In this document: positions 1 through 58,386 of the stretch, one piece after another
Layout: every line of letters begins with the position of its first letter
Numbering within the stretch: the first letter of the stretch is position 1
NCBI GenBank assembly: GCA_947073515.1
Contig: CAMTMC010000010.1
Coordinates: 1 to 58,386 of the forward strand
Source of the DNA: an uncultured bacterium
Lineage (GTDB): Bacteria; Bacillota; Clostridia; Oscillospirales; Oscillospiraceae
Length of the DNA stretch: 58,386 nt
Direction of reading: 5' to 3'
Notes under the pieces: generated by a model
The model's input: the letters and a program-made list of their open reading frames with translations, nothing else
Database searches by the model: none
What the model was told of the DNA's origin: nothing
Position numbers and translations under genes: made by a program

Positions 1-302
1 CGGCCGGGCTTGACCACGGCCACCCAGTACTCGGGGGAGCCCTTACCGGAGCCCATGCGGGTCTCGGCGGGCTTCTCAGTCACAGGCTTGTCGGGGAAAA
101 TCTTAATCCAGACCTTACCGCCGCGCTTGGTGTAGCGGGTCATGGCGATACGGGCGGCCTCAATCTGGTTGCTGGTGATCCACGCGGGCTCAATGGCCTG
201 CAGGCCGTACTCGCCGTAGCTGACAAAGTTGCCCCGGCTGGCCTTGCCCTTCAGGCGGCCGCGGTGGACACGGCGGTACTTGACTCTCTTGGGGAGCAGC
301 AT
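1..302 (-). CDS. rplP: 50S ribosomal protein L16 (partial, 3' end outside window)
   Basis: Ribosomal protein L16 is a large-subunit component near the peptidyl-transferase centre and the A-site tRNA. About 100 N-terminal residues are visible, beginning [15 protein letters not shown] and ending in VVKPG, which matches the family closely; the C-terminal third runs off the window. The start ATG (300-302) shares one base with the stop codon of rpsC (TAATG), so the two are translationally coupled. It is the last visible gene of the S10 operon. Confidence 0.97.
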
Positions 303-1183
303 TACTGAGCGCCTCCTTCCTTAGGAGTGTTGTCCCCGGCGGGACGGGGGCCACGGTTGTTGTTAAAGCCTCCCTGTCCGGCGGGACGGGGGCCGCGGTT
401 AAATCCGCCGCCCTGACCGGCGGGACGGGGGCCGCGGTCCCTGTTAAACCCACCGCCCCGGCGGTCGCCGTCCCGACGGTCCCGGCGGGGCCGGTCGCGG
501 CGCTCCTGATAGGGCTTGCTGGTGTCCAGGGTGCGGGGGGTGGTGCGCAGGGCCTGGGTGAGCACCTCTCCCTTGTAGATCCACACCTTCACGCCAATGC
601 GGCCGTAGGTAGTGGCAGCCTCGGCAAAGCCGTAGTCAATGTCGGCCCGGAGGGTCTGCAGGGGGATGGTGCCGTCATGGTAGTGCTCGGTACGGGCGAT
701 CTCAGCCCCGCCCAGACGGCCGGAGCAGGAGGTCTTGATGCCCTTGGCGCCGGAGCGCATGGCCCGGCCCATGGCGTTCTTCATGGCCCGGCGGAAGCCG
801 GTGCGCTTCTCCAGCTGCTGGGCGATATTCTCCGCCACCAGCTGGGCGTTGGTGTCCACGTCCCGGACCTCAACAATCTTCAGGTCAACGGCCTTGCCGG
901 TGAGCTTCACCAGTTGGGCCTCGATCTTCTTGATGTCCTCGCCGCCCTTGCCGATGACCACGCCGGGGCGGGCGCAGTGCAGGTAGATCCGGACCTTGGC
1001 GTTGTCCCGCTCGATCTCGATCTTGGGGACACCGGCGCCAAAGAGGGTCTTTTTCAGGAAATCACGGATCTTCTTGTCCTCCACCAGCAGGTCGCCCACC
1101 TTCTCGCTGCGGGCGTACCAGCGGGAGTCCCAATCCTTGATGACACCCACACGGAGACCGTGGGGATTAACTTTCTGTCCCAT
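302..1183 (-). CDS. rpsC: 30S ribosomal protein S3 with long glycine/arginine-rich tail
   Basis: S3 is a small-subunit protein at the mRNA entry channel. The KH-type RNA-binding motif ([12 protein letters not shown], about residues 76-87) and the C-terminal S3 domain are intact. At 293 residues it is longer than the usual 210-235. The extra roughly 65 residues are low-complexity: a run of RRD/RRG repeats, then three copies of a unit ending RGPRPAG, separated by GGGFN-like linkers. Such RG-rich tails often bind RNA, but the role here is inference. A GGAGGAACAAT ribosome-binding site precedes the ATG. It overlaps rplP by one base. Confidence 0.97.
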
Positions 1184-1198
1184 ATTGTTCCTCCTCCC

Positions 1199-1531
1199 TT
1201 AGCGCTCGCTCACGGCGATGGTCACGTGAGAAGTGCGCTTGTTGATCCGGTACGCGCGGCCCTGGGCCCGGGGCATGATGCGCTTGATGATGGGGCCGGG
1301 GTTGGCGTAGCAGGCGGACACATACAGCTTCTCAGGATCCATCTGGTGGTTGTTCTCCGCATTGGCGGCGGCGCTCTTCAGCAGCTTGAGCACGGGCTCA
1401 GAGGCGGCCTTGGGGGTCTGCATCAGGATGGCGACAGCGGTGCCCACATCCTTGCCCCGGATCAGGTCCAGGACGATCTTCACCTTACGGGGAGAGATCC
1501 GCAGATATTTCAGGTTGGCTTTTGCTTCCAT
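1199..1531 (-). CDS. rplV: 50S ribosomal protein L22
   Basis: L22 lines the peptide exit tunnel and helps 23S rRNA fold. The 110-residue product has the family start [18 protein letters not shown] and the conserved C-terminal segment with [11 protein letters not shown] near residues 84-94, the tip of the tunnel hairpin. Length is normal. It lies 15 bp upstream of rpsC in the canonical S10 operon order, with a GGAGGAGAGAG ribosome-binding site. Confidence 0.97.
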
Positions 1532-1545
1532 CGTCTCTCTCCTCC

Positions 1546-1818
1546 TTACTTACCGGTCTTGCTGCCCGCGTGGCCCTTGAAGGTGCGGGTAGGCACGAAC
1601 TCGCCCAGCTTGTGGCCCACCATGTCCTCGGTGACATAGACGGGCACGTGCTTGCGGCCATCGTGCACAGCAAAGGTGTGTCCCACGAAGGAGGGGAAGA
1701 TGGTGGAGGCGCGGCTCCAGGTCTTGAGGACCTTCTTCTCGTTCTTCGCGTTCATCTCATCGACCCGCTTCAGCAGCTCGGGGGCGCAAAAGGGGCCTTT
1801 CTTAATGCTTCTGCTCAT
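1546..1818 (-). CDS. rpsS: 30S ribosomal protein S19
   Basis: S19 forms part of the small-subunit head with S13 and contacts the A-site tRNA region. The 90-residue sequence has the typical start [10 protein letters not shown] and the conserved [18 protein letters not shown] segment in the middle, ending in a basic GHAGSKTGK tail. Length is normal. It sits between rplB and rplV with short spacers, so it is co-transcribed. Confidence 0.97.
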
Positions 1819-1834
1819 CTTTTACACTCCCTCC

Positions 1835-2668
1835 TTATTTGCTGTTGCGGCGCTTGACGATGAACTTATCGGTGCGGTTCTTCGTCTTGCGGGTCTTGTA
1901 GCCCAGGGCGGGCTTGCCCCAGGGGGTGACAGGGCCGGGACGGCCCACAGGGCTCTTGCCCTCGCCGCCGCCGTGGGGGTGGTCACAGGGGTTCATGACA
2001 GAGCCGCGAACGGTGGGCCGCCAGCCCATGTGGCGCTTGCGGCCGGCCTTGCCGATCTGGATGTTGGCGTGGTCGGTGTTACCCACCTGGCCGATGGTGG
2101 CCTTGCAGTTCTCCCGGACGTAGCGCACCTCGCCGGAGGGCAGGCGCACCTGGGCCATGCCGTTCTCCTTGGCCATCAGCTGGGCGGCCACACCGGCGGC
2201 CCGGACCAGCTGGGCGCCCTTGCCGGGGTAGAGCTCGATGTTGTGGATCATCTCGCCCACGGGGATGTTGGCGATGGGCAGGCAGTTGCCGGGCAGGATG
2301 TCAGCGCCGGGGCCGGTCATGATGATGTGGCCGGCCTTCAGGCCGTTGGGGGCCAGAATGTAGCGGCGCTCGCCGTCCTCATACTCGATCAGGGCGATGT
2401 TGGCGGAACGGTTGGGGTCGTACTGCAGGTTGACCACAGTGGCCTTGCCCTCTTTGTCCCGCTTGAAGTCGATGACACGGTACTTCTGCTTGTTGCCGCC
2501 GCCGTGGTGGCGGACGGTGATGCGGCCGTAGCTGTTGCGGCCGGCGTGCTTCTTCAGCACCTCGGTCAGGCCACGCTCGGGCTTGGCCTTCTTGTCGATC
2601 CCCTCGAAGGCGGACACAGTCATGTGACGGCGGGAGGGGGTTGTGGGCTTATAAGTCTTAATAGCCAT
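1835..2668 (-). CDS. rplB: 50S ribosomal protein L2
   Basis: L2 is a core large-subunit protein needed for subunit association and peptidyl-transferase assembly. The 277-residue length is standard. The start [17 protein letters not shown], the [19 protein letters not shown] stretch and the near-invariant HPHGGGEG motif (about residues 227-234, holding the histidine tied to peptidyl-transferase assembly) are all present. The gene follows rplW with a 15 bp spacer and a GGAGGAG ribosome-binding site. Confidence 0.98.
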
Positions 2669-2683
2669 TTTTCATTCTCCTCC

Positions 2684-2983
2684 TTACACCATACCCTCGA
2701 AGAACTCGATGGACTTGGAGTCGGCGGTGAGGGTCACCATGGCCTTCTTCCAGCTGGGCCGGCGGCCGGCGGGGCGGTAGCCCATCCGCTTCTCCTTCCC
2801 CTGCATGTTCAGGGTGTTGACCTTGGCCACCTTCACGCCGAAGATCTCCTCCACCGCTTTGGCGATCTCGATCTTGTTGGCGGTCTTGGCGACCTCAAAG
2901 GTGTAGCGCTTCATCTCGGTCTGCTCCATGGACTGCTCGGTGATGATGGGGCGCTTGATGATATCATAAGCAGTGGCGGCCAT
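2684..2983 (-). CDS. rplW: 50S ribosomal protein L23
   Basis: L23 sits at the tunnel exit and docks trigger factor and SRP. The 99-residue product starts [18 protein letters not shown], with the family IIKRPIITE motif, and carries the basic [15 protein letters not shown] segment near residues 68-82. The start codon overlaps the rplD stop by one base (TAATG), so translation is coupled. Length is normal. Confidence 0.97.
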
Positions 2984-3603
2984 TACGCGTACACCTCCTC
3001 AATGATGGCCAGGGCGGCCTTGTCGATGACCAGCCGCTTGGCGTTAACGATGTCATAGACGCTGAGGACCTTGGCGGTGGTGGTGACCACGCCGGGGATG
3101 TTCCGGGCGGACAGGACCACCTTCTCGTTGACCTCAGGGGTGACGACCACGGACTTGCTGGCGCCGGCGGCGTCCAGGAAGGACTTCATGGCCTTGGTCT
3201 TGATCTCGGCCAGCTCCAGGCCGTCCACCACCAGGATGTCGCCGGAGGCGGCCTTGGCGGACAGGGCGGACTTGAGGGCCAGGCGCTTCACCTTCTTGTT
3301 GAGGGTGTAGCGGTAGCTGCGGGGCTTGGGGGCGAACACGATGCCGCCGTGGGTCCACTGGGGGGCCCGGGTGGAGCCCTGGCGGGCGTGACCGGTGCCC
3401 TTCTGGCGCCAGGGCTTCTTGCCGCCGCCGGACACCTCGGCCCGGGTCAGCGCGCTCTGCGTGCCCTGCCGGCAGTTGGCCAGGTGGTTCTTAACCGCCT
3501 CATGGACAACCGCCTCATTGGGCTCGACGCCAAAGATGGCCTCGGAGAGCTCGATCTCGCCGATCTGCTTACCGGCCATATCATAAAGGTTCGCTTTAGG
3601 CAT
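2983..3603 (-). CDS. rplD: 50S ribosomal protein L4
   Basis: L4 reaches into the exit tunnel and, in gammaproteobacteria, represses its own S10 operon through the mRNA leader. The 206-residue product has the extended-loop signature [20 protein letters not shown] (about residues 62-81) followed by the W-HGG-FAPKPR motif. Length is normal. It lies 19 bp after rplC and overlaps rplW by one base. Whether it controls the leader attenuator upstream of rpsJ here is not known. Confidence 0.97.
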
Positions 3604-3622
3604 GACTCAATCTCTCCTTTCC

Positions 3623-4351
3623 TTACTTGTTGCGGGCAGAGGCCTTCTGCGGGTTGACGCGGGCGGAAGCCTTCTGCGGGTTGACACGGCCGCTCTCGGA
3701 GATCTGCTTCTCCACGTGGGTCTTGACCGTGTTCTTCATAAACACCACGCCGCCCTTGGGGCCGGGGACAGCGCCCCGGACGGCGATGAGGCCCAGCTCC
3801 TCGTCCACCTGGACGATGTCCAGGTTCTGGACGGTGATCTGCACGTTGCCCATCTGGCCCGCGCCGTCCCGGCCCTTGGCGATGTGGCCGGGGGTAGTGC
3901 CGGCGCCCAGGGAGCCCTGGTGGCGGTGGACAGGGCCGCCGCCGTGGGTGTTGCGCTTGACAGCGGCGCCGTGGCGCTTGACAACGCCCTGGAAGCCGTG
4001 GCCCTTGCTGGTGCCGGTGATGTCTACATACTCGCCGGCGGCGAACAGGTTGGCGGTGAGCTCGTCGCCCACCTCAAACTTGGAACAGTCGGCCAGAGGG
4101 AACTCCTTCAGGACCTTCTTAAAGGCGGTGAGGCCGGCCTTCTTCTGGTGGCCGATCTCAGGCTTGGTGAGCTTTCGCTCGGCCACGTCCTGGTAGCCCA
4201 GCTGGATGGCCTCATAGCCGTCCTTCTCGGCGGTCTTCTTCTGCACCACGGTGCAGGGGCCGGCCTGGATCAGGGTGACGGGAACCACCCGGCCAGCCTC
4301 ATCGAAGATCTGGGTCATGCCGATCTTTTTGCCGATGATCGCTTTCTCCAT
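3623..4351 (-). CDS. rplC: 50S ribosomal protein L3 with duplicated C-terminal tail
   Basis: L3 is an early-assembly large-subunit protein near the peptidyl-transferase centre. It starts MEKAIIGKKIGMTQIF and carries the conserved KGHGFQGVVKRHG and HRHQGSLGAG motifs. At 242 residues it is about 30 longer than most L3 proteins. The surplus is C-terminal and contains two consecutive copies of RVNPQKASA, encoded by a 27-bp tandem repeat at about 3625-3690. A GGAGGAAAACC ribosome-binding site precedes the ATG. It is separated from rpsJ by an unusual 259-bp spacer that holds a structured repeat. Confidence 0.96.
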   Translation of the reverse strand: MEKAIIGKKIGMTQIFDEAGRVVPVTLIQAGPCTVVQKKTAEKDGYEAIQLGYQDVAERKLTKPEIGHQKKAGLTAFKKVLKEFPLADCSKFEVGDELTANLFAAGEYVDITGTSKGHGFQGVVKRHGAAVKRNTHGGGPVHRHQGSLGAGTTPGHIAKGRDGAGQMGNVQITVQNLDIVQVDEELGLIAVRGAVPGPKGGVVFMKNTVKTHVEKQISESGRVNPQKASARVNPQKASARNK

Positions 4352-4430
4352 GATTTGGTTTTCCTCCTAATAAAGGTTATTGGTTGAAAAACTTAGGCAT
4401 TGGACTCCCATTGGTTTTCCAACTTGACCC

Positions 4431-4453
4431 GTCCGCCTCAAAACGCGGCGGAC
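4431..4453 (-). other. GC-rich hairpin upstream of rplC
   Basis: On the minus strand GTCCGCC and GGCGGAC form a perfect 7-bp stem closing a 9-nt loop. It lies between the structured repeat element after rpsJ and the rplC start. No U-tract follows, so it is not a standard terminator; it may be a processing site or part of the larger element. Confidence 0.4.
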
Positions 4454-4481
4454 TGCGGGTACAACAACGTTTGGCGCTGTT

Positions 4482-4610
4482 ATCACGTCTCGCCTGTTTA
4501 CGACGCGGGGCTTCCCTCCGACTCAGGATACAAACATCCGGGCCCGCGGCCCTCTTTGGTTTACATCCCTCGGTCCGGTCCATCCCCGCTGTTCACAACG
4601 GCTCGAAGGC
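4482..4610 (-). ncRNA. Candidate structured RNA element, copy 1 (3' of rpsJ)
   Basis: This spacer sequence is homologous to 13907-14040 downstream of rpsO. Both begin a few bases after the ribosomal gene's stop codon and share GAGCCGTYGTGANCAGCGG, a TGGACC...CGAGGGAT block, GAGTCGGAGGGAAG and AACAGGCGAGRCGTGA. GGATGTAAAC and GTTTGTATCC can pair as a 10-bp stem; the other copy reads GGATACAAAC/GTTTGTGTCC, so several pairs change while pairing is kept. Inside it a GGGCC/GGCCC apical hairpin replaces a different hairpin in copy 2. CGTC/GACG is a further shared helix. This pattern suggests a conserved RNA, though a dispersed repeat family is possible. The function is unknown. Confidence 0.6.
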
Positions 4611-4922
4611 TTACAGCTTGATCTCGATCTCCACGCCGGCGGGCAGCTCCAGGGACATCAGGGCCTCCACGGTCTTGGGGGAGGGCTTGATCACGTCGAT
4701 CAGGCGCTTGTGGGTGCGGCGCTCGAACTGCTCCCGGCTGTCCTTGTACTTGTGGGTGGCCCGCAGGATGGTGACCACTTCCTTCTTGGTGGGCAGGGGA
4801 ATGGGGCCGGAGACGTTGGCGCCGGTGCGCTTGGCGGTCTCCACGATCTTCTCGGCGCTCTGGTCGATCAGCTGGTGGTCATAGGCTTTCAGCCGGATGC
4901 GGATCATTTCTTTCTGGGCCAT
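4611..4922 (-). CDS. rpsJ: 30S ribosomal protein S10
   Basis: S10 is a small-subunit head protein that also acts as NusE in transcription antitermination. The 103-residue product starts [20 protein letters not shown] and has the [13 protein letters not shown] loop and the HKRLIDVI segment typical of the family. It is the first gene of the operon, preceded by GGAGGAAAACCCAAC and a leader of about 260 nt from a strong promoter. Its stop codon is followed at once by a repeated structured element. Confidence 0.98.
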
Positions 4923-5181
4923 GTTGGGTTTTCCTCCTTAAATACATACGAAGTTGACGTTGTCCACCTTCGTACGGCGAGCTTTTCGCACACGCCTTCG
5001 TGCGTATCACTCCGGGTCACGAAAAAACCGGCGCGTAGACAGGCCGGTTTCTCCCCGCCCGGCGATATACGCCGCGCGCGGACTTGCTCGACCGCCCGAT
5101 TATCCGGACATACTCCGCGGAAGTTACCGGCTTGCGCCGCAATCTCCCGCATCATCGCAGACTGCGCCCTTTGACAGGCGC
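4923..5181 (-). promoter_or_regulatory. S10 operon mRNA leader
   Basis: About 260 nt separate the predicted transcription start near 5181 from the rpsJ start codon. The leader is rich in GC inverted repeats and contains a terminator-like hairpin (next entry). S10-operon leaders are autogenous control sites in several bacteria, where an r-protein such as L4 binds the mRNA. That this leader acts so is inference from position and structure only. Confidence 0.55.
5021..5050 (-). terminator. Attenuator hairpin in S10 leader
   Basis: On the minus strand AACCGGC and GCCGGTT form a 7-bp stem with a 10-nt loop, followed directly by a run of U residues (5022-5027). It lies inside the untranslated leader, roughly 100 nt ahead of rpsJ. 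This is the arrangement expected of an intrinsic terminator used for attenuation. Confidence 0.6.
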
Positions 5182-5187
5182 TCCGAT

Positions 5188-5216
5188 ATCATACAACACC
5201 GCTCCGTGTGTGTCAA
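5188..5216 (-). promoter_or_regulatory. Sigma-A promoter of the S10 operon
   Basis: The minus strand reads TTGACA (5211-5216), a 17-bp spacer and TATGAT (5188-5193), a near-consensus vegetative promoter. It points at the S10 leader and rpsJ, with a start expected near 5181. Confidence 0.85.
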
Positions 5217-5322
5217 GGGTTTTTGAGAAAATTTTTTGCCATATTTTGATCTTTTTCCCGGGGACGGATTTGGGCACTATATCTCAGGTTCTCCCCAGGC
5301 ATGTCACACAACGGCGGGCAGG

Positions 5323-5350
5323 GGAGAGGGGCGGCTCTTGGCCGCCCCTC
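5323..5350. other. Strong hairpin after the PadR module
   Basis: GAGGGGCGGC and GCCGCCCCTC form a 10-bp stem just beyond the stop codon of the 5364-6020 gene. It lacks a U-tract on either strand, so it could end minus-strand transcription only inefficiently or protect the 3' end of the mRNA. Confidence 0.4.
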
Positions 5351-5363
5351 CGCTCAGTGGCTG

Positions 5364-6020
5364 TCACCACCACTTGTTCCTCGCCTGGCCCGTCGTCTGG
5401 CCCAGGAGATTGTCCTGTTGTCCGTACGCCTTGAGGGAGTACTCCAGCCAGCTGCCATAATCGAAAAGCGGCTGTGACTCCTGCTCCGGGAACCAGAAAT
5501 AGAAGGTGTCCCCCTCGTAGGCCTCCCCTCGGGCGGTCACAGTCACGGTTTCCCCTCCTTCGCTTCTGGTGTAGGTCAGCTCCGCCCAGCGTGCCCCCTC
5601 GGGCATCCCCACCGCCAGGGCCCCCCGGCCCCACACAGTCTCCTCCCCCATCTTCTGGCCAATGGTGCCGTTGATCTGTACCGGGGTGGCCTGGGCCTCA
5701 AGGGCGGGGAACAGGTCGATCCAGCCGGAGCTGGCCCGGTTACTTTCCAAGCTCTCCACATAGCCCAGCCCGATATATCCGTCATACTGGAGCATATACA
5801 CCCGGTTACAGGTGAGCACCAGGCCATCCAACTGGTGGATGATCTCCCCTTGGGGCAGCAAATCCCGCCGCTCCAGCCGCCGGAGGTGGGCCTCCGGGTC
5901 AGGGATCGGGTAGTCCCAGCAGGCCCACAGCACCACCCCGGCGGCCAGGCACAGCAGCGCCTCCAGCACCACCAGGCCCTTGCGGCCCAGCCTCTCTTTT
6001 ATCCAGCGCAATAGCCTCAT
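5364..6020 (-). CDS. Hypothetical membrane-anchored protein of PadR module
   Basis: No family was recognised. The 218-residue product has a basic N-terminus (MRLLRWIKERLGRKG), then a hydrophobic stretch LVVLEALLCLAAGVVLWACW (about residues 16-35) that should act as a membrane anchor or uncleaved signal. The rest is probably extracytoplasmic. The start was placed at 6018-6020 because that ATG overlaps the upstream gene's stop as ATGA. The context (PadR regulator, permease-prefix protein) suggests an envelope-stress or drug-response accessory protein, which is inference. Confidence 0.75.
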   Translation of the reverse strand: MRLLRWIKERLGRKGLVVLEALLCLAAGVVLWACWDYPIPDPEAHLRRLERRDLLPQGEIIHQLDGLVLTCNRVYMLQYDGYIGLGYVESLESNRASSGWIDLFPALEAQATPVQINGTIGQKMGEETVWGRGALAVGMPEGARWAELTYTRSEGGETVTVTARGEAYEGDTFYFWFPEQESQPLFDYGSWLEYSLKAYGQQDNLLGQTTGQARNKWW

Positions 6021-6868
6021 GAGGCGGCCACCTCCTCCCACTGTATCGGGATGGAGAACTGGGTCAGACCGTTGTCAAAGTCCAGCCACAGCCCGTCCAG
6101 CCCCCGGTCTAAAAATTCCTCCCGCTCCTCCGGCGGAAGGGCCAGTGTCCAGACCGACTCCTGCCAGAACAGGGTCCCCAAATCATCCGACTGATCCACC
6201 GTCCCCCGGGCATACACTGTCCCATCCCCGTCCCGGGCGGCGAGGGTACCGCTGAGCCGATTTTCAGGGTAATCCCAGGGCTTGTCGTACTCCAGCAGCA
6301 TCACGCACTTCAGCGCAACCCGGCCGCTCTCCCGATCCTGAACCACCGCCGCTTTGGGGATGGTGATGTCGTACACATCCACCGTCACCCCTTGGACGCC
6401 GCCCCCCAGGGCCAGGTGATCCCAGCCCTCCAGCCCGGACTGGGAGATAGCGGGGAGCCCGGCCTGGGCCATGGAGGAGGGAAACACCGCCCGCCGCTGG
6501 TGGTTGATCGCCTCTATGTTGTACGCCCGCCTCCAGGGCTTGTTGGTGTATCCCCCCAAAGCCTTCATGCAGATCAGCACCACCATGATTGTCAGCACCA
6601 CGTGGCAGATGTCCAGGGCCCACCCCCACCAGGGGTTGTGGATTTTGGACATATTCCGTCCGATCTCCGCCGGGTCCCCCATCTGATCCAGGGCCCGGTC
6701 CCGGGCCTCCTCCCAGGCCATGTCCGGCCAGCGCCCCTCCAGGTCGGAGATCTTGTCTTCCAGGTGCTCCGCCAGCTCCCGGCGGACCGCTGACCGGTCG
6801 GGCTGGTAGCCGATCTTCCTAGTGGCCATATCCAGCCACCGCTCCAGCCGCTCGTCCTTCCGCTCCAT
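6017..6868 (-). CDS. Permease-prefix-domain-like membrane protein
   Basis: The N-terminal half resembles the 'permease prefix domain' found with PadR regulators: ERLERWLDMATRKI, VRRELAEHLEDKISDLE and a RALDQMGDP segment within the first 80 residues. One membrane helix follows (about residues 92-110, ICHVVLTIMVVLICMKAL). The remaining 170 residues look extracytoplasmic. The ATG at 6866-6868 was chosen because GGAGGGAACGGG lies right upstream and the family begins here; in-frame starts farther upstream would overlap the padR gene. It couples to the downstream gene by an ATGA overlap. Its exact function is unknown. Confidence 0.75.
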   Translation of the reverse strand: MERKDERLERWLDMATRKIGYQPDRSAVRRELAEHLEDKISDLEGRWPDMAWEEARDRALDQMGDPAEIGRNMSKIHNPWWGWALDICHVVLTIMVVLICMKALGGYTNKPWRRAYNIEAINHQRRAVFPSSMAQAGLPAISQSGLEGWDHLALGGGVQGVTVDVYDITIPKAAVVQDRESGRVALKCVMLLEYDKPWDYPENRLSGTLAARDGDGTVYARGTVDQSDDLGTLFWQESVWTLALPPEEREEFLDRGLDGLWLDFDNGLTQFSIPIQWEEVAAS

Positions 6869-6903
6869 CCCGTTCCCTCCTTCCGTCTCTCCCGTGATCC
6901 CCA

Positions 6904-7254
6904 TCACGCCAGCCCCAGGGCCTCAGCCCCGCCGGAGAGCACATCGCTGACCCCCTGGCGGAACCGCTCCCACTCGGACTTCTTGTCCGCCAGCAGCTGC
7001 CTGCCCTTCCGGGTGAGCTTGTAGTACTTGCGTGTCCGGCCAGTGGGGGCCTGCCGCTGGTAGGAGGACAAGTACCCGCCCTTCTCCAGGGTGTGGAGGA
7101 TGGGGTACAGCGTGCCCTCCTGCATCTGGAACACGTCATTGGAGCGCCGGGCCAGCTCCTCAATCATCTGATAGCCGTACATATCCCCGCTCTCCAGCAG
7201 GGTGAGCGCCAGCATAGTGCCGCTGCCCGCCATCAGGCCCTTGTCAATCCTCAT
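6904..7254 (-). CDS. PadR family transcriptional regulator
   Basis: PadR proteins are winged-helix repressors that often control neighbouring export or stress genes and respond to small molecules. The 116-residue product has the full family pattern: MRIDKGLMAGSGTMLAL, MYGYQMIEEL, the EGTLYPILHTLEKGGYL recognition region (about residues 45-61) and RKYYKLTRKGRQLL wing. The ATG at 7252-7254 is favoured since AAAGGA lies 8 bp upstream. A palindrome overlapping its own -10 box suggests autoregulation of the three-gene module. Confidence 0.92.
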   Translation of the reverse strand: MRIDKGLMAGSGTMLALTLLESGDMYGYQMIEELARRSNDVFQMQEGTLYPILHTLEKGGYLSSYQRQAPTGRTRKYYKLTRKGRQLLADKKSEWERFRQGVSDVLSGGAEALGLA

Positions 7255-7294
7255 CGCTCTCATCCTTTCTACTATTCCGCAATACCTTGATCTT

Positions 7295-7331
7295 CTAGGT
7301 ATATTATACCTAGATTATCCAGGTATGTCAA
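7295..7331 (-). promoter_or_regulatory. padR promoter with overlapping operator palindrome
   Basis: The minus strand shows TTGACA (7326-7331), a 17-bp spacer and TATAAT (7303-7308). A perfect palindrome, CTAGGTATA-T-TATACCTAG at 7295-7313, covers the -10 box, and a related half site (ACCTGGATAAT) lies in the spacer. A repressor bound here would block the promoter; the PadR protein encoded just downstream is the obvious candidate. Confidence 0.8.
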
Positions 7332-7339
7332 GAACAAAA

Positions 7340-7366
7340 TAGCCCGCCCCCTGCCGGGGCGGGCCG
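7340..7366 (-). terminator. Intrinsic terminator of the glf/glycosyltransferase operon
   Basis: Just past the glycosyltransferase stop codon, GCCCGCCCC and GGGGCGGGC form a GC-rich stem with a short loop. On the minus strand it is followed by TATTTTGTT, as in a rho-independent terminator. Confidence 0.75.
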
Positions 7367-7373
7367 TTTCGCG

Positions 7374-8402
7374 TCAATTAAATTTATAAATCTTCCGGGC
7401 CAGGCGGTAGAGGGAAACAGACAGCTTCCGCCCCTGATAGCCAGGCAGGTTGGTAAAGGAGGACACCGCCATATACTTCATCTTGTGGTAGATGCCGGAG
7501 TCCACTGTCCGCAGGTACTCCCACAGCTTGGTTTTCTTCCCCAGGGCCTCGGGGCTACCGTCGATGGTCAGGAAGATGGAGGAGATACTCATCATCATAG
7601 CCAGGTAGCTGAACATATACCGCCCCAGCTTCCGGTGCTGGGCGGACACCTGGCGCAGGTCGTGGCAGTCAATCATGTGGTAGTTCACCCGGAGCTGCTG
7701 GTCCACCCGGGTGACCATCACGTTCTCGTTAACGCTCTGGTCCGCCCGCCCGATAAAGTAGCGGTACAGGTCCACATCCATGTAGTACATATTTTTCACC
7801 ATGGGCAGGGGCTGGTAGACGAAAATGTTGTCCACATAGAAGGTGTGCTTGGGCAGCTCCAGCCCGCAGTCCCGCAGCAGCTGGGTGCGGTAGATGACCG
7901 AGTGCATCAGTAAGTACTGGGAGGGGCGGAACCTTCCGATGTGCTCCCAGCCGAAGACCCGCCCGGCGGGGAAGACGTTGGTGTACCGCATGACCTTCTG
8001 GGTGTTGTCCTCCACATGCTCATACACATAGTTGGCGATCATCATGTCGATGGGCCGGCCGTCCCGCTGGAACTGGCGCAGCTTATCCAGCACCTTGTGG
8101 AGGGCGTCCACGTCCAGCCAGTCGTCGGAATCCACCACTTTATAGTAAAATCCCCGGGCGTTTCGGATGCCCTGGTTCACCCCCTCGCCGTGGCCGCCGT
8201 TCTCCTGGTGGATCGCCCGGACAATGCCGGGGTAGCGCTCCTCGTAGCGGTCGCAGATGGCGGGGGTGTCGTCCTTGGTGGAGCCGTCGTCCACCAGGAT
8301 AATCTCAATGTCGTCCCCCCCCTGGAGCAGGGTGTCCACACAGTGCTCCATATAGGCCGCCGAGTTGTAGCAGGGGACGGCAAAAGTAATCAGTTTTTCC
8401 AT
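7374..8402 (-). CDS. Family 2 glycosyltransferase
   Basis: This is a GT-A-fold glycosyltransferase that moves a sugar from a nucleotide donor, probably for a surface polysaccharide. The 342-residue product opens with MEKLITFAVPCYNSAAYM and has VDDGSTKDDT (about residues 35-44) and KVVDSDDW (about residues 87-94), the nucleotide- and metal-binding motifs. The start at 8400-8402 matches the family's N-terminus; an upstream extension would run into glf. It lies about 60 bp after glf, so the acceptor may be a galactofuranose-containing glycan (inference). There are no clear membrane helices. Confidence 0.88.
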   Translation of the reverse strand: MEKLITFAVPCYNSAAYMEHCVDTLLQGGDDIEIILVDDGSTKDDTPAICDRYEERYPGIVRAIHQENGGHGEGVNQGIRNARGFYYKVVDSDDWLDVDALHKVLDKLRQFQRDGRPIDMMIANYVYEHVEDNTQKVMRYTNVFPAGRVFGWEHIGRFRPSQYLLMHSVIYRTQLLRDCGLELPKHTFYVDNIFVYQPLPMVKNMYYMDVDLYRYFIGRADQSVNENVMVTRVDQQLRVNYHMIDCHDLRQVSAQHRKLGRYMFSYLAMMMSISSIFLTIDGSPEALGKKTKLWEYLRTVDSGIYHKMKYMAVSSFTNLPGYQGRKLSVSLYRLARKIYKFN

Positions 8403-8463
8403 TGGTTTGATTCTCCTGTTTTTTAATTTCCTTGGGAAAAGCCCCTTAGCAAAGGGCGGCTTT

Positions 8464-9690
8464 TTACAGCCGTTCCGCCAGCTCCAGCGCCTTTCCGGCG
8501 ATGGCGTCCATGTTGTAATATTTGTACTCCGCCAGGCGGCCCAGCAGGTGGAGCTCCCCAAATTTCTCCGCCTCCGCCTTATACTTGGCGTAGAGGTCGT
8601 TGTTTTCAGGGTTGATGATGGCGTAATAGGGGGTCTCGCCCTCCGCTCCGGTGTAGGCCCGGGAGTACTCCTTCACGATGGTGGTCGTTCCGGTCAGCTC
8701 CTGGCCGGTGAGGTGCTTGAACTCGGTGATCCGGGTAAAGTCCTGGTCCGCAGTGTAGTTCACTGTACCGTGGGACTGGAAAAAGTCCCGCTCCAGCGTC
8801 TCAAACCGGAAGTCCAGCGTGCGGTATGGCAGGGGGCCGAACCGGAAGCCGAATAACTCGTCCGCCTGGCCGGTGTAGATCACCGGGCCGCCGAACTTCT
8901 GGCCGTCCAGCTTGATGCTCTCCCCGGACAGGTCCAGCCGGGCCAGGGCGTCCGTCCCCAGCTCCACGGTGATATTGGGGTGGTCCAGCATCCGCCGGAA
9001 CATGGGGGTGTAGCCCTCCGCCGGCATCCCCTGGTAGGCGTCCTGAAAGTAGCGGTCGTCTTGAGACAGGCGCACCGGCACCCGGGCGGTGGTGGCGGGG
9101 TCGATCTCCTCCGGGGTCTGGCCCCACTGCTTCATGGTGTATTGGACAAAGACGTGGTCATATACGTAGTCCGCAATGGCGGCCACCTCCGGGTCCTTGT
9201 TCTGCCGCAGCTCCAGAATGGTCACCTGGCTCTGGGCCGGGTAGGCGGCAAGCAGCTTCTCCCCCAGCCGTCCGCCCTCCCTCTCTCCGAATGCGTTTTT
9301 TAGGGAGTCCAGATTAAAGGGGACCGGGAAAAAAAACCGGCCGTCTGTCCTTTTGTGCGCCGGGACCACCTCCGGATTATCCCGGGGGATGTTGGCGATG
9401 ACCCGGTGCTGATACCGCCGCCACCGGGTAAACCGGGACAGGAAGTCAAAGACCTTCTTGTCGTTGGTATGAAAAATATGGGGCCCGTACTGGTGGATCA
9501 ACACCCCGTGCTTGTCCAGACAGTCGTAGGCGTTGCCGCCGATGTGGTCCCGGCGCTCCAGCACCAGCACCTTTTTTCCCCGCTCCGCCAATGCCCGTGC
9601 GGCCACCCCGCCAGCATAGCCGGCGCCCACCGCCAGAACGTCAAACCTCTCGCTCAAATTCCGCTCATCCCTTCCCAATCGTTGTGACAT
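8464..9690 (-). CDS. glf: UDP-galactopyranose mutase
   Basis: This FAD enzyme converts UDP-galactopyranose to UDP-galactofuranose for cell-surface glycans. The N-terminal dinucleotide-binding fold (FDVLAVGAGYAGGVAARALA, about residues 16-35), the GNAYD segment, IHQYGPHIFHTND and the C-terminal GRLAEYKYYNMD motif identify the family. Length (408) is close to the usual 370-400 and slightly long at the N-terminus. The ATG at 9688-9690 lacks a good ribosome-binding site and lies only about 12 nt from the predicted transcript start. An in-frame TTG near residue 12, preceded by AAGGGA, may be the true start. Confidence 0.93.
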   Translation of the reverse strand: MSQRLGRDERNLSERFDVLAVGAGYAGGVAARALAERGKKVLVLERRDHIGGNAYDCLDKHGVLIHQYGPHIFHTNDKKVFDFLSRFTRWRRYQHRVIANIPRDNPEVVPAHKRTDGRFFFPVPFNLDSLKNAFGEREGGRLGEKLLAAYPAQSQVTILELRQNKDPEVAAIADYVYDHVFVQYTMKQWGQTPEEIDPATTARVPVRLSQDDRYFQDAYQGMPAEGYTPMFRRMLDHPNITVELGTDALARLDLSGESIKLDGQKFGGPVIYTGQADELFGFRFGPLPYRTLDFRFETLERDFFQSHGTVNYTADQDFTRITEFKHLTGQELTGTTTIVKEYSRAYTGAEGETPYYAIINPENNDLYAKYKAEAEKFGELHLLGRLAEYKYYNMDAIAGKALELAERL

Positions 9691-9708
9691 TTGGATTCAT
9701 CTGCCCCA

Positions 9709-9736
9709 GTATACCACATTTCCGCCAGAAAACAAA
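9709..9736 (-). promoter_or_regulatory. Likely glf promoter
   Basis: The minus strand has TATACT (9709-9714) and, 16 bp upstream, TTTGTT (9731-9736). The -10 box is good and the -35 weaker. It would start transcription about 12 nt ahead of the annotated glf ATG. Confidence 0.55.
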
Positions 9737-9781
9737 TTAAATTTCCCTGAAGATTCTTTTAAAACGGTGGAGCCCCGCCCC

Positions 9782-9810
9782 TTGACATTCCATCCAAAAC
9801 CCGATAAGAT
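9782..9810 (+). promoter_or_regulatory. ileS promoter
   Basis: TTGACA (9782-9787), a 17-bp spacer and TAAGAT (9805-9810) form a good vegetative promoter. It would start near 9817, just ahead of the T-box leader. Confidence 0.8.
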
Positions 9811-9834
9811 AAGAATACACATCTGAAATGCGAG

Positions 9835-10072
9835 GAAAAGGACGAGTACCCGCCCCCAAGACGTGCAGAGAGCCGCCGTTTGGTGCGAGGCGGCCGGGAG
9901 GGAGCGGCGAAGATCACCTTGGAGCAGGGGGCTGAACCACAGTAAGCCGCCCCGGTCGCCCCCGTTACCGGGCAGGTCGAGTGGCTGCGGTTTTTTCTTT
10001 TCCCGTGGCAAGAAGAGTGGTACCACAGAGGTTTACGCCTTTGTCTCTTTGTGGAGACAGAGGTGTTTTTTC
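9835..10072 (+). promoter_or_regulatory. T-box riboswitch of ileS (isoleucine specifier)
   Basis: The leader of ileS has T-box features: an AGTA-containing stem I start near 9845, a GAAGATCACC stretch in which ATC (9913-9915) is a plausible isoleucine specifier, and the T-box core AGAGTGGTACCACAG (10014-10028). A terminator follows, formed by CGCCTTTGTCT/AGACAGAGGTG (10036-10065) with a run of six T. Uncharged tRNA-Ile pairing would favour the antiterminator and ileS expression. The specifier placement was made by eye. Confidence 0.85.
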
Positions 10073-10145
10073 TTTTCCGCCTCTCATCGGGCAGACCCCT
10101 GTCACAGCAGATACAAAATGTATTAAAATAAAGGAGCAATACAGT

Positions 10146-12917
10146 ATGGACTACAACAAGACCATCAACCTGCCCCAGACTGACTTCCCCATGCGGGCGG
10201 GCCTGCCCAACCGGGAGCCCGGCATGCTGGAGCGCTGGAAGGAGCTGGACCTGTACCATGAGCTGCTGAGGAAGAACGAGGGGAAGCCCCTGTTCTCCCT
10301 CCACGACGGCCCCCCCTTCTCCAACGGCAACCTCCACATGGGCCACGCCCTGAACAAGTCCATTAAGGACTTCATCGTCCGTTCCGCCGCCATGCGGGGG
10401 TACTACACCCCCTATGTCCCCGGCTGGGACAACCACGGCATGCCCATCGAGTCGGCCATCATCAAGCAGAACAAGCTCAACCGCAACGCCATGTCCATCC
10501 CCCAGTTTCGCTCCGCCTGCCACGACTTCGCCCAGAAGTACGTGGACATCCAGAGCGAGGGCTTCCAGCGCCTGGGCGTCATCGGCGACTGGGAGAACCC
10601 CTATCTCACCATGTCCCCCTCCTTTGAGGCGGAGGAGGTCAAGGTTTTTGGGGAGATGTACAAGAAGGGCTACATCTACAAGGGCCTGAAGCCGGTGTAC
10701 TGGTGCCCCCACGACGAGACCGCCCTGGCCGAGGCGGAGATCGAGTACCAGGACGACCCCTGTAGCACCGTGTACGTGAAGTTCCAGGTGAAGGACGACC
10801 TGGGCAAGCTGGGCAAATACGGCGACCTCAGCAAGATGTTCTTCGTCATCTGGACCACCACCATCTGGACCCTGCCCGGCAACATGGCCATCGCCGTCCA
10901 CCCCCGGGAGAGCTATATGCTGGTGAAGGCCAAGAACGACGAGATGTATATCATGGCCGAGGCCCTGTGCCCCAAGGTGATGAAGGCCGGCGGCTTTGAG
11001 AGCTTCGAGATCATCAAGCAGTTCAAGGGCCAGGATTTTGAGTATATGCTGGCCCAGCACCCCTTCCTGGACAAGACCAGCCAGCTGTGTACCGCCGAGT
11101 ATGTCACCATGGACAGCGGCACCGGCTGCGTCCACACCGCCCCCGGCTTCGGCGCCGACGACTACGAGACCTGCAAGCGCTACAAGATCGAGATGGTGGT
11201 GCCCGTGGACGACCGGGGCCGCCACACCGACTACGCCGGCAAGTACGCCGGCCTGAAGACCGACGAGTCCAACGCCGTTATTTTGGAGGACATGAGGGCC
11301 TCCGGCGCCCTCTTCGCCCAGGAAGACATCGTCCACTCCTACCCCCACTGCTGGCGGTGCAAGCACCCCATCATCTTCCGGGCCACCCCCCAGTGGTTCT
11401 GCTCCGTGGACTCCTTCAAGGAGGAGGCCGCCGCCGCCTGCGACAGCGTGCGCTGGGTGCCCGGCTGGGGTGAGGACCGCATCAAGTCCATGATCCGGGA
11501 GCGGGCCGACTGGTGCATCTCCCGCCAGCGCCGGTGGGGCCTGCCCATCCCCGTGTTCTACTGCTCCGACTGCGGCAAGCCCGTCTGCAATGACGAGACC
11601 ATCACCGCCGTGTCCAGCCTCTTCCGGGAGAAGGGCTCCAACGCCTGGTACGAGCTGGAGGCCAAAGACATCCTGCCCGCCGGCTTCACCTGCCCCCACT
11701 GCGGCCAGTCCACCGGCTTCACCAAGGAGGAGGACACCCTGGACGGCTGGTTCGACTCCGGCTCCACCCACTACGCCTCCATGAAGAAGGATCAGGGCTT
11801 CTGGCCCGCCAACGTCTATATGGAGGGCCTGGACCAGTACCGGGGCTGGTTCCAGTCCTCCCTGCTCACCGCCGTGGGCGCCCTGGGCCAGGGAGCTCCC
11901 TTTAAAGAGTGCGTCACCCACGGCTGGACCGTGGACGGCGAGGGCAAGGCCATGCACAAGTCCCTGGGCAACGGCGTGGACCCCGCCGACATCTTCAAAA
12001 AGTACGGCGCCGACCTGATCCGCCTGTGGGCCGGCTCCGCCGACTACCACGTGGACGTGCGCTGCTCGGACAGCATCTTCAAGCAGCTGTCCCAGAGCTA
12101 CCTGAAGTTCCGCAACACCGCCCGGTACTGCCTGGGCAACCTGGACGGCTTCGACCCCAACCGGCTGGTGGCTCCCCAGGACATGCTGGAGCTGGACCGC
12201 TGGGCCGTCACCAAGCTCAACCGGCTGATCCGCCGCTGCTTCGCCGCCTATAACGAGTACGAGTTCCACTCCGTCTCCCACGCCATCAACGACTTCTGCG
12301 TGGTGGACCTGTCCTCCTTCTACCTGGACATCATCAAGGACCGGTTGTACTGCGAGGAGAAGGACGGCCTCTCCCGCCGCTCCGCCCAGACCGCCCTGTT
12401 CCTGATCCTGGACACCATCACCAAGATCTTCGCCCCCATCCTGGCCTTCACCTGTGACGAGATCTGGCTGGCCATGGCCCACCAGGAGGGGGACGACCCC
12501 CGGAACATCCTGCTCAACCAGATGAACAAGCCCTTCACCGACTACGCCCTGGACAACGCCGCCATGGACCGGTGGGAGCGGATCATCCAGGTCCGGGACG
12601 GGGTCAACGCCGCCCTGGAGGCCGCCCGGAACGAGAAGAAGGTGGGCAAGAGCCTGGAGGCCGGGATCTCCCTCACCGTCCCCGACAGCGACGCCTTCCT
12701 GGCGGAGATGGACCCCGGGGAGCTGGCCGACCTGCTCATCGTCTCCCAGGCGGAGGTCAAGACCGGCGGCGAGCTGGCCGTCTCCGTCTCCCCCGCCGCC
12801 GGGGAGAAGTGCGAGCGCTGCTGGAAGCACCACCTCAAGGTGGGTGAGGACAAAAACCACCCTGCCCTGTGCCCCCGGTGCGCCCGCGTCGTCGCCGCCC
12901 TGGATATCGAGGAATAA
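10146..12917 (+). CDS. ileS: Isoleucine--tRNA ligase
   Basis: This class I synthetase charges tRNA-Ile with isoleucine in the cytoplasm. At 923 residues it has normal length. It carries GNLHMGHALNK (about residues 58-68, the HIGH motif in HMGH form), the editing-domain region with TAPGFGADD, a KMSKS-type motif in the diverged form AMHKSLGNG (about residues 600-608), and a C-terminal CERCW...CPRCARV zinc finger. The start ATG at 10146 follows AAAGGAGCAATACAGT. Expression is under the T-box leader, and a terminator follows the gene. Confidence 0.97.
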   Translation: MDYNKTINLPQTDFPMRAGLPNREPGMLERWKELDLYHELLRKNEGKPLFSLHDGPPFSNGNLHMGHALNKSIKDFIVRSAAMRGYYTPYVPGWDNHGMPIESAIIKQNKLNRNAMSIPQFRSACHDFAQKYVDIQSEGFQRLGVIGDWENPYLTMSPSFEAEEVKVFGEMYKKGYIYKGLKPVYWCPHDETALAEAEIEYQDDPCSTVYVKFQVKDDLGKLGKYGDLSKMFFVIWTTTIWTLPGNMAIAVHPRESYMLVKAKNDEMYIMAEALCPKVMKAGGFESFEIIKQFKGQDFEYMLAQHPFLDKTSQLCTAEYVTMDSGTGCVHTAPGFGADDYETCKRYKIEMVVPVDDRGRHTDYAGKYAGLKTDESNAVILEDMRASGALFAQEDIVHSYPHCWRCKHPIIFRATPQWFCSVDSFKEEAAAACDSVRWVPGWGEDRIKSMIRERADWCISRQRRWGLPIPVFYCSDCGKPVCNDETITAVSSLFREKGSNAWYELEAKDILPAGFTCPHCGQSTGFTKEEDTLDGWFDSGSTHYASMKKDQGFWPANVYMEGLDQYRGWFQSSLLTAVGALGQGAPFKECVTHGWTVDGEGKAMHKSLGNGVDPADIFKKYGADLIRLWAGSADYHVDVRCSDSIFKQLSQSYLKFRNTARYCLGNLDGFDPNRLVAPQDMLELDRWAVTKLNRLIRRCFAAYNEYEFHSVSHAINDFCVVDLSSFYLDIIKDRLYCEEKDGLSRRSAQTALFLILDTITKIFAPILAFTCDEIWLAMAHQEGDDPRNILLNQMNKPFTDYALDNAAMDRWERIIQVRDGVNAALEAARNEKKVGKSLEAGISLTVPDSDAFLAEMDPGELADLLIVSQAEVKTGGELAVSVSPAAGEKCERCWKHHLKVGEDKNHPALCPRCARVVAALDIEE

Positions 12918-12923
12918 AACACA

Positions 12924-12952
12924 GCCGCCCGGCCTGGCCGGGCGGCTTCTTT
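12924..12952 (+). terminator. ileS terminator
   Basis: GCCGCCCGG and CCGGGCGGC form a 9-bp GC stem with a 5-nt loop, followed by TTCTTT. It overlaps the stop codon of the convergent small RHH gene. Confidence 0.8.
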
Positions 12953-13103
12953 AGTCAGCGTTTTTCTGCGATTCCAAATAATCTTCCAACACCTTGCGGA
13001 TCATATTAGAGACAGGCCGGCGCTCTTTTGCCGCCTGGGCCTCAAGCTGTTCCTTGAACTCCCACGTCACTCGGATGCCAATCTGAGTTTCAGTCTTTGC
13101 CAT
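12951..13103 (-). CDS. Small ribbon-helix-helix DNA-binding protein
   Basis: This 50-residue product (MAKTETQIGIRVTWEFKEQL at the start, VSNMIRKVLEDYL near the end) fits the Arc/CopG ribbon-helix-helix fold: a short beta strand TQIGIRV followed by two helices with the RRPVSNMIR turn. Such proteins dimerise and bind operators through the strand. TTTGCTAAA-side spacing gives AAAGGAGG ahead of the ATG. An inverted repeat (13128-13144) lies between it and a divergent promoter, a plausible operator. No partner toxin gene was seen next to it. Confidence 0.75.
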   Translation of the reverse strand: MAKTETQIGIRVTWEFKEQLEAQAAKERRPVSNMIRKVLEDYLESQKNAD

Positions 13104-13127
13104 ACAACGTCCTCCTTTGCTAAACAT

Positions 13128-13144
13128 CATATAACAAATATATG
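13128..13144. promoter_or_regulatory. Inverted repeat, possible RHH operator
   Basis: CATATA, a 5-bp spacer and TATATG form a perfect inverted repeat in the divergent region between the RHH gene and the small acidic protein gene, beside the plus-strand -35 box. RHH regulators commonly bind such sites. The assignment is inference. Confidence 0.4.
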
Positions 13145-13152
13145 CAATTTTG

Positions 13153-13182
13153 TTGACAAACTTCGGTCATCTTCATTATACT
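13153..13182 (+). promoter_or_regulatory. Promoter of small acidic protein gene
   Basis: TTGACA (13153-13158), an 18-bp spacer and TATACT (13177-13182) form a good promoter pointing at the gene that starts at 13235. Two ACTAAG copies follow directly. Confidence 0.7.
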
Positions 13183-13234
13183 AAGTTTAACTAAGCTAAT
13201 CACAGATAAACCAAATTTGGATTGGAGGATTTTG

Positions 13235-13456
13235 ATGGACAAAATAGGCAATCCGGAGGACTATATGCTCACCGCCCAACAGTACTACCGGTTGTGCTGC
13301 AAGGCCTTCGCCGAGCTGGACCGGCTCGCCACCCTCGCCGAACAGACGATGAGGGCCTTGGAGGAGCTCCAGCTGTCCATGGCGGATGAGGACCCCTGCG
13401 GCCAGCTGATCCCCTTCCCCAGCCGGGAGAAAACCTCGGAAACGGAGGAAACCTAA
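13235..13456 (+). CDS. Small acidic hypothetical protein
   Basis: No family was recognised. The 73-residue product is acidic, probably mostly helical in the middle (YYRLCCKAFAELDRLATLAEQ region) and ends in a charged, unstructured REKTSETEET tail. The ATG at 13235 was chosen because TTGGAGGATTTTG precedes it. It has its own promoter and is followed by a terminator-like hairpin, so it forms a single-gene unit divergent from the RHH gene. Confidence 0.6.
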   Translation: MDKIGNPEDYMLTAQQYYRLCCKAFAELDRLATLAEQTMRALEELQLSMADEDPCGQLIPFPSREKTSETEET

Positions 13457-13482
13457 AATTTTCTTGAAAATTAGGACTTTTT
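13452..13482 (+). terminator. Terminator-like hairpin after small acidic gene
   Basis: CCTAAAATTTTC and GAAAATTAGG pair with a two-base bulge, followed by ACTTTTT. The gene's stop codon lies in the first arm. Confidence 0.55.
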
Positions 13483-13484
13483 CC

Positions 13485-13513
13485 TTTACATCCCTGAAAA
13501 TCTATGATATATT
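13485..13513 (+). promoter_or_regulatory. rpsO promoter
   Basis: TTTACA (13485-13490), a 17-bp spacer and TATATT (13508-13513) make a good vegetative promoter upstream of rpsO and probably pnp. Confidence 0.75.
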
Positions 13514-13517
13514 ATCC

Positions 13518-13639
13518 GGGCACGGAATGTGCCTGCCCATCCGCTTCGTTCCAGGGTATCAGCCCGGACAACAGTCCGGGGCGTCACCCGCCTGCTACGC
13601 GGCGCATCGGGCAAGAAAATATGAAAGGTGGAATCCCCC
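13518..13639 (+). promoter_or_regulatory. rpsO leader with hairpins
   Basis: About 120 nt lie between the promoter and rpsO. GGGCAC/GTGCC and CCCGGAC/GTCCGGG can form hairpins, and GC-rich sequence continues up to the AAAGGTGG ribosome-binding site. S15 commonly represses its own mRNA through leader structure; a known S15-leader class could not be assigned by eye. Confidence 0.4.
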
Positions 13640-13906
13640 ATGATCCGCAAGGACGAAAAGACGGCCGTTATCGAGGCCAACCGCACCCATGAGAGCGATA
13701 CCGGCTCCCCCGAGGTCCAGATCGCCATCCTCACCGCCCGCATCAACGAGCTCACCGAGCACCTGAAGATCCACATCCACGACAACCACAGCCGCCGGGG
13801 CCTGTATAAGATGATCGGTAAGCGCCGCAAGCTGCTGGACTACCTGATGGCCAAAGATATCGAGCGCTACCGTGCCATCATCGCCAAGCTGGGCATCCGT
13901 AAGTAA
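13640..13906 (+). CDS. rpsO: 30S ribosomal protein S15
   Basis: S15 is a primary 16S rRNA-binding protein of the small-subunit platform. The 88-residue product has normal length and the signatures [34 protein letters not shown] (about residues 46-65) and the [12 protein letters not shown] end. The ATG at 13640 was chosen for its AAAGGTGG site and family N-terminus MIRKDEK. It is followed by a repeated structured element, then pnp, the common rpsO-pnp order. Confidence 0.97.
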
Positions 13907-14040
13907 GGCGAAGCGCCGAGCCGTCGTGAGCAGCGGCCCTGGACCAGAGCGAGGGATACAAACCAAGAAACGCCCGGCGTTTCTGTTTGTGTCCCGAGTC
14001 GGAGGGAAGGGGAGCGTTGCGAACAGGCGAGGCGTGACCC
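13907..14040 (+). ncRNA. Candidate structured RNA element, copy 2 (3' of rpsO)
   Basis: This is the second copy of the element found after rpsJ (4482-4610). Here GGATACAAAC (13954-13963) pairs with GTTTGTGTCC (13985-13994). It encloses a hairpin with AGAAACGC/GCGTTTCT arms that shares no sequence with the copy-1 hairpin at the same place. The linear blocks GAGTCGGAGGGAAG and AACAGGCGAGGCGTGA are conserved, and GGGG/CCCC can close the last domain. It lies in the 5' region of the pnp mRNA as well as the 3' region of rpsO. Function unknown. Confidence 0.6.
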
Positions 14041-14090
14041 CCGAAGCGCCGAATCCCCGAGCAGGGGAGCTTGGCGTGACCACGTTGCAT

Positions 14091-14121
14091 TTCATAGGGC
14101 GGCACACCGGTGCTGCCCTAT
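14091..14121 (+). other. Strong hairpin between rpsO and pnp
   Basis: CATAGGGC and GCCCTATG flank GGCAC/GTGCT arms, giving a long, nearly perfect hairpin. No U-tract follows. RNase III cleavage sites occur in the rpsO-pnp region of other bacteria, so this could be a processing hairpin, which is inference. Confidence 0.45.
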
Positions 14122-14265
14122 GTTCGCATATAAAACCAGACCATACTATCTTCCAGAGCTTGACCGCTTTTTAGCAGTTGAACGTGCGCCTGTATATCCC
14201 CCGGGCTCAGGTTCAAGTGCTGAAGGGCTGTTGAAGCTCCGGATCAAAAGAAAAGGAGTGTCGAT

Positions 14266-16416
14266 ATGTCAACCATTATCAAGCACAAGCAGTTTACCAA
14301 TTTTAAGAGCTGGACTATGGACCTGTGCGGCCGCCCCCTCACCATCGAGGTGGGCAAAATGGCCGAGCTGGCCTCCGCCTCCGCCCTGGTGAAGTACGGT
14401 GAGACCACCGTCCACGTGGCCGTCACCGTCTCCCCCCGCCCCCGGGACGGCATCGACTTCTTCCCCCTGTCCGTGGAATTTGAGGAGAAGTTATATGCCG
14501 TGGGCCGCATCCCCGGCTCCTTCATGCGCCGTGAAGGCCGCCCCTCCCTGCCCGCCGTGCTGGCCAGCCGCCTCATCGACCGGCCCATGCGCCCCCTGTT
14601 CCCCTATGACTTCCGCAACGACGTGTGCATCCAGTGCACCGTCATGAGCGTGGACTACGACTGCTCCCCCGAGGTGGCCGCCATGATCGGCGCCTCCGCC
14701 TGTGTGAGCTACTCTGAGATCCCCTTCGCCGGCCCCATCGGCTGCCTGGAGGTGGGCTTCTGCGACAACCAGATCGTGCTCAACCCCAACCAGGAGCAGC
14801 GGAAGACCAGCCGCATGGACGTGACCGTGGCCGCCACCCGGGAGAAGGTGGTCATGATCGAGGCCGGCGCCGACGAGATCCCCGACGAGATCATGTACGC
14901 CGGTATCGTCAAGGCCCACGAGGAGATCCGCAAGCAGATCGACTTCATCGACCAGATTGTCCGGGAAGTGGGCAAGCCCAAGATGGACTATGAGCACGCC
15001 CAGTTCAACCAGGAGCTGTTTGACGACATCGTGGCCAACTTCATGGACGAGGCCAAGGCCGCCATGGACACCGACGACAAGAACGTCCGGGAGACCCGCT
15101 GGAACGCCATGATCGACAAGTGGCATGAGAAATACCTGGAACAGTACCCCGATATGGACCAGTACCTGGAGGAGTTCACCTACAAGTTCCAGAAGAAGAT
15201 CGTCAAGGCCTGGCTGCTGGAGGGCCACCGGGTGGACGGCCGGGCTAAGAACGAGATCCGTCCCCTGGCCGCCGAGGTGGGCCTGCTGCCCCGGGTCCAC
15301 GGCTCCGGCATGTTCACCCGGGGACAGACCCAGGTGCTGTCCATCGCCACCCTGAACACCCTGTCCGCCGCCCAGAAGATGGACACCATCTGGGAGGAGA
15401 CGGAGAAGCGGTATCTCCACCACTACAACTTCCCCCCCTACTCCGTAGGCGAGGCCCGGGCCCCCCGGTCCACCAACCGCCGGGAGTACGGCCACGGCGC
15501 CCTGGCCGAGCGGGCCCTGCTCCCCGTGCTGCCCAGCGTGGACGAGTTCCCCTACGCCATCCGCGTGGTCTCTGAGGTGCTGTCCTCCAACGGCTCCACC
15601 TCCCAGGGCTCCATCTGCGGCTCTACCCTGGCCCTCATGGATGCCGGCGTGCCCATCAAGGCCCCGGTGGCCGGCATCTCCTGCGGCCTGATCCAGGACG
15701 ACAACGGCGGCTTCACCACCTTCATCGACATCCAGGGCGTGGAGGACTTCCACGGCGAGATGGACTTCAAGGTGGCGGGCACCAAGTCCGGCATCACCGC
15801 CATCCAGATGGACCTGAAGAACGACGGCCTGTCCCACGAGATCATCAAGGAGGCCCTGGACATCACCCGGGACGCCCGCTTCGCCATCCTGGACGAGGTC
15901 ATGCTGCCCTGTATCTCCGCCCCCCGGGCCGAGGTGAGCAAGTACGCCCCCAAGATGCTCACCATCAAGATTGACCCGGACAAGATCCGGGAAGTCATCG
16001 GCAAGGGCGGCTCTGTGATCCAGAAGATCACCGCTGAGTCCGGCGCCCAGATCGACATTGAGGACGACGGCACCATCCACATCGCCTCCCCCGACTCCGC
16101 CTCCTGCGAGACCGCCAAGAAGATGATCGAGACCATCGTCTTCGTCCCCCAGGTGGGCGAGCTGTACTACGGCAAGGTGGTGCGGATCCTCCAGTTCGGC
16201 GCCTTCGTGGAGCTGGCCCCCGGCAAGGACGGCATGGTCCACATCTCCAAGCTGGCCGAGCACCGGGTGGAGAAGGTGGAGGACGTGGTCAACATCGGCG
16301 ACATGATCTGGGTCAAGGTCACCGAGATCGACGAGAAGGGCCGGGTCAACCTGTCCTACAAGGACGCCCTCCGGGAGATCAAGGCCCGGAAAGAGGCCGG
16401 CGAGAGCGTGAAGTAA
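14266..16416 (+). CDS. pnp: Polyribonucleotide nucleotidyltransferase (PNPase)
   Basis: PNPase degrades RNA 3' to 5' by phosphorolysis and acts in the degradosome. The 716-residue product has two RNase PH-like domains (the second with HGSGMFTRGQTQ and LSSNGSTSQGSICGS, about residues 344-450), a KH domain with IGKGGSVIQKI (about residues 577-587) and a C-terminal S1 domain (YYGKVVRILQFGAFVEL). Length is normal. AAAAGGAGTGTCGAT precedes the ATG. The long untranslated region from rpsO carries the structured element. A terminator follows at 16478-16502. Confidence 0.97.
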   Translation: MSTIIKHKQFTNFKSWTMDLCGRPLTIEVGKMAELASASALVKYGETTVHVAVTVSPRPRDGIDFFPLSVEFEEKLYAVGRIPGSFMRREGRPSLPAVLASRLIDRPMRPLFPYDFRNDVCIQCTVMSVDYDCSPEVAAMIGASACVSYSEIPFAGPIGCLEVGFCDNQIVLNPNQEQRKTSRMDVTVAATREKVVMIEAGADEIPDEIMYAGIVKAHEEIRKQIDFIDQIVREVGKPKMDYEHAQFNQELFDDIVANFMDEAKAAMDTDDKNVRETRWNAMIDKWHEKYLEQYPDMDQYLEEFTYKFQKKIVKAWLLEGHRVDGRAKNEIRPLAAEVGLLPRVHGSGMFTRGQTQVLSIATLNTLSAAQKMDTIWEETEKRYLHHYNFPPYSVGEARAPRSTNRREYGHGALAERALLPVLPSVDEFPYAIRVVSEVLSSNGSTSQGSICGSTLALMDAGVPIKAPVAGISCGLIQDDNGGFTTFIDIQGVEDFHGEMDFKVAGTKSGITAIQMDLKNDGLSHEIIKEALDITRDARFAILDEVMLPCISAPRAEVSKYAPKMLTIKIDPDKIREVIGKGGSVIQKITAESGAQIDIEDDGTIHIASPDSASCETAKKMIETIVFVPQVGELYYGKVVRILQFGAFVELAPGKDGMVHISKLAEHRVEKVEDVVNIGDMIWVKVTEIDEKGRVNLSYKDALREIKARKEAGESVK

Positions 16417-16477
16417 CGCGCCGTCACCGGGCGGGTATTCTTTTTCCTGAAGGGAAAGGAATCAAAAAGAGCTTTAC

Positions 16478-16506
16478 GCGGGACGGCCTCTGACCGTCCC
16501 GCTTTC
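16478..16506 (+). terminator. pnp terminator
   Basis: GCGGGACGG and CCGTCCCGC form a 9-bp stem with a 7-nt loop, followed by TTTC. Confidence 0.7.
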
Positions 16507-16509
16507 ATA

Positions 16510-16538
16510 TTGCGAAATCTTTGGAAATCGACTATAAT
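16510..16538 (+). promoter_or_regulatory. Promoter of the ymdB/yhaO/yhaN operon
   Basis: TTGCGA (16510-16515), a 17-bp spacer and TATAAT (16533-16538) lie about 45 bp ahead of the YmdB-family gene. Confidence 0.75.
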
Positions 16539-16581
16539 GGAAGACACGACAGGATACACTGACCTCTAAGGAGGATTTTCC

Positions 16582-17358
16582 ATGCTTTTGAAAATCTTAG
16601 CGGTGGGCGACGTGGTGGGAGAGGGCGGCCAGGACATCCTCTCCCGCCGCCTGCCCGCCCTGCGGGACATGGCCGGCGCCCACTTCGCCGTGGTCAACGG
16701 CGAGAACGCCTCCGGCGTGGGCATCACCCCCGCCCAGGCCCGCCGGATGTTTGAGGCCGGGGCGGACGTCATCACCCTGGGCAACCACACCTGGAACCGC
16801 ATCCAGATCGGCGACTTCCTGGACAAGAACGACAACATCCTCCGCCCCGCCAACTACGCCGGCCGGGTGCCCGGCCGGGGGATGGGGGTCTACCAGTGCC
16901 AGGGCCTGCGGATCGCCGTTTTGAACCTGATGGGCCGCACCAACCTGAATTCCAACCTGGACAACCCCTTCAAATCCGCCAGCCACCTGCTCAACCACGG
17001 GGAGTTTGACATTGCCCTGGTGGACTTCCACGCCGAGGCCACCAGCGAGAAGGGGGCCATGGGCTGGTATCTGGACGGCCGGGTACAGGCGGTGTGGGGC
17101 ACTCACACCCACGTGCCCACCGCCGACTGCCAGATCCTGCCCAAGGGCACCGGCTTTGTCACCGACCTGGGCATGACCGGCCCTGTCCGCTCTGTCCTGG
17201 GCATCAAGCCGGAAAACTCCATCAACCTGTTCATGGGCGGCCTGCCCCGGCGGTACGAGGAGGCGGAGGGCAGCTGCAAGCTCAACGCCTGCCTGTTCAC
17301 CATCGACACGGAGAAAAAGAAGTGCCAAGAGGTCCGGCGGCTGGACCTGGAGGAGTGA
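16582..17358 (+). CDS. ymdB: YmdB-family metallophosphoesterase
   Basis: This is a calcineurin-like phosphodiesterase of the YmdB family; the B. subtilis member cleaves 2',3'-cyclic nucleotides and affects biofilm and motility gene expression. The metal-binding motifs are present: GDVVGEGG (about residues 8-15), NGENASGVGITP (38-49), GNHTWNR (65-71) and GTHTHVPTAD (about residues 172-181). Length (258) matches the family. AAGGAGGATTTTCC precedes the ATG. The next gene starts one base after its stop codon, so the operon continues. Confidence 0.92.
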   Translation: MLLKILAVGDVVGEGGQDILSRRLPALRDMAGAHFAVVNGENASGVGITPAQARRMFEAGADVITLGNHTWNRIQIGDFLDKNDNILRPANYAGRVPGRGMGVYQCQGLRIAVLNLMGRTNLNSNLDNPFKSASHLLNHGEFDIALVDFHAEATSEKGAMGWYLDGRVQAVWGTHTHVPTADCQILPKGTGFVTDLGMTGPVRSVLGIKPENSINLFMGGLPRRYEEAEGSCKLNACLFTIDTEKKKCQEVRRLDLEE

Positions 17359-17359
17359 C

Positions 17360-18442
17360 ATGGTAAAAATCATCCACGGGGCTGATTTCCACCTGGACAG
17401 CCCCTTTTCCGGCCTCAGCCCTGACCGGGCGGCCCAGCGCCGGGCGGAGCAGCGGGAGCTGCTGGACCGCCTGGCCCAGCTGGCCCGGGAGCGGCAGGCC
17501 GATCTGGTCCTCCTGGCCGGCGACCTGCTGGACTCCGGCCGGGTCTTCCGGGAGACCGCCCAGGCCCTGGCCCGCTCCCTGGGGGCGATCCCCTGCCCGG
17601 TGTTCATCGCCCCGGGCAACCACGATTTTTATTCCAGCCGCTCCCCCTACGCCGCCCTCCCGTGGCCGGACAACGTACATATTTTCCGCTCCGCCGCGTT
17701 GGAGCGGGTAGACCTGCCTCAGCTGGACTGCGCCCTCTGGGGCCGGGCTTTCCTGTCCCCCCGCCAGGACAGTTCCCCTCTGGAGGGGTTATCCGTCCCC
17801 GATGATGGCCGCCTCCACATCGCCTGCCTCCACGGAGACACGGGCGGCCAGGGGAACTACGGACCCATTTCTCCCATGGAGATCGCCGCCAGCGGCCTGG
17901 ACTACCTGGCCCTGGGCCATATCCACCAGGGCAGCGGCCTGCGGCAGGAGGGGAACACCCGCTGGGCCTACCCCGGCTGTCCCGAGGGTCGGGGCTTTGA
18001 CGAGCTGGGGGAGAAGGGCGTCCTCTACTTGGAGGCGGAGCCTGGACATGTCACCGCCCAGTTCGTCCCCCTGGGCCAGCGGCGCTATGAGATCCTCTCC
18101 GTGGACCTCACCGGGGCGGAGCCCCTGCCCGCCATCCGGGCCGCTTTGCCGGCGGACACCGAACATCTTATCTGCCGCCTGATCCTCACCGGCGAGGGGG
18201 AACCCCCGGATCTGGCCGCCCTGGAGCGGGCACTGGCCCCGGAGTTCTACGGCCTCACCCTCCTGGACCGCACCCGCCTGCCCCAGGACCTGTGGGCCCG
18301 GCGGGGGGAGGACACCCTCACCGGCCTGTTCCTCCGGGCCATGTGGGACAAGTGCGGCAGCGAACCGGACAACCAGCTCTATCAGCTGGCCGCCCGGTAC
18401 GGCCTGGCCGCCCTGGAGGCGGGGGAGGAGGGAGTTTTATGA
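17360..18442 (+). CDS. yhaO: DNA repair exonuclease, SbcD/YhaO-like
   Basis: This metallophosphoesterase resembles SbcD/Mre11 nucleases, which pair with an SMC-like ATPase to process DNA ends. Motifs: HGADFHLDSPF (about residues 5-15), LLAGDLLD (52-59), APGNHDFY (about 88-95), CLHGD and ALGHIHQG. At 360 residues it is compact, lacking a large capping region. The stop overlaps the start of the yhaN-like gene as ATGA, so the two are made together, as in B. subtilis yhaO-yhaN. Confidence 0.9.
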   Translation: MVKIIHGADFHLDSPFSGLSPDRAAQRRAEQRELLDRLAQLARERQADLVLLAGDLLDSGRVFRETAQALARSLGAIPCPVFIAPGNHDFYSSRSPYAALPWPDNVHIFRSAALERVDLPQLDCALWGRAFLSPRQDSSPLEGLSVPDDGRLHIACLHGDTGGQGNYGPISPMEIAASGLDYLALGHIHQGSGLRQEGNTRWAYPGCPEGRGFDELGEKGVLYLEAEPGHVTAQFVPLGQRRYEILSVDLTGAEPLPAIRAALPADTEHLICRLILTGEGEPPDLAALERALAPEFYGLTLLDRTRLPQDLWARRGEDTLTGLFLRAMWDKCGSEPDNQLYQLAARYGLAALEAGEEGVL

Positions 18443-20679
18443 AAATCCGCTCCATGACCGCCACCTTTGGCAAGCTGGAAAACGCCCGGCTGGAGCCCGG
18501 CCCGGGCCTCAGCCTCATCCACGCCCCCAACGAGGGGGGCAAGTCCACCTGGGCCGCCTTCTGGCGGGCCATGCTCTACGGCATCGACACCCGGGACCGG
18601 GACAAGAAGGGCTATCTGGCGGACAAAAACCGCTATCAGCCCTGGTCGGGCGCCCCCATGGAGGGGGAGATCACCCTGGAGTGGCAGGGCCGGGACATCA
18701 CCATCCGCCGGGGCCCCCGGGGCAGCACCCCCTTTGGCGCCTTCTCCGCCGTGTACACCGGCACGGAGGAGCCTGTCCCCGGCATGACCGCCGCCAACTG
18801 CGGCGAGCTGCTCACCGGCGCCAGCCGGCCGGTCTTTGAGCGCTCCGCCTTCCTGGGCGGGGAGAATCTGTCCCTCACCTCCTCCCCGGAGCTGGAGCGG
18901 CGGATCGCCGCCCTGGTCAGCTCAGGGGAGGAAGACGTGTCCTTCAGCCAGGCCATGGCCCGGCTGAAGGATTGGAAAAACAAGCGCCAGGTCAACCGCA
19001 GCGTGGGGGAGATCCCCCGCCTGGAGGAGGAACTGGCCCAAGTCCGGGATGACCTGTCCGCCCTGGAGGAGGTCACCGGCCAGATCGCCCGGCTGGAGGA
19101 GGAGCTGGCCCAGCTGGAGGCCGGCCGCCGGGATCTGGAGCAGGACCGCGACCTGCACCAGGCCCTGGCCCGCCGGGACCTGAACCGGCGGTATACCCAG
19201 GCCCAGCAGGAGCTGGAAGCCGCCCGGCGCCAGCTCGCCACCCTGGAGGAGGAGGGGGGCCGTCTGGGCGCCCTCCCCAGCCAGGAGCTGCTCAAGCGGG
19301 CTCAGGGGGAACTGCAGTACGTCAAGCTGCTGGACGAGGAGATCAAGCAGGGCTCCGCCGCCCTGAGGGAGGCGGAGGAGAAGGCCGGGCAGGCCCGGGC
19401 CGCCGCCCGGGACGACCTGTTCTCCGAGCTGACCGGGGAGGAGGCGGTTTCCAAAGCCGCCGCCGACCAGGCCGCCTATCAGGCTTACCAGGAGAGAGGG
19501 AAAAAGCTAAGAAAGTGGTCCTGGCTTCTGCCGCTCCTGGGCCTGCTGGTTTTGGCCCCACTCTTATTCTGGGGCGTCACCCGGCGGCAGCCCCTCTGCC
19601 TCTGGCTGGGCGGGGGGATCTTCGCCCTGCTGGCGCTCCTCTCCCTCCCGCTCCTTTTCCGCTTCAAGGCCGCCCAGAAACAGGCGGCGGAGATTTTAAG
19701 CCAGTACGGCGTCCAGGCCCCGGAGGAGCTCGCCGTCCTGGCCCAGAGCTACCGGGACCGGTGCCGTCAGGCGGAGGAGGCCGCCCGCCAGGCGGAGGTC
19801 ATCCGGGCCGCCGTCACCCAGCGCCGGGACAACCGGGCATCCACTTGGGAGGAGCTGCTGGCCTTTGTCCACACCTTTGCCCCCCAGGTCCAAAACGAGT
19901 TCAGCCTCTCCGCCGCCCTCTCCCGGGCCCTGTCCCTGGACCATGAGCTGGCCTCCGCCCGGGACCGGCTTGAGGAGCGCCGCCGCCGGCTGGACGACCT
20001 GGCCGCCCAGGGGGGGAAGCCAGAGGACATCCCGGAATCCCTCCCCGCCCCCGCGCGGCCCCTTCACCAGACCACCCGGGCCCTGGCCTCCGTCCAGCAG
20101 CAGCTGGAGCAGGCGCGCGCCCAGCTCAACCAGGCCCAGGGCCGCCAGCGGGCCATGGGCGACCCCGCCGCCCTGGCCGCCCGGCAGGAGGAGCTGGAGG
20201 CGGCACTGGCCCGCCGCCGCTTGGAGTTTGACGCCCTGGATCTGGCCATGGAGGCGCTCACCCAGTCCAACGCCCGGCTTCAGGAGCGGTTCTCCCCGGC
20301 GCTCAACCGCCTGGCCGGCCGGTATCTGGCCCGGCTCACCGGGGACAAGTATACCTCCGTCACCCTCACTCGGGAGCTGGAGGGGGCGGCCCAGCGGGCG
20401 GGGGATGTGCTGCCCCGCTCCGCCCTGTACCTCTCCCGGGGAACGGTGGACCAGCTCTATCTGGCGGTCCGCCTGGCGGTGTGCCGGATGTGCCTGCCTG
20501 ACCACCCCCCCATCTTCCTGGATGACGCCCTGTCCACCTTTGACGACAGCCGCCTGGCCCTGGCCCTGGAGCTACTGGGGGAATTGGCCGGGGAGCAGCA
20601 GATCCTCCTCTTCACCTGCCAGCGGCGGGAGGGCCAGGCCCTGCCCGACGCCCCGGACACGGCCCGCCTCTCCCTGTAG
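18439..20679 (+). CDS. yhaN: AAA family ATPase, YhaN-like (SbcC/Rad50 type)
   Basis: This 746-residue SMC-like ATPase partners the SbcD/YhaO nuclease. The N-terminus has MKIRSMTATFGKLENARL and the Walker A loop APNEGGKSTWAAF (about residues 32-44). Long coiled-coil segments rich in E, A, R and L follow. Two hydrophobic stretches around residues 358-410 (WSWLLPLLGLLVLAPLLFWG, then LLALLSLPLLF) look like membrane helices, as also seen in YhaN proteins. The C-terminus has the signature LSRGTVDQLYLAVRLA and Walker B IFLDDALSTFDD. The start was set by the ATGA overlap. Confidence 0.9.
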   Translation: MKIRSMTATFGKLENARLEPGPGLSLIHAPNEGGKSTWAAFWRAMLYGIDTRDRDKKGYLADKNRYQPWSGAPMEGEITLEWQGRDITIRRGPRGSTPFGAFSAVYTGTEEPVPGMTAANCGELLTGASRPVFERSAFLGGENLSLTSSPELERRIAALVSSGEEDVSFSQAMARLKDWKNKRQVNRSVGEIPRLEEELAQVRDDLSALEEVTGQIARLEEELAQLEAGRRDLEQDRDLHQALARRDLNRRYTQAQQELEAARRQLATLEEEGGRLGALPSQELLKRAQGELQYVKLLDEEIKQGSAALREAEEKAGQARAAARDDLFSELTGEEAVSKAAADQAAYQAYQERGKKLRKWSWLLPLLGLLVLAPLLFWGVTRRQPLCLWLGGGIFALLALLSLPLLFRFKAAQKQAAEILSQYGVQAPEELAVLAQSYRDRCRQAEEAARQAEVIRAAVTQRRDNRASTWEELLAFVHTFAPQVQNEFSLSAALSRALSLDHELASARDRLEERRRRLDDLAAQGGKPEDIPESLPAPARPLHQTTRALASVQQQLEQARAQLNQAQGRQRAMGDPAALAARQEELEAALARRRLEFDALDLAMEALTQSNARLQERFSPALNRLAGRYLARLTGDKYTSVTLTRELEGAAQRAGDVLPRSALYLSRGTVDQLYLAVRLAVCRMCLPDHPPIFLDDALSTFDDSRLALALELLGELAGEQQILLFTCQRREGQALPDAPDTARLSL

Positions 20680-20721
20680 GCGGCCCCCCGCCCGCCGGCG
20701 GGGCCAGGAAGCCTCTGACAG

Positions 20722-20750
20722 TTGCAATCTTTTGCCGGGAGGGGTATAAT
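20722..20750 (+). promoter_or_regulatory. lepB promoter
   Basis: TTGCAA (20722-20727), a 17-bp spacer and TATAAT (20745-20750) lie just ahead of the signal peptidase gene. Confidence 0.8.
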
Positions 20751-20794
20751 ATCCTTTCAGGTCAAGACTCACCCCAAAAGGAGGGATTCCCTTG

Positions 20795-21424
20795 ATGGAG
20801 GAAACCGACGGCCAGCTCCCCATGGAGGAGCGGACAGACGGCCAGCCCCCCGAGCCGGAGGAGGACGCCCCCTCCCTCCCGGGCAAGGAGCTGTACGAGT
20901 GGCTCCAGCTCATGCTGGGCTGTGTGCTGGCGGCGGTGATCCTGTTCAGCCTTCTGGCCCGGATCATCGTGGTAGACGGCAGTTCCATGGACAACACCTT
21001 ACAGCACGGGGAGCTCATGCTCACCTGGTCCCTGGGCTACCGGCCCAGCCGGGGGGACATCGTGGTGCTGAATAAAACCGCCGCGCTCACCGACTCCCTG
21101 CTCCACAGCCAGGCCATTGTGAAGCGGGTGGTGGCCGTGGGCGGCCAGAGCGTAGATATTGACTACGCCTCCGGCACTGTGTATGTGGATGGCGCCCCCC
21201 TGGACGAGCCCTATATTCTGGAGACGATGTACCGCCCCTCCGGACCCTATATGCAACAGACCCACTGGGATGTCCCAGAGGACAGTATCTTTGTGCTGGG
21301 GGACAACCGCAACGCCTCCACTGACAGCCGCCACGACCTGGTGGGCCCCATCCACCAGGACTATATCCTGGGAAAAGTGGTGCTGGCCCTGTGGCCCATG
21401 GACCGGTTCGGCCCGATCCCGTAA
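20795..21424 (+). CDS. lepB: Signal peptidase I
   Basis: Type I signal peptidase removes signal peptides from secreted proteins at the outer face of the membrane. The 209-residue product has an acidic N-terminal tail, one membrane helix (about residues 36-57), then VDGSSMDNTL with the catalytic serine at about residue 64 before Met, and VKRVVAVGG with the catalytic lysine at about residue 110. The GDNRNASTDSR box near residues 170-180 is conserved. AAAAGGAGGGATTCCC precedes the start; a TTG directly before this ATG is also possible. It stands alone with its own promoter and terminator. Confidence 0.95.
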   Translation: MEETDGQLPMEERTDGQPPEPEEDAPSLPGKELYEWLQLMLGCVLAAVILFSLLARIIVVDGSSMDNTLQHGELMLTWSLGYRPSRGDIVVLNKTAALTDSLLHSQAIVKRVVAVGGQSVDIDYASGTVYVDGAPLDEPYILETMYRPSGPYMQQTHWDVPEDSIFVLGDNRNASTDSRHDLVGPIHQDYILGKVVLALWPMDRFGPIP

Positions 21425-21437
21425 TCGCCCCATAGAG

Positions 21438-21478
21438 ACGCCCCGGCAGTTCCGCGAACTGCCGGGGCGTTCGTTCTG
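21438..21478 (+). terminator. lepB terminator
   Basis: ACGCCCCGGCAGTT and AACTGCCGGGGCGT form a perfect 14-bp stem with a 5-nt loop, followed by TCGTTCTGTT. It separates lepB from the convergent DapF-like gene and may act in both directions. Confidence 0.8.
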
Positions 21479-21505
21479 TTCCGGTGTTTTCAGGGGAAAC
21501 CGGGT

Positions 21506-22288
21506 CTAAAGCTCTACTTCCACAGGGTCGTCCAGCGTCACCGGGCCGTCAATATACCCGGCGGCCACCCGCCCGCCCCGGCGGGCCACCGTGGCCCGCA
21601 TCACGCCGGCCGGCTGGCGGTAGTCTTGGGCAAACTCCCCCTCTGACAGGCTGCCGCTCTGGGCCAGGGCGGCGGCCAGAGTGCCAGAGGCGCAGCTCCC
21701 CTCCCACACCAGGGTGCCGGTGGCCGGCACCTTCACCAGCGGGGTCATGGACCCCCCCTCCGTGTCCAGGAAAATGACCCCGTAGGCGTCCAGGCCAAAG
21801 ATCTCCTGGAACAGCGGCTCCGCCTTCTGAAAAAATTCCAGGCTGGGGGGCACATCCTCCACCACCAGGTGGGAGATCCCCCCCAGATGGACCAGGGTGC
21901 CCGGCATCCCCAGGACCTGGACCCGCCGCTCCCACAGGGGCAGGGGCATCTCCGCCCGGGCGGTCCCCGCCTCCAGGTCCACATCCACGGTGACCAGGCC
22001 CGGGCAGCCGCTGGCCTCCACCAGCGCTTGGGGCAGGCCGCCCCGCTCCCTGGCCAGCAGCATCCCGAACGCCCGGGTGGCGTTGCCGCAGAACTCGCCC
22101 CCCATCATCTCTAGCCGGCCGTCACCTCCCGCCTGGGGCGGGCAGCGGAAGCCCACCTGCTCCGCCTGGAATTGGGGCATCCCCATCAGCCGGGCGGCGG
22201 TCTCCGCCCGGGCCGGTTTCTCCACAGGGGAGAGGACCAGAAGGGTAATATTCCCGGCGGGATCGGCCCGGGCCACGTTCAGCTTCAT
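21506..22288 (-). CDS. DapF-fold epimerase/racemase-like protein
   Basis: This 260-residue protein has the diaminopimelate-epimerase fold, which racemises amino acids without cofactor using two cysteines. Both are visible: one in EFCGNATRAFG (about residues 66-76) and one in WEGSCASGTLAAA (about residues 198-210). The motifs differ from standard DapF, and the flanking residues that hold diaminopimelate are not obvious. The neighbouring genes encode a histidine ammonia-lyase-like enzyme and a YuiF-like transporter. DapF-like histidine racemases are known, so an amino acid racemase such as a histidine racemase is plausible. True DapF cannot be excluded. AAGGAGGGATGTT precedes the ATG. Confidence 0.7.
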   Translation of the reverse strand: MKLNVARADPAGNITLLVLSPVEKPARAETAARLMGMPQFQAEQVGFRCPPQAGGDGRLEMMGGEFCGNATRAFGMLLARERGGLPQALVEASGCPGLVTVDVDLEAGTARAEMPLPLWERRVQVLGMPGTLVHLGGISHLVVEDVPPSLEFFQKAEPLFQEIFGLDAYGVIFLDTEGGSMTPLVKVPATGTLVWEGSCASGTLAAALAQSGSLSEGEFAQDYRQPAGVMRATVARRGGRVAAGYIDGPVTLDDPVEVEL

Positions 22289-22301
22289 AACATCCCTCCT
22301 T

Positions 22302-22335
22302 GAAAAAATAGGGGAGGGGCGCTTGCGCCCCTCCC
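22302..22335 (-). terminator. Terminator after the ammonia-lyase gene
   Basis: On the minus strand GGGAGGGGCG and CGCCCCTCCC form a 10-bp stem with a 4-nt loop, followed by CTATTTTTTC. It lies between the ammonia-lyase gene and the DapF-like gene, so the latter depends on read-through or its own promoter. Confidence 0.75.
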
Positions 22336-22350
22336 TTGGGAGATCAGAGA

Positions 22351-23916
22351 TTACTGGAAGTCAGGCAGATACTCCTTGACCATGTCCTGGAGCTCGCCGC
22401 TGCGCACCAGCTTTTCCACCTCGGCGATGTCAGGCCAGATCTCCCGGTCGACCTCATAGAAATCGACGGTCTCACGGACCTTCTTGAAAATCGCCTCATG
22501 GACAGGAGACATGCCCTGGCCGTGGGTGCCCAGGCTGCGGCGCACGTCGATGGCCTGGCAGGCGGTGAGCAGCTCCATGGCCAGCACGGACAGGGTGTTC
22601 TGCACAATCCAGCCCGCCTTGCGGCCGGCGGTGGTGCCCATGGACACGATATCCTCCTGGTTGGCGGAGGAGGGGATGGAGTCCACGCTGGCGGGATGGG
22701 CCAGCACCTTGTTCTCAGACACCATGGAGGCGGCGGAGTACTGCACGATCATGAAACCGGAGTTCACGCCGGGCTTAGTGGTGAGGAAGGGGGTCAGGCC
22801 GTTGGACAGGGCGGCGTTGACCATCCGCTCGGTGCGCCGCTCGGAGATATTGGCGATCTCAGAGCAGGCGATGCCCAGGGTGTCGAAGGGGATGGCCATG
22901 GGCTCGCCGTGGAAGTTGCCGCCGGAGATGACCGCCTCGTCGTCCAGGAACAGCAGGGGGTTGTCGGTGACGGCGTTGAGCTCGATCTCCACCTTGGCCT
23001 TCACGTACTCCAGGGCGTCCCGGACGGCGCCGTGGATCTGGGGGATGCACCGCAGGGCGTAGGCGTCCTGCACCCGGTCCTTCTGGCAGTTGTCGATGAT
23101 CTCAGAGCCGGCCAGCAGCAGCCGCATATTGGCGGCAACCTGCATCTGGCCCTTCTGGCCCCGGACCTGGTGAACCCGGGGGTCAAAGGCGTTGCGCAGG
23201 CCGGTGAGGCCCTCGAAGTCCAGAGAGGCGATGATATCGCCCAGCTGGGCGGCCCCGATGGTGTCATACAGGGCCAGGGAGCCCACGCTGGTCATGGCGC
23301 AGGTGCCGTTGGTCATGCCCAGGCCCTCTTTGCACACCAGGGTGTCCAGGGTCTGGATGCCGGCCTTGGCCATGGCCTCGGCGCCGGTCATCTTCTCGCC
23401 CTTGTACATGGCCATACCCTTGCCCAGCAGAGGCAGGGTCATGTGGGCCAGGGGGGCCAGGTCGCCGGAGGAGCCTAGAGAGCCCTTCTGGGGCACCACG
23501 GGGTGGACGCCCTTGTTGAGCATCTCGATCATCATCTCCACCAGCACGGGGCGCACGCCGGACACGCCCACGCACAGGGCGTTGGCCCGGAGCAGCAGCA
23601 TGCCGCGCACCACCTCCTCGGCGTAGGGGTCGCCGGTGCCGGTGCAGTGGCTGAGGATCAGGTTGGTGGACAGCTGGTTGCTCATCTCTTCCGGGACGGC
23701 CACCTTCTGGAAGTCGCCGAAGCCGGTGGTAATGCCATAGGCCACCCGTCCCTCGTCGGCGATCTTCTCGGCCAGGGCCCTGGACTTCTTCATGGCCTCC
23801 AGAGCGGCGGGAGCCAGCTCCACAGTGGCGCCGAACCGGGCCACCGCCACAAAGGACTCCAGGGTCAGGCTATGGCCGTCCAGTACGATATGCTTGATTT
23901 CTTTGGGATGTTTCAT
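22351..23916 (-). CDS. hutH: Histidine ammonia-lyase-like MIO enzyme
   Basis: The family deaminates histidine to urocanate (or other aromatic amino acids) with a self-made MIO cofactor. The 521-residue product has YGITTGFGDF near residue 68, NLILSHCTG with the active-site histidine, GSLGSSGDLAPLAHM, QDAYALRCIPQIHGAVRD and NQEDIVSMG. The MIO triad reads Ser-Ser-Gly (residues 149-151) where Ala-Ser-Gly is usual, and the last motif has Ile where histidine lyases usually have His. Substrate is therefore uncertain between histidine and tyrosine. The ATG at 23914-23916 was chosen with AAGGAG upstream. A transporter gene precedes it. Confidence 0.85.
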   Translation of the reverse strand: MKHPKEIKHIVLDGHSLTLESFVAVARFGATVELAPAALEAMKKSRALAEKIADEGRVAYGITTGFGDFQKVAVPEEMSNQLSTNLILSHCTGTGDPYAEEVVRGMLLLRANALCVGVSGVRPVLVEMMIEMLNKGVHPVVPQKGSLGSSGDLAPLAHMTLPLLGKGMAMYKGEKMTGAEAMAKAGIQTLDTLVCKEGLGMTNGTCAMTSVGSLALYDTIGAAQLGDIIASLDFEGLTGLRNAFDPRVHQVRGQKGQMQVAANMRLLLAGSEIIDNCQKDRVQDAYALRCIPQIHGAVRDALEYVKAKVEIELNAVTDNPLLFLDDEAVISGGNFHGEPMAIPFDTLGIACSEIANISERRTERMVNAALSNGLTPFLTTKPGVNSGFMIVQYSAASMVSENKVLAHPASVDSIPSSANQEDIVSMGTTAGRKAGWIVQNTLSVLAMELLTACQAIDVRRSLGTHGQGMSPVHEAIFKKVRETVDFYEVDREIWPDIAEVEKLVRSGELQDMVKEYLPDFQ

Positions 23917-23992
23917 AACTGTGATGTCTCCTTCCATGATCCGTTGGTCTAAAATAGATTTAAAAAGTAACGCTTCGCTTACAGCCCGCTCT

Positions 23993-25327
23993 TTAGATGA
24001 TCTGGGAGATGATAATGGCACCCAGCATCAGGGGGATGTTGTAGTGGATAAAGGTGGGAACGCAGGTATCCCAGATGTGGTTGTGCTGGCCGTCGGCGTT
24101 CAGGCCGGACGTGGGGCCCAGGGTGGTGTCGGAGGCGGGGGAACCGGCGTCGCCCAGGGCGGCGGCGGCGGACATCAGGATGATGGTGGCCGGCATGGAG
24201 AAGCCCATGGCGTCGCACAGGGGCACGTACAGGGTAGCCAGAACGGGCACAGTGCTGAAGGAGGAGCCGATGCCCATGGTGACCAGCAGGCCGATCAGGG
24301 TGATGACAGTGGCGGCCACAATCTTGTTGCCCCGCATGGCGTCGGCGGCAGCGGCCACCAGAGCGTCCACAGCGCCGGTGCTCTTGATGACATCGGAGAA
24401 GCCGCCGGCAACCAGCATTACGATGGCGATCATGCCCATGATCTTGATGCCGCCGGCGAACTGGTCGTCGATCTCGTTCCACTTGATGGCCTGGCCGATA
24501 AACATCACCAGCAGGCCGCACAGGGCGGACAGGGCCAGGTTCTCAGTGGGGACCTGGACCACGACCACCACGGCGATGGCGACCAGGGTGACCATGTGGG
24601 CGGTGGTGAACTTGTCGGACACGGCGTCAGAGGCGCTGGTGTCCACGGCCAGCATCTTGTACTCCCGGGGCTTGCGGTAGGTGACAAAGATGGCGATCAG
24701 CAGGCCGATGAACATGCACACGGCCAGCATCCAGTTCACGCTGGCCACGTCGCTGGCGGTGGCCTCCATGCCGTTGTTGGTCAGGTTGCTGTAGATGATC
24801 TCCTGGAAGATGGCGCCGAAGCCGAAGGGGATGGCGATGTAGGGGGCCTTCAGGCCGAAGGCCAGGGCGCAGGCCACGCCGCGGCGGTCGATCTTCATCT
24901 CATTGAACATGCTCAGCAGGGGAGGGATCATGATGGGGATGAAGGCGATATGCACGGGGACCAGGTTCTGGGACAGACAGGCCACGCCGGCCAGGATCAG
25001 CAGCAGGACGGAGCCGCCCTTGCCGCCCATCAGCTTGGACAGCTTCTTGGAGGCCATGTCGGCCAGGCCGGTGGCGGCGATGGCGGTGGCGAAGGTGCCA
25101 AGCAGCACATAAGCCAGGCCGGTGCTGCCGTTGACGGCGAAGCCGGAGGTCAGGGTGCCCATGGTACCCTCAATGGCCTCTCTCAGGCCAATGCCCTGGG
25201 CCATGCCGCCCATCACGCCCGCCACCAGGGCGGAGATGATAAGGGACATCAGCACGTTCAGCTTGAGCAGACAGAGTACACACAGAACAACGACTGATAC
25301 GGTTACTGGGTTGGTTAAAATTTCCAT
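23993..25327 (-). CDS. NhaC/YuiF-like amino acid or Na+/H+ transporter
   Basis: This 444-residue polytopic membrane protein has about 11-12 hydrophobic segments. It resembles the Na+/H+ antiporter (NhaC-type) superfamily, in which B. subtilis YuiF is a predicted histidine permease. Visible motifs are the NLVPVHIAFIPIMIPPLL half-site and LGDAGSPASDTTLGPTSGLN near the C-terminus. Its position directly ahead of the ammonia-lyase gene argues for uptake of the lyase substrate. AAAGGGGTAATAAGT precedes the ATG, and a good promoter lies about 160 bp upstream. The substrate assignment is inference. Confidence 0.82.
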   Translation of the reverse strand: MEILTNPVTVSVVVLCVLCLLKLNVLMSLIISALVAGVMGGMAQGIGLREAIEGTMGTLTSGFAVNGSTGLAYVLLGTFATAIAATGLADMASKKLSKLMGGKGGSVLLLILAGVACLSQNLVPVHIAFIPIMIPPLLSMFNEMKIDRRGVACALAFGLKAPYIAIPFGFGAIFQEIIYSNLTNNGMEATASDVASVNWMLAVCMFIGLLIAIFVTYRKPREYKMLAVDTSASDAVSDKFTTAHMVTLVAIAVVVVVQVPTENLALSALCGLLVMFIGQAIKWNEIDDQFAGGIKIMGMIAIVMLVAGGFSDVIKSTGAVDALVAAAADAMRGNKIVAATVITLIGLLVTMGIGSSFSTVPVLATLYVPLCDAMGFSMPATIILMSAAAALGDAGSPASDTTLGPTSGLNADGQHNHIWDTCVPTFIHYNIPLMLGAIIISQII

Positions 25328-25480
25328 ACTTATTACCCCTTTCTTCTTTTCCCGTTTCTTGCCCGAGAGCCCTGCCGTCCCCCCGTTACATCACAGCTTC
25401 TCCCATCCCAAAGCGGCGGCTTCCTCCGCCAAAGAAGAAGGTTCCCTCTCCAGGGGCCCTCTACGTTAGGGTCTCGTCTC
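25328..25480 (-). promoter_or_regulatory. Leader of the transporter/ammonia-lyase operon
   Basis: Roughly 150 nt of untranslated leader separate the promoter from the transporter start. It has GC-rich inverted repeats, for instance GCGGCGG-type arms around 25410-25435, but no recognised riboswitch motif and no terminator with a U-tract. Nothing further could be identified. Confidence 0.35.
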
Positions 25481-25485
25481 CGCCT

Positions 25486-25514
25486 ATCATACCATACTGT
25501 TTGTCGCAAATCAA
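25486..25514 (-). promoter_or_regulatory. Promoter of the transporter/ammonia-lyase operon
   Basis: The minus strand shows TTGATT (25509-25514), a 17-bp spacer and TATGAT (25486-25491). Confidence 0.75.
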
Positions 25515-25599
25515 CAAAAAGTCACTTAAAATAATAAAGTAATTTGTGCTTTATTGCTTTTTCCCGCTATTTCGCTAGTGAAGTATTAATCCGGCTCCT

Positions 25600-25637
25600 G
25601 GCTGGCATGATATTTCTCCTGGGCCAGCCCCTTTTTT
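25600..25637 (+). terminator. Orphan plus-strand terminator
   Basis: GGCTGGC and GCCAGCC form a 7-bp stem around a 16-nt loop, followed by CC and six T. No plus-strand gene ends here: upstream lies only the divergent transporter promoter. It could end an unannotated short transcript or be a remnant. Confidence 0.5.
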
Positions 25638-25722
25638 ATCCCCAGGCCGGCACAAATTCCCAGACCGAGCCTGGATTCCCCTGAAAAATTTCCCAAACCT
25701 CGGCCCGGGCCGGGATTTTAGC

Positions 25723-25751
25723 TTGATAGGCCTCCCGGTCCATGCTATAAT
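25723..25751 (+). promoter_or_regulatory. recJ promoter
   Basis: TTGATA (25723-25728), a 17-bp spacer and TATAAT (25746-25751) lie about 70 bp ahead of recJ. Confidence 0.8.
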
Positions 25752-25824
25752 GGGTCAGTTAAAGTGCCGTATTTTACCCTGCCGTCCAGGAAGACGGGGA
25801 GCGGAAGAGAGGAGGCGGCGTCCC

Positions 25825-27894
25825 ATGAAATACAAGCATTGGCAGCTGGCCGCCTCCTGTCCCCAGGGCCAGCGGGCCCTGGAGGAGGCGGGACTCCCCC
25901 CCCTTCTGGCCGGCCTGCTGTCCGGCCGGGGCGTGGTCCAGGCGGAGGACGCCCGCCGCCTGCTCTCCCCCCAGGGGGAGCCCGTCCCAGACCCCATGCT
26001 CCTCCGGGACATGGACCGGGCCGCCGCCCGGGTGGGGCTGGCCCTGGAACGGAAGGAGCCCATCGCCGTCTACGGCGATTACGACGTGGACGGGATCACC
26101 TCCACCTGCCTGCTCACCCAGTTCCTCACCAGCCGGGGAGGGCAGGTGCTTCCCTATATCCCCAGCCGCCTGGGGGAGGGCTACGGCCTGAACCCGGAGG
26201 CGGTCCACCTGCTGGCCCAGCAGGGAATCAAGCTCATCATTACGGTGGACTGCGGCATCACCGCCGTGGAGGAGACCCGCCTGGCCAACAGCCTGGGCCT
26301 GGACGTGGTCATCACCGACCACCACGCCTGTAAAGAGGAACTGCCCCCCGCCGCGGCGGTGGTGGACCCCCACCGGCCCGACTGCCCCTACCCCTTCAAG
26401 GGGCTGGCCGGGGTGGGGGTGGCCCTGATGCTGGCCATGGCGGTGGCCGGGCCCGGCCAGGCCCCCGCCATCCTCCAGGAGTACTGCGACTTGGCCGCCG
26501 TGGGCACGGTGGCCGACGTCATGCCCATGACCGGGGAGAACCGGGCCATTGTCTCCATGGGCCTGACCCGGCTCAACCCGCCCAGGCGGCTGGGGCTGGC
26601 CAGCCTGATCCGCTGCTCCGGGCTGGAAGATAAGCCGGTCACCTCGGTGTCCGTGGGGTACACCCTGGCCCCCCGGATCAACGCCTCCGGCCGCATGGGC
26701 CGGGCGGAGGTGGCGATGGAGCTGCTACTCACCCAGGACCCCGCCCGGGCGGAGGAGCTGGCCCTGGAGCTGTGCGAGCTCAACCGGGAGCGCCAGGGCA
26801 TCGAGGGGGAGATCTTCCATCAGTGCGTCCAGCACCTCACCGACGCCCCCCAGAGCGGGGCCATCGTCCTGGCCGGAAGCCAGTGGCACCAGGGGGTGGT
26901 GGGCATCGTGGCCTCCCGCCTGGCGGAGAAATACGCCTGCCCCTGCTTTATGATCTGCCTGGACGGCGGCACGGGCAAGGGCTCCTGCCGCTCCTGGGGG
27001 GGCGTCAACCTGTTTGAGCTGCTGTCCGCCTGCTCTGACCTGCTGGAAAATTTCGGGGGCCACGCCCTGGCCGCCGGATTTACCGTGAAAGAGGAGAATA
27101 TCCCCGCCCTGGCCCAGGCCCTGCGCCAGGCGGTGTCCGCCACCTGCCAGGGGGAGGCGCTGCCCTCCGTCCTGGAGATCGACATGGCCGTCCCCCCCCG
27201 CCTGCTCACCCCGGAGGCGGTGGAGTCCCTGGACCTGCTGGAGCCCTGCGGCACCGGCAACCCCCGGCCGGTTTTCCTCCTTCAGGGGGCCCAGGTCAAC
27301 GCCCTGGCCCAGGTGGGCCGGGGCCGGCACCTGAAGCTGCGGCTGGAGGCCCGGGGCGTCCCCCTGGACGCCATCTGGTTCTCCGCCGACGCCGGGGAGC
27401 TGGGCCTGTCCCCCGGCTGCCGGGTGGACGTGGCCTTCTGCCCCCAGATCAACGACTTCCGGGGCGTCCGAGCCGTCCAGCTCCAGGTGCTGGACCTGCG
27501 GAGGGCCCCTTCCCGGGCCCAGCTGGAGCGGGCCGTCTACGAAAAATACCACAGGGGGGAGGTCCTGACCCTGGAGGAAGCCCAGCTCCTCCTCCCCGAG
27601 CGCGGGGACTTTGTGGACCTGTGGCGTTGGCTGAAGCGCCAGTCCACCACGGGCACCGTGGTGGAGGACACCCCCGCCCGCATCGCCCGGGCGGTGGCCC
27701 GGACCAACCGCCAGCGGGAGATGCCCGCCCGCACCATGCTGTGCCTGGAGGTCATGGCGGAGCGGGGGCTCATCGACCTGGCCCGCCGCACCGGCCGGGT
27801 GCAGATTACCCTGCGCCGGGTGGAGCAGAAGGTGGATCTGGAGGCCTCCCATATCCTGCGGCGGCTGCGGGAGGTCCTGGAGGACCCCCTGTAA
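25825..27894 (+). CDS. recJ: Single-stranded-DNA-specific exonuclease RecJ
   Basis: RecJ degrades single-stranded DNA 5' to 3' in repair and recombination. The 689-residue product has the DHH-family motifs YGDYDVDGITS (about residues 82-92), ITVDCGITA, ITDHHAC (about residues 161-167) and VVDPHRPDCPYPFKGLAGVG, then the DHHA1 domain (GGHALAAGF) and an OB domain. The C-terminal 100 or so residues look like an added domain, as in other Firmicutes RecJ. The ATG at 25825 was chosen with GAGAGGAGG upstream. relA follows after 64 bp. Confidence 0.95.
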   Translation: MKYKHWQLAASCPQGQRALEEAGLPPLLAGLLSGRGVVQAEDARRLLSPQGEPVPDPMLLRDMDRAAARVGLALERKEPIAVYGDYDVDGITSTCLLTQFLTSRGGQVLPYIPSRLGEGYGLNPEAVHLLAQQGIKLIITVDCGITAVEETRLANSLGLDVVITDHHACKEELPPAAAVVDPHRPDCPYPFKGLAGVGVALMLAMAVAGPGQAPAILQEYCDLAAVGTVADVMPMTGENRAIVSMGLTRLNPPRRLGLASLIRCSGLEDKPVTSVSVGYTLAPRINASGRMGRAEVAMELLLTQDPARAEELALELCELNRERQGIEGEIFHQCVQHLTDAPQSGAIVLAGSQWHQGVVGIVASRLAEKYACPCFMICLDGGTGKGSCRSWGGVNLFELLSACSDLLENFGGHALAAGFTVKEENIPALAQALRQAVSATCQGEALPSVLEIDMAVPPRLLTPEAVESLDLLEPCGTGNPRPVFLLQGAQVNALAQVGRGRHLKLRLEARGVPLDAIWFSADAGELGLSPGCRVDVAFCPQINDFRGVRAVQLQVLDLRRAPSRAQLERAVYEKYHRGEVLTLEEAQLLLPERGDFVDLWRWLKRQSTTGTVVEDTPARIARAVARTNRQREMPARTMLCLEVMAERGLIDLARRTGRVQITLRRVEQKVDLEASHILRRLREVLEDPL

Positions 27895-27958
27895 TCTCCA
27901 GCCCTGTCAAAGCGGGCGGCCAAAGGCCGCCCCGCCATCCTGAACAAGAGGTGATCTC

Positions 27959-30190
27959 ATGGACCCCATTTTAGAGCGCTACCACGCCCTGGAAAAAAAG
28001 GTGTCCACCTATATCCCCAATCTGGACTCCCAGCGGCTGTATGACGCTTTTACCTACGCCGACACCGCCCACCACGGCCAGCTGCGCAAGAGCGGCGAGC
28101 CCTATATCATCCACCCCATCGCCGTGGCCGAGATCGTGGCCGACTTGGAGCTGGACATGGACTCGGTGATCTCCGCCCTCCTCCACGACTGCATTGAGGA
28201 CACGGTGGCCACCCACGAGGAGATTGCGAAAAAATTCAACCCCACCGTGGCGGAGCTGGTGGAAGGGGTCACCAAGCTGACCAAGATGCAGTTTGTCACC
28301 AAGGAAGAGGAGCAGATGGAAAATCTGCGCAAGATGCTCATGGCCATGAGCCGGGACATCCGGGTGATCCTCATCAAGGTGTGCGACCGGCTGCACAACA
28401 TGCGCACCATGGAGTACCAGTCCCCCCGGAAGCAGCGGGAGAAGAGCCTGGAGACCATGGAGATCTACGCCCCCATCGCCCACCGCCTGGGTATGCAGAA
28501 GGTGAAGTGGGAGCTGGAGGACCTGTCCCTGCGGTATCTGGACCCGGTGGGCTACCGGGAGATCGAGGAACAGCTGGAGCAGCGCTCCGCCGTCCACGAG
28601 GAGTTCCTGGCCAGCATCCAGCGCCGCATCCAGCAGCGGCTGGGGCAGGAGGGGATCCACTGCGCCATCTACGGCCGGGTGAAGCATATCTACTCCATCT
28701 ACCGGAAGATGTACGCCCAGAGCAAGACCCTGGACGAGATCTTCGACCTGTACGCCTTCCGTGTCATTGTGGACGACATCCCCGAGTGCTACAACGTGCT
28801 GGGCTGCATCCACGACATGTTCAAGCCGGTGCTGGGCCGTTTCAAGGACTACATCGGCACCCCCAAGCCCAATATGTACCAGTCCCTCCACACCACCGTC
28901 ATCGGACGGGAGGGCCTGCCCTTCGAGGTGCAGATCCGCACCTGGGAGATGCACCAGACCGCCGAGTACGGCGTGGCCGCCCACTGGAAATACAAGCAGG
29001 GCCTGGCCAACGCCAACCTGGGCACCGAGGGGGAGTTCGAGTGGGTCCGCAAACTGCTGGAGAGCCAGCAGGACACCGACGCCGAGGAGTTCGTGGCCAC
29101 CATGAAGGTGGACCTGTTCGCCGACGAGGTCTTCGTCTTCACCCCCAACGGCGACGTGGTCAACCTGCCCCAGGGGGCCACCCCCATCGACTTCGCCTAT
29201 AACATCCACTCCGCCGTGGGCAACAGCATGGTGGGCGCCCGGGTGAACGGCCGGATGGTCCCCTATGACACCAGCCTGAAAAACGGCGACATTGTAGAGG
29301 TCCTCACCTCCAAGGCCGCCAAGGGCCCCAGCCGGGACTGGCTGAAGCTGTGCAAGTCCAACGAGGCCCGGAACAAAATCCGCCAGTGGTTCAAGCGGGA
29401 GCGCCGGGAGGAGAACATCGCCACCGGCCGGGTGGCCTTCGAGTCGGAGCTGAAGCACTCCAAGCTGTCCCTGGCCGCTGTCACCGCCGAGGAGGTCCTG
29501 CCCCATATCCTCCATAAAGTCCGGTGCAACACCCTGGACGAGCTGTACGCCTCCATCGGCTACGGGGGCACCACCGCCTCCAAGGCGGTGGCCCGGGTGC
29601 GGGACGAGATGCTCCGGCTGGGCCGCCTCCAGGCCGAGAAGGCCGCCAAGGCCGCCACCGACGCCGTCATCATCCCCGGCAACACCGCCCCGCAGGACTC
29701 CATCCCGGCCCGGGATGCCGGCAAGCACAGCGACTCCGGCATCATTGTGGAGGGCCTGGGCAACTGCCTGGTGAAGTTCGCCAAGTGCTGCACCCCCGTC
29801 CCCGGCGACCCGGTGGTGGGCTTTATCACCCGGGGGTACGGGGTATCCGTCCACCGGGCGGACTGCCCCAACGCCCACCCGGACAACCGCAAGCCGGAGG
29901 AGAGCGACCGCTGGGTCAAGGTCTCCTGGGTGGAGTCCAAGCTGCCCAACTATAAGACCGCCCTGGAGCTGTCCTCCAAGGACCGGGACAACCTGACCCT
30001 GGACGTGGCCATGGCCCTGTCCGCCGCCAAGGTGAAGGTCACAGCCCTGTCCGCCCGCTCCATGCCCGACGGCCACGCCGTGGCCAACATCGTCCTGGAG
30101 GTCCGGGACAGGGACGAGCTCAACGCCGTCATCAACAAGCTGAACAACATCCAGGGGGTCTACCACGTGGCCCGCGCCTCGGGAAAATAA
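27959..30190 (+). CDS. relA: Bifunctional (p)ppGpp synthetase/hydrolase
   Basis: This RelA/SpoT homolog makes and degrades the stringent-response alarmone (p)ppGpp. In 743 residues it has the HD hydrolase domain (HHGQLRKSGEPYIIHP, LLHDCIEDT, about residues 40-85), the synthetase domain (GRVKHIYSIYRKM and YQSLHTTVIG, about residues 238-325), a TGS domain (FVFTPNGDVVNLPQGATPIDFAY, shown as two overlapping blocks near 398-425), a zinc-finger-like region (AKCCTPVPGD) and a C-terminal ACT domain. Length is standard. GAGGTGATCTC precedes the ATG. The next gene, dtd, starts 70 bp later, a common pairing. Confidence 0.95.
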   Translation: MDPILERYHALEKKVSTYIPNLDSQRLYDAFTYADTAHHGQLRKSGEPYIIHPIAVAEIVADLELDMDSVISALLHDCIEDTVATHEEIAKKFNPTVAELVEGVTKLTKMQFVTKEEEQMENLRKMLMAMSRDIRVILIKVCDRLHNMRTMEYQSPRKQREKSLETMEIYAPIAHRLGMQKVKWELEDLSLRYLDPVGYREIEEQLEQRSAVHEEFLASIQRRIQQRLGQEGIHCAIYGRVKHIYSIYRKMYAQSKTLDEIFDLYAFRVIVDDIPECYNVLGCIHDMFKPVLGRFKDYIGTPKPNMYQSLHTTVIGREGLPFEVQIRTWEMHQTAEYGVAAHWKYKQGLANANLGTEGEFEWVRKLLESQQDTDAEEFVATMKVDLFADEVFVFTPNGDVVNLPQGATPIDFAYNIHSAVGNSMVGARVNGRMVPYDTSLKNGDIVEVLTSKAAKGPSRDWLKLCKSNEARNKIRQWFKRERREENIATGRVAFESELKHSKLSLAAVTAEEVLPHILHKVRCNTLDELYASIGYGGTTASKAVARVRDEMLRLGRLQAEKAAKAATDAVIIPGNTAPQDSIPARDAGKHSDSGIIVEGLGNCLVKFAKCCTPVPGDPVVGFITRGYGVSVHRADCPNAHPDNRKPEESDRWVKVSWVESKLPNYKTALELSSKDRDNLTLDVAMALSAAKVKVTALSARSMPDGHAVANIVLEVRDRDELNAVINKLNNIQGVYHVARASGK

Positions 30191-30260
30191 GCTTGAGGGG
30201 AAGATGGCCCCGCCCCATACCCCAGAACGGAACAAGAATGATAAAAAAGGACGTGATTCC

Positions 30261-30701
30261 ATGCGCGCGGTCGTTACCCGGGTCGCCTCCGCCTCTGTCA
30301 CCATTGACGGGACCGTGGAGGGGGCCATTGAAAAGGGCTACCTGATCCTCCTGGGGGTGGGCCCCCAGGATACCGAGGCCGTCTGCGACAAGCTGGCGGA
30401 TAAAATCTGCAACCTGCGTATCTTCGAGGACGAGAACGGGAAGATGAACCTGAACCTGGAGCAGGCGGGGGGCTCCATCCTGGTGGTGTCCCAGTTCACC
30501 CTGTACGCCGACACCTCCAGCCGCCGCCCCGGCTTCTCCAAAGCCGCTAAGCCCGACCTGGCCGTCCCCCTGTACGAGCGGTTCATGGACCAGTGCCGCT
30601 CCCGGGGCTTCCAGGTGGAGCACGGCCAGTTCGGGGCCGACATGCAGGTGGCCTCTGTCAACGACGGGCCGGTGACCATTTTGTTCGAACTGGAACCTTA
30701 A
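30261..30701 (+). CDS. dtd: D-aminoacyl-tRNA deacylase
   Basis: Dtd hydrolyses D-amino acids wrongly attached to tRNA and also removes glycine from tRNA-Ala. The 146-residue product starts MRAVVTRVASASVTIDG and has SQFTLYADTSSRRPGF (about residues 78-93) and NDGPVTI (about residues 134-140), the two catalytic motifs. Length is standard. It follows relA in the same direction, a frequent arrangement in Firmicutes. Confidence 0.95.
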   Translation: MRAVVTRVASASVTIDGTVEGAIEKGYLILLGVGPQDTEAVCDKLADKICNLRIFEDENGKMNLNLEQAGGSILVVSQFTLYADTSSRRPGFSKAAKPDLAVPLYERFMDQCRSRGFQVEHGQFGADMQVASVNDGPVTILFELEP

Positions 30702-30724
30702 CTACCTTCAGGAGGGGATATAAA

Positions 30725-31090
30725 ATGGTTGTACAGCCCAACCCGGACTGGCCCTGGAGCCTCAGCGAGGGGGGAAACCCTGTTGCGGCCTTCGACTGGC
30801 ATGACATCGAATTCGCCCTGGAGGACCTGTACCCGGACAACGACAGCTTTCTAATTTTAGAGCAGAGGGACCCGGGGAACGACAAAAACTTCTGGTATGT
30901 CCAAAGCGCCATCGCTCTGGCGGGCCCGGACAAGGGGAAATATATCATCGGCTTCGGCTTTCCGGGGGAGACCGGTCCGGTGCTGCTGGAGCGGTGCTTT
31001 GAGGATTTAAACGATGTGATTCAGCTTTTTGAAGCCGCCTATGACCGGCAGCCCCTGGAGCTGTCCGGCTACGAGAATTTTTTTGACTGA
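30725..31090 (+). CDS. Hypothetical protein between dtd and MBL hydrolase
   Basis: No family was recognised. The 121-residue product is acidic and aromatic-rich (FDWHDIEFALEDLYPDNDSF, then FWYVQSAIALAG), with no signal peptide or membrane helix. It looks like a compact soluble alpha/beta protein. CAGGAGGGGATATAAA precedes the ATG. It sits tightly between dtd and the MBL hydrolase gene, so it belongs to that operon. Confidence 0.7.
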   Translation: MVVQPNPDWPWSLSEGGNPVAAFDWHDIEFALEDLYPDNDSFLILEQRDPGNDKNFWYVQSAIALAGPDKGKYIIGFGFPGETGPVLLERCFEDLNDVIQLFEAAYDRQPLELSGYENFFD

Positions 31091-31108
31091 TATTTTGGGA
31101 GGGACAGC

Positions 31109-31726
31109 ATGAACATCATCACCATGCAGGTGGGCACCATCCGCACCAACTGCTATATTTTAACGGACGAGGACACCAAGCAGGCCGCCGTCATTGACCC
31201 CGGCGACGACGCCCAGAAGATCCTGGCCAAAATCCAGGAGGAGGGGGTGGAGGTCCGGTATCTCCTCCTCACCCACGGCCACTACGACCACACCACCGCT
31301 GTCCCCGAGCTCCACCAGGCCCTGCCGGAGGCCAAGATCTATATCCACGAGGCCGACGCCAACGGGGCGGGCAGTAAACTCTTCCCCCTGTCCAGCCAGG
31401 TGGACGACCTGCTGCTGTACAGTGACGGGGACACTCTGCCCCTGGGCTCCCTCACCATCCAGGTGCTCCACACCCCGGGACACTCCCCGGGTTCCGTCTC
31501 CCTGCTGGTGGGGGACACGCTCTTCTCCGGGGACACCCTGTTCTGCTCCTCCATGGGCCGCACCGACCTGCCCGGGGGCAGCCACGAGCAGATCATGGCC
31601 TCCCTGCGCCGGCTGGGCCAGCTGGAGGGCAACCTGAAGGTCCTCCCCGGCCACGAGTGGGCCACCACCCTGGACCGGGAGCGGGAGTACAACTACTTCC
31701 TGAAAGACGCCATGGCCAACGGATAA
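31109..31726 (+). CDS. MBL-fold metallo-hydrolase (glyoxalase II-like)
   Basis: This metallo-beta-lactamase-fold hydrolase carries the full metal site: LTHGHYDHTTAV (about residues 53-64), HTPGHSPGSVS (about residues 121-131), GDTLFSGDTLF and PGHEW near the C-terminus. At 205 residues it fits the short YcbL-like glyoxalase II group, which hydrolyses thioesters; the substrate cannot be set from sequence. It lies in an operon between the hypothetical gene and hemZ, with GGGAGGGACAGC ahead of the ATG. Confidence 0.9.
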   Translation: MNIITMQVGTIRTNCYILTDEDTKQAAVIDPGDDAQKILAKIQEEGVEVRYLLLTHGHYDHTTAVPELHQALPEAKIYIHEADANGAGSKLFPLSSQVDDLLLYSDGDTLPLGSLTIQVLHTPGHSPGSVSLLVGDTLFSGDTLFCSSMGRTDLPGGSHEQIMASLRRLGQLEGNLKVLPGHEWATTLDREREYNYFLKDAMANG

Positions 31727-31735
31727 CCCAGAGCC

Positions 31736-33250
31736 ATGAAACTTGTGCTAAACGGCCACGACGAGCGGTACACTGTGGAGCAGGGGATGCTGAACCTGTT
31801 CCCCGGGGAAAAACCCGTTTACGGCCCCATCGGCCCGGAGGACCAGTCCTGGGCCATTGTCTCCCTCCGGGAGGACGATTCCTGCCATGTCACTGTGGAG
31901 CTGTGCTGGCAGGGGAAGGCCGTGCCCTACTCCCTGGGTGTTCCCCTGGAGGGGGACGCCTTCCAGCGGGAGGGCATCCGCCGCCGGGCCATCGGCCGGT
32001 GCTTTTTCCTGGCCGCCCAGCAGGTCACCGGCGCCGCTCCCCCCTGGGGGATGCTCACCGGCGTGCGTCCCGTGAAGCTGCCCACCCGGGCCCTGGCCGG
32101 GGGCGCCTCCCCGGAGCAGGCCCGCCGGCAGCTGGAGGAGGACTTCCACGTGTCCCCCGCCCGGGCCGGCCTGGCGGTCCAGTGCGCCCAGGCCAGCCTG
32201 GCCGCCCAGCGGTCTTTGAATCCCAATGAGGTCTCCCTGTATCTCGGCATCCCCTTCTGTCCCACCCGGTGCGCCTACTGCTCCTTTGTCTCCGCCGGCG
32301 TGGGACGGACCCTCCAGCTGGTGGAGCCCTACGCGGACCGGCTCCTGGAGGAGATCGACGGGCTGGCCCAGGTGCTGGAGCGGGCCGGGCGGACCATCCG
32401 CTCCTTCTACATGGGGGGCGGCACTCCCACCACCCTCACCGCCGGCCAGCTGGACCGGATCCTCGCCCGGTGCCGGGCGGCCCTCCCTCTGGACAGCTGT
32501 ACCGAGTACACCGTGGAGGCCGGCCGGCCGGACACCATCACCCGGGAAAAGCTGGAGGTACTGAAGTCCCGGGGCGTGGACCGGATTTCCATCAACCCCC
32601 AGACCCTGGAGGACCACGTGCTGGCCGCCATTGGCCGGAAACACTCCGCCGGGGATATCGCCGCCGCCAACGCCCTGGCCCGGTCGGTTGGCTTCCGCTG
32701 TATCAACATGGACCTGATCGCCGGCCTGCCCCAGGACAGCTTCCAGGGCTTCCGCCGCTCTCTGGAGGGGGTGCTGGAGATGGCCCCGGAGAACATCACC
32801 GTCCACACCCTGGCCCTGAAGAAGGGCTCCACCCTGATTTCCCAGGGCGGCCCGCTGCCCAGCGGGGAGGAGGTCCAGCGGATGCTGGATTACTCCCGGG
32901 AAATTTTGACACAGCAGGGTTATATTCCCTATTATTTATACCGACAGAAATATATGTCCGGCTCTTTGGAGAACGTGGGGTGGGCCAAGCCGGGCACCGA
33001 GAGCCTGTACAACATCGTCATGATGGAGGAGCTGCACACCGTCCTTTCCTTGGGGGCGGGCGGCGTCACCAAGCTCATCGACCCGGCCGCTGGCCGGATT
33101 GTCCGGCTTGTCAACCCCAAATTCCCCCAGGAGTACCTTTCCGCCGGGGACAAGCAGGCTGGCCAGCGGGAGGAGATCGCCGCCTTCTTCCTCTCACCCG
33201 CCGAGACGCCGTCTGCTTCCAGCACCTTGTTTTCCGGCGGAAAAATGTAA
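31736..33250 (+). CDS. hemZ: Coproporphyrinogen III dehydrogenase-like radical SAM protein HemZ
   Basis: HemZ is a radical SAM enzyme of the oxygen-independent coproporphyrinogen oxidase family. The 504-residue product has an N-terminal HemZ-specific region and the cluster motif CPTRCAYCSF (about residues 178-187), then FYMGGGTPTTL and the INPQTLEDHVL segment, all in family positions. No strong ribosome-binding site is visible; it starts 9 bp after the MBL gene and may be translationally coupled. Other heme genes are absent from the window. Confidence 0.92.
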   Translation: MKLVLNGHDERYTVEQGMLNLFPGEKPVYGPIGPEDQSWAIVSLREDDSCHVTVELCWQGKAVPYSLGVPLEGDAFQREGIRRRAIGRCFFLAAQQVTGAAPPWGMLTGVRPVKLPTRALAGGASPEQARRQLEEDFHVSPARAGLAVQCAQASLAAQRSLNPNEVSLYLGIPFCPTRCAYCSFVSAGVGRTLQLVEPYADRLLEEIDGLAQVLERAGRTIRSFYMGGGTPTTLTAGQLDRILARCRAALPLDSCTEYTVEAGRPDTITREKLEVLKSRGVDRISINPQTLEDHVLAAIGRKHSAGDIAAANALARSVGFRCINMDLIAGLPQDSFQGFRRSLEGVLEMAPENITVHTLALKKGSTLISQGGPLPSGEEVQRMLDYSREILTQQGYIPYYLYRQKYMSGSLENVGWAKPGTESLYNIVMMEELHTVLSLGAGGVTKLIDPAAGRIVRLVNPKFPQEYLSAGDKQAGQREEIAAFFLSPAETPSASSTLFSGGKM

Positions 33251-33327
33251 CACAGCAGGGCAAAAAAAGCCCGTCCAAGGCGTTCCGCCTTCCCATCGGG
33301 CCAATTTTATGTGAAAGAGGTGTCACC

Positions 33328-34266
33328 ATGGCATACCAACTGCAAGAGATCAACAAGCGCGTCCAGGCCAATACGGAAGAATTTTTGGCCGAGTGCGACC
33401 AGGCCTACGCCCAGAGGGTGTCCCTGGCCGCCGACAAGATCCTGGAGAATCTGGAGCGCAGCCCCATCGTTCTGCTGTCCGGCCCCTCCGGCTCGGGCAA
33501 GACTACCACCGCTCTGAAAATTGCCGAGGAGCTCCAGCGCCGGGGGGTGGGCTCCCGGGCGGTGGCGATGGACAACTACTTCAAGACCATGAACAGGCGC
33601 ACCGCCCCCCGCACCCCGGAGGGGGACATTGACTACGAGTCCCCTCTGTGCATGGACATGGACCTGCTGTCCGAGCACTTCACCGCCCTCTCCCGGGGGG
33701 ACTGGGTCCTCGTGCCCAAATTTGAGTTCGCCCGGCAGATGCGCAACGACAGCCTGGGCACCCCCCTCAAGCTGGAGAAGAACGAGATCGCCATTTTCGA
33801 GGGCATCCACGCCTTGAATGACGACATCGCCGGCCGCCATCCGGAGGCCACCAAGCTGTACATCTCCGCCCGTTCCAACGTGAACGAGGGCTCCTCCCTG
33901 CGCTTCAAGGGCACCTGGATGCGGCTGATCCGCCGGGCGGTCCGGGACTACAACTTCCGGGGCACCGAGGTGGCCGACACCCTGGAGATGTGGGCCAACG
34001 TCCGCCGGGGGGAGAAGCTGTACATCTCCCCCTTCAAGCACCGGGCGGACATCATCTTCGACTCCTCTCTGCCCTACGAGGTATCGGTGATGAAGAACTA
34101 CGCCGTCCCCATCCTCCAGTCCGTCCCCGAGGACAACGAGCGCCACGACGAGCTGCTCCAGCTCATCGACGCCTTCTCCCACTTCGAGCCCATTGACCCC
34201 GCCCTGGTGCCCAAGGACTCCCTGCTGCGGGAGTTCATCGGCGGCGGCAGCTATAAGTACCACTAA
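33328..34266 (+). CDS. Uridine kinase-like nucleoside kinase
   Basis: The 312-residue product is a P-loop kinase related to uridine kinase/phosphoribulokinase. It has LLSGPSGSGKTTTALKIAEE (about residues 50-69), AMDNYFKTM (88-96) and a lid region with ARSNVNEGSSLRFKG. It is longer than Udk, with about 45 extra N-terminal residues, so nucleoside specificity is uncertain. GAAAGAGGTGTCACC precedes the ATG. It lies between hemZ and a GH13 amylase gene. Confidence 0.85.
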   Translation: MAYQLQEINKRVQANTEEFLAECDQAYAQRVSLAADKILENLERSPIVLLSGPSGSGKTTTALKIAEELQRRGVGSRAVAMDNYFKTMNRRTAPRTPEGDIDYESPLCMDMDLLSEHFTALSRGDWVLVPKFEFARQMRNDSLGTPLKLEKNEIAIFEGIHALNDDIAGRHPEATKLYISARSNVNEGSSLRFKGTWMRLIRRAVRDYNFRGTEVADTLEMWANVRRGEKLYISPFKHRADIIFDSSLPYEVSVMKNYAVPILQSVPEDNERHDELLQLIDAFSHFEPIDPALVPKDSLLREFIGGGSYKYH

Positions 34267-34306
34267 GAACTTTTCATCAATCCATCTCATTTTTGGAGTG
34301 ATTCCA

Positions 34307-36157
34307 TTGACTTACCAACCCACCTACGACTCCCGGGACCTGCGGTACAAATCCCCTTACGGCGCAGTCCCCGCAGGAACGTCGGTACAGTTTTCCCTCC
34401 GCCCCCCCCGGGCGGAGGGCTTCTCCCGGGCCACCCTCACCGCCCGGTTTGAGAGCCGGAACAACCAGACCATCACCCTCCCTATGCCCTGGCAGGGCTT
34501 TGAGCTGAGCCAGGATGTGTTCACCGCCCGCCTGGATACCACCGGATATCTGGGGCTGGTGTGGTACTCCTTCAAGCTAGAGCGGCTGGACGGCCGCCAT
34601 CAGGAGCTGGGCCCCTATCAGCTCACTGTCTATGACGGCTCTGAGCGCGTCCCCTCCTGGTTTGGGGAGGGGATGACCTACCAGATTTTCCCCGACCGCT
34701 TCCGCCGCTCCCGGATCCCCAACCCGGAGGGGCTGGTGGGGGGGCGTACTGTCCACCAGGGCTGGGAAGAGTTCCCCGAGTACCGCCCCGACGCCCAGGG
34801 GGAGGTGCGCAACCGGGATTTCTTCGGGGGGGACTTCCAGGGCGTGCTGGAAAAGCTGGACTATCTGAGGGGCCTGGGGGTGGAGACCCTGTACTTCAAC
34901 CCCATCTTTGAGGCCGCCGAGAACCACCGCTACGGCACCGCCGACTACAGCCAGGTGGATCCCATGCTGGGCGGCAACGAGGACTTCTCCCAGCTGTGCC
35001 GGGAGGCCCACAAGCGGGGGATGCGGGTGATCCTGGACGGCGTGTTCAACCACACCGGCTTTGTCAGCCGCTACTTCAACGGCAACGGCTTTTATCCCGA
35101 GGTCGGGGCCAGCCAGAGCGAGGACTCCCCCTACCGCCCCTGGTTCAACTTCACCCAGTGGCCCAGGAAATACGAGAGCTGGTGGGGCATCTACTCCCTC
35201 CCCGCGGTGAACGAGGGCAACCCCTCCTACCGGGACTTCATCTTCGGCTCCGAGGACAGCGTGGTCCGCCGGTGGCTGCGGGCGGGGGCGGACGGCTGGC
35301 GCCTGGACGTGGCCGACGAGCTCCCCGACGACTTTGTCCACGGCATCCACGCCGCCGCCCGGGCGGAGAAGCCCGACGCCGTGCTCATCGGCGAGGTGTG
35401 GGAGGACGGCTCCACCAAGATCGCCTACGGCGCGCGCCGGAAGCACATCCTGGGCGGCCACTGCGACGGCCTGATGAACTACCCCCTGCGCTCCGCCATC
35501 CTCACCTACTTCACCGGCGGCGGCGGGGAGGGCTTCGTGGAATCCATGGAGACCATCCGGGAGAACTACCCCCCCTTCGCCTTCTACTCCGCCATGAACT
35601 CCCTGGGCACCCACGACACCCCCCGCATCCTCACCCTTCTGGGGGCGGAGGGCGAGTTCCGGGACCAGTCCAAAGACTGGCGGGCCCAGTTCCAGCTCTC
35701 CCCCAAACAGCGCAAGCGGGGCAAGGATCTGCTCCGGGCGGCGGCCCTGCTGCTGTTCTGCTTCCCCGGCTCCCCCACCGTGTATTACGGGGATGAGGCG
35801 GGGATGGAGGGCTTCGAGGATCCCTTCAACCGCCAGACCTACCCCTGGGGGCGGGAGGATCAGGAGCTTGTGGACTGGTTCCGGGCCCTGGGCCAGGCCC
35901 GGCGGAAGTACCCCGCCCTGCGCCGGGGGACCATCCAGTACCTCTACGGCAAGGGCCCCCTGCTGGCCTTCCTCCGGCAGGAGGGGAAGCAGCGCCTCCT
36001 GTGCGCCTTCAACGCCGGCGAGACGCCCCAGGCCATGTCCCTGGAGCTGGAGGGCCAGCTCGCCCCCATCCTGGGCGAGGCCCAGTCGGAGCGGCAGGAG
36101 GGGACTGTCTCCCTCACTCTGCCCCCCCAGTCCGGCGTACTCTTTTCCGTAAAATAA
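34307..36157 (+). CDS. GH13 alpha-glycosidase (neopullulanase/cyclomaltodextrinase-like)
   Basis: This family 13 glycoside hydrolase acts on alpha-glucans or maltodextrins. The 616-residue product has an N-terminal beta-domain (about residues 1-115) and a TIM barrel with VFNHTG, DGWRLDVADELP (nucleophile Asp, about residues 327-338), LIGEVWEDG (acid/base Glu) and LGTHDTPRIL. There is no signal peptide, so it is probably cytoplasmic. No ATG fits; TTG at 34307 with TTGGAGTGATTCCA upstream is the likely start. A bidirectional terminator follows. Confidence 0.9.
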   Translation: MTYQPTYDSRDLRYKSPYGAVPAGTSVQFSLRPPRAEGFSRATLTARFESRNNQTITLPMPWQGFELSQDVFTARLDTTGYLGLVWYSFKLERLDGRHQELGPYQLTVYDGSERVPSWFGEGMTYQIFPDRFRRSRIPNPEGLVGGRTVHQGWEEFPEYRPDAQGEVRNRDFFGGDFQGVLEKLDYLRGLGVETLYFNPIFEAAENHRYGTADYSQVDPMLGGNEDFSQLCREAHKRGMRVILDGVFNHTGFVSRYFNGNGFYPEVGASQSEDSPYRPWFNFTQWPRKYESWWGIYSLPAVNEGNPSYRDFIFGSEDSVVRRWLRAGADGWRLDVADELPDDFVHGIHAAARAEKPDAVLIGEVWEDGSTKIAYGARRKHILGGHCDGLMNYPLRSAILTYFTGGGGEGFVESMETIRENYPPFAFYSAMNSLGTHDTPRILTLLGAEGEFRDQSKDWRAQFQLSPKQRKRGKDLLRAAALLLFCFPGSPTVYYGDEAGMEGFEDPFNRQTYPWGREDQELVDWFRALGQARRKYPALRRGTIQYLYGKGPLLAFLRQEGKQRLLCAFNAGETPQAMSLELEGQLAPILGEAQSERQEGTVSLTLPPQSGVLFSVK

Positions 36158-36197
36158 AAAACAGCGGGCCATCCATCGGGATGGCCCGCTATTTTTT
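36158..36197. terminator. Bidirectional terminator
   Basis: AGCGGGCCATCC and GGATGGCCCGCT (36163-36190) form a 12-bp stem with a 4-nt loop, flanked by A-rich sequence on one side and ATTTTTTC on the other. It ends both the GH13 gene and the convergent Gx-transporter operon. Confidence 0.85.
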
Positions 36198-36704
36198 CAG
36201 CTTTTCCAGGCGGCCAATCAGCTTCTGGGCGGCCACGCCGGTAAACAGCCCGGCGATCACCCCGGCGATGGTCAGATAGGGGAGATAGGCCATCACCGCC
36301 CAGGTTTTCATCACCGCCGCCGCCGCCAGCAGCTGGCCCAGGTTGTGGCACAGGGCGGCAATCGGGCTGGCCAGCCAGATCCGCTCCCGGGACAGCCCCC
36401 TCCGCAGCAGGCACAGGGCACACCAGCTGAGCAGCCCACCGGCCCCGCTGTAGAGCAGGGTCATCATCTGCCCGGAGAACACCGCCCCCAGGAACACACG
36501 GCCAGCCAGCACCAGCAGGGCGTCCCCCGGCCCCAGGGCGAACATGGCGTACACCGTCACAATATTGGCCAGCCCCAGCTTGATCCCAGGAATCACGGTC
36601 ACCGCCGGCAGCTGGGCCTCCACCAGAAAGATGGTCAGGGCGATGGCGGTGAGCAGGGCCAGCCGGGTGATCCGCCCCGCCCCGTTAGCCCGCCGTTCCG
36701 TCAA
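36189..36704 (-). CDS. Gx transporter family protein (heptaprenyl diphosphate synthase component I-like)
   Basis: The 171-residue membrane protein has five or six hydrophobic segments and the family pattern AVTVIPGIKLGLANIVTVYA (about residues 34-53) and GRVFLGAVFSGQMMTLLYS. The family is labelled heptaprenyl-diphosphate synthase component I or Gx transporter; in flavin-based electron-transfer loci it occurs with ApbE and NusG-II proteins, as here. A TTG at 36702-36704 with GGGAGGGGG upstream is the most likely start, with another TTG at 36731. It overlaps the NusG-II gene. Confidence 0.8.
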   Translation of the reverse strand: MTERRANGAGRITRLALLTAIALTIFLVEAQLPAVTVIPGIKLGLANIVTVYAMFALGPGDALLVLAGRVFLGAVFSGQMMTLLYSGAGGLLSWCALCLLRRGLSRERIWLASPIAALCHNLGQLLAAAAVMKTWAVMAYLPYLTIAGVIAGLFTGVAAQKLIGRLEKLKK

Positions 36705-37053
36705 GATCCCCGCCCCCTCCCACAATCTCAATCATCAGCTTGTTGGGCAGGCAGATGATGGGCACCGCGCCGCTGTCGATCCAGCCCTGGTTCACGCACA
36801 CCTGGTCGGGGCAGCTGGCTTCCGTCACCCGGATCCGCCCCGGCTCCACCAGGACCGTATTGCCGCCGCTCTCATCCTCCAGGGCCAGGCTGTAGGGCTT
36901 TGCCACCCGGCCCAGGTCAATCTCCTCCAGCAGCACACCGTCCCGGGTGATCCGGGCCACCGGGTTCTCCGTCTGGCCGCCCCGGAGCAGCAGCGCCCCC
37001 GCCGAGACAGCCACCGCCGCCGCCAGCAGGAAAACAATCACTTTTGTCCTCAT
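36685..37053 (-). CDS. NusG domain II-containing exported protein
   Basis: The 122-residue product has an N-terminal signal anchor (VIVFLLAAAVAVSAGALLL, residues 5-23) and then a NusG-II-type beta domain with CPDQVCVNQGWIDSGAVPII (about residues 81-100), the family's typical cysteine-containing core. Function is not established; members are often next to ApbE and Rnf- or Gx-type genes. Its ATG overlaps the apbE stop as ATGA, and it overlaps the Gx gene. Confidence 0.88.
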   Translation of the reverse strand: MRTKVIVFLLAAAVAVSAGALLLRGGQTENPVARITRDGVLLEEIDLGRVAKPYSLALEDESGGNTVLVEPGRIRVTEASCPDQVCVNQGWIDSGAVPIICLPNKLMIEIVGGGGDLDGTAG

Positions 37054-38084
37054 TCCAGCACCGTTACCTCCCGGTCCTCATAGCCCTTGGCCAGGGAGAA
37101 GCGGCCCTCCAGACCGGCGGTGCGGTAGATCCCCCCGTCCTCCGTAACGAAAACCGCCTCAAATTCCAGCTCAGGGTGCTCCCGCCAGAAGTCCGCTCCC
37201 TCCTCCAGCCCCATGACAAACAGGGCGGTGGACAGGCCGTCACAGGTGAGGGCGGAAGGGGAAACCACCGTCACCGAGCTGAGACCGCTCCGGGCGGGGG
37301 CGGCGGTGTCCGGGTCCAGGATGTGCCAGTACCGGACCCCGTCCTGTTCAAAGTACCGCTGGTAGCCCCCGGAGGTGCCCATGGCCATATCAGCCAGCTC
37401 CACCACGGCAAAATAGCTCCCCGGCCGGGCCGGGTCCACAATCCCCACCCGCCAGGGTTTTCCTCCAGGTTTCCCGCCCACAGCCACGATGGTGCTCTGG
37501 CCCAGGTCCAGCAGGGCGGAGGAGATGTCATTGGCCCGGGCCGTCTCCGCCAGGACATCCCCGGCGTAGCCCTTGGCCACCGCCCCCAGGTCAATCTCCA
37601 TCCCCGCCGGGAGGGTAACGCTCTCCCCCTCCACCTCCACGGCGGCGTAGTCGATCTTGGCCGCCAGCTCCGCCAGCTCGGCGGGGGAGGGCACTCGGTG
37701 CTCCTCCTCGGTAAAGCCCCAGGCCTTTATAGCGGGATAGGCGGTCACGTCCAGCGCCCCCCCGGTGATCTCGCATAGCTCCAGTGCCCGGTCCAGCAGT
37801 TCGCTAACCCGCTCGGACACCTCCACCGGCTGGCCGCCTGCCCGGTTCAGTGTGGGTAGATCGCCATCCCCGTCCACAGCGGACAACAGCCCGTCCAGCC
37901 AGCCCAGCCGTCCCAGCATCCAGTCCCGGACCTCCTTGGTTTGCTCCCGGTCCCAGCCGCCGTAGAGGGTCACGCTCATCACGGTATCCATGGCGAAGGT
38001 TGTCCCCTCCACCGGCTCCTTTTGACAGCCAGACAGCAAAAGGGCGCAGGCCAGCAGGGACAAGACTTGCCGTGCCCGTCTCAT
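37050..38084 (-). CDS. apbE: FAD:protein FMN transferase, lipoprotein
   Basis: ApbE attaches FMN covalently to threonine in extracytoplasmic redox proteins. The 344-residue product has a lipoprotein signal ending LLLSGC (lipobox, about residues 15-20), then FAMDTVMSVTLYG, EIDLGAVAKGYAGDVLAE (about residues 185-202) and the SSVTVVSPSALTCDGLSTAL segment. Length is normal. No FMN-binding substrate gene is in the window. It starts in a TAATG overlap with the S4-domain gene and couples to the NusG-II gene. Confidence 0.93.
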   Translation of the reverse strand: MRRARQVLSLLACALLLSGCQKEPVEGTTFAMDTVMSVTLYGGWDREQTKEVRDWMLGRLGWLDGLLSAVDGDGDLPTLNRAGGQPVEVSERVSELLDRALELCEITGGALDVTAYPAIKAWGFTEEEHRVPSPAELAELAAKIDYAAVEVEGESVTLPAGMEIDLGAVAKGYAGDVLAETARANDISSALLDLGQSTIVAVGGKPGGKPWRVGIVDPARPGSYFAVVELADMAMGTSGGYQRYFEQDGVRYWHILDPDTAAPARSGLSSVTVVSPSALTCDGLSTALFVMGLEEGADFWREHPELEFEAVFVTEDGGIYRTAGLEGRFSLAKGYEDREVTVLE

Positions 38085-38326
38085 TACAAAATCTCCTTGT
38101 ACATGGCGGCGGCGTCCGCCTTGCCCACATTGTCGGCCACCACCAGCACCTCCACTTTTACCACCCGCTCGCCGAACCTCAGTTCCAGCAAGTCTCCTGC
38201 CTTTACATCATAACTGGCCTTCACCGGCCGGCCGTTGGCGGTAACCCGGGCGTTGTCGCAGGCCTCATTGGCCACGGTCCGGCGCTTGATGAGCCGGGAC
38301 ACTTTCAGCCACTTGTCCAGTCGCAT
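38084..38326 (-). CDS. rqcP: S4-domain RNA-binding protein, RqcP/YabO-like
   Basis: RqcP (formerly YabO) binds stalled large subunits and supports alanine-tailing by RqcH. The 80-residue product is almost entirely an S4 domain: MRLDKWLKVSRLIKRRTVAN then VTANGRPVKASYDVKAGD. Length is as expected. Its place after mazG and hup matches the B. subtilis yabM-yabN-rqcP neighbourhood. It overlaps the apbE start by one base. HslR-type S4 proteins are a close alternative. Confidence 0.88.
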   Translation of the reverse strand: MRLDKWLKVSRLIKRRTVANEACDNARVTANGRPVKASYDVKAGDLLELRFGERVVKVEVLVVADNVGKADAAAMYKEIL

Positions 38327-38339
38327 TGTATCACTCCTT

Positions 38340-38378
38340 AAAAAGCGGAGAGGACGCTGCCAAGACCGCAGCGCCCTC
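38340..38378 (-). terminator. Possible terminator after hup
   Basis: On the minus strand GAGGGCGCTGC and GCAGCGTCCTC pair with one mismatch around a 7-nt loop, and TTTTT follows six bases later. It would separate hup from the S4-domain gene, perhaps partly. Confidence 0.5.
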
Positions 38379-38394
38379 CTTCCAGATCATAATA

Positions 38395-38670
38395 TTACCG
38401 GGAAACAGCGTCCTTCAGCGCCTTGCCGGCCTTGAACACCGGGGCCTTGGAGGCGGCGATGGGGATGGGCTCCTTGGTCTGGGGGTTGCGGCCCATCCGC
38501 TCGGCCCGCTTCTTCACCTCAAAGGAGCCAAAGCCCACCAGCTGGACCTTCTCCTCCTGGCGCAGGGCCTCCGTAATCACGTCAACCGTAGCGGTAATGG
38601 CGGCCTCGGCGTCCTTCTTGGACAGCTCGGCCCGCTCGGCCACTGCCGCGATCAGTTCAGTTTTATTCAT
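38395..38670 (-). CDS. hup: HU family DNA-binding protein
   Basis: HU is a nucleoid-associated dimeric protein that bends DNA. The 91-residue product starts [20 protein letters not shown] and has the family signature [20 protein letters not shown] (about residues 43-62) and [10 protein letters not shown]. Length is normal. The ATG at 38668-38670 follows AGGAGGAAAGAAT. It lies between mazG and the S4-domain gene. Confidence 0.96.
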
Positions 38671-38755
38671 ATTCTTTCCTCCTGTACACATTTGACTGCT
38701 TGACTGCCGCTTAAGCGGCGGCCCTCTATACTTAAGGCCAGCCGCGGCCATTAAG

Positions 38756-39538
38756 TCACTGTTCCGGCTCCTTCTTCGCTTCCCTCCAGAGCTCCGCCAG
38801 CCGGCCGGGCTCTATCTCGCCGAGAGGCCTGTCCGCCAGCTTTTCCACCCGCCGGAACCGGCGGATATACTTCTCACAGGCGCCGTGGAGCGCGGCCTCC
38901 CCGTCCACACCCGCCGACCGGCCCGCCAGCACGGCGGAAAAGAGCAGATCACCCAGCTCTTCCTCCACATTGGAGTTCTCCCGGAGGGCCCGCTTCAGCT
39001 CCTCCAACTCCTCGTCCAGCTTGTCCATCGGGGGGACCAGCCAGGCACAGCCTGTTTTCTCCGCCTTGGACTGGAGCTTCGCCGCCCGGGTGAGGGCAGG
39101 CAGGGCCCGGGCCACGCTGTCCATGGCGTCCCCGGTGGAACGCTGGCCCTTCTCCTCCCGCTTTCGCTGGTCCCAGGCGGACAGGGCGCTGTCCGGATCT
39201 TCCGCCGTACTCCCGCCAAACACGTGGGGATGGCGGAACACCAGCTTCTGGCACACGCCGTCCACCACGTCCTCAAAGGTGAACCCCCCGGCCTCCTGGG
39301 CCATGCGGGCGTGGAACACCACCTGGAGGAGCACGTCGCCCAGCTCCTCCTTCAGATTGTCCATATCCAGGCGGTCGATGGCGTCCGCCGCCTCATAGGC
39401 CTCCTCCAGCATGTTCTGCCGGATGGACTGGTGGCTCTGCGCCCGGTCCCAGGGGCAGCCCTCCGGGGAGCGCAGGGCCGCCATGATCTCCAGGAGATCC
39501 GCCATCCCATATCGCTGCTTACATTGAAAATCTACCAC
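38756..39538 (-). CDS. mazG: Nucleoside triphosphate pyrophosphohydrolase MazG
   Basis: MazG hydrolyses (d)NTPs to monophosphates and pyrophosphate, removing non-canonical nucleotides. The 260-residue product has two MazG domains; the first has [20 protein letters not shown] and [14 protein letters not shown] (about residues 24-80), the second [12 protein letters not shown] near residue 195. The GTG at 39536-39538 with GGGAGGTCAATT upstream is the likely start. Position after the flippase gene matches yabM-yabN order. Confidence 0.93.
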
Positions 39539-39642
39539 AATTGACCTCCCTTAGCAAGTCGTTTTTCCTTATTTTTTCGGAAAACAAAAAATAATTTCTG
39601 CCTCCGCCCTATTTTTATCCGGATATGATATCAAAATTGCGC

Positions 39643-41478
39643 TCACAGCCCCAGCAGCCTGGCAATCTTGTCCCCCTTGGGCATCAGGGCCAGGTCATCC
39701 CGGGAGATGGCCCGCAGCGCCGCCACCAGCACCAGGTAGACCACCGCCGCCACCCCGATGGCCGCCAGGGTAGCCACGGCGTTGCCCCTGCCGCTGAGGA
39801 CGGCCTCCTCCGCCCCCTCCGGGACCGCGCTGAGGAGCTTGGACAGCAGGCCGTACACCCCCCAGGCCGCCCCGCCCATCAGGACGGAAGCCGCCAGCGG
39901 CTTCAGGAAGATGGGCAGGTACCGGGGCCGCTTGGGGATGACCCGGGAAATAATCACCAGGTCCAGGGCCAGGCACAGGCCAAAACACAGGATGTTCCCC
40001 GCCGGGGCGCCGTAGATGCCCACGCCCGGCCGGCCCACCAGGTTGTAGTTGGTAAAAATCTTCAGGCCGCCCCCCATCACCATCACCATCACCGGCAGGT
40101 TCACAAAGCCATGGGCCTGGAGGATGGAATTGCACACCAGCATCATACACACAAACACGGTGGCCAATCCCAGGGTGGACAGCAGCGGGCCGGCCAGCTC
40201 CGGGTTGAGCTTGGTAAACAGCAGCCGCATAATGGGCCTGCCCAGCACAAACAGCCCCACACCCATGGGGAAGGCCAGCAGGGCTGTAATCCGCAGGGCG
40301 GAGCCAGTAATTTTGGCCCCTCCTATCCGGTCCCGCCGGGCCAGAGCCCCAGACACCGCCGGGATGACCGAGGCGGTGATGGCCGCCATCAGGGAGGTAG
40401 GCAAGTTGTAGATGGTCAGCGCCCCGCCGTAGTTGCCGAAGAGGGTGCGGCTGGCCGCCTCCAGCGCGGCCAGGAGGGCGGCTGCCTCCTCCGCCGGCTG
40501 TTTGGCCTCCATCTGCTGGGTCAGCAGGGCCAGGGTGGCGGCGGTCCCATCGGGCAGGGTGGCCGCCCAGGCGGTAATAGCCTCCTCCAGGGCGGAGAAG
40601 TCCAGCATCCCGGCGTAGATGCCCCAGCTGTCCCGGTTCTCCAGCAGCACCCGCTGGAGCTGGCCCTGGACCAGGGAGGAGTCAATCACCGTCACGATCC
40701 CCACCATGGACGAGCTGAGGGTGATGGGAATGGCAATGCGCAGGATATCCCTTAAAATACTCCCCGCCGGGTCGGGCGTGTCCCGGGACAGGGCCTTCCC
40801 CCCGTCAAACCGGAACAGGTAGGCCAGGATCATATAGACCAGGGCCACGATGGTGCCCACTGTCACGCCGGTGATCGCGCCGGCGGCGGCCACCTCCGGC
40901 GGGCTCCCCGCGGAGATGAGCCAGTAGGCCAGGGCCAGGCCGATCACCAGCTTGCACAAAGCCTCGATAATCTGGGAGACAGAGGTGGGGGTCATGTCAC
41001 TGTGCCCCTGGGAATACCCTCGGAAGGCGGCCAGACAGCCCACGCAGATCACCGCCGGGGCCAGGGCCCGGATGCCCGGGGCGGCCATGGAGTCGTGCAT
41101 CAGCCCGGCCAGCCAGTCCGACCGGAAGTACATCACCAGGAAGGACCCCGCCCCCAGCCCCAGGAACAGGGCCAGGGCCAGCCGGAAGGTGCGCCGGACC
41201 TGGTTCTGGCGCCCCAGGGCGCTGGCCTCGCTCACCAGCTTGGACACCGCCACAGGCAGCCCGGCGGTGGAGATGGTAAGCAGAACGGCGTAGATATTGT
41301 AGGCGTTGTTGAAATCGGCGTTGCCCTGCTCCCCGATGATGTTGACCAGGGGGATTTTGTAGAACATGCCGATGAGCTTAACCACCAGAATCCCTACAGC
41401 CAGGATGGCGGCCCCGCCGAAAAAGGTGTTTTGTTTTTTTCGCGCGCCCCGGCGGGAATCCATATCGCTTCTGGCCAT
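39643..41478 (-). CDS. Polysaccharide flippase, SpoVB/MurJ-like (MOP superfamily)
   Basis: This membrane protein of the MATE/MOP superfamily probably flips lipid-linked cell-wall or spore precursors. It has about 14 hydrophobic segments; the N-terminus FFGGAAILAVGILVVKLIGM and the IGEQGNADFNNAYNIYAVLL segment are typical of SpoVB/YabM/YtgP. At 611 residues it is longer than usual (about 510-550), mainly through a soluble-looking loop around residues 275-330. AAAAGGAGGCTGCCT precedes the ATG. Its neighbours are those of B. subtilis yabM. Confidence 0.88.
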   Translation of the reverse strand: MARSDMDSRRGARKKQNTFFGGAAILAVGILVVKLIGMFYKIPLVNIIGEQGNADFNNAYNIYAVLLTISTAGLPVAVSKLVSEASALGRQNQVRRTFRLALALFLGLGAGSFLVMYFRSDWLAGLMHDSMAAPGIRALAPAVICVGCLAAFRGYSQGHSDMTPTSVSQIIEALCKLVIGLALAYWLISAGSPPEVAAAGAITGVTVGTIVALVYMILAYLFRFDGGKALSRDTPDPAGSILRDILRIAIPITLSSSMVGIVTVIDSSLVQGQLQRVLLENRDSWGIYAGMLDFSALEEAITAWAATLPDGTAATLALLTQQMEAKQPAEEAAALLAALEAASRTLFGNYGGALTIYNLPTSLMAAITASVIPAVSGALARRDRIGGAKITGSALRITALLAFPMGVGLFVLGRPIMRLLFTKLNPELAGPLLSTLGLATVFVCMMLVCNSILQAHGFVNLPVMVMVMGGGLKIFTNYNLVGRPGVGIYGAPAGNILCFGLCLALDLVIISRVIPKRPRYLPIFLKPLAASVLMGGAAWGVYGLLSKLLSAVPEGAEEAVLSGRGNAVATLAAIGVAAVVYLVLVAALRAISRDDLALMPKGDKIARLLGL

Positions 41479-41568
41479 AGGCAGCCTCCTTTTATTCCAG
41501 CGGTGATCCCGCGGAACATCTCCAGCGGGCCCCCGGTTCTCTCGAACGGCGGGGTCCCGCCAGCAATT

Positions 41569-41735
41569 TTAGAACCAGTATTCATAAACGAAAATGGCGG
41601 GTCAGCGGGAGAGTCTGTCTGGCCCGCAAGACGGGAAATCGCCGGAATCCTGGGTAGATTTCCAGATTTTCCAACGATGCACGGCGGCACAATATCCGCT
41701 TAGGCGCCGTTTGAGTTTGTGAATACAGGTACTTA
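41569..41735 (-). repeat. Miniature inverted-repeat element A (161 bp) with TTA/TAA target duplication
   Basis: The element spans 41572-41732. Its ends, GTACCTGTATTCACAA (minus strand, 41732 to 41717) and GAACCAGTATTCATAA (41572-41587), form a 16-bp imperfect terminal inverted repeat. TTA flanks it on both sides (41569-41571 and 41733-41735), a 3-bp target duplication. The right-hand copy is the TAA stop codon of the amidohydrolase gene. The interior has no coding capacity and matches the copy at 45305-45629. The 3-bp TNA duplication recalls IS5-group transposases (IS1031 type), which is inference. Confidence 0.8.
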
Positions 41736-43037
41736 CACGCCAAAGATCCGGGGCAGGGCGTAGCCCTGTACCTCGGCCCGGATTTTCTCCAGATCCAAGG
41801 TAAAAAATTCCCCCTTCTCATATATGACCTTCCCCCGGGCCATATTCATGGTCACGTCAGACCCCCGGGCGGAGAAGGCCAGGTTCTCCAGCACGTCATG
41901 GCAGGGGGTCATATTGGGGGCGGACAGGTCCACCAGGATCAGGTCGGCGGTCTTCCCCGGGGCGATGACCCCGGTGTCCCGCCCCAGGGCCCGGGCCCCG
42001 TTGACGGTGGCCATAGACAGGGCCTCCCAGGCGGACACGGCCACCGGGTCGCCGGACACCCCCTTGTGGAGGATGGCGGCCAGCTTGATCTCCTCAAACA
42101 TATCGTGGCTGTTGTTGGAGGCCACCCCGTCGGTGCCCAGGGCCACGTTTACCCCGGCCCGCAGCATCCGGGGCACCCGGGCCACGCCGGAGGCCAGCTT
42201 CAGGTTGGACGCCGGGTTATGGATGGCGGAAACCCCCTTCCGGGCCATCAGCTCCATATCTGTGTCAGATACCCAGACGCAGTGGGCGGCGGAGCCCCCC
42301 CGCTCCCAGATCCCGTACTGGTCAAACAGGGCGACGGGGGTCTTGCCGTACTTCTCCAGGCACTTCTCATGCTCCGCCCGGGTCTCCGACACGTGGACGT
42401 GCATCCCAAGCCCCCGCCGGGCGGCAAAGTCGGCGGTCCACTCCCACACCGGCGGGCAGGAGGTGTACTCTGCGTGGATGGAGGCGTCCACCTTGATCTG
42501 GCCGTCCCCGGCCCCATGCCAGCTGTCCGCCAGCCGGATCTGGTTCCCGCAGTCGGCGCACAGCTCCGGGGAGAACTTCTCCGGCGCCTCAAACCAGGTG
42601 GTGCCGCAGGACAGGTTGGCGGAGATCCCGGCGTCAAAAGCGGTCTGGGCCACGGTGTCAATGAACATATACATATCGTTAAGGCAGGTGGTGCCGCTGG
42701 CGATCATCTCCGCCAGGCCCAGGGCCGTCCCGGCGGCCACGCACCGGGCGTCCAGCTTGGCCTCGGCGGGGAAGATGTAGTCGTTCAGCCAGTGGTGCAG
42801 GTCGTGCCCCCCGCCGTACCCCCGCAGGAGGGACATCGCCACATGGGTGTGGGCGTTGACCAGGCCGGGCATCAGCGCCTGGCCCTTGCCGTCGATGACC
42901 CGGTCAAACTCCCCGGCCGGGCGCTGGGTTCCCACAAAGGAGATTTTGTTCCCCTCCACCGCCACACAGGCGTTTTGAATGACCGGCTGGGCCGGATCCA
43001 TGGTCACGGCGGTGACGTTGGTAAACAGAATTGACAT
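41733..43037 (-). CDS. mtaD: Amidohydrolase, MTA/SAH deaminase-like
   Basis: The 434-residue product belongs to the metal-dependent amidohydrolases and resembles 5-methylthioadenosine/S-adenosylhomocysteine deaminases. It has LVNAHTHVAMSLLRGYGGG (metal-binding HxH, about residues 59-77), the HWLNDYIFPAE segment, HVSETRAEHE and LGTDGVASNNSHDM (about residues 293-306). The next gene upstream in the operon is a purine nucleoside phosphorylase, so purine nucleoside salvage fits. Guanine-type or other adenosine-analogue deaminase activity is possible. Its stop codon is one copy of a transposon target duplication. Confidence 0.88.
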   Translation of the reverse strand: MSILFTNVTAVTMDPAQPVIQNACVAVEGNKISFVGTQRPAGEFDRVIDGKGQALMPGLVNAHTHVAMSLLRGYGGGHDLHHWLNDYIFPAEAKLDARCVAAGTALGLAEMIASGTTCLNDMYMFIDTVAQTAFDAGISANLSCGTTWFEAPEKFSPELCADCGNQIRLADSWHGAGDGQIKVDASIHAEYTSCPPVWEWTADFAARRGLGMHVHVSETRAEHEKCLEKYGKTPVALFDQYGIWERGGSAAHCVWVSDTDMELMARKGVSAIHNPASNLKLASGVARVPRMLRAGVNVALGTDGVASNNSHDMFEEIKLAAILHKGVSGDPVAVSAWEALSMATVNGARALGRDTGVIAPGKTADLILVDLSAPNMTPCHDVLENLAFSARGSDVTMNMARGKVIYEKGEFFTLDLEKIRAEVQGYALPRIFGV

Positions 43038-43056
43038 CTCAGACGCCTCCCAGGTC

Positions 43057-43881
43057 TCACATTTTCTTCAGGCACGCCCTTACCAGCCCGGTAAACTTCT
43101 CCCGGGCCTCCTCGGCGGCGTCCAGCACCTCTTGTTCGGACAGGGGCTGGTCCAGAATCCCCGCCGCCATGTTGGACAGCAGGGTAATGCCCAGCACCTC
43201 CATGCCGCAGTGGCCGGCCACAATGACCTCCGGGGCGGTGGACATCCCCACCGCGTCGCCCCCCAAAGCCCGGACGGCCCGGATTTCCGCCGGGGTCTCA
43301 TACTGGGGCCCGTAGCAGTAGAAGTAGACCCCCTCCCGCAGGGGGATCCCCCGCTCCCGGGCGGTCTGGCGGGCCAGCTCCTGGAGCCGGACGGTATACA
43401 GGTGGCTGGCGTCAGGGAACCGGACCCCGAACTCCGGCAGGTTCTCCCCCCGGAGAGGGGACTCGGAGAACATCTTGATGTGGTCGGTAATCAGCATCAA
43501 ATCCCCGGCTTTCCAGGCGGTATTGACGCACCCGGCGGCGTTGGTGGCGATCAAGGTGTCGCAGCCCAGCAGCCGCAGCACCCGGACGGCGTAGGACACC
43601 TCCTCGTAGGAGTAGCCCTCGTAGTGGTGCGTCCGCCCCTGCATCACGGCCACCTTCTGCCCCTCCAGGGTGCCGAAAATCAGCCGGCCCTTGTGCCCCG
43701 GGGCGGTTGACGCCTTAAAGTGGGGGATGTCCTTGTAGTCAATGATGATGGGGTTTTCCACCTCGTCCCCCAGGCCGCCCAGGCCGGAGCCCAGCACCAT
43801 GGCCACCTTGGGCGTAAAGCCCCCCAGCCGCTCCCGGACAGCCCTCTCGCTGGCCCGGTATTGTTCCATCGTAAAAGTCAT
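43057..43881 (-). CDS. punA: Purine-nucleoside phosphorylase
   Basis: This enzyme cleaves purine nucleosides with phosphate to free base and ribose-1-phosphate. The 274-residue length and motifs fit the trimeric PNP/MTAP family: VAMVLGSGLGGLGD (about residues 27-40), VMQGRTHHYEGYS (about residues 85-97), TNAAG (about 122-126) and YGPQYETPAEIRA (about 195-207). GAGGAGGAAAAAAC precedes the ATG. It leads a two-gene operon with the MTA/SAH deaminase-like gene, 19 bp away. Confidence 0.94.
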   Translation of the reverse strand: MTFTMEQYRASERAVRERLGGFTPKVAMVLGSGLGGLGDEVENPIIIDYKDIPHFKASTAPGHKGRLIFGTLEGQKVAVMQGRTHHYEGYSYEEVSYAVRVLRLLGCDTLIATNAAGCVNTAWKAGDLMLITDHIKMFSESPLRGENLPEFGVRFPDASHLYTVRLQELARQTARERGIPLREGVYFYCYGPQYETPAEIRAVRALGGDAVGMSTAPEVIVAGHCGMEVLGITLLSNMAAGILDQPLSEQEVLDAAEEAREKFTGLVRACLKKM

Positions 43882-43938
43882 GTTTTTTCCTCCTCCTCAG
43901 CTCCGTCTCCGGCCGCCGCATAGTTTCCTCTAGTTTAT

Positions 43939-43967
43939 AGTTTACACCAATTACAGGCAAATTGCAA
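43939..43967 (-). promoter_or_regulatory. punA promoter
   Basis: The minus strand shows TTGCAA (43962-43967), a 17-bp spacer and TAAACT (43939-43944), about 55 bp ahead of punA. Confidence 0.7.
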
Positions 43968-44115
43968 CCAAATGCCAAGGATAGGGGCAATTTCGGAGAA
44001 GTGTCCCAAGCGGAGCCATTTTTGATCTCCATTTTTCCCCGCTCCGCCGGGGCTCTGTATTGAGGTACCACTGATGAAATCTCCCCGGCCGGCGCCCCCC
44101 ATTTTTGCTTTTCCG
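43968..44115. other. Intergenic region between divergent punA and racemase-like gene
   Basis: The 344-bp divergent spacer holds the two promoters listed separately. Between them no gene, repeat or recognised regulatory motif could be seen. Confidence 0.5.
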
Positions 44116-44144
44116 TTGCTATTTTCCCGGCGGAGTGGTAAAAT
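44116..44144 (+). promoter_or_regulatory. Promoter of the racemase-like/ligase cluster
   Basis: TTGCTA (44116-44121), a 17-bp spacer and TAAAAT (44139-44144) lie about 80 bp ahead of the alanine-racemase-like gene. Confidence 0.7.
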
Positions 44145-44225
44145 AATAAAATAACGTGATATGGGACCAGATACATCAGGGCAGACTACAAAACATCCCA
44201 ATAGAGAAAAAAGGGGGGCCGCGCC

Positions 44226-45293
44226 ATGCGCAAGCTCATCATCGACAAGTCCGCGGTGAAGCACAATCTGGCCGTCATCAAGGAACGGGCGGCCGGGGCG
44301 GTGATCTACGGCGTCCTCACCGGGAACGGGGGCGGGGCCGGCGTTGTCCCGCTGGCCCAGCTCCTGCGGGCGGAGGGCATCGGCCGCTTCGCCGTATACG
44401 AGGCCAAGGAGGCCGAGGCCCTGCGCCAGGCCGGCTTTGTGGACGAGGAAATCCTTATGCTCCGCTCCACCACCGACCGGGAGGAGCTGGAGCGGCTGGT
44501 AGACCTGAGCGTGGTGTGTACCATCTCGTCGGTGGACACCGGCATGGCCCTCAACGCCCTGGCGGAAAACCGCTCCACCGTGGTGGAGGCCCACATCCAG
44601 GTGGACACCGGCATGGGCTTCGGCGGCTTCCTGGTGGGGGAGCCGGAGAAAATCCTGCTGGCCTACCGCTCCCTGCCCAACGTGGCCCTGTCGGGGATCT
44701 ACACCCAGCTCCACGCCGCCCGGCCCAACGACCCGGAGGCCAGGCAGCAGCTGGAGCAGTTCCATCAGGTGCTCTCCACCATCCACACCGCCGGGTTTGA
44801 GACCGGCGTGATCCACGCCGCCGGCTCCTTCGCCCTCCTCCACAACGACAGCGCCCTGCTGGACGGGGTACGGATCGGCTCGGCCATCCTGGGCCGGTGC
44901 CGCCGCACGAAGGACGACCGCCTGAAGACCGTGGGCTACTGTGAGGCCCCCCTGGCGGAGGTCCGCTGGCTGCCCAAGGGCCACACCATCGGCGCGGACA
45001 AGCCCGTCGTGCTGAAAAAGCCCACCCGGGTGGCCGTCCTGCCCGTGGGCTACCATAATGGCTTCGGGGTAATCCGCCCCCGGGAGACCGGCCTGCTGGC
45101 CCTGCTGGCCCAGTGGCGCCGGGCCAGGAGGCGCTCTGTCCGGGTAGGCGACCAGCGGGCCCCCCTGCTGGGCCCCATCGGCGCCACCGAGACCCTGCTG
45201 GACGTGACCCGGCTGCGGTGCTCCGCCGGCGACCTGGCCACCTTCGACCTGGACCCCCTGTTCGCCCGGGGCATGGTCATTGAATACCGCTGA
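44226..45293 (+). CDS. Alanine racemase-fold protein lacking the PLP lysine
   Basis: The 355-residue sequence follows alanine racemase from end to end (IIDKSAVKHNLAVIKERA start, QVDTGMGFGGF, GVRIGSAILGRC, LPVGYHNGFG). Key residues are gone. The PLP-lysine segment, usually AVVKANAYGHG, reads AVIYGVLTGNG, so Lys becomes Tyr. The usual DTGMxRxG arginine is absent (MGFGG). TH in the next motif is TQ. The GRVCMDQ-type loop is missing. The phosphate-side Arg (VRIG) and the GY tyrosine remain. It is probably not a PLP racemase; it may be a pseudoenzyme or have a new role. Next come an ATP-grasp ligase and a MurE-kinase fusion. The start follows AAAAAAGGGGGGCCGCGCC. Confidence 0.8.
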   Translation: MRKLIIDKSAVKHNLAVIKERAAGAVIYGVLTGNGGGAGVVPLAQLLRAEGIGRFAVYEAKEAEALRQAGFVDEEILMLRSTTDREELERLVDLSVVCTISSVDTGMALNALAENRSTVVEAHIQVDTGMGFGGFLVGEPEKILLAYRSLPNVALSGIYTQLHAARPNDPEARQQLEQFHQVLSTIHTAGFETGVIHAAGSFALLHNDSALLDGVRIGSAILGRCRRTKDDRLKTVGYCEAPLAEVRWLPKGHTIGADKPVVLKKPTRVAVLPVGYHNGFGVIRPRETGLLALLAQWRRARRRSVRVGDQRAPLLGPIGATETLLDVTRLRCSAGDLATFDLDPLFARGMVIEYR

Positions 45294-45301
45294 TTCCCCA
45301 T

Positions 45302-45632
45302 TTAGAACCTGTATTCACAAGCTCAAACGGCCGTGTAAGAGCCTGTTTAAAATCTTCAGGCACACCGTCTGAGCGGGTCTTTTTCCGCCGCTCCGCGTTA
45401 AATTTTCTTGCCGGGCGTCAGCCCGCCCGCGAAAATTTGCCTTGACCGGCAAAAAAATCCACGCCCATCCGGTACACCCGGAGATATGAAACAGGCTCTA
45501 AGCGGGAATTTTGCCGTCCCGCCTCGTTGTGAAATCTTGAAATCCACCCAGGATTCCCGGGATTTCCCGCCTTGCGGGCCAGGCAAACTTCCTCGCTCAT
45601 CCGGCATTTTCCCTTATGAATACCGGTTCTTA
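45302..45632 (+). repeat. Miniature inverted-repeat element B with nested insertion
   Basis: This is the second copy of the element at 41572-41732, here 45305-45629. Ends are GAACCTGTATTCACAA (45305-45320) and TTATGAATACCGGTTC (45614-45629), with TTA on both sides (45302-45304, 45630-45632). The 3' half matches copy A closely (for example ACCCAGGATTCC and TTGCGGGCCAG). Copy B is 325 bp because another small element sits inside it; without that insertion it would be 162 bp, against 161 bp for copy A. Confidence 0.8.
45336..45501 (+). repeat. Second miniature element nested in element B (160 bp)
   Basis: The nested element covers 45339-45498 and is flanked by TAA on both sides (45336-45338, 45499-45501). 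Its ends, GAGCCTGTTTAAAATCTTC and the inverse of GATATGAAACAGGCTC, form an imperfect terminal inverted repeat of about 29 bp with roughly 22 matches. Removing it and one TAA restores a sequence like the same place in element A (CCTAAGCGG). It has no coding capacity. Confidence 0.75.
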
Positions 45633-45656
45633 ATTTCACATAAAAGAGGTCAATCT

Positions 45657-46874
45657 ATGGATAGCACTCAAAATTTCCAGCCCCTCCTGTTCGGAGGGGA
45701 CATCAACGTCTACTCCGTTGCCCGGGCCTTCCATGAGGCCTACGGCGTCAAGAGTATCGCCTATGGCAAGTACCCCTCCTTCCCCTGCCACGACAGCGCC
45801 ATCATCGACTACCGGGTCTGCCCGGACAACGAGAACCCGGAGATGTTCCGGGAAAATATCCAGGCCGTCTCCCGGGAGTTCTCCGACCGCAAGGTCCTTC
45901 TGCTGGGCTGCGGGGACAGCTACGTCCAGCTGGCAGCCCACTGCAAGGACAGCCTGCCGGGCAACGTGATCGCCCCCTACATCGACGGCGCCCTGCTTGA
46001 CAGCCTCATCAACAAGGAGACCTTCTACCAGCTGTGCGACCAGCACGGGGTGGACCACCCGGCTACCTTTATCTACGATAAGGCCACGGGCCACAACTTC
46101 ACCCTCCCCTGGGGCCCGCCCTACATCGCCAAGCCCGCCGACTCGGTGGCCTACTGGGCCTGCGGCGACCACTCCCTGGCCAAAGTCTACATCTGCCAGA
46201 GCTGGGAGGAATTGCTGGCCGCCCTGGACCACGTCTACGCCGCCGGCTACCCCGGCCACATGATCCTCCAGGAGTTCATCCCCGGGGACGACAGCTATAT
46301 GCGGGTGCTCACCAGCTACTCCGACCGAAACGGCCGGGTGACCACCATGTGCCTGGGCCACGTCCTGCTGGAGGAGCACTCCCCCCACGGCATCGGCAAC
46401 CACGCCGTGATCCTCACCGACCGGGACGAGGAGCTGGAGCGGAACATCAAGCGCCTGCTGGAGGCCCTGGGCTACGTGGGCTTCTCCAACTTCGATATCA
46501 AGTATGACAGCCGGGACGGCAAATATAAAGCCTTTGAGATCAACTGCCGCCAGGGCCGGAGCAACTACTACGTCACCGGAGCGGGCCACAACATCGCCAA
46601 GATGGTGGTGGAGGACCGGGTTTTAGAGCGGGACCTGCCCTTCCAGATGACCCAAAACCGCTCCCTGTGGCGGATGGTGCCCCGGAAGGTGGCCTTCAAG
46701 TTCACCCCCAGGAAGTACCATGAGGAGATGCGGGCCCTCATCCGGGCCGGGGCGGACAGCCACTCCCTGGTGTACCAGGGGGACAACTCCCTGAAGCGCC
46801 GCCTGCGGGTGCTGAAAAACCACCTGGGCAATATCAAGCGCTTCGACCAGTACAACAAGGTACCGGAGGAATAA
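45657..46874 (+). CDS. ATP-grasp carboxylate-amine ligase, D-aspartate ligase-like
   Basis: The 405-residue product is an ATP-grasp ligase resembling E. faecium AslFm, which adds D-aspartate to the lysine of peptidoglycan precursors. Similar features are FGGDINVYSVARAFHEAYG at the N-terminus (residues 13-31), LLGCGDSYVQL, and SLINKETFYQLCDQHGV (about residues 118-134). ATP-grasp residues appear in YIAKPADS, MILQEFIPGDDSY and the metal-binding FEINCRQGRSNYY (about 300-312). The amino acid and acceptor are unknown. AAAGAGGTCAATCT precedes the ATG. Its TAA stop abuts a remnant transposon end. Confidence 0.82.
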   Translation: MDSTQNFQPLLFGGDINVYSVARAFHEAYGVKSIAYGKYPSFPCHDSAIIDYRVCPDNENPEMFRENIQAVSREFSDRKVLLLGCGDSYVQLAAHCKDSLPGNVIAPYIDGALLDSLINKETFYQLCDQHGVDHPATFIYDKATGHNFTLPWGPPYIAKPADSVAYWACGDHSLAKVYICQSWEELLAALDHVYAAGYPGHMILQEFIPGDDSYMRVLTSYSDRNGRVTTMCLGHVLLEEHSPHGIGNHAVILTDRDEELERNIKRLLEALGYVGFSNFDIKYDSRDGKYKAFEINCRQGRSNYYVTGAGHNIAKMVVEDRVLERDLPFQMTQNRSLWRMVPRKVAFKFTPRKYHEEMRALIRAGADSHSLVYQGDNSLKRRLRVLKNHLGNIKRFDQYNKVPEE

Positions 46875-46890
46875 GAACCTGTATTCGCAA
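46872..46890 (+). repeat. Solitary miniature-element end after the ATP-grasp gene
   Basis: GAACCTGTATTCGCAA (46875-46890) matches the left terminus of elements A and B in 15 of 16 positions and follows TAA, here the stop codon of the ATP-grasp gene. No matching right end was found nearby, so it looks like a remnant. It lies directly ahead of the ribosome-binding site of the next gene. Confidence 0.6.
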
Positions 46891-46903
46891 TGGAGTGATC
46901 TCT

Positions 46904-48184
46904 GTGGACAAAATCAAAGCTGACCCCTTGGCCCTGAACGCAGTCTTCCGGGCTGTTTTGAGGGGGGCCTCAACCACCCCCGATGACTTCAAACAGGCCA
47001 CTTTGGTGGACAAATTTTATCTGCTCTACCACGACTTCCCCGACTGGGCGGAGCCCACGCCCGGGGACTTCTCCATCCTGGGTATGCTGGAGAATATGCA
47101 CACCCTCCACTTCCCCAACGAGCCCAGCCGGGAGCCCATCCAGGTAGACAGCTTCTCTTTCCTGGCCCGGTGCCAAAAGCTAAAGGGCCTGGATGTGGGC
47201 TGTACCACCTTCTCCAACTGCTCCGCCCTCCTCCAGCTGCCCGCCCTGAAATACGCCCGCCTGCCCCCTAAAGAACAGCTCACCAACCTGGAGGCCCTGG
47301 AACAGCTCCCCAAAGGGGTCAAGGTGAGCTTCCTGGACCGGACGCCCTGGACGCCGGTGTTCAAGCCTGTGCCGCCCCCGCCTCGTGAGGAGCCCCAGGG
47401 CAGCGAGAGCGTCAAGGCCATTGTGGAGGAACTTAAGCGGCGCACAGCCATGGGCTGCTACAAGCTGACCGTCCAGCCCGATCCCGCTCCCAGGCTGCTG
47501 GACAGCAAGTTCGGCGGTTTCCCCTATTGGGACCCGGCCCTGCCCTACCCGGTGGACGAGGACGGTGAGAAGCTGGTGCTGCTGGCCCAGATCAATTTCG
47601 ACCAGTTCCCGGTGGACGCCCCCCTGCCCCAGGGCGGGATGCTCCAATTTTTCATCGCCCAGGACGACCTCTTCGGCATGGACAGCGACGGCGGCCACCG
47701 GGTGGTGTACCACGAAAAAATTGACCCCGCTGTTACCCGGGAACAGCTCGAAGGGCTGGATATTCCCACCGGCGAGGATGTGGAGTTCTTCCCGGTCTTC
47801 CAGGAGCTGGCGGTCACACTGGAAAAAACCACCGGCTATATGGGCCCGGCGGACGGGCGGTTTGACGCTCTCTTCGCCCAGGTGTACCAGGCTGTCACCG
47901 GGCATGCCCTGGAGCCGGCGAAACACCACGGGAACGCCTTAACGCGCGAGGACAACGACTATCTGTACGAACAGCTGGACACCGCTGGCCACCACCTGCT
48001 GGGCTACCCCTATTTTACCCAGTACGACCCCCGGGACGGCCTGTATGAGACGCTGCTGTTCCAGATGGACTCCGACGACCACATCCTCTGGGGCGACTGC
48101 GGGGTGGGCAACTTCTTCATAGACCTGGAAAAATTGAGACAGCGGGACTTCTCCGACGTGTTCTACACCTGGGACTGCTGCTGA
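46904..48184 (+). CDS. DUF1963 (YwqG-like) domain protein
   Basis: The C-terminal part (about residues 150-426) matches the DUF1963/YwqG family: KFGGFPYWDPALPYPVDEDG, LLAQINFDQFP and GMLQFFIAQDDLFGMD. The first 145 residues, with a leucine-rich SFLARCQKLKGLDVGCTTFS region, are not part of that domain and were not recognised. The family has no settled function. GGAGTG six bases before the GTG at 46904 supports this start. It lies inside the ligase cluster, 17-30 bp from its neighbours, so it is likely co-transcribed. Confidence 0.75.
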   Translation: MDKIKADPLALNAVFRAVLRGASTTPDDFKQATLVDKFYLLYHDFPDWAEPTPGDFSILGMLENMHTLHFPNEPSREPIQVDSFSFLARCQKLKGLDVGCTTFSNCSALLQLPALKYARLPPKEQLTNLEALEQLPKGVKVSFLDRTPWTPVFKPVPPPPREEPQGSESVKAIVEELKRRTAMGCYKLTVQPDPAPRLLDSKFGGFPYWDPALPYPVDEDGEKLVLLAQINFDQFPVDAPLPQGGMLQFFIAQDDLFGMDSDGGHRVVYHEKIDPAVTREQLEGLDIPTGEDVEFFPVFQELAVTLEKTTGYMGPADGRFDALFAQVYQAVTGHALEPAKHHGNALTREDNDYLYEQLDTAGHHLLGYPYFTQYDPRDGLYETLLFQMDSDDHILWGDCGVGNFFIDLEKLRQRDFSDVFYTWDCC

Positions 48185-48210
48185 CCCTATTTTTATGTGA
48201 GGTGTACTCC

Positions 48211-50574
48211 ATGATACACACCCTGAATGACTACATCGCCCTGCTGGAGGAGCGGAACCTGCTGGCCGCCCCCATTCCCGGGGAAATTGACCGCTCCGCC
48301 CCGGTGGAGCTGGTGTCCTACGACTCCCGGGAGGTGGTTCCCGGCACCCTGTTCATCTGCAAGGGGGCCCACTTCAAGGCGGAATTTCTGGAAATGGCCC
48401 GGGAGAAGGGGGCCATCGCCTATGTGAGCCAGGCCCCCTACCCCCAGGTGGATCTCCCGGCGGTTCTGGTGAAGGACATGCGCCAAACCATCGCCCCCCT
48501 GGCCGACCTGTTCTACGGCCACCCCTCCGGGCGGCTGAAGGTCATCGGCCTGACCGGTACTAAGGGTAAATCCTCCACCGCATATTACCTGAAGTATATT
48601 TTAGACGAGTACGCCGCCGAGAGAAACAAGCCCGAAACCGGCGTCATCTCCTCCATCGACACCTACGACGGGGTAGAGCGGTTCGAGTCCCACCTCACCA
48701 CCCCGGAGCCCCTGGAGCTCCAGCGCCACTTCGCCCACGGGGTGGAGACAGGGATGGAGTACCTGACTATGGAGGTATCCAGCCAGGCCCTAAAGTACCA
48801 CCGCACCCTGCGCGCCGATTTCGCCGCCACCTGTTTTTTGAACATCGGCGCCGACCACATCTCTCCCATCGAGCACCCGGACTTTGAGGACTACTTCTCC
48901 TCCAAGCTGAAAATTTTCCACCAGGGGGCGGTGAACTGCGTCAACCTGGACTGCGGCCATGCGGATCGTATCCTGGATGCCGCCCGGGCGGCGGGGCGGC
49001 CCGTCCTCACCTTCTCCCAAAAAGATGAGGAGGCCGATGTATACGCCTCCCAGGTGCGCAAGCGGGGCCACGACATCCTGTTCCGGGTGCGAACCCGCCG
49101 CTTCCTCCGGGAGTTCCGCCTCACCATGCCCGGGCTCTTCAACGTGGAGAACGCCCTGGCCGCCATCGCCGTGTGCGAGGGGTTGAACATCCCCGAGCGG
49201 TGCGTCTACGTGGGCCTGATGAAAGCCCGGGTCCCCGGCCGGATGGAGGTCTACTCCAACGCCGACGACACGGTCACCGCCATTGTGGACTACGCCCACA
49301 ATAAGATGTCATTCGAGACCCTGTTCCGCTCCGTCCAGGCGGAGTACCCCGGCCGCCGGATCGTCTCCCTCTTCGGCTGTCCCGGTAAAAAAGCCCTGGA
49401 CCGCCGCCAGGATCTGGGGGAAATTTCCGGCAAATACGCCGACCTGGTGGTGCTCACCGAGGAGGACAGCGGGGAGGAGGACACCCTGTCTATCTGCCGG
49501 GAGGTGGCTGCCCACGTGGCCGCCCAGAACTGTGAGTACTCCATCGAGCCCAACCGGGGGGAGGCCATCCGCCAGGCCATCCTGGGCTGCCGGGAGCCCT
49601 CCGTCCTCCTCATCACCGGCAAGGGGGCGGAGACCCGCCAGAAGCGGGGCGCCGAGTATATCGACACCCCCTCCGACGTGGACTATGTCCACACCTTCCT
49701 CCGGGAATACGACCTGGCCCACGGCCTGGACGGCATGGAGAAGGTGCGCAACCTGCTGTCCATCCTGCCCGTTTTGAAGCGCCACGAGGGCAAGACCGTG
49801 GTGGTGAAGTACGGCGGCTCCGCCATCGGTGCGGAATCGGACAGGGACACCACCCTTCAGGATGTGGCCGCTTTGCGGATGGTGGGGATGCGGGTGGTTT
49901 TAGTCCACGGCGGCGGCAGGCACATCACCGCCCTGCTGGAACAGCTGAACATCCCCACCAAATTTGAAAACGGCTACCGGGTCACGGACGAGGCCGCCCT
50001 GGGGGCGGCGGAGCTGGCCCTGTCCGCCCAGGTGAACAAGGCCATTGTCCAGGACCTGGCCCGTCTGGAGGTGGCCGGGGTGGGTATCTCCGGCAAGGAC
50101 GGCCGGCTGCTCACCGCCACCGTCAAACACCCGGCCCTGGGCCGGGTGGGGGAGATCACCAGGGTGGAACCCAAGGTGCTGAACACGCTGCTGGACGCCG
50201 ACTTCCTGCCGGTGATCTCCCCCATCGCCCTGGGGGAGGACGGCGGCTCCCTCAACTGCAACGCCGACGACGCCGCCCGGGCAATCGCCGAGGCCCTGGG
50301 GGCCGAGCACTTGGTCTTCCTAACCGACACCGCCGGTATCCTCATCGACAGCCACAACGCCAAGACCGCCGTGGACCGCATGGATTCCAAACGGGCGGAG
50401 GAGCTCATAGAGACCGGCCTCATCGCCGGGGGGATGGTCCCCAAGGTCCGGGGCTGTGTCCACGCCGTCCGGTCCGGGGTGGGGGAGGTGTCCATCCTGG
50501 ACGGCCGGGGGGAGCACGTCCTGCTTCTGCATATGCTGGGGCAGCGGGCCTCCGGCACCACCATCACCGGCTGA
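48211..50574 (+). CDS. MurE-type Mur ligase fused to N-acetylglutamate-kinase domain
   Basis: One 787-residue polypeptide joins two complete enzymes. Residues 1 to about 490 form a Mur ligase of the MurE type: SYDSREV, P-loop GLTGTKGKSS (113-122), MEVSSQAL, NVENALAAIAV and VDYAHN. The amino-acid-selecting loop, DNPR in diaminopimelate-adding MurE, reads TEEDSGEED. Residues about 510-787 form an amino-acid kinase like ArgB: VVVKYGGSAI, LVHGGGRHI, CNADDAARAIAEALGA, GMVPKVRGCVHAV and the final DGR; the lysines and aspartate expected for catalysis are present. No stop or frameshift separates them. GTGAGGTGTACTCC precedes the ATG. Its pathway is unknown. Confidence 0.85.
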   Translation: MIHTLNDYIALLEERNLLAAPIPGEIDRSAPVELVSYDSREVVPGTLFICKGAHFKAEFLEMAREKGAIAYVSQAPYPQVDLPAVLVKDMRQTIAPLADLFYGHPSGRLKVIGLTGTKGKSSTAYYLKYILDEYAAERNKPETGVISSIDTYDGVERFESHLTTPEPLELQRHFAHGVETGMEYLTMEVSSQALKYHRTLRADFAATCFLNIGADHISPIEHPDFEDYFSSKLKIFHQGAVNCVNLDCGHADRILDAARAAGRPVLTFSQKDEEADVYASQVRKRGHDILFRVRTRRFLREFRLTMPGLFNVENALAAIAVCEGLNIPERCVYVGLMKARVPGRMEVYSNADDTVTAIVDYAHNKMSFETLFRSVQAEYPGRRIVSLFGCPGKKALDRRQDLGEISGKYADLVVLTEEDSGEEDTLSICREVAAHVAAQNCEYSIEPNRGEAIRQAILGCREPSVLLITGKGAETRQKRGAEYIDTPSDVDYVHTFLREYDLAHGLDGMEKVRNLLSILPVLKRHEGKTVVVKYGGSAIGAESDRDTTLQDVAALRMVGMRVVLVHGGGRHITALLEQLNIPTKFENGYRVTDEAALGAAELALSAQVNKAIVQDLARLEVAGVGISGKDGRLLTATVKHPALGRVGEITRVEPKVLNTLLDADFLPVISPIALGEDGGSLNCNADDAARAIAEALGAEHLVFLTDTAGILIDSHNAKTAVDRMDSKRAEELIETGLIAGGMVPKVRGCVHAVRSGVGEVSILDGRGEHVLLLHMLGQRASGTTITG

Positions 50575-50687
50575 GACCGGGCAGGGGAGGGGAGCCCCGG
50601 GTTTTCTCCCACGGTATAAAATCCCTCCTGTTTCCCCTCGTGTTGCTGGAAGTCACTTTCCTGATCTTCCGTCATAATAGCGATACA

Positions 50688-50729
50688 CGCGGGCAGCGGG
50701 CCGTCTTTGGCCCGCTGCCCGCGTTTTTT
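50688..50729 (+). terminator. Terminator of the ligase cluster
   Basis: CGCGGGCAGCGGGCC and GGCCCGCTGCCCGCG form a perfect 15-bp stem with a 6-nt loop, followed by TTTTTTA. This is a very strong intrinsic terminator for the 44226-50574 operon. Confidence 0.92.
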
Positions 50730-50739
50730 AGAAGCTGGT

Positions 50740-51402
50740 TTAAACATTACTTGTTTCCCATACTTTTTCATCCAGCGGCGTATTACAGCCCCACGATGCC
50801 GCCACCTTCTGAAACATCTTTTTCCCAAGGGTCCTGTGTATCAACCCGATCAACAGGCGCGCGGGAAGCGGAAAATATTCCGGGCCGGTAAATTTTTTTG
50901 CTTCCTCACGGAAAAAGCCCTCTCCCTCCGCAAATAGTCTCCCCATCGCCTGATACGGCTTTGTGAGCTGGGCCTGTGTTTTTTCATCCACAATCCGGAT
51001 TCCGAAATTATCTCCCTTCACCAAGCAGCCGCCGTAGCGAACCCCCAGATATTCCGGCAATTTTTCCAAAAACGCCTCGCCGCAGCGCAGCTGGCACCCC
51101 TCCGCAAAGCCGCTCTGCAAAAGAAAGGAAATCCTTGTACGCTCGTCCTTTGGGGGGAGGGTTTCCAAAAATTCCAAAAGAAGCCCAGGCACACATTCTA
51201 CATATAATGGCAGCGCAATGAGGATCTCATCGTTTTTTATATAAGCGGCACGGATGATATCCCATGTTTTTCGGTTGGAAATTGCGTATGTTTCAAAGGT
51301 GCTTCCTTTTTCCGACAATCCTTTCCCGAAAGCGGCAATGATTTTTTCCGTATTGCTGTATTTTTGCACCCGGGGACTGCCATTGATTATGACAACATGC
51401 AC
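50740..51402 (-). CDS. Flavodoxin-fold NAD(P)H-dependent oxidoreductase-like protein (1)
   Basis: The 220-residue product begins HVVIINGSPRVQKYSNTEKI, the FMN-binding loop of NADPH-dependent FMN reductase-like proteins, and has ALPLYVECVPG in the second flavin loop. The C-terminal 80 residues carry a helical segment (PLPARLLIGLIHRTLGKKMF). The electron donor and substrate are unknown. A GTG at 51400-51402 with AAAGGAGGCGGTCGT upstream is the start; it overlaps the preceding gene by 16 bp. Codon use is visibly less GC-rich than in the surrounding core genes, which suggests transfer. Confidence 0.8.
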   Translation of the reverse strand: MHVVIINGSPRVQKYSNTEKIIAAFGKGLSEKGSTFETYAISNRKTWDIIRAAYIKNDEILIALPLYVECVPGLLLEFLETLPPKDERTRISFLLQSGFAEGCQLRCGEAFLEKLPEYLGVRYGGCLVKGDNFGIRIVDEKTQAQLTKPYQAMGRLFAEGEGFFREEAKKFTGPEYFPLPARLLIGLIHRTLGKKMFQKVAASWGCNTPLDEKVWETSNV

Positions 51403-51902
51403 ACGACCGCCTCCTTTTTGTCCCTTTCAGAAAAGACTCCCAGTGAACGGCTCCCTAAATTTAGCGCGGTACGCTGACACCACCGTTCCAGGTACGCCTG
51501 GTCACCGTCTCCAGTATAGATAATCCCGATATCCGGCTGGTGGTCATAGCGCATGACATGGCGCATCTGCCCGTCTTTGACTTTCAGATACATGGTGACA
51601 AGGGGCATAATCCTGTCCACAATATTTTTGGTCTGCCAGGAGACAAATCCAAAGCGGGTATCCGAGATCAGCCAAACCTGGTCAGCTCTGTTCATTTTTC
51701 TCAAAATAGGCTCATAATCGTCCTGAATGGCACAAACTCCCGGCGTTTTCAGCCAGCAGCAATTACATCCGACACAGTGGGAAATATTCATGCCAGTGGT
51801 GTCAATCAGCTCAAACCCGGCCGCGTTTCCACCACCGCGCAGTAATTCCTCCACTATTGCTTTTCCTATCTGTCTTGTTGTTGTGTCAACCATTAAGATC
51901 AT
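51387..51902 (-). CDS. Flavodoxin-fold NAD(P)H-dependent oxidoreductase-like protein (2)
   Basis: The 171-residue product has the family mark HCVGCNCCWLKTPGVCAIQDD (cysteine-rich loop, about residues 43-63, given here as one 21-residue region: key residues C44, C47, C49, C50 and the DD pair). Its first loop reads MVDTTTRQIG in place of NGSPR. GGGGGGAATATAT precedes the ATG. It overlaps the second oxidoreductase gene, and both follow the RCC1-like gene in one direction. Low-GC codon use again suggests recent arrival. Confidence 0.75.
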   Translation of the reverse strand: MILMVDTTTRQIGKAIVEELLRGGGNAAGFELIDTTGMNISHCVGCNCCWLKTPGVCAIQDDYEPILRKMNRADQVWLISDTRFGFVSWQTKNIVDRIMPLVTMYLKVKDGQMRHVMRYDHQPDIGIIYTGDGDQAYLERWCQRTALNLGSRSLGVFSERDKKEAVVCMLS

Positions 51903-51938
51903 ATATATTCCCCCCGTCCTCGCAAACCCACCATATCA

Positions 51939-53390
51939 TTAGATTGACGGACCTTCGCCGGTAGGGAGTTTTGGAGGATAAAATGTGGGAGCAAGTATGA
52001 GATTGAGCGGAGTCATAACGTATCGATCAGATCTTTTCTGCCAGAATGCATCCGTCCATGTTTTTTGTGGGCCGCCGATTAGATCTACCATCATATCCCA
52101 GCGGAGCAGAGGGCTGTTCAACTGACCCCAGCCTTTGATGGAAGTAACTATCTCATTGGTTTCTGTTACTTTGGATTCTATTGCGAGGGCCGCTGTATAG
52201 CCACATGTGAAGGCAGAAACATGATCCATTACTTTGACAAACTCAGTAAGCGGGATATACTCCTTCTTAAATACATCGCGGGAGCCAAGCAATCCATCTT
52301 GATTGCCTCCTGACATCCAGAGCGAGCCATCTTTCTTAATAATCGCCAGGGTTTCGATCCCCTGGTTAACAAGGCTGTTTGATATACTGTTTACAAAAGC
52401 TACATCCTCCGCAACCGTCTCTATCGGCAATGGCGAAGTAGGGCGAATCGGCTCCGGTAATATCCAATTCCCGTTTTCATCGACGGAATGGGGATCAACC
52501 TTTGTCATCCCGGCGTTAATTGGCCAAGTGATCAGCGTTCCGTCTGTCTTCAAAATGTAGGGATTTTCTTTAAAAAAAGGATTGTTTTCTGTGTCACGAA
52601 AATAGACAGAATCTACCTGATCCATGATTTTATAGGGAACAGTTTGGTAGGTTTCCCCCGGGGTATTGCCTTCATATAAACCTTGATTAAAAGCATTATT
52701 TCTTGCGTCTCCCCACATCCACAATTCCCCATTGGTTTTCACTGCCGCGGTACGGTTACCGTAACAGCTGACAGAAGCCACATCATCCATAACCTTTACC
52801 GGCGTTTTCTGTTCTGTTTTATATTCTCCATTTCCAATCTGCCCACAGTAATTTCTGCCCCACATCCAAAGAGAGCCGTCCGTCTTGATGGCGCCTGTGT
52901 GCGTTGTCCCGCAGCTGACAGCGGCTACATTATCCATAACTTTTACCGGAATCGGCTGAACGGCGCACTCACTTCCATATGGGCTGATATATGCAATACT
53001 CTCTCCTCCGTTTCCCAGCTGGCCAAAGTCGTTTCTTCCCCACATCCATAGAGTCCCGTCTGTCTGAATGGCGGCGGCATAAGGAGAGTGCCAGCCGGCA
53101 CTGATTGAAACAGAGCGTACATGCTCCATAATTTTCAAAGGTTCCTTTTGCCAGAAAGTATTTTCATCGTCCCCGTGATCCTGTGTTTTCCCAACGCCCA
53201 TCATCCCATACTGTGTCCGTCCCCAAATCCAAAGGTTGTCTTGGCGATCAATAAAAGCTGCCGTCTCACCTCCCGCCGACAGCACCACAGGCTTTCCGAC
53301 TGTACCGGGCTCATTGAAAGCCGAAGCGGGAATACACAGCGCAAAGGCCAATAACAACGCCAGAATCTGAGCTGCTGCTTTCCGTTTCAT
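51939..53390 (-). CDS. Secreted RCC1-repeat (beta-propeller) protein
   Basis: The 483-residue product has a signal peptide (MKRKAAAQILALLLAFALC, cleavage probably after PASA) and at least five RCC1-type repeats, each with an AAI/GAI..DGSLWMWG core, for example DGTLWMWGRNDFGQLGNG and DGSLWMWGRNYCGQIGNG. RCC1 repeats fold as blades of a beta-propeller and often mediate protein binding. The role here is unknown. The ATG at 53388-53390 follows GAGAGG; an upstream ATG would add eight basic residues. AT-rich codons contrast with the core genes. Two flavodoxin-like genes follow. Confidence 0.82.
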   Translation of the reverse strand: MKRKAAAQILALLLAFALCIPASAFNEPGTVGKPVVLSAGGETAAFIDRQDNLWIWGRTQYGMMGVGKTQDHGDDENTFWQKEPLKIMEHVRSVSISAGWHSPYAAAIQTDGTLWMWGRNDFGQLGNGGESIAYISPYGSECAVQPIPVKVMDNVAAVSCGTTHTGAIKTDGSLWMWGRNYCGQIGNGEYKTEQKTPVKVMDDVASVSCYGNRTAAVKTNGELWMWGDARNNAFNQGLYEGNTPGETYQTVPYKIMDQVDSVYFRDTENNPFFKENPYILKTDGTLITWPINAGMTKVDPHSVDENGNWILPEPIRPTSPLPIETVAEDVAFVNSISNSLVNQGIETLAIIKKDGSLWMSGGNQDGLLGSRDVFKKEYIPLTEFVKVMDHVSAFTCGYTAALAIESKVTETNEIVTSIKGWGQLNSPLLRWDMMVDLIGGPQKTWTDAFWQKRSDRYVMTPLNLILAPTFYPPKLPTGEGPSI

Positions 53391-53421
53391 CCATTTTCTT
53401 CCTCTCTTTATCATATTTGTC

Positions 53422-53477
53422 CCAACAAAGCCCCGAAGGGCGGGCGGGGGATACCCCCCGCCCGGGGCTTCTGTTGG
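53422..53477. other. Long GC-rich hairpin upstream of RCC1 gene
   Basis: CCAACA/TGTTGG, AAGCCCCG/CGGGGCTT and GGCGGG/CCCGCC arms stack into one hairpin about 56 nt long. It lies in the leader of the RCC1 gene on the minus strand. No U-tract follows. It may stabilise or regulate the mRNA, or be a mobile-element scar. Confidence 0.45.
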
Positions 53478-53483
53478 AAACAT

Positions 53484-53517
53484 AAAAAGCGGTGTTGAGC
53501 GTATAACTCAACACCGC
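53484..53517 (-). terminator. Minus-strand terminator ahead of RCC1 gene
   Basis: GCGGTGTTGAG and CTCAACACCGC form a perfect 11-bp stem with a 7-nt loop, followed on the minus strand by TTTTTATG. It lies upstream of the RCC1 gene, so it ends transcripts coming from the 53.5-54.1 kb side or attenuates the RCC1 operon. Confidence 0.75.
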
Positions 53518-53571
53518 CTGACTGAACTTCAATCAAAGCGAAACACCAAACCCATTCCAAACTGTTTCCTG

Positions 53572-53600
53572 TTGCAAATTGGGCGATATGACAGTATAAT
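53572..53600 (+). promoter_or_regulatory. Promoter of candidate small RNA
   Basis: TTGCAA (53572-53577), a 17-bp spacer and TATAAT (53595-53600) form a clear plus-strand promoter with no gene behind it. Confidence 0.7.
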
Positions 53601-53606
53601 GGGAGA

Positions 53607-53790
53607 TACGGTGTAGTCCATGTAAGACTATGGTGTTGAGTGCTATGGACACTCTTCATCGGAGCATAGCGGGTGGCCGCCCGCTGTGCTCTGCCGCTAT
53701 TTATGTCTCCACGGCTATTTTACCCTATGACGGAAAAAATTGCAAGGGCGTTTTCGGGAAAGTCCGCAAAAGCAGGCTTTCCCGCTTTTT
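53607..53790 (+). ncRNA. Candidate small RNA (about 184 nt)
   Basis: A good promoter (53572-53600) and an intrinsic terminator (CGGGAAAG/CTTTCCCG at 53755-53784 followed by CTTTTT) bracket this stretch. Inside, GTCCAT/ATGGAC and AGCATAGCGGG/CCCGCTGTGCT can form hairpins. The open frame that begins here has no ribosome-binding site and runs past the terminator, so a non-coding RNA is more likely. No known family was recognised. Confidence 0.5.
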
Positions 53791-54102
53791 ATCGACATTT
53801 CCCAAGCTTATTGATTTTCGGCAGTATTTTGGAATTCTTTCAGTTTCTGACAATAACCGCTCATTTTGATATCATGGCTGGGATATGTTGAGATTTCAGG
53901 CAGAGCGGTAATCTTGAGCACAGGTACAATCCGCAGGTAGCCAGCGCAAATTCCCAAAAGACCTTCTATGTGCCGCCAGTGAATATAAAAACGGCGGCTT
54001 TGAATAATCAAGACCACCGCTGGAAAGAAATTTTGGACATAGGAGAACGGTCTGCCCAGCCACGGTTTTTTCTTTTTTGCCGCTGGGCAGGCATTTTTCT
54101 GA

Positions 54103-55116
54103 TTATTGAGTTACTTGCTTTTTATGTTGGGTGGAAATCAGAACATACAGCGCAAACCATGCAACACAGTGAATCGCAAGAATACCAACATCTTTTGTCG
54201 CTGTCCCAACATTCCCGGCGGACAAGGCCATAATGCCGTCAAAGGCGGGATGGGATGGAACGATATTACAAATGACTACTAATGGCCCGCTCACCTCAAT
54301 CAGGGCGCACACAACAGGCACGGCCAGGAACAGTAGCATGACGATCTTAACATAAACCACGCCAACCATCAGTCCCCCGGAGAGCCTACCGATAAACAGG
54401 CCGATCAGTGCCGCCACAAAGGACGACAGCACAATCAGCGCCAGCATCAGCCCAAAATTTTGCCAGGACAATCGGAAACAGATGCAAGCCGTTATCATAG
54501 ACGATATGCTTCCGAAAAGGAAACCCACCACGACTTTCTGCAAAATGTACTGGCTGGGTGTCATGGGAAGAATCTCGTTGATAAAAGCTACGCCGTCCTC
54601 TTTTTCGGAAATGATGTTCATGGCGTTGAACGTACAGCCCATGAACATAGCGACGATCAGCACAGCGGGAATAAAAATGCCTTGAAAATTCTCCAAAATA
54701 TCGGCCCGCTCTAACACCTGGACTTCTGCCTGTTCAGCGTTTTCCCGCTGTTCATAGAGGGCCGGGAGGGTAGCCGCCGCCTGCCGGAAAATCTCCAGCT
54801 CGTCCCCGCTGATTGCGGTTTTGAGGCTGTCTCCGTCTGCTTTTACGCCAATCACATTGGTAGACGGTTCGTTGATGGCAGCGGCCAGTTTTTCCTGTGT
54901 TCCATAAGCTGTCACCGGGCCGTACCGCTCCAGCCATGTAATTGTCTGCGGGGGCAGGTCGTTTTCCAGTACGCCGAAGTGCAGTTCTCCCAGGCTGGAC
55001 ATATCAATAGAGCCCATGAAATTCAGCGCCACGGCGACCAGGATGGGCAGCAGGAATGTCATCAGGCAGAATTTATCCCGCAGGACACTTTTTAGCTGAT
55101 ATTTCAAGCCTTTCAC
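54103..55116 (-). CDS. ABC-2 type transporter permease (2)
   Basis: The 337-residue membrane protein has one N-terminal helix (FCLMTFLLPILVAVALNFMG, about residues 16-35), a soluble external domain of about 120 residues and five or six C-terminal helices, the layout of ABC-2 export permeases. It starts 3 bp after the preceding permease. With the partner permease and ATPase it should form a peptide- or drug-export complex; substrate unknown. Confidence 0.85.
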   Translation of the reverse strand: MKGLKYQLKSVLRDKFCLMTFLLPILVAVALNFMGSIDMSSLGELHFGVLENDLPPQTITWLERYGPVTAYGTQEKLAAAINEPSTNVIGVKADGDSLKTAISGDELEIFRQAAATLPALYEQRENAEQAEVQVLERADILENFQGIFIPAVLIVAMFMGCTFNAMNIISEKEDGVAFINEILPMTPSQYILQKVVVGFLFGSISSMITACICFRLSWQNFGLMLALIVLSSFVAALIGLFIGRLSGGLMVGVVYVKIVMLLFLAVPVVCALIEVSGPLVVICNIVPSHPAFDGIMALSAGNVGTATKDVGILAIHCVAWFALYVLISTQHKKQVTQ

Positions 55117-55119
55117 CCC

Positions 55120-56112
55120 TCACCCCTCCTTTCCGATTTCCCGATGGAACGCAAGCCGCACCACCAGGAACAGCAGCGCAATCACACCGGCAGCGCCGGC
55201 ATAATAGGCAGGGGAAATGTCTGTTCCGAAATAGGCATTTTTCAGGCCCATATAGACGTGATAGAATGGGTGATAACCAATCCAGTCAAATTTGATTGAT
55301 GTATTGGCGGACAGAAATACGGGGGTTGCGGCGAAAACGGCAATCACCAGATAGGCCAGCGTAAATTGCCGAAAATCTTTCAGCAGCAGGGCGCAGAGCA
55401 AACCCACCAAGGCCATCATCAGGGAAAGAATGGCCGTCTGGAGCAGGACCGCAGGCAGCACCGCCGCTCCATCGTTCAACCCTACGTTCAGCAGGGTGAG
55501 CAGCACCGCAAAGGCCAGATCAGAGAGCAGGAACACCGCCAGCTTGGACAGGAGAAACAAATCTTTTCGCACCGGGAGAATGGCGTGGACACGAATGACC
55601 CCCATGCCCTTTTCCTTGAACAGTACGGCGGCGATGCCCAAAAATCCCACAGCGGCCAGCTCAAAAAACAGCAGTTCGCAGGTGATCTCTTTTCTTGCCT
55701 TTAGCTCCGGCGTGTTTTTACCCAGCACCGCCGGAGCGTGGCTGTCCGAAGGCTGGAGCAGGGACAGGGCATAGTCGGCCCGGTGGCGGTCAACATGTTC
55801 CGCTCCCTTGTAGAGTACCACCCGCACCTCCCCGCCGCTGGCGTCCAAACCAACGCCGTTGGCGTCGGAGAGCAGGGCGGTATCCATCGCTTTCAGGGAG
55901 GAAACCGTCTGCACCAGAGGCGATTTTTCTGTCTGTGTCCCGGCGGGGTCATATAAATACACGTTATAGAGCGGCATCTGCATAAAGCGGATATAGCCCA
56001 GATTCACATAGGCTGTATAAAGGACAAGAAACCCTATTGCCATCAGAAAGAATTTCCCCGACACCAGCATCCGGCAATCCTTTTTGAACAGGGCGCAAAA
56101 TCCTTTTCCCAT
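55120..56112 (-). CDS. ABC-2 type transporter permease (1)
   Basis: The 330-residue membrane protein begins MGKGFCALFKKDCRMLVSGK and has a first helix near residues 20-40, an external domain, then five helices (VLLQTAILSLMMALVGLLCA and later). It resembles ABC-2 export permeases next to bacitracin- or fluoroquinolone-type exporters. Its start overlaps the ATPase stop by one base. It would pair with the second permease downstream. Confidence 0.85.
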   Translation of the reverse strand: MGKGFCALFKKDCRMLVSGKFFLMAIGFLVLYTAYVNLGYIRFMQMPLYNVYLYDPAGTQTEKSPLVQTVSSLKAMDTALLSDANGVGLDASGGEVRVVLYKGAEHVDRHRADYALSLLQPSDSHAPAVLGKNTPELKARKEITCELLFFELAAVGFLGIAAVLFKEKGMGVIRVHAILPVRKDLFLLSKLAVFLLSDLAFAVLLTLLNVGLNDGAAVLPAVLLQTAILSLMMALVGLLCALLLKDFRQFTLAYLVIAVFAATPVFLSANTSIKFDWIGYHPFYHVYMGLKNAYFGTDISPAYYAGAAGVIALLFLVVRLAFHREIGKEG

Positions 56113-56960
56113 CAGGACAGCCCCCTCCCTGTGTACTGGATGAACATATCCTCCAAGGTTGGCTCCTGGGAGTGGATGCTGATAATCTCATCGTGGGCAA
56201 AGGGAATGCCCGCCTCCAACTCCGGTGCCTCAATGGTTTTTGTCTCCCGATTTCCCCGGTACAGGTAGTCGACGACCACCCGGTGGTTGCTGTTTTTCTC
56301 CTTCAGACGCTTGGGCGTATCCAGGGCTACCAAATTTCCGTTGGAAATGAACGCCACCCGGTCGCACAGTAAATCGGCGTCCACCATGTTATGGGTGGTG
56401 ACAAAAACCGTCGTCCCCTTTTTGCGCTCCTGCTCGATGATTGTTCGGAACAGTACCGCGCCGGAGGGGTCCAGGCCGCTAGTAGGCTCATCCAAAAACA
56501 GCAGCCGGGGATTGCTCACCAGCGCCCGGGCCATACTCACCCGCTGGCGCATCCCCTTGGAGTAGGAGGACACCGGCTTTTTCCAAAATTCCGGTTTCAA
56601 TTCCAGCCTGTCCAGCAGCTCCCCCACATCCCGCCGCTGCTCCCTGGAGTAGAAAGAGGCGAAGTAGTTCAGATTGTCTACGGCGCTCAAATTGGCGTAC
56701 AGGTAGGGAAACTCAAACAGCACGCCGATTTTCTGGAAAAATTCCTGCCCGTGAGCGGCGGAGATATCCTGCCCGAACAGCGAGACCTTGCCCCCGTGGC
56801 CCTTCAAAATTCCGGTGAGAATCTTCTGCGTCGTGGATTTCCCGGAGCCGTTGGGCCCCAGGAAACCGAAGATTTCTCCGTCCTCTACGGTGAAGTCCAG
56901 GCCGTGGAGGGCCTGCTTGTCTTTGCCATAGGAGAACGTCAGGTTTTTGACCTCGATCAC
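56112..56960 (-). CDS. ABC transporter ATP-binding protein
   Basis: The 282-residue ATPase powers the two neighbouring permeases. It has Walker A GPNGSGKST (about residues 36-44), signature YSKGMRQRVSMARAL (about residues 133-147), Walker B LLFLDEPTSGLD and the H-loop TTHNMVDADLL. The C-terminal 60 residues are typical of drug/peptide exporters. It starts with GTG in a GTGA overlap with the small membrane protein gene, so the two are coupled. Confidence 0.95.
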   Translation of the reverse strand: MIEVKNLTFSYGKDKQALHGLDFTVEDGEIFGFLGPNGSGKSTTQKILTGILKGHGGKVSLFGQDISAAHGQEFFQKIGVLFEFPYLYANLSAVDNLNYFASFYSREQRRDVGELLDRLELKPEFWKKPVSSYSKGMRQRVSMARALVSNPRLLFLDEPTSGLDPSGAVLFRTIIEQERKKGTTVFVTTHNMVDADLLCDRVAFISNGNLVALDTPKRLKEKNSNHRVVVDYLYRGNRETKTIEAPELEAGIPFAHDEIISIHSQEPTLEDMFIQYTGRGLS

Positions 56961-57103
56961 TCGTCGTCACCCCACTTTCCACGCTGATCTTTTCCCTGCT
57001 GGCGCTTGGTCCACCACTTCATGAACTTGATCTTGAAGGGGATGGAGATGACAAGCACCGCCCCAATCACCAGCCACCAGTACCACTGCAATCCTAAGAA
57101 CAT
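56957..57103 (-). CDS. 48-residue membrane protein leading the ABC operon
   Basis: This short gene is easily missed. The product (MFLGLQWYWWLVIGAVLVIS then a basic FKIKFMKWWTKRQQG tail) has one hydrophobic helix (about residues 3-21) and a charged C-terminus. Its stop overlaps the ATPase GTG start as GTGA, and AAGGAGGGTTTTTT precedes its ATG. It may be a small transporter subunit or regulator. No family was recognised. Confidence 0.7.
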   Translation of the reverse strand: MFLGLQWYWWLVIGAVLVISIPFKIKFMKWWTKRQQGKDQRGKWGDDE

Positions 57104-57146
57104 AAAAAACCCTCCTTACTTGTGATAAGGAGAGTTTAGAGGGCGG

Positions 57147-57188
57147 GTGTGAAATTCGTGTGAGGCCGGTGTGAAATCCGTGTGAAAT
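57147..57188. promoter_or_regulatory. Four GTGTGA direct repeats phased at 11 bp (response-regulator site)
   Basis: GTGTGAAAT, GTGTGAGGC, GTGTGAAAT and GTGTGAAAT begin at 57147, 57158, 57169 and 57180, exactly 11 bp apart. They lie upstream of the ABC operon, whose likely -10 box is TAAACT (minus strand, about 57133-57138) with no good -35 box. Tandem repeats at one helical turn are typical OmpR-family activator sites; the adjacent two-component regulator is the likely binder. Confidence 0.75.
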
Positions 57189-58258
57189 TATTCTGTGACG
57201 GGGATGGAGAAGTAGAACCGCACCCCGCCCGCTTGGTTCTCTACGCCGTAGGGCAGATTCTGCATGGACAGGATTTGCGCCACAATAGACAGCCCCAGCC
57301 CGGAGCCGCTGTACCCGGCGTTGCTGTCCCGGTAGAATTTTGTCCAGATTTTTGGCAGGTCGTTTTCCGGGATCGTCCTGCCTTGGTTGAAGATGGAGAA
57401 ATGCAGCGTCCCATCGTCTGCTGTCACTTCCAGCCGCAGGATCTCGCCGGGGGATACATTTTTCCTGGCATTGACCATGAAGTTCTCCAAAACCTGCTCC
57501 ATACGCCGCCGGTCTGTCTCTACAAAGCATTTCTGCTCCGGCAGCACGTATTGCAGATCAAAGCCCGCATCGGGCGTGTCCACCAAGAGCCGCCCGGCCA
57601 CCGTCTCCACCAGTTCCACAAAGTCAAACCGGGTAATGTTCAGTTGAGCGGCCCCGCTCTCTAGCGCCGACAAATCCAGCAGCGTGACGATGAGGCTGTT
57701 CATGCGCTCTACTTCGGAGATAATCACCTGGGCATATTTCTGCTTTTTGTCCTCGTCCGTTTCATCCTGCAAGCCTTCGGCATAAGCCCGGATGATACCC
57801 AGCGGGGTTTTCATTTCATGGGACAGGCTGTCCACCAACTCCTTGCGCTCGGCCAGAAGGAGACGCTCCCTCTCCACGTCCTTTTCAAGCTGTGCGTTTA
57901 CGTCCTCCAGGCGAGCGAGGGTCTGCTGAAGGTTATCCGCCATCATGTTCAGGCTGGCGGACAGTTCCCCAAATTCGTCGGTTGAAGCAAGGTCGCAGGG
58001 GGCGGAAAAGTCCAGCCCCGCCATACGCTTTGCGGAGGCGTTCAGTTTGTCAATCGGTTTTGTGATAAAGCGGCCCATAAAAAAGTCGATACCCAAGACC
58101 AGCAGCAGGACAAATCCCAGCCAAAGCAGAAAAGAGGCATCCTCGCTGATCGGCAGGCCAGTGGAGAGGACATAGGAAAAAATCAGCGCCAGCCCCGCCA
58201 GCTTTGACAGCATCAAAATCTTTTTCCGAACAGTGCGGAGTGAAAACAGCTCTTTCAT
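57188..58258 (-). CDS. Sensor histidine kinase
   Basis: The 356-residue kinase has two N-terminal membrane helices (about residues 14-32 and 42-60) with almost no external loop, so it probably senses within the membrane or through the exporter. A HAMP domain follows (about residues 61-115), then SLSHEMKTPLG with the phospho-acceptor histidine at residue 147. The N, G1 (IWTKFYRDSN...GSGLGLSI) and catalytic regions are intact. It starts in an ATGA overlap with the response-regulator gene. This layout is common for kinases that detect antimicrobial peptides with an ABC exporter. Confidence 0.93.
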   Translation of the reverse strand: MKELFSLRTVRKKILMLSKLAGLALIFSYVLSTGLPISEDASFLLWLGFVLLLVLGIDFFMGRFITKPIDKLNASAKRMAGLDFSAPCDLASTDEFGELSASLNMMADNLQQTLARLEDVNAQLEKDVERERLLLAERKELVDSLSHEMKTPLGIIRAYAEGLQDETDEDKKQKYAQVIISEVERMNSLIVTLLDLSALESGAAQLNITRFDFVELVETVAGRLLVDTPDAGFDLQYVLPEQKCFVETDRRRMEQVLENFMVNARKNVSPGEILRLEVTADDGTLHFSIFNQGRTIPENDLPKIWTKFYRDSNAGYSGSGLGLSIVAQILSMQNLPYGVENQAGGVRFYFSIPVTE

Positions 58259-58386
58259 ACCGTCACCTCAAATTTATAGCCGGAGCGGATCAGCGTGACG
58301 ATATGCCGCCCCTCGTCCCCCAGCTTTTGCCGCAGGGTCTTGATGTGGGTGTCCACGGTTCGGGTCGTTCCCTCGAAATCATAGCC
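58255..58386 (-). CDS. OmpR-family response regulator (partial, C-terminus only)
   Basis: Only the last 43 residues are in the window. They form the end of a winged-helix DNA-binding domain (TRTVDTHIKTLRQKLGD, then IRSGYKFEV), the normal C-terminus of OmpR/PhoB regulators. The stop codon overlaps the kinase start, so the pair is one unit. It is the probable binder of the 11-bp repeats at 57147-57188. Confidence 0.9.
   Translation of the reverse strand, partial: GYDFEGTTRTVDTHIKTLRQKLGDEGRHIVTLIRSGYKFEVTV

Follow-up and report, generated by a model that had tools for sequence, protein, structure and literature searches.

The locus studied here lies in a 58,386-nucleotide stretch of DNA (the window) from an uncultured bacterium of the Oscillospiraceae. 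It raises the question of why a MurE-like ligase of cell-wall synthesis and an N-acetylglutamate kinase (NAGK) of arginine synthesis should be made as one protein, and what such a protein contributes to the cell. The reading frame (48211..50574, forward strand, as are all features below) is continuous and encodes 787 residues from an ATG start, with an in-frame GTG nine bases upstream. Residues 1-505 (48211..49725) form the ligase half, which includes the ATP-binding loop GLTGTKGKSS (residues 113-122; 48547..48576); the murE subfamily model TIGR01085 matches residues 31-484 with 295.6 bits against a cut-off of 257.3. The kinase domain occupies residues 529-787 (49795..50571) and is matched over residues 529-762 by the argB/NAGK model TIGR00761 (235.7 bits, cut-off 151.3). 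In the structure model of the whole chain (mean pLDDT 90.5), residues 1-501 align with MurE structures over the full three-domain fold. Residues 504 or 509 to 787 align with NAGK structures bearing an N-helix, the N-helix-bearing chains aligning from residue 504. The last MurE helix (489-503) and the kinase N-helix (508-523; 49732..49779) are four residues apart in the model, whose pTM of 0.66 leaves the relative placement of the two halves uncertain. The fusion is thus confirmed as real and complete in both halves, as the original prediction of a full Mur ligase and a full kinase in one frame had held.

A join of two genes by assembly or sequencing error is ruled out by the family-level sample, in which 85 of 400 genomes match and 33 of these matches, spread over ten genera, are full-length. 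Another 49 cover only the ligase part, a figure taken from match coverage, and three that were inspected individually (G683, G422, G479) are long open frames with a broken kinase. The order-level sample gave matches in 26 of 295 genomes (E<=1e-100), of which seven span the whole fusion. A quick tree was built from 51 ligases of this type (MurE2) and four of DAP type. Fused rows cluster in it, and because a group of unfused rows sits beside fused rows within the cluster, losses of the fusion have probably occurred. One cultured relative, Clostridium aminobutyricum (L077), has an unfused MurE2. The kinase tree places 12 fused kinases on one side of a branch (SH-aLRT 100) and 26 intact free ArgB, three broken ArgB and one degenerate NAGK-like protein on the other. 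Three close genomes give dN/dS values of 0.03-0.07 (kinase) and 0.05-0.08 (ligase); between the window and L062 or L063 it is 0.21 or 0.13 for the kinase and 0.29 or 0.11 for the ligase. The measure is rough, since one exceptional intact pair (G173-L068; ligase 0.31) has a kinase value of 0.76, as high as those of the decayed kinases described below.

The genome of the window also has separate enzymes of both kinds, a point on which the original prediction had proposed a check. A canonical murE with the DNPR motif is clustered with mraZ, rsmH, a SpoVD/FtsI-like PBP (model score below cut-off), mraY, murG and ftsZ, and an intact argB lies next to genes that curated models name argC, argJ, argD and argF (ornithine carbamoyltransferase). 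A second NAGK match is present in 35 of 39 genomes with an intact fusion (13/13, 7/8 and 15/18 in three samples, with the repeated G000 counted once; in G295 a contig end truncates the fused copy). This count lends no support to the fused kinase as sole NAGK, draft gaps being likely in the other four genomes. These four carry argC with a partial argJ (G345), both genes (G574), a partial argC with no argJ (G684) or neither (G478).

What the ligase half adds can be approached through the selector motif. Passages of PMC3829189 on Staphylococcus aureus MurE report that DAP enzymes bind the additional carboxylate of DAP through the Asn and Arg of DNPR, and that the lysine-type S. aureus enzyme lacks the Arg, has an acidic pocket and accepts ornithine with 400-fold lower specificity. 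In the fusion, E418-D419-S420-G421 stand at the DNPR place, within the region EEDSGEED (residues 417-424; 49459..49482), an acidic selector without Arg as in lysine/ornithine MurE. DNPR occurs in none of 115 MurE2-type rows of the alignment versus 31 of 36 canonical rows. The commonest MurE2 selectors are EDSG (27 rows), DDPG (25), EDPG (16), EDPA (11) and EDAG (7); the Latilactobacillus curvatus row has DDPG, and DDPA, a further non-DAP motif, belongs to a ligase of Enterococcus faecalis that carries the annotation L-lysine ligase. Of the 115 rows, 114 have Asp at position 419 and none has Arg at position 421. Five canonical-labelled rows lack DNPR: L085 and L087 (GDPG), L217 (Deinococcus, ADHR) and two weak rows, L096, which is poorly aligned, and L190, with only three residues. 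The GTKGK loop is found in 115 of 115 MurE2 rows, a count that is partly circular because the loop had served as a search pattern, and 11 of the 36 canonical rows have K there too. By motif and family the ligase half is a MurE of the non-DAP (Lys/Orn) type. This agrees with the earlier proposal that the added amino acid is probably not diaminopimelate. The accompanying claim that EEDSGEED replaces DNPR stands as to the absence of DNPR; the selector is not unprecedented, its core EDSG being among the non-DAP motifs of the MurE2-type rows.

The best annotated matches of the ligase half in a plasmid collection are from Collinsella (40.9% identity) and the E. faecalis L-lysine ligase (38.0%), the latter being the closest enzyme there with a named substrate. 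Identity to the MurE of Deinococcus, which we take to be of the ornithine type, is only 27-29%.

A role for MurE2 in the wall is indicated by five Actinobacteria (Collinsella, Enorma, Gleimia, Arcanobacterium and Olsenella; G308-G312), each with a single MurE match. As these genomes were reached through their MurE2 loci, that match must be the MurE2-type gene; the remaining 24 genomes of the same search have two MurE matches each. Because it is the only MurE match in these five, MurE2 can be assigned from gene content as the wall MurE where it is the sole copy and as an extra MurE elsewhere. This bears on the possibility that the product of the ligase is a dedicated peptide outside peptidoglycan, be it a natural product or some unknown component of the envelope. 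Such a product would suit a genome that, with its DAP-type murE in a complete-looking division and cell-wall cluster, requires no further MurE to build a standard wall. With MurE2 having to serve the wall in the Actinobacteria, and with partner genes of cell-wall kinds in relatives (Asp/Glu racemase, asparagine synthase, FemAB), we consider a dedicated peptide unlikely.

The neighbouring genes point to a particular wall peptide. Upstream of the fusion lie a gene for a DUF1963 protein (46895..48184) and one for an AslA-like ATP-grasp carboxylate-amine ligase that resembles lactobacillar D-aspartate ligases (45657..46874; the frame opens at 45408, with homology from about 45657). The gaps between the three genes are only 20 and 26 bases, which suggests that they share one transcript. 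Before them is a gene for an alanine-racemase-like protein without the PLP lysine (44226..45293), also found upstream of the ATP-grasp in L059-L062. The ATP-grasp is present in 21 of 26 MurE2 genomes versus 24 of 269 others, some of which may have a MurE2 too distant to reach the threshold; in the family of the window the figures are 14 of 14 versus 0 of 12. Nineteen of the 21 have it less than 4 kb from MurE2 on the same contig.

The plasmid collection has 33 records that match the ATP-grasp, among them proteins of L. curvatus and L. fermentum (both annotated as carboxylate--amine ligase) and L. crispatus (hypothetical protein), to which the window protein is 34-37% identical at 96-98% coverage. 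An amino acid racemase is directly upstream of the L. curvatus gene; none is beside that of L. fermentum. Pfam gave no match to the window ATP-grasp and sub-cut-off matches to two relatives, NCBIfam matched only far below cut-off, and against the PDB phmmer found nothing and a profile search only matches of E 0.0003 or weaker. In lactic acid bacteria the D-Asp cross-bridge is made by a set comprising the ATP-grasp AslA, racD (encoded in one operon with it in L. lactis) and AsnH, and the third wall residue of L. fermentum is L-ornithine, according to passages of PMC4155827. The best 80 of 426 relatives, MurE2 loci many of which stop at contig ends, contain ATP-grasp (29), racemase (22), asparagine synthase (6) and FemAB (2) genes; at least one partner is present in 33 and none in 47, and 20 of the 80 have the racemase gene between those for the ATP-grasp and MurE2. 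In the window the DUF1963 gene takes the racemase's place and no racemase adjoins the fusion; one is encoded on contig C28 of the same genome, 41% identical to the L059 racemase. The partnership suggests that the MurE2 partners are parts of an Orn/Lys-D-Asp wall peptide. The putative set shares the ATP-grasp and Asp/Glu racemase, and in some relatives the asparagine synthase, with the AslA/RacD/AsnH module, but is joined with a MurE2 gene of its own and has a displaced racemase in the window.

The kinase half retains its catalytic apparatus while its regulatory site has eroded. All 12 fused kinases, a set that includes three near-identical ones, keep the residues at seven positions (E. coli K8, G44/45, R66, N158, N160, D162 and K217) which we take to have catalytic or substrate-binding roles. 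Both halves look catalytic, as had been claimed from their motifs. For the arginine site we used the residue numbers of the C. crenatum enzyme, presumably correctly placed on our alignment. All 26 intact free ArgB have the N-helix aromatic that follows Leu-Pro, which is missing from all 12 fused kinases; Glu stands at position 19 in 23 of 26 versus one of 12, and the C-terminal Glu of the site is kept in 26 of 26 versus three of 12; the site's His is kept in all 26 and in ten of the 12. In the window kinase Glu19 has become Ser, the aromatic Val and the C-terminal Glu His, with the His kept. Free and fused kinases do not differ consistently at the place of C. crenatum His26. The arginine site of that NAGK comprises Glu19, His26, Arg209 and His268, and changes at Glu19 relieve arginine inhibition most, according to passages of PMC10464499. 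The fusion thus keeps the N-terminal helix of arginine-inhibited NAGK and lacks most of their characteristic arginine-site residues. Because these residues are largely lost in the fused kinases, the kinase half may be an NAGK that is no longer shut off by arginine.

Two other functions for the kinase half have to be weighed. It might serve chiefly as an oligomerisation or sensor domain with catalysis secondary, as could be suggested by the N-helix kept in the model and by in-frame remnants of decayed kinases, in which parts of the N-helix and C-terminus are still readable. The catalytic positions are unchanged in all 12 fused kinases while arginine-site positions drift, and the remnants diverge fast (L060-L061: 52% identity, dN/dS 0.68) compared with the ligase part (81%, 0.24); we give this explanation very little weight. 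Alternatively, the kinase might phosphorylate a carboxylate of the ligase product or of another wall peptide, akin to the stepwise acyl-phosphate chemistry of the original prediction. Its physical fusion to a peptide ligase would fit, as would LysZ, a kin enzyme of related fold (3wwn is among the fold matches) whose substrate is bound to a carrier. TIGR00761 is matched above its cut-off, whereas the LysW-type models do not reach theirs on the kinase half, and the NAGK positions are unchanged in 12 of 12. Mur ligases, moreover, form their own acyl phosphate with ATP.

Genomes in which the fused kinase is decaying also bear on its substrate. There are five: G296 (L060), G297 (L061), G300 (L066), G422 and G479; G683, with identical NAGK coordinates and scores, is the same as G296 and was counted once. 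In all five, one ArgB is broken (HGGG changed to HGGT, HGGR, HGIG or HGMG) and another, of a different branch from the old ArgB, is intact. Wherever the genes were read, the broken one is the argB of the old arg cluster. The intact one belongs in G296 and G297 to a second argC-argJ-argB-argD cluster (second clusters were inspected by eye in these two and partly in G300). The pattern was expected for G422 and G479 from the first three genomes, and held in both. Reading of the ArgB motifs found no broken free ArgB in 13 genomes with an intact fusion, and no second NAGK match above cut-off was found in 16 MurE2 genomes without it (8, the five Actinobacteria and 3). Loss of the catalytic motifs and of half the length is a stronger sign of decay in the remnants than dN/dS, which is 0.83 for the kinase between the window and L060. 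The ligase tree allows, with weak support, a single origin of the decay cases, so the pattern counts as one or two events. With another NAGK present, the old ArgB and the fused kinase both seem to escape selection. They should do so if N-acetylglutamate is the substrate of both, whereas a fused kinase working on a wall peptide would not be freed in this way. Action on a peptide is accordingly very improbable, and the proposed acyl-phosphate chemistry finds no support.

Our proposal is that the genome has, in the fusion, a second MurE of non-DAP type whose ornithine is secured by the attached, arginine-insensitive NAGK; we assign this reading a probability of about 0.5. Beside the DAP-adding MurE, the ligase half would add L-ornithine (most likely) or L-lysine to UDP-MurNAc-L-Ala-D-Glu, as family and motif indicate. 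The ATP-grasp would then attach D-aspartate to the side-chain amine, the D-Asp coming from an aspartate racemase, encoded here on contig C28 and in many relatives between ATP-grasp and MurE2. The kinase half, with its intact residues, would phosphorylate N-acetylglutamate, the NAGK step of ornithine synthesis. Its predicted insensitivity would let N-acetylglutamyl phosphate be made regardless of arginine, even when the free ArgB is inhibited, and argC, argD and argJ would convert it to ornithine. The fusion would link the making of the third wall residue with its incorporation, possibly with channelling. More tentatively, such cells may run two parallel precursor lines, one of DAP type and one of L-Orn-D-Asp type, with MurE2-NAGK as the dedicated entry enzyme of the second and wall ornithine independent of the arginine pool.

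The choice of ornithine over lysine is favoured chiefly by the fusion itself. The same non-DAP ligase could add L-lysine, the kinase being an extra NAGK that shares expression or assembly with it and does not supply its substrate. Among enzymes whose substrate is stated, the E. faecalis L-lysine ligase is nearest, three of the MurE2-only Actinobacteria show no NAGK match, and 49 of the 85 family matches have no fusion, all of which suit lysine. Retention of the fusion in ten genera and the eroded arginine site fit a supply role better than a chance joining, and with the free ArgB intact in the 13 intact-fused genomes read, arginine synthesis alone needs no fused kinase. We therefore regard lysine as a possible but clearly less probable substrate. 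Some observations sit less easily with the preferred ornithine reading: the ligase-only matches, the low identity to Deinococcus MurE, the His kept in ten of 12 fused kinases and the absence of a racemase beside the fusion.

Each part of the protein belongs to a known kind, and what is new is their combination together with the role predicted for it. Among the papers listed by searches of open-licence PMC none was on a MurE-NAGK fusion, in line with the original prediction that no such enzyme had been described. Lys/Orn-type MurE, such as the E. faecalis L-lysine ligase and S. aureus MurE (PDB 4C12/4C13), have DNPA/DDPA where the fusion has EDSG; unlike them, the fusion ligase is a second copy beside a DAP-type MurE and has a kinase attached. 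The hexameric arginine-inhibited ArgB (PDB 2BTY, 2BUF, 2RD5) resemble the kinase half in the TIGR00761 match, N-helix and catalytic positions, whereas the latter is joined to a Mur ligase and has changed arginine-site positions in the N-helix and C-terminus. MurF-Alr and MurE-MurF (both NCBIfam models), MurC-Ddl and MurB-MurC likewise combine a Mur ligase with another enzyme in one chain; Alr and Ddl make substrates of wall peptides, so that MurF-Alr (by its model name) and MurC-Ddl (among the references of PMC4803751) are precedents for joining a Mur ligase to a supplier of its substrate. None of these known fusions links a Mur ligase to the arginine/ornithine pathway, as MurE2-NAGK does.

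If the proposal is correct, arginine/ornithine supply is tied directly to wall chemistry, and the fused kinase is a naturally evolved candidate for an arginine-insensitive NAGK. Carriers of the fusion are mostly uncultured gut bacteria, whose walls may contain ornithine (or lysine) besides diaminopimelate. For gut Clostridia with a DAP-type murE as well, the prediction would be Orn-D-Asp or Lys-D-Asp muropeptides. DAP muropeptides are NOD1 ligands, and wall type is one of the things that determine by which host sensors a bacterium is detected; gut bacteria with a second type of wall would therefore be of consequence.

In three of the five MurE2-only Actinobacteria (G308, G310, G311), those without an NAGK match, the MurE2 type may add lysine, an observation that weighs against ornithine. 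The analysis also casts doubt on the name 'DAP ligase' for such MurE genes, for example in Collinsella aerofaciens. The wall type of Collinsella was not found by name in the available parts of PMC11382707 and PMC6113628, in which the walls of Actinomyces are described as containing L-Lys or L-Orn.

An alanine-racemase-like protein of the window (44226-45293, forward strand), recognised by sequence comparison, lacks the PLP lysine. Relatives are encoded at L059 (3050-4114), L060 (3705-4769), L061 (2395-3459) and L062 (2273-3337), and the lysine is substituted in all five rows compared, the window and these four loci. At the place where an Alr-like protein of locus L200 has VKANAYG, these five rows have VLTG[ND]GGG. 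As judged from sequence, it is possibly a non-racemase PLP enzyme or a pseudo-enzyme of the module. An ATP-grasp gene lies downstream of it in the window and in four of the 80 named MurE2 loci (the best 80 of 426 relatives). A DUF1963 protein, assigned by domain match (46895-48184, forward strand), is encoded in the window at the position occupied by an Asp/Glu racemase in 20 of the same 80 loci.

Further MurE-type ligases occur near MurE2, the second, non-DAP type MurE. In eight loci (L064, L065, L067, L069, L070, L076, L079 and L080) the genome's own DAP-type MurE, with DNPR, comes directly after MurE2, so the two ligase genes can lie side by side. An additional MurE-like ligase with a GDPG selector lies about 2.7 kb downstream of MurE2 in L085 (at 11194) and L087 (at 11217). 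The non-DAP type MurE of Collinsella aerofaciens (L213, 5884-7446) adjoins asnB; its annotation as a 2,6-diaminopimelate ligase is likely a misleading database label.

Five genomes with a decaying fused kinase half (G296, G297, G300, G422 and G479) carry a free ArgB with broken motifs (L199 3111-3962, L200 8169-9020, L201 7588-8442, also L244 and L245) together with another, intact ArgB. These pairs apparently reflect replacement of a gene of the arg cluster. Claveliimonas bilis has a normal ArgB and a free-standing, strongly divergent NAGK-like protein without NAGK motifs (L205, 6261-6941, a 270-aa frame).

The window also encodes, at 51939-53483 on the reverse strand, a 514-aa protein with RCC1-type repeats, identified by domain match.
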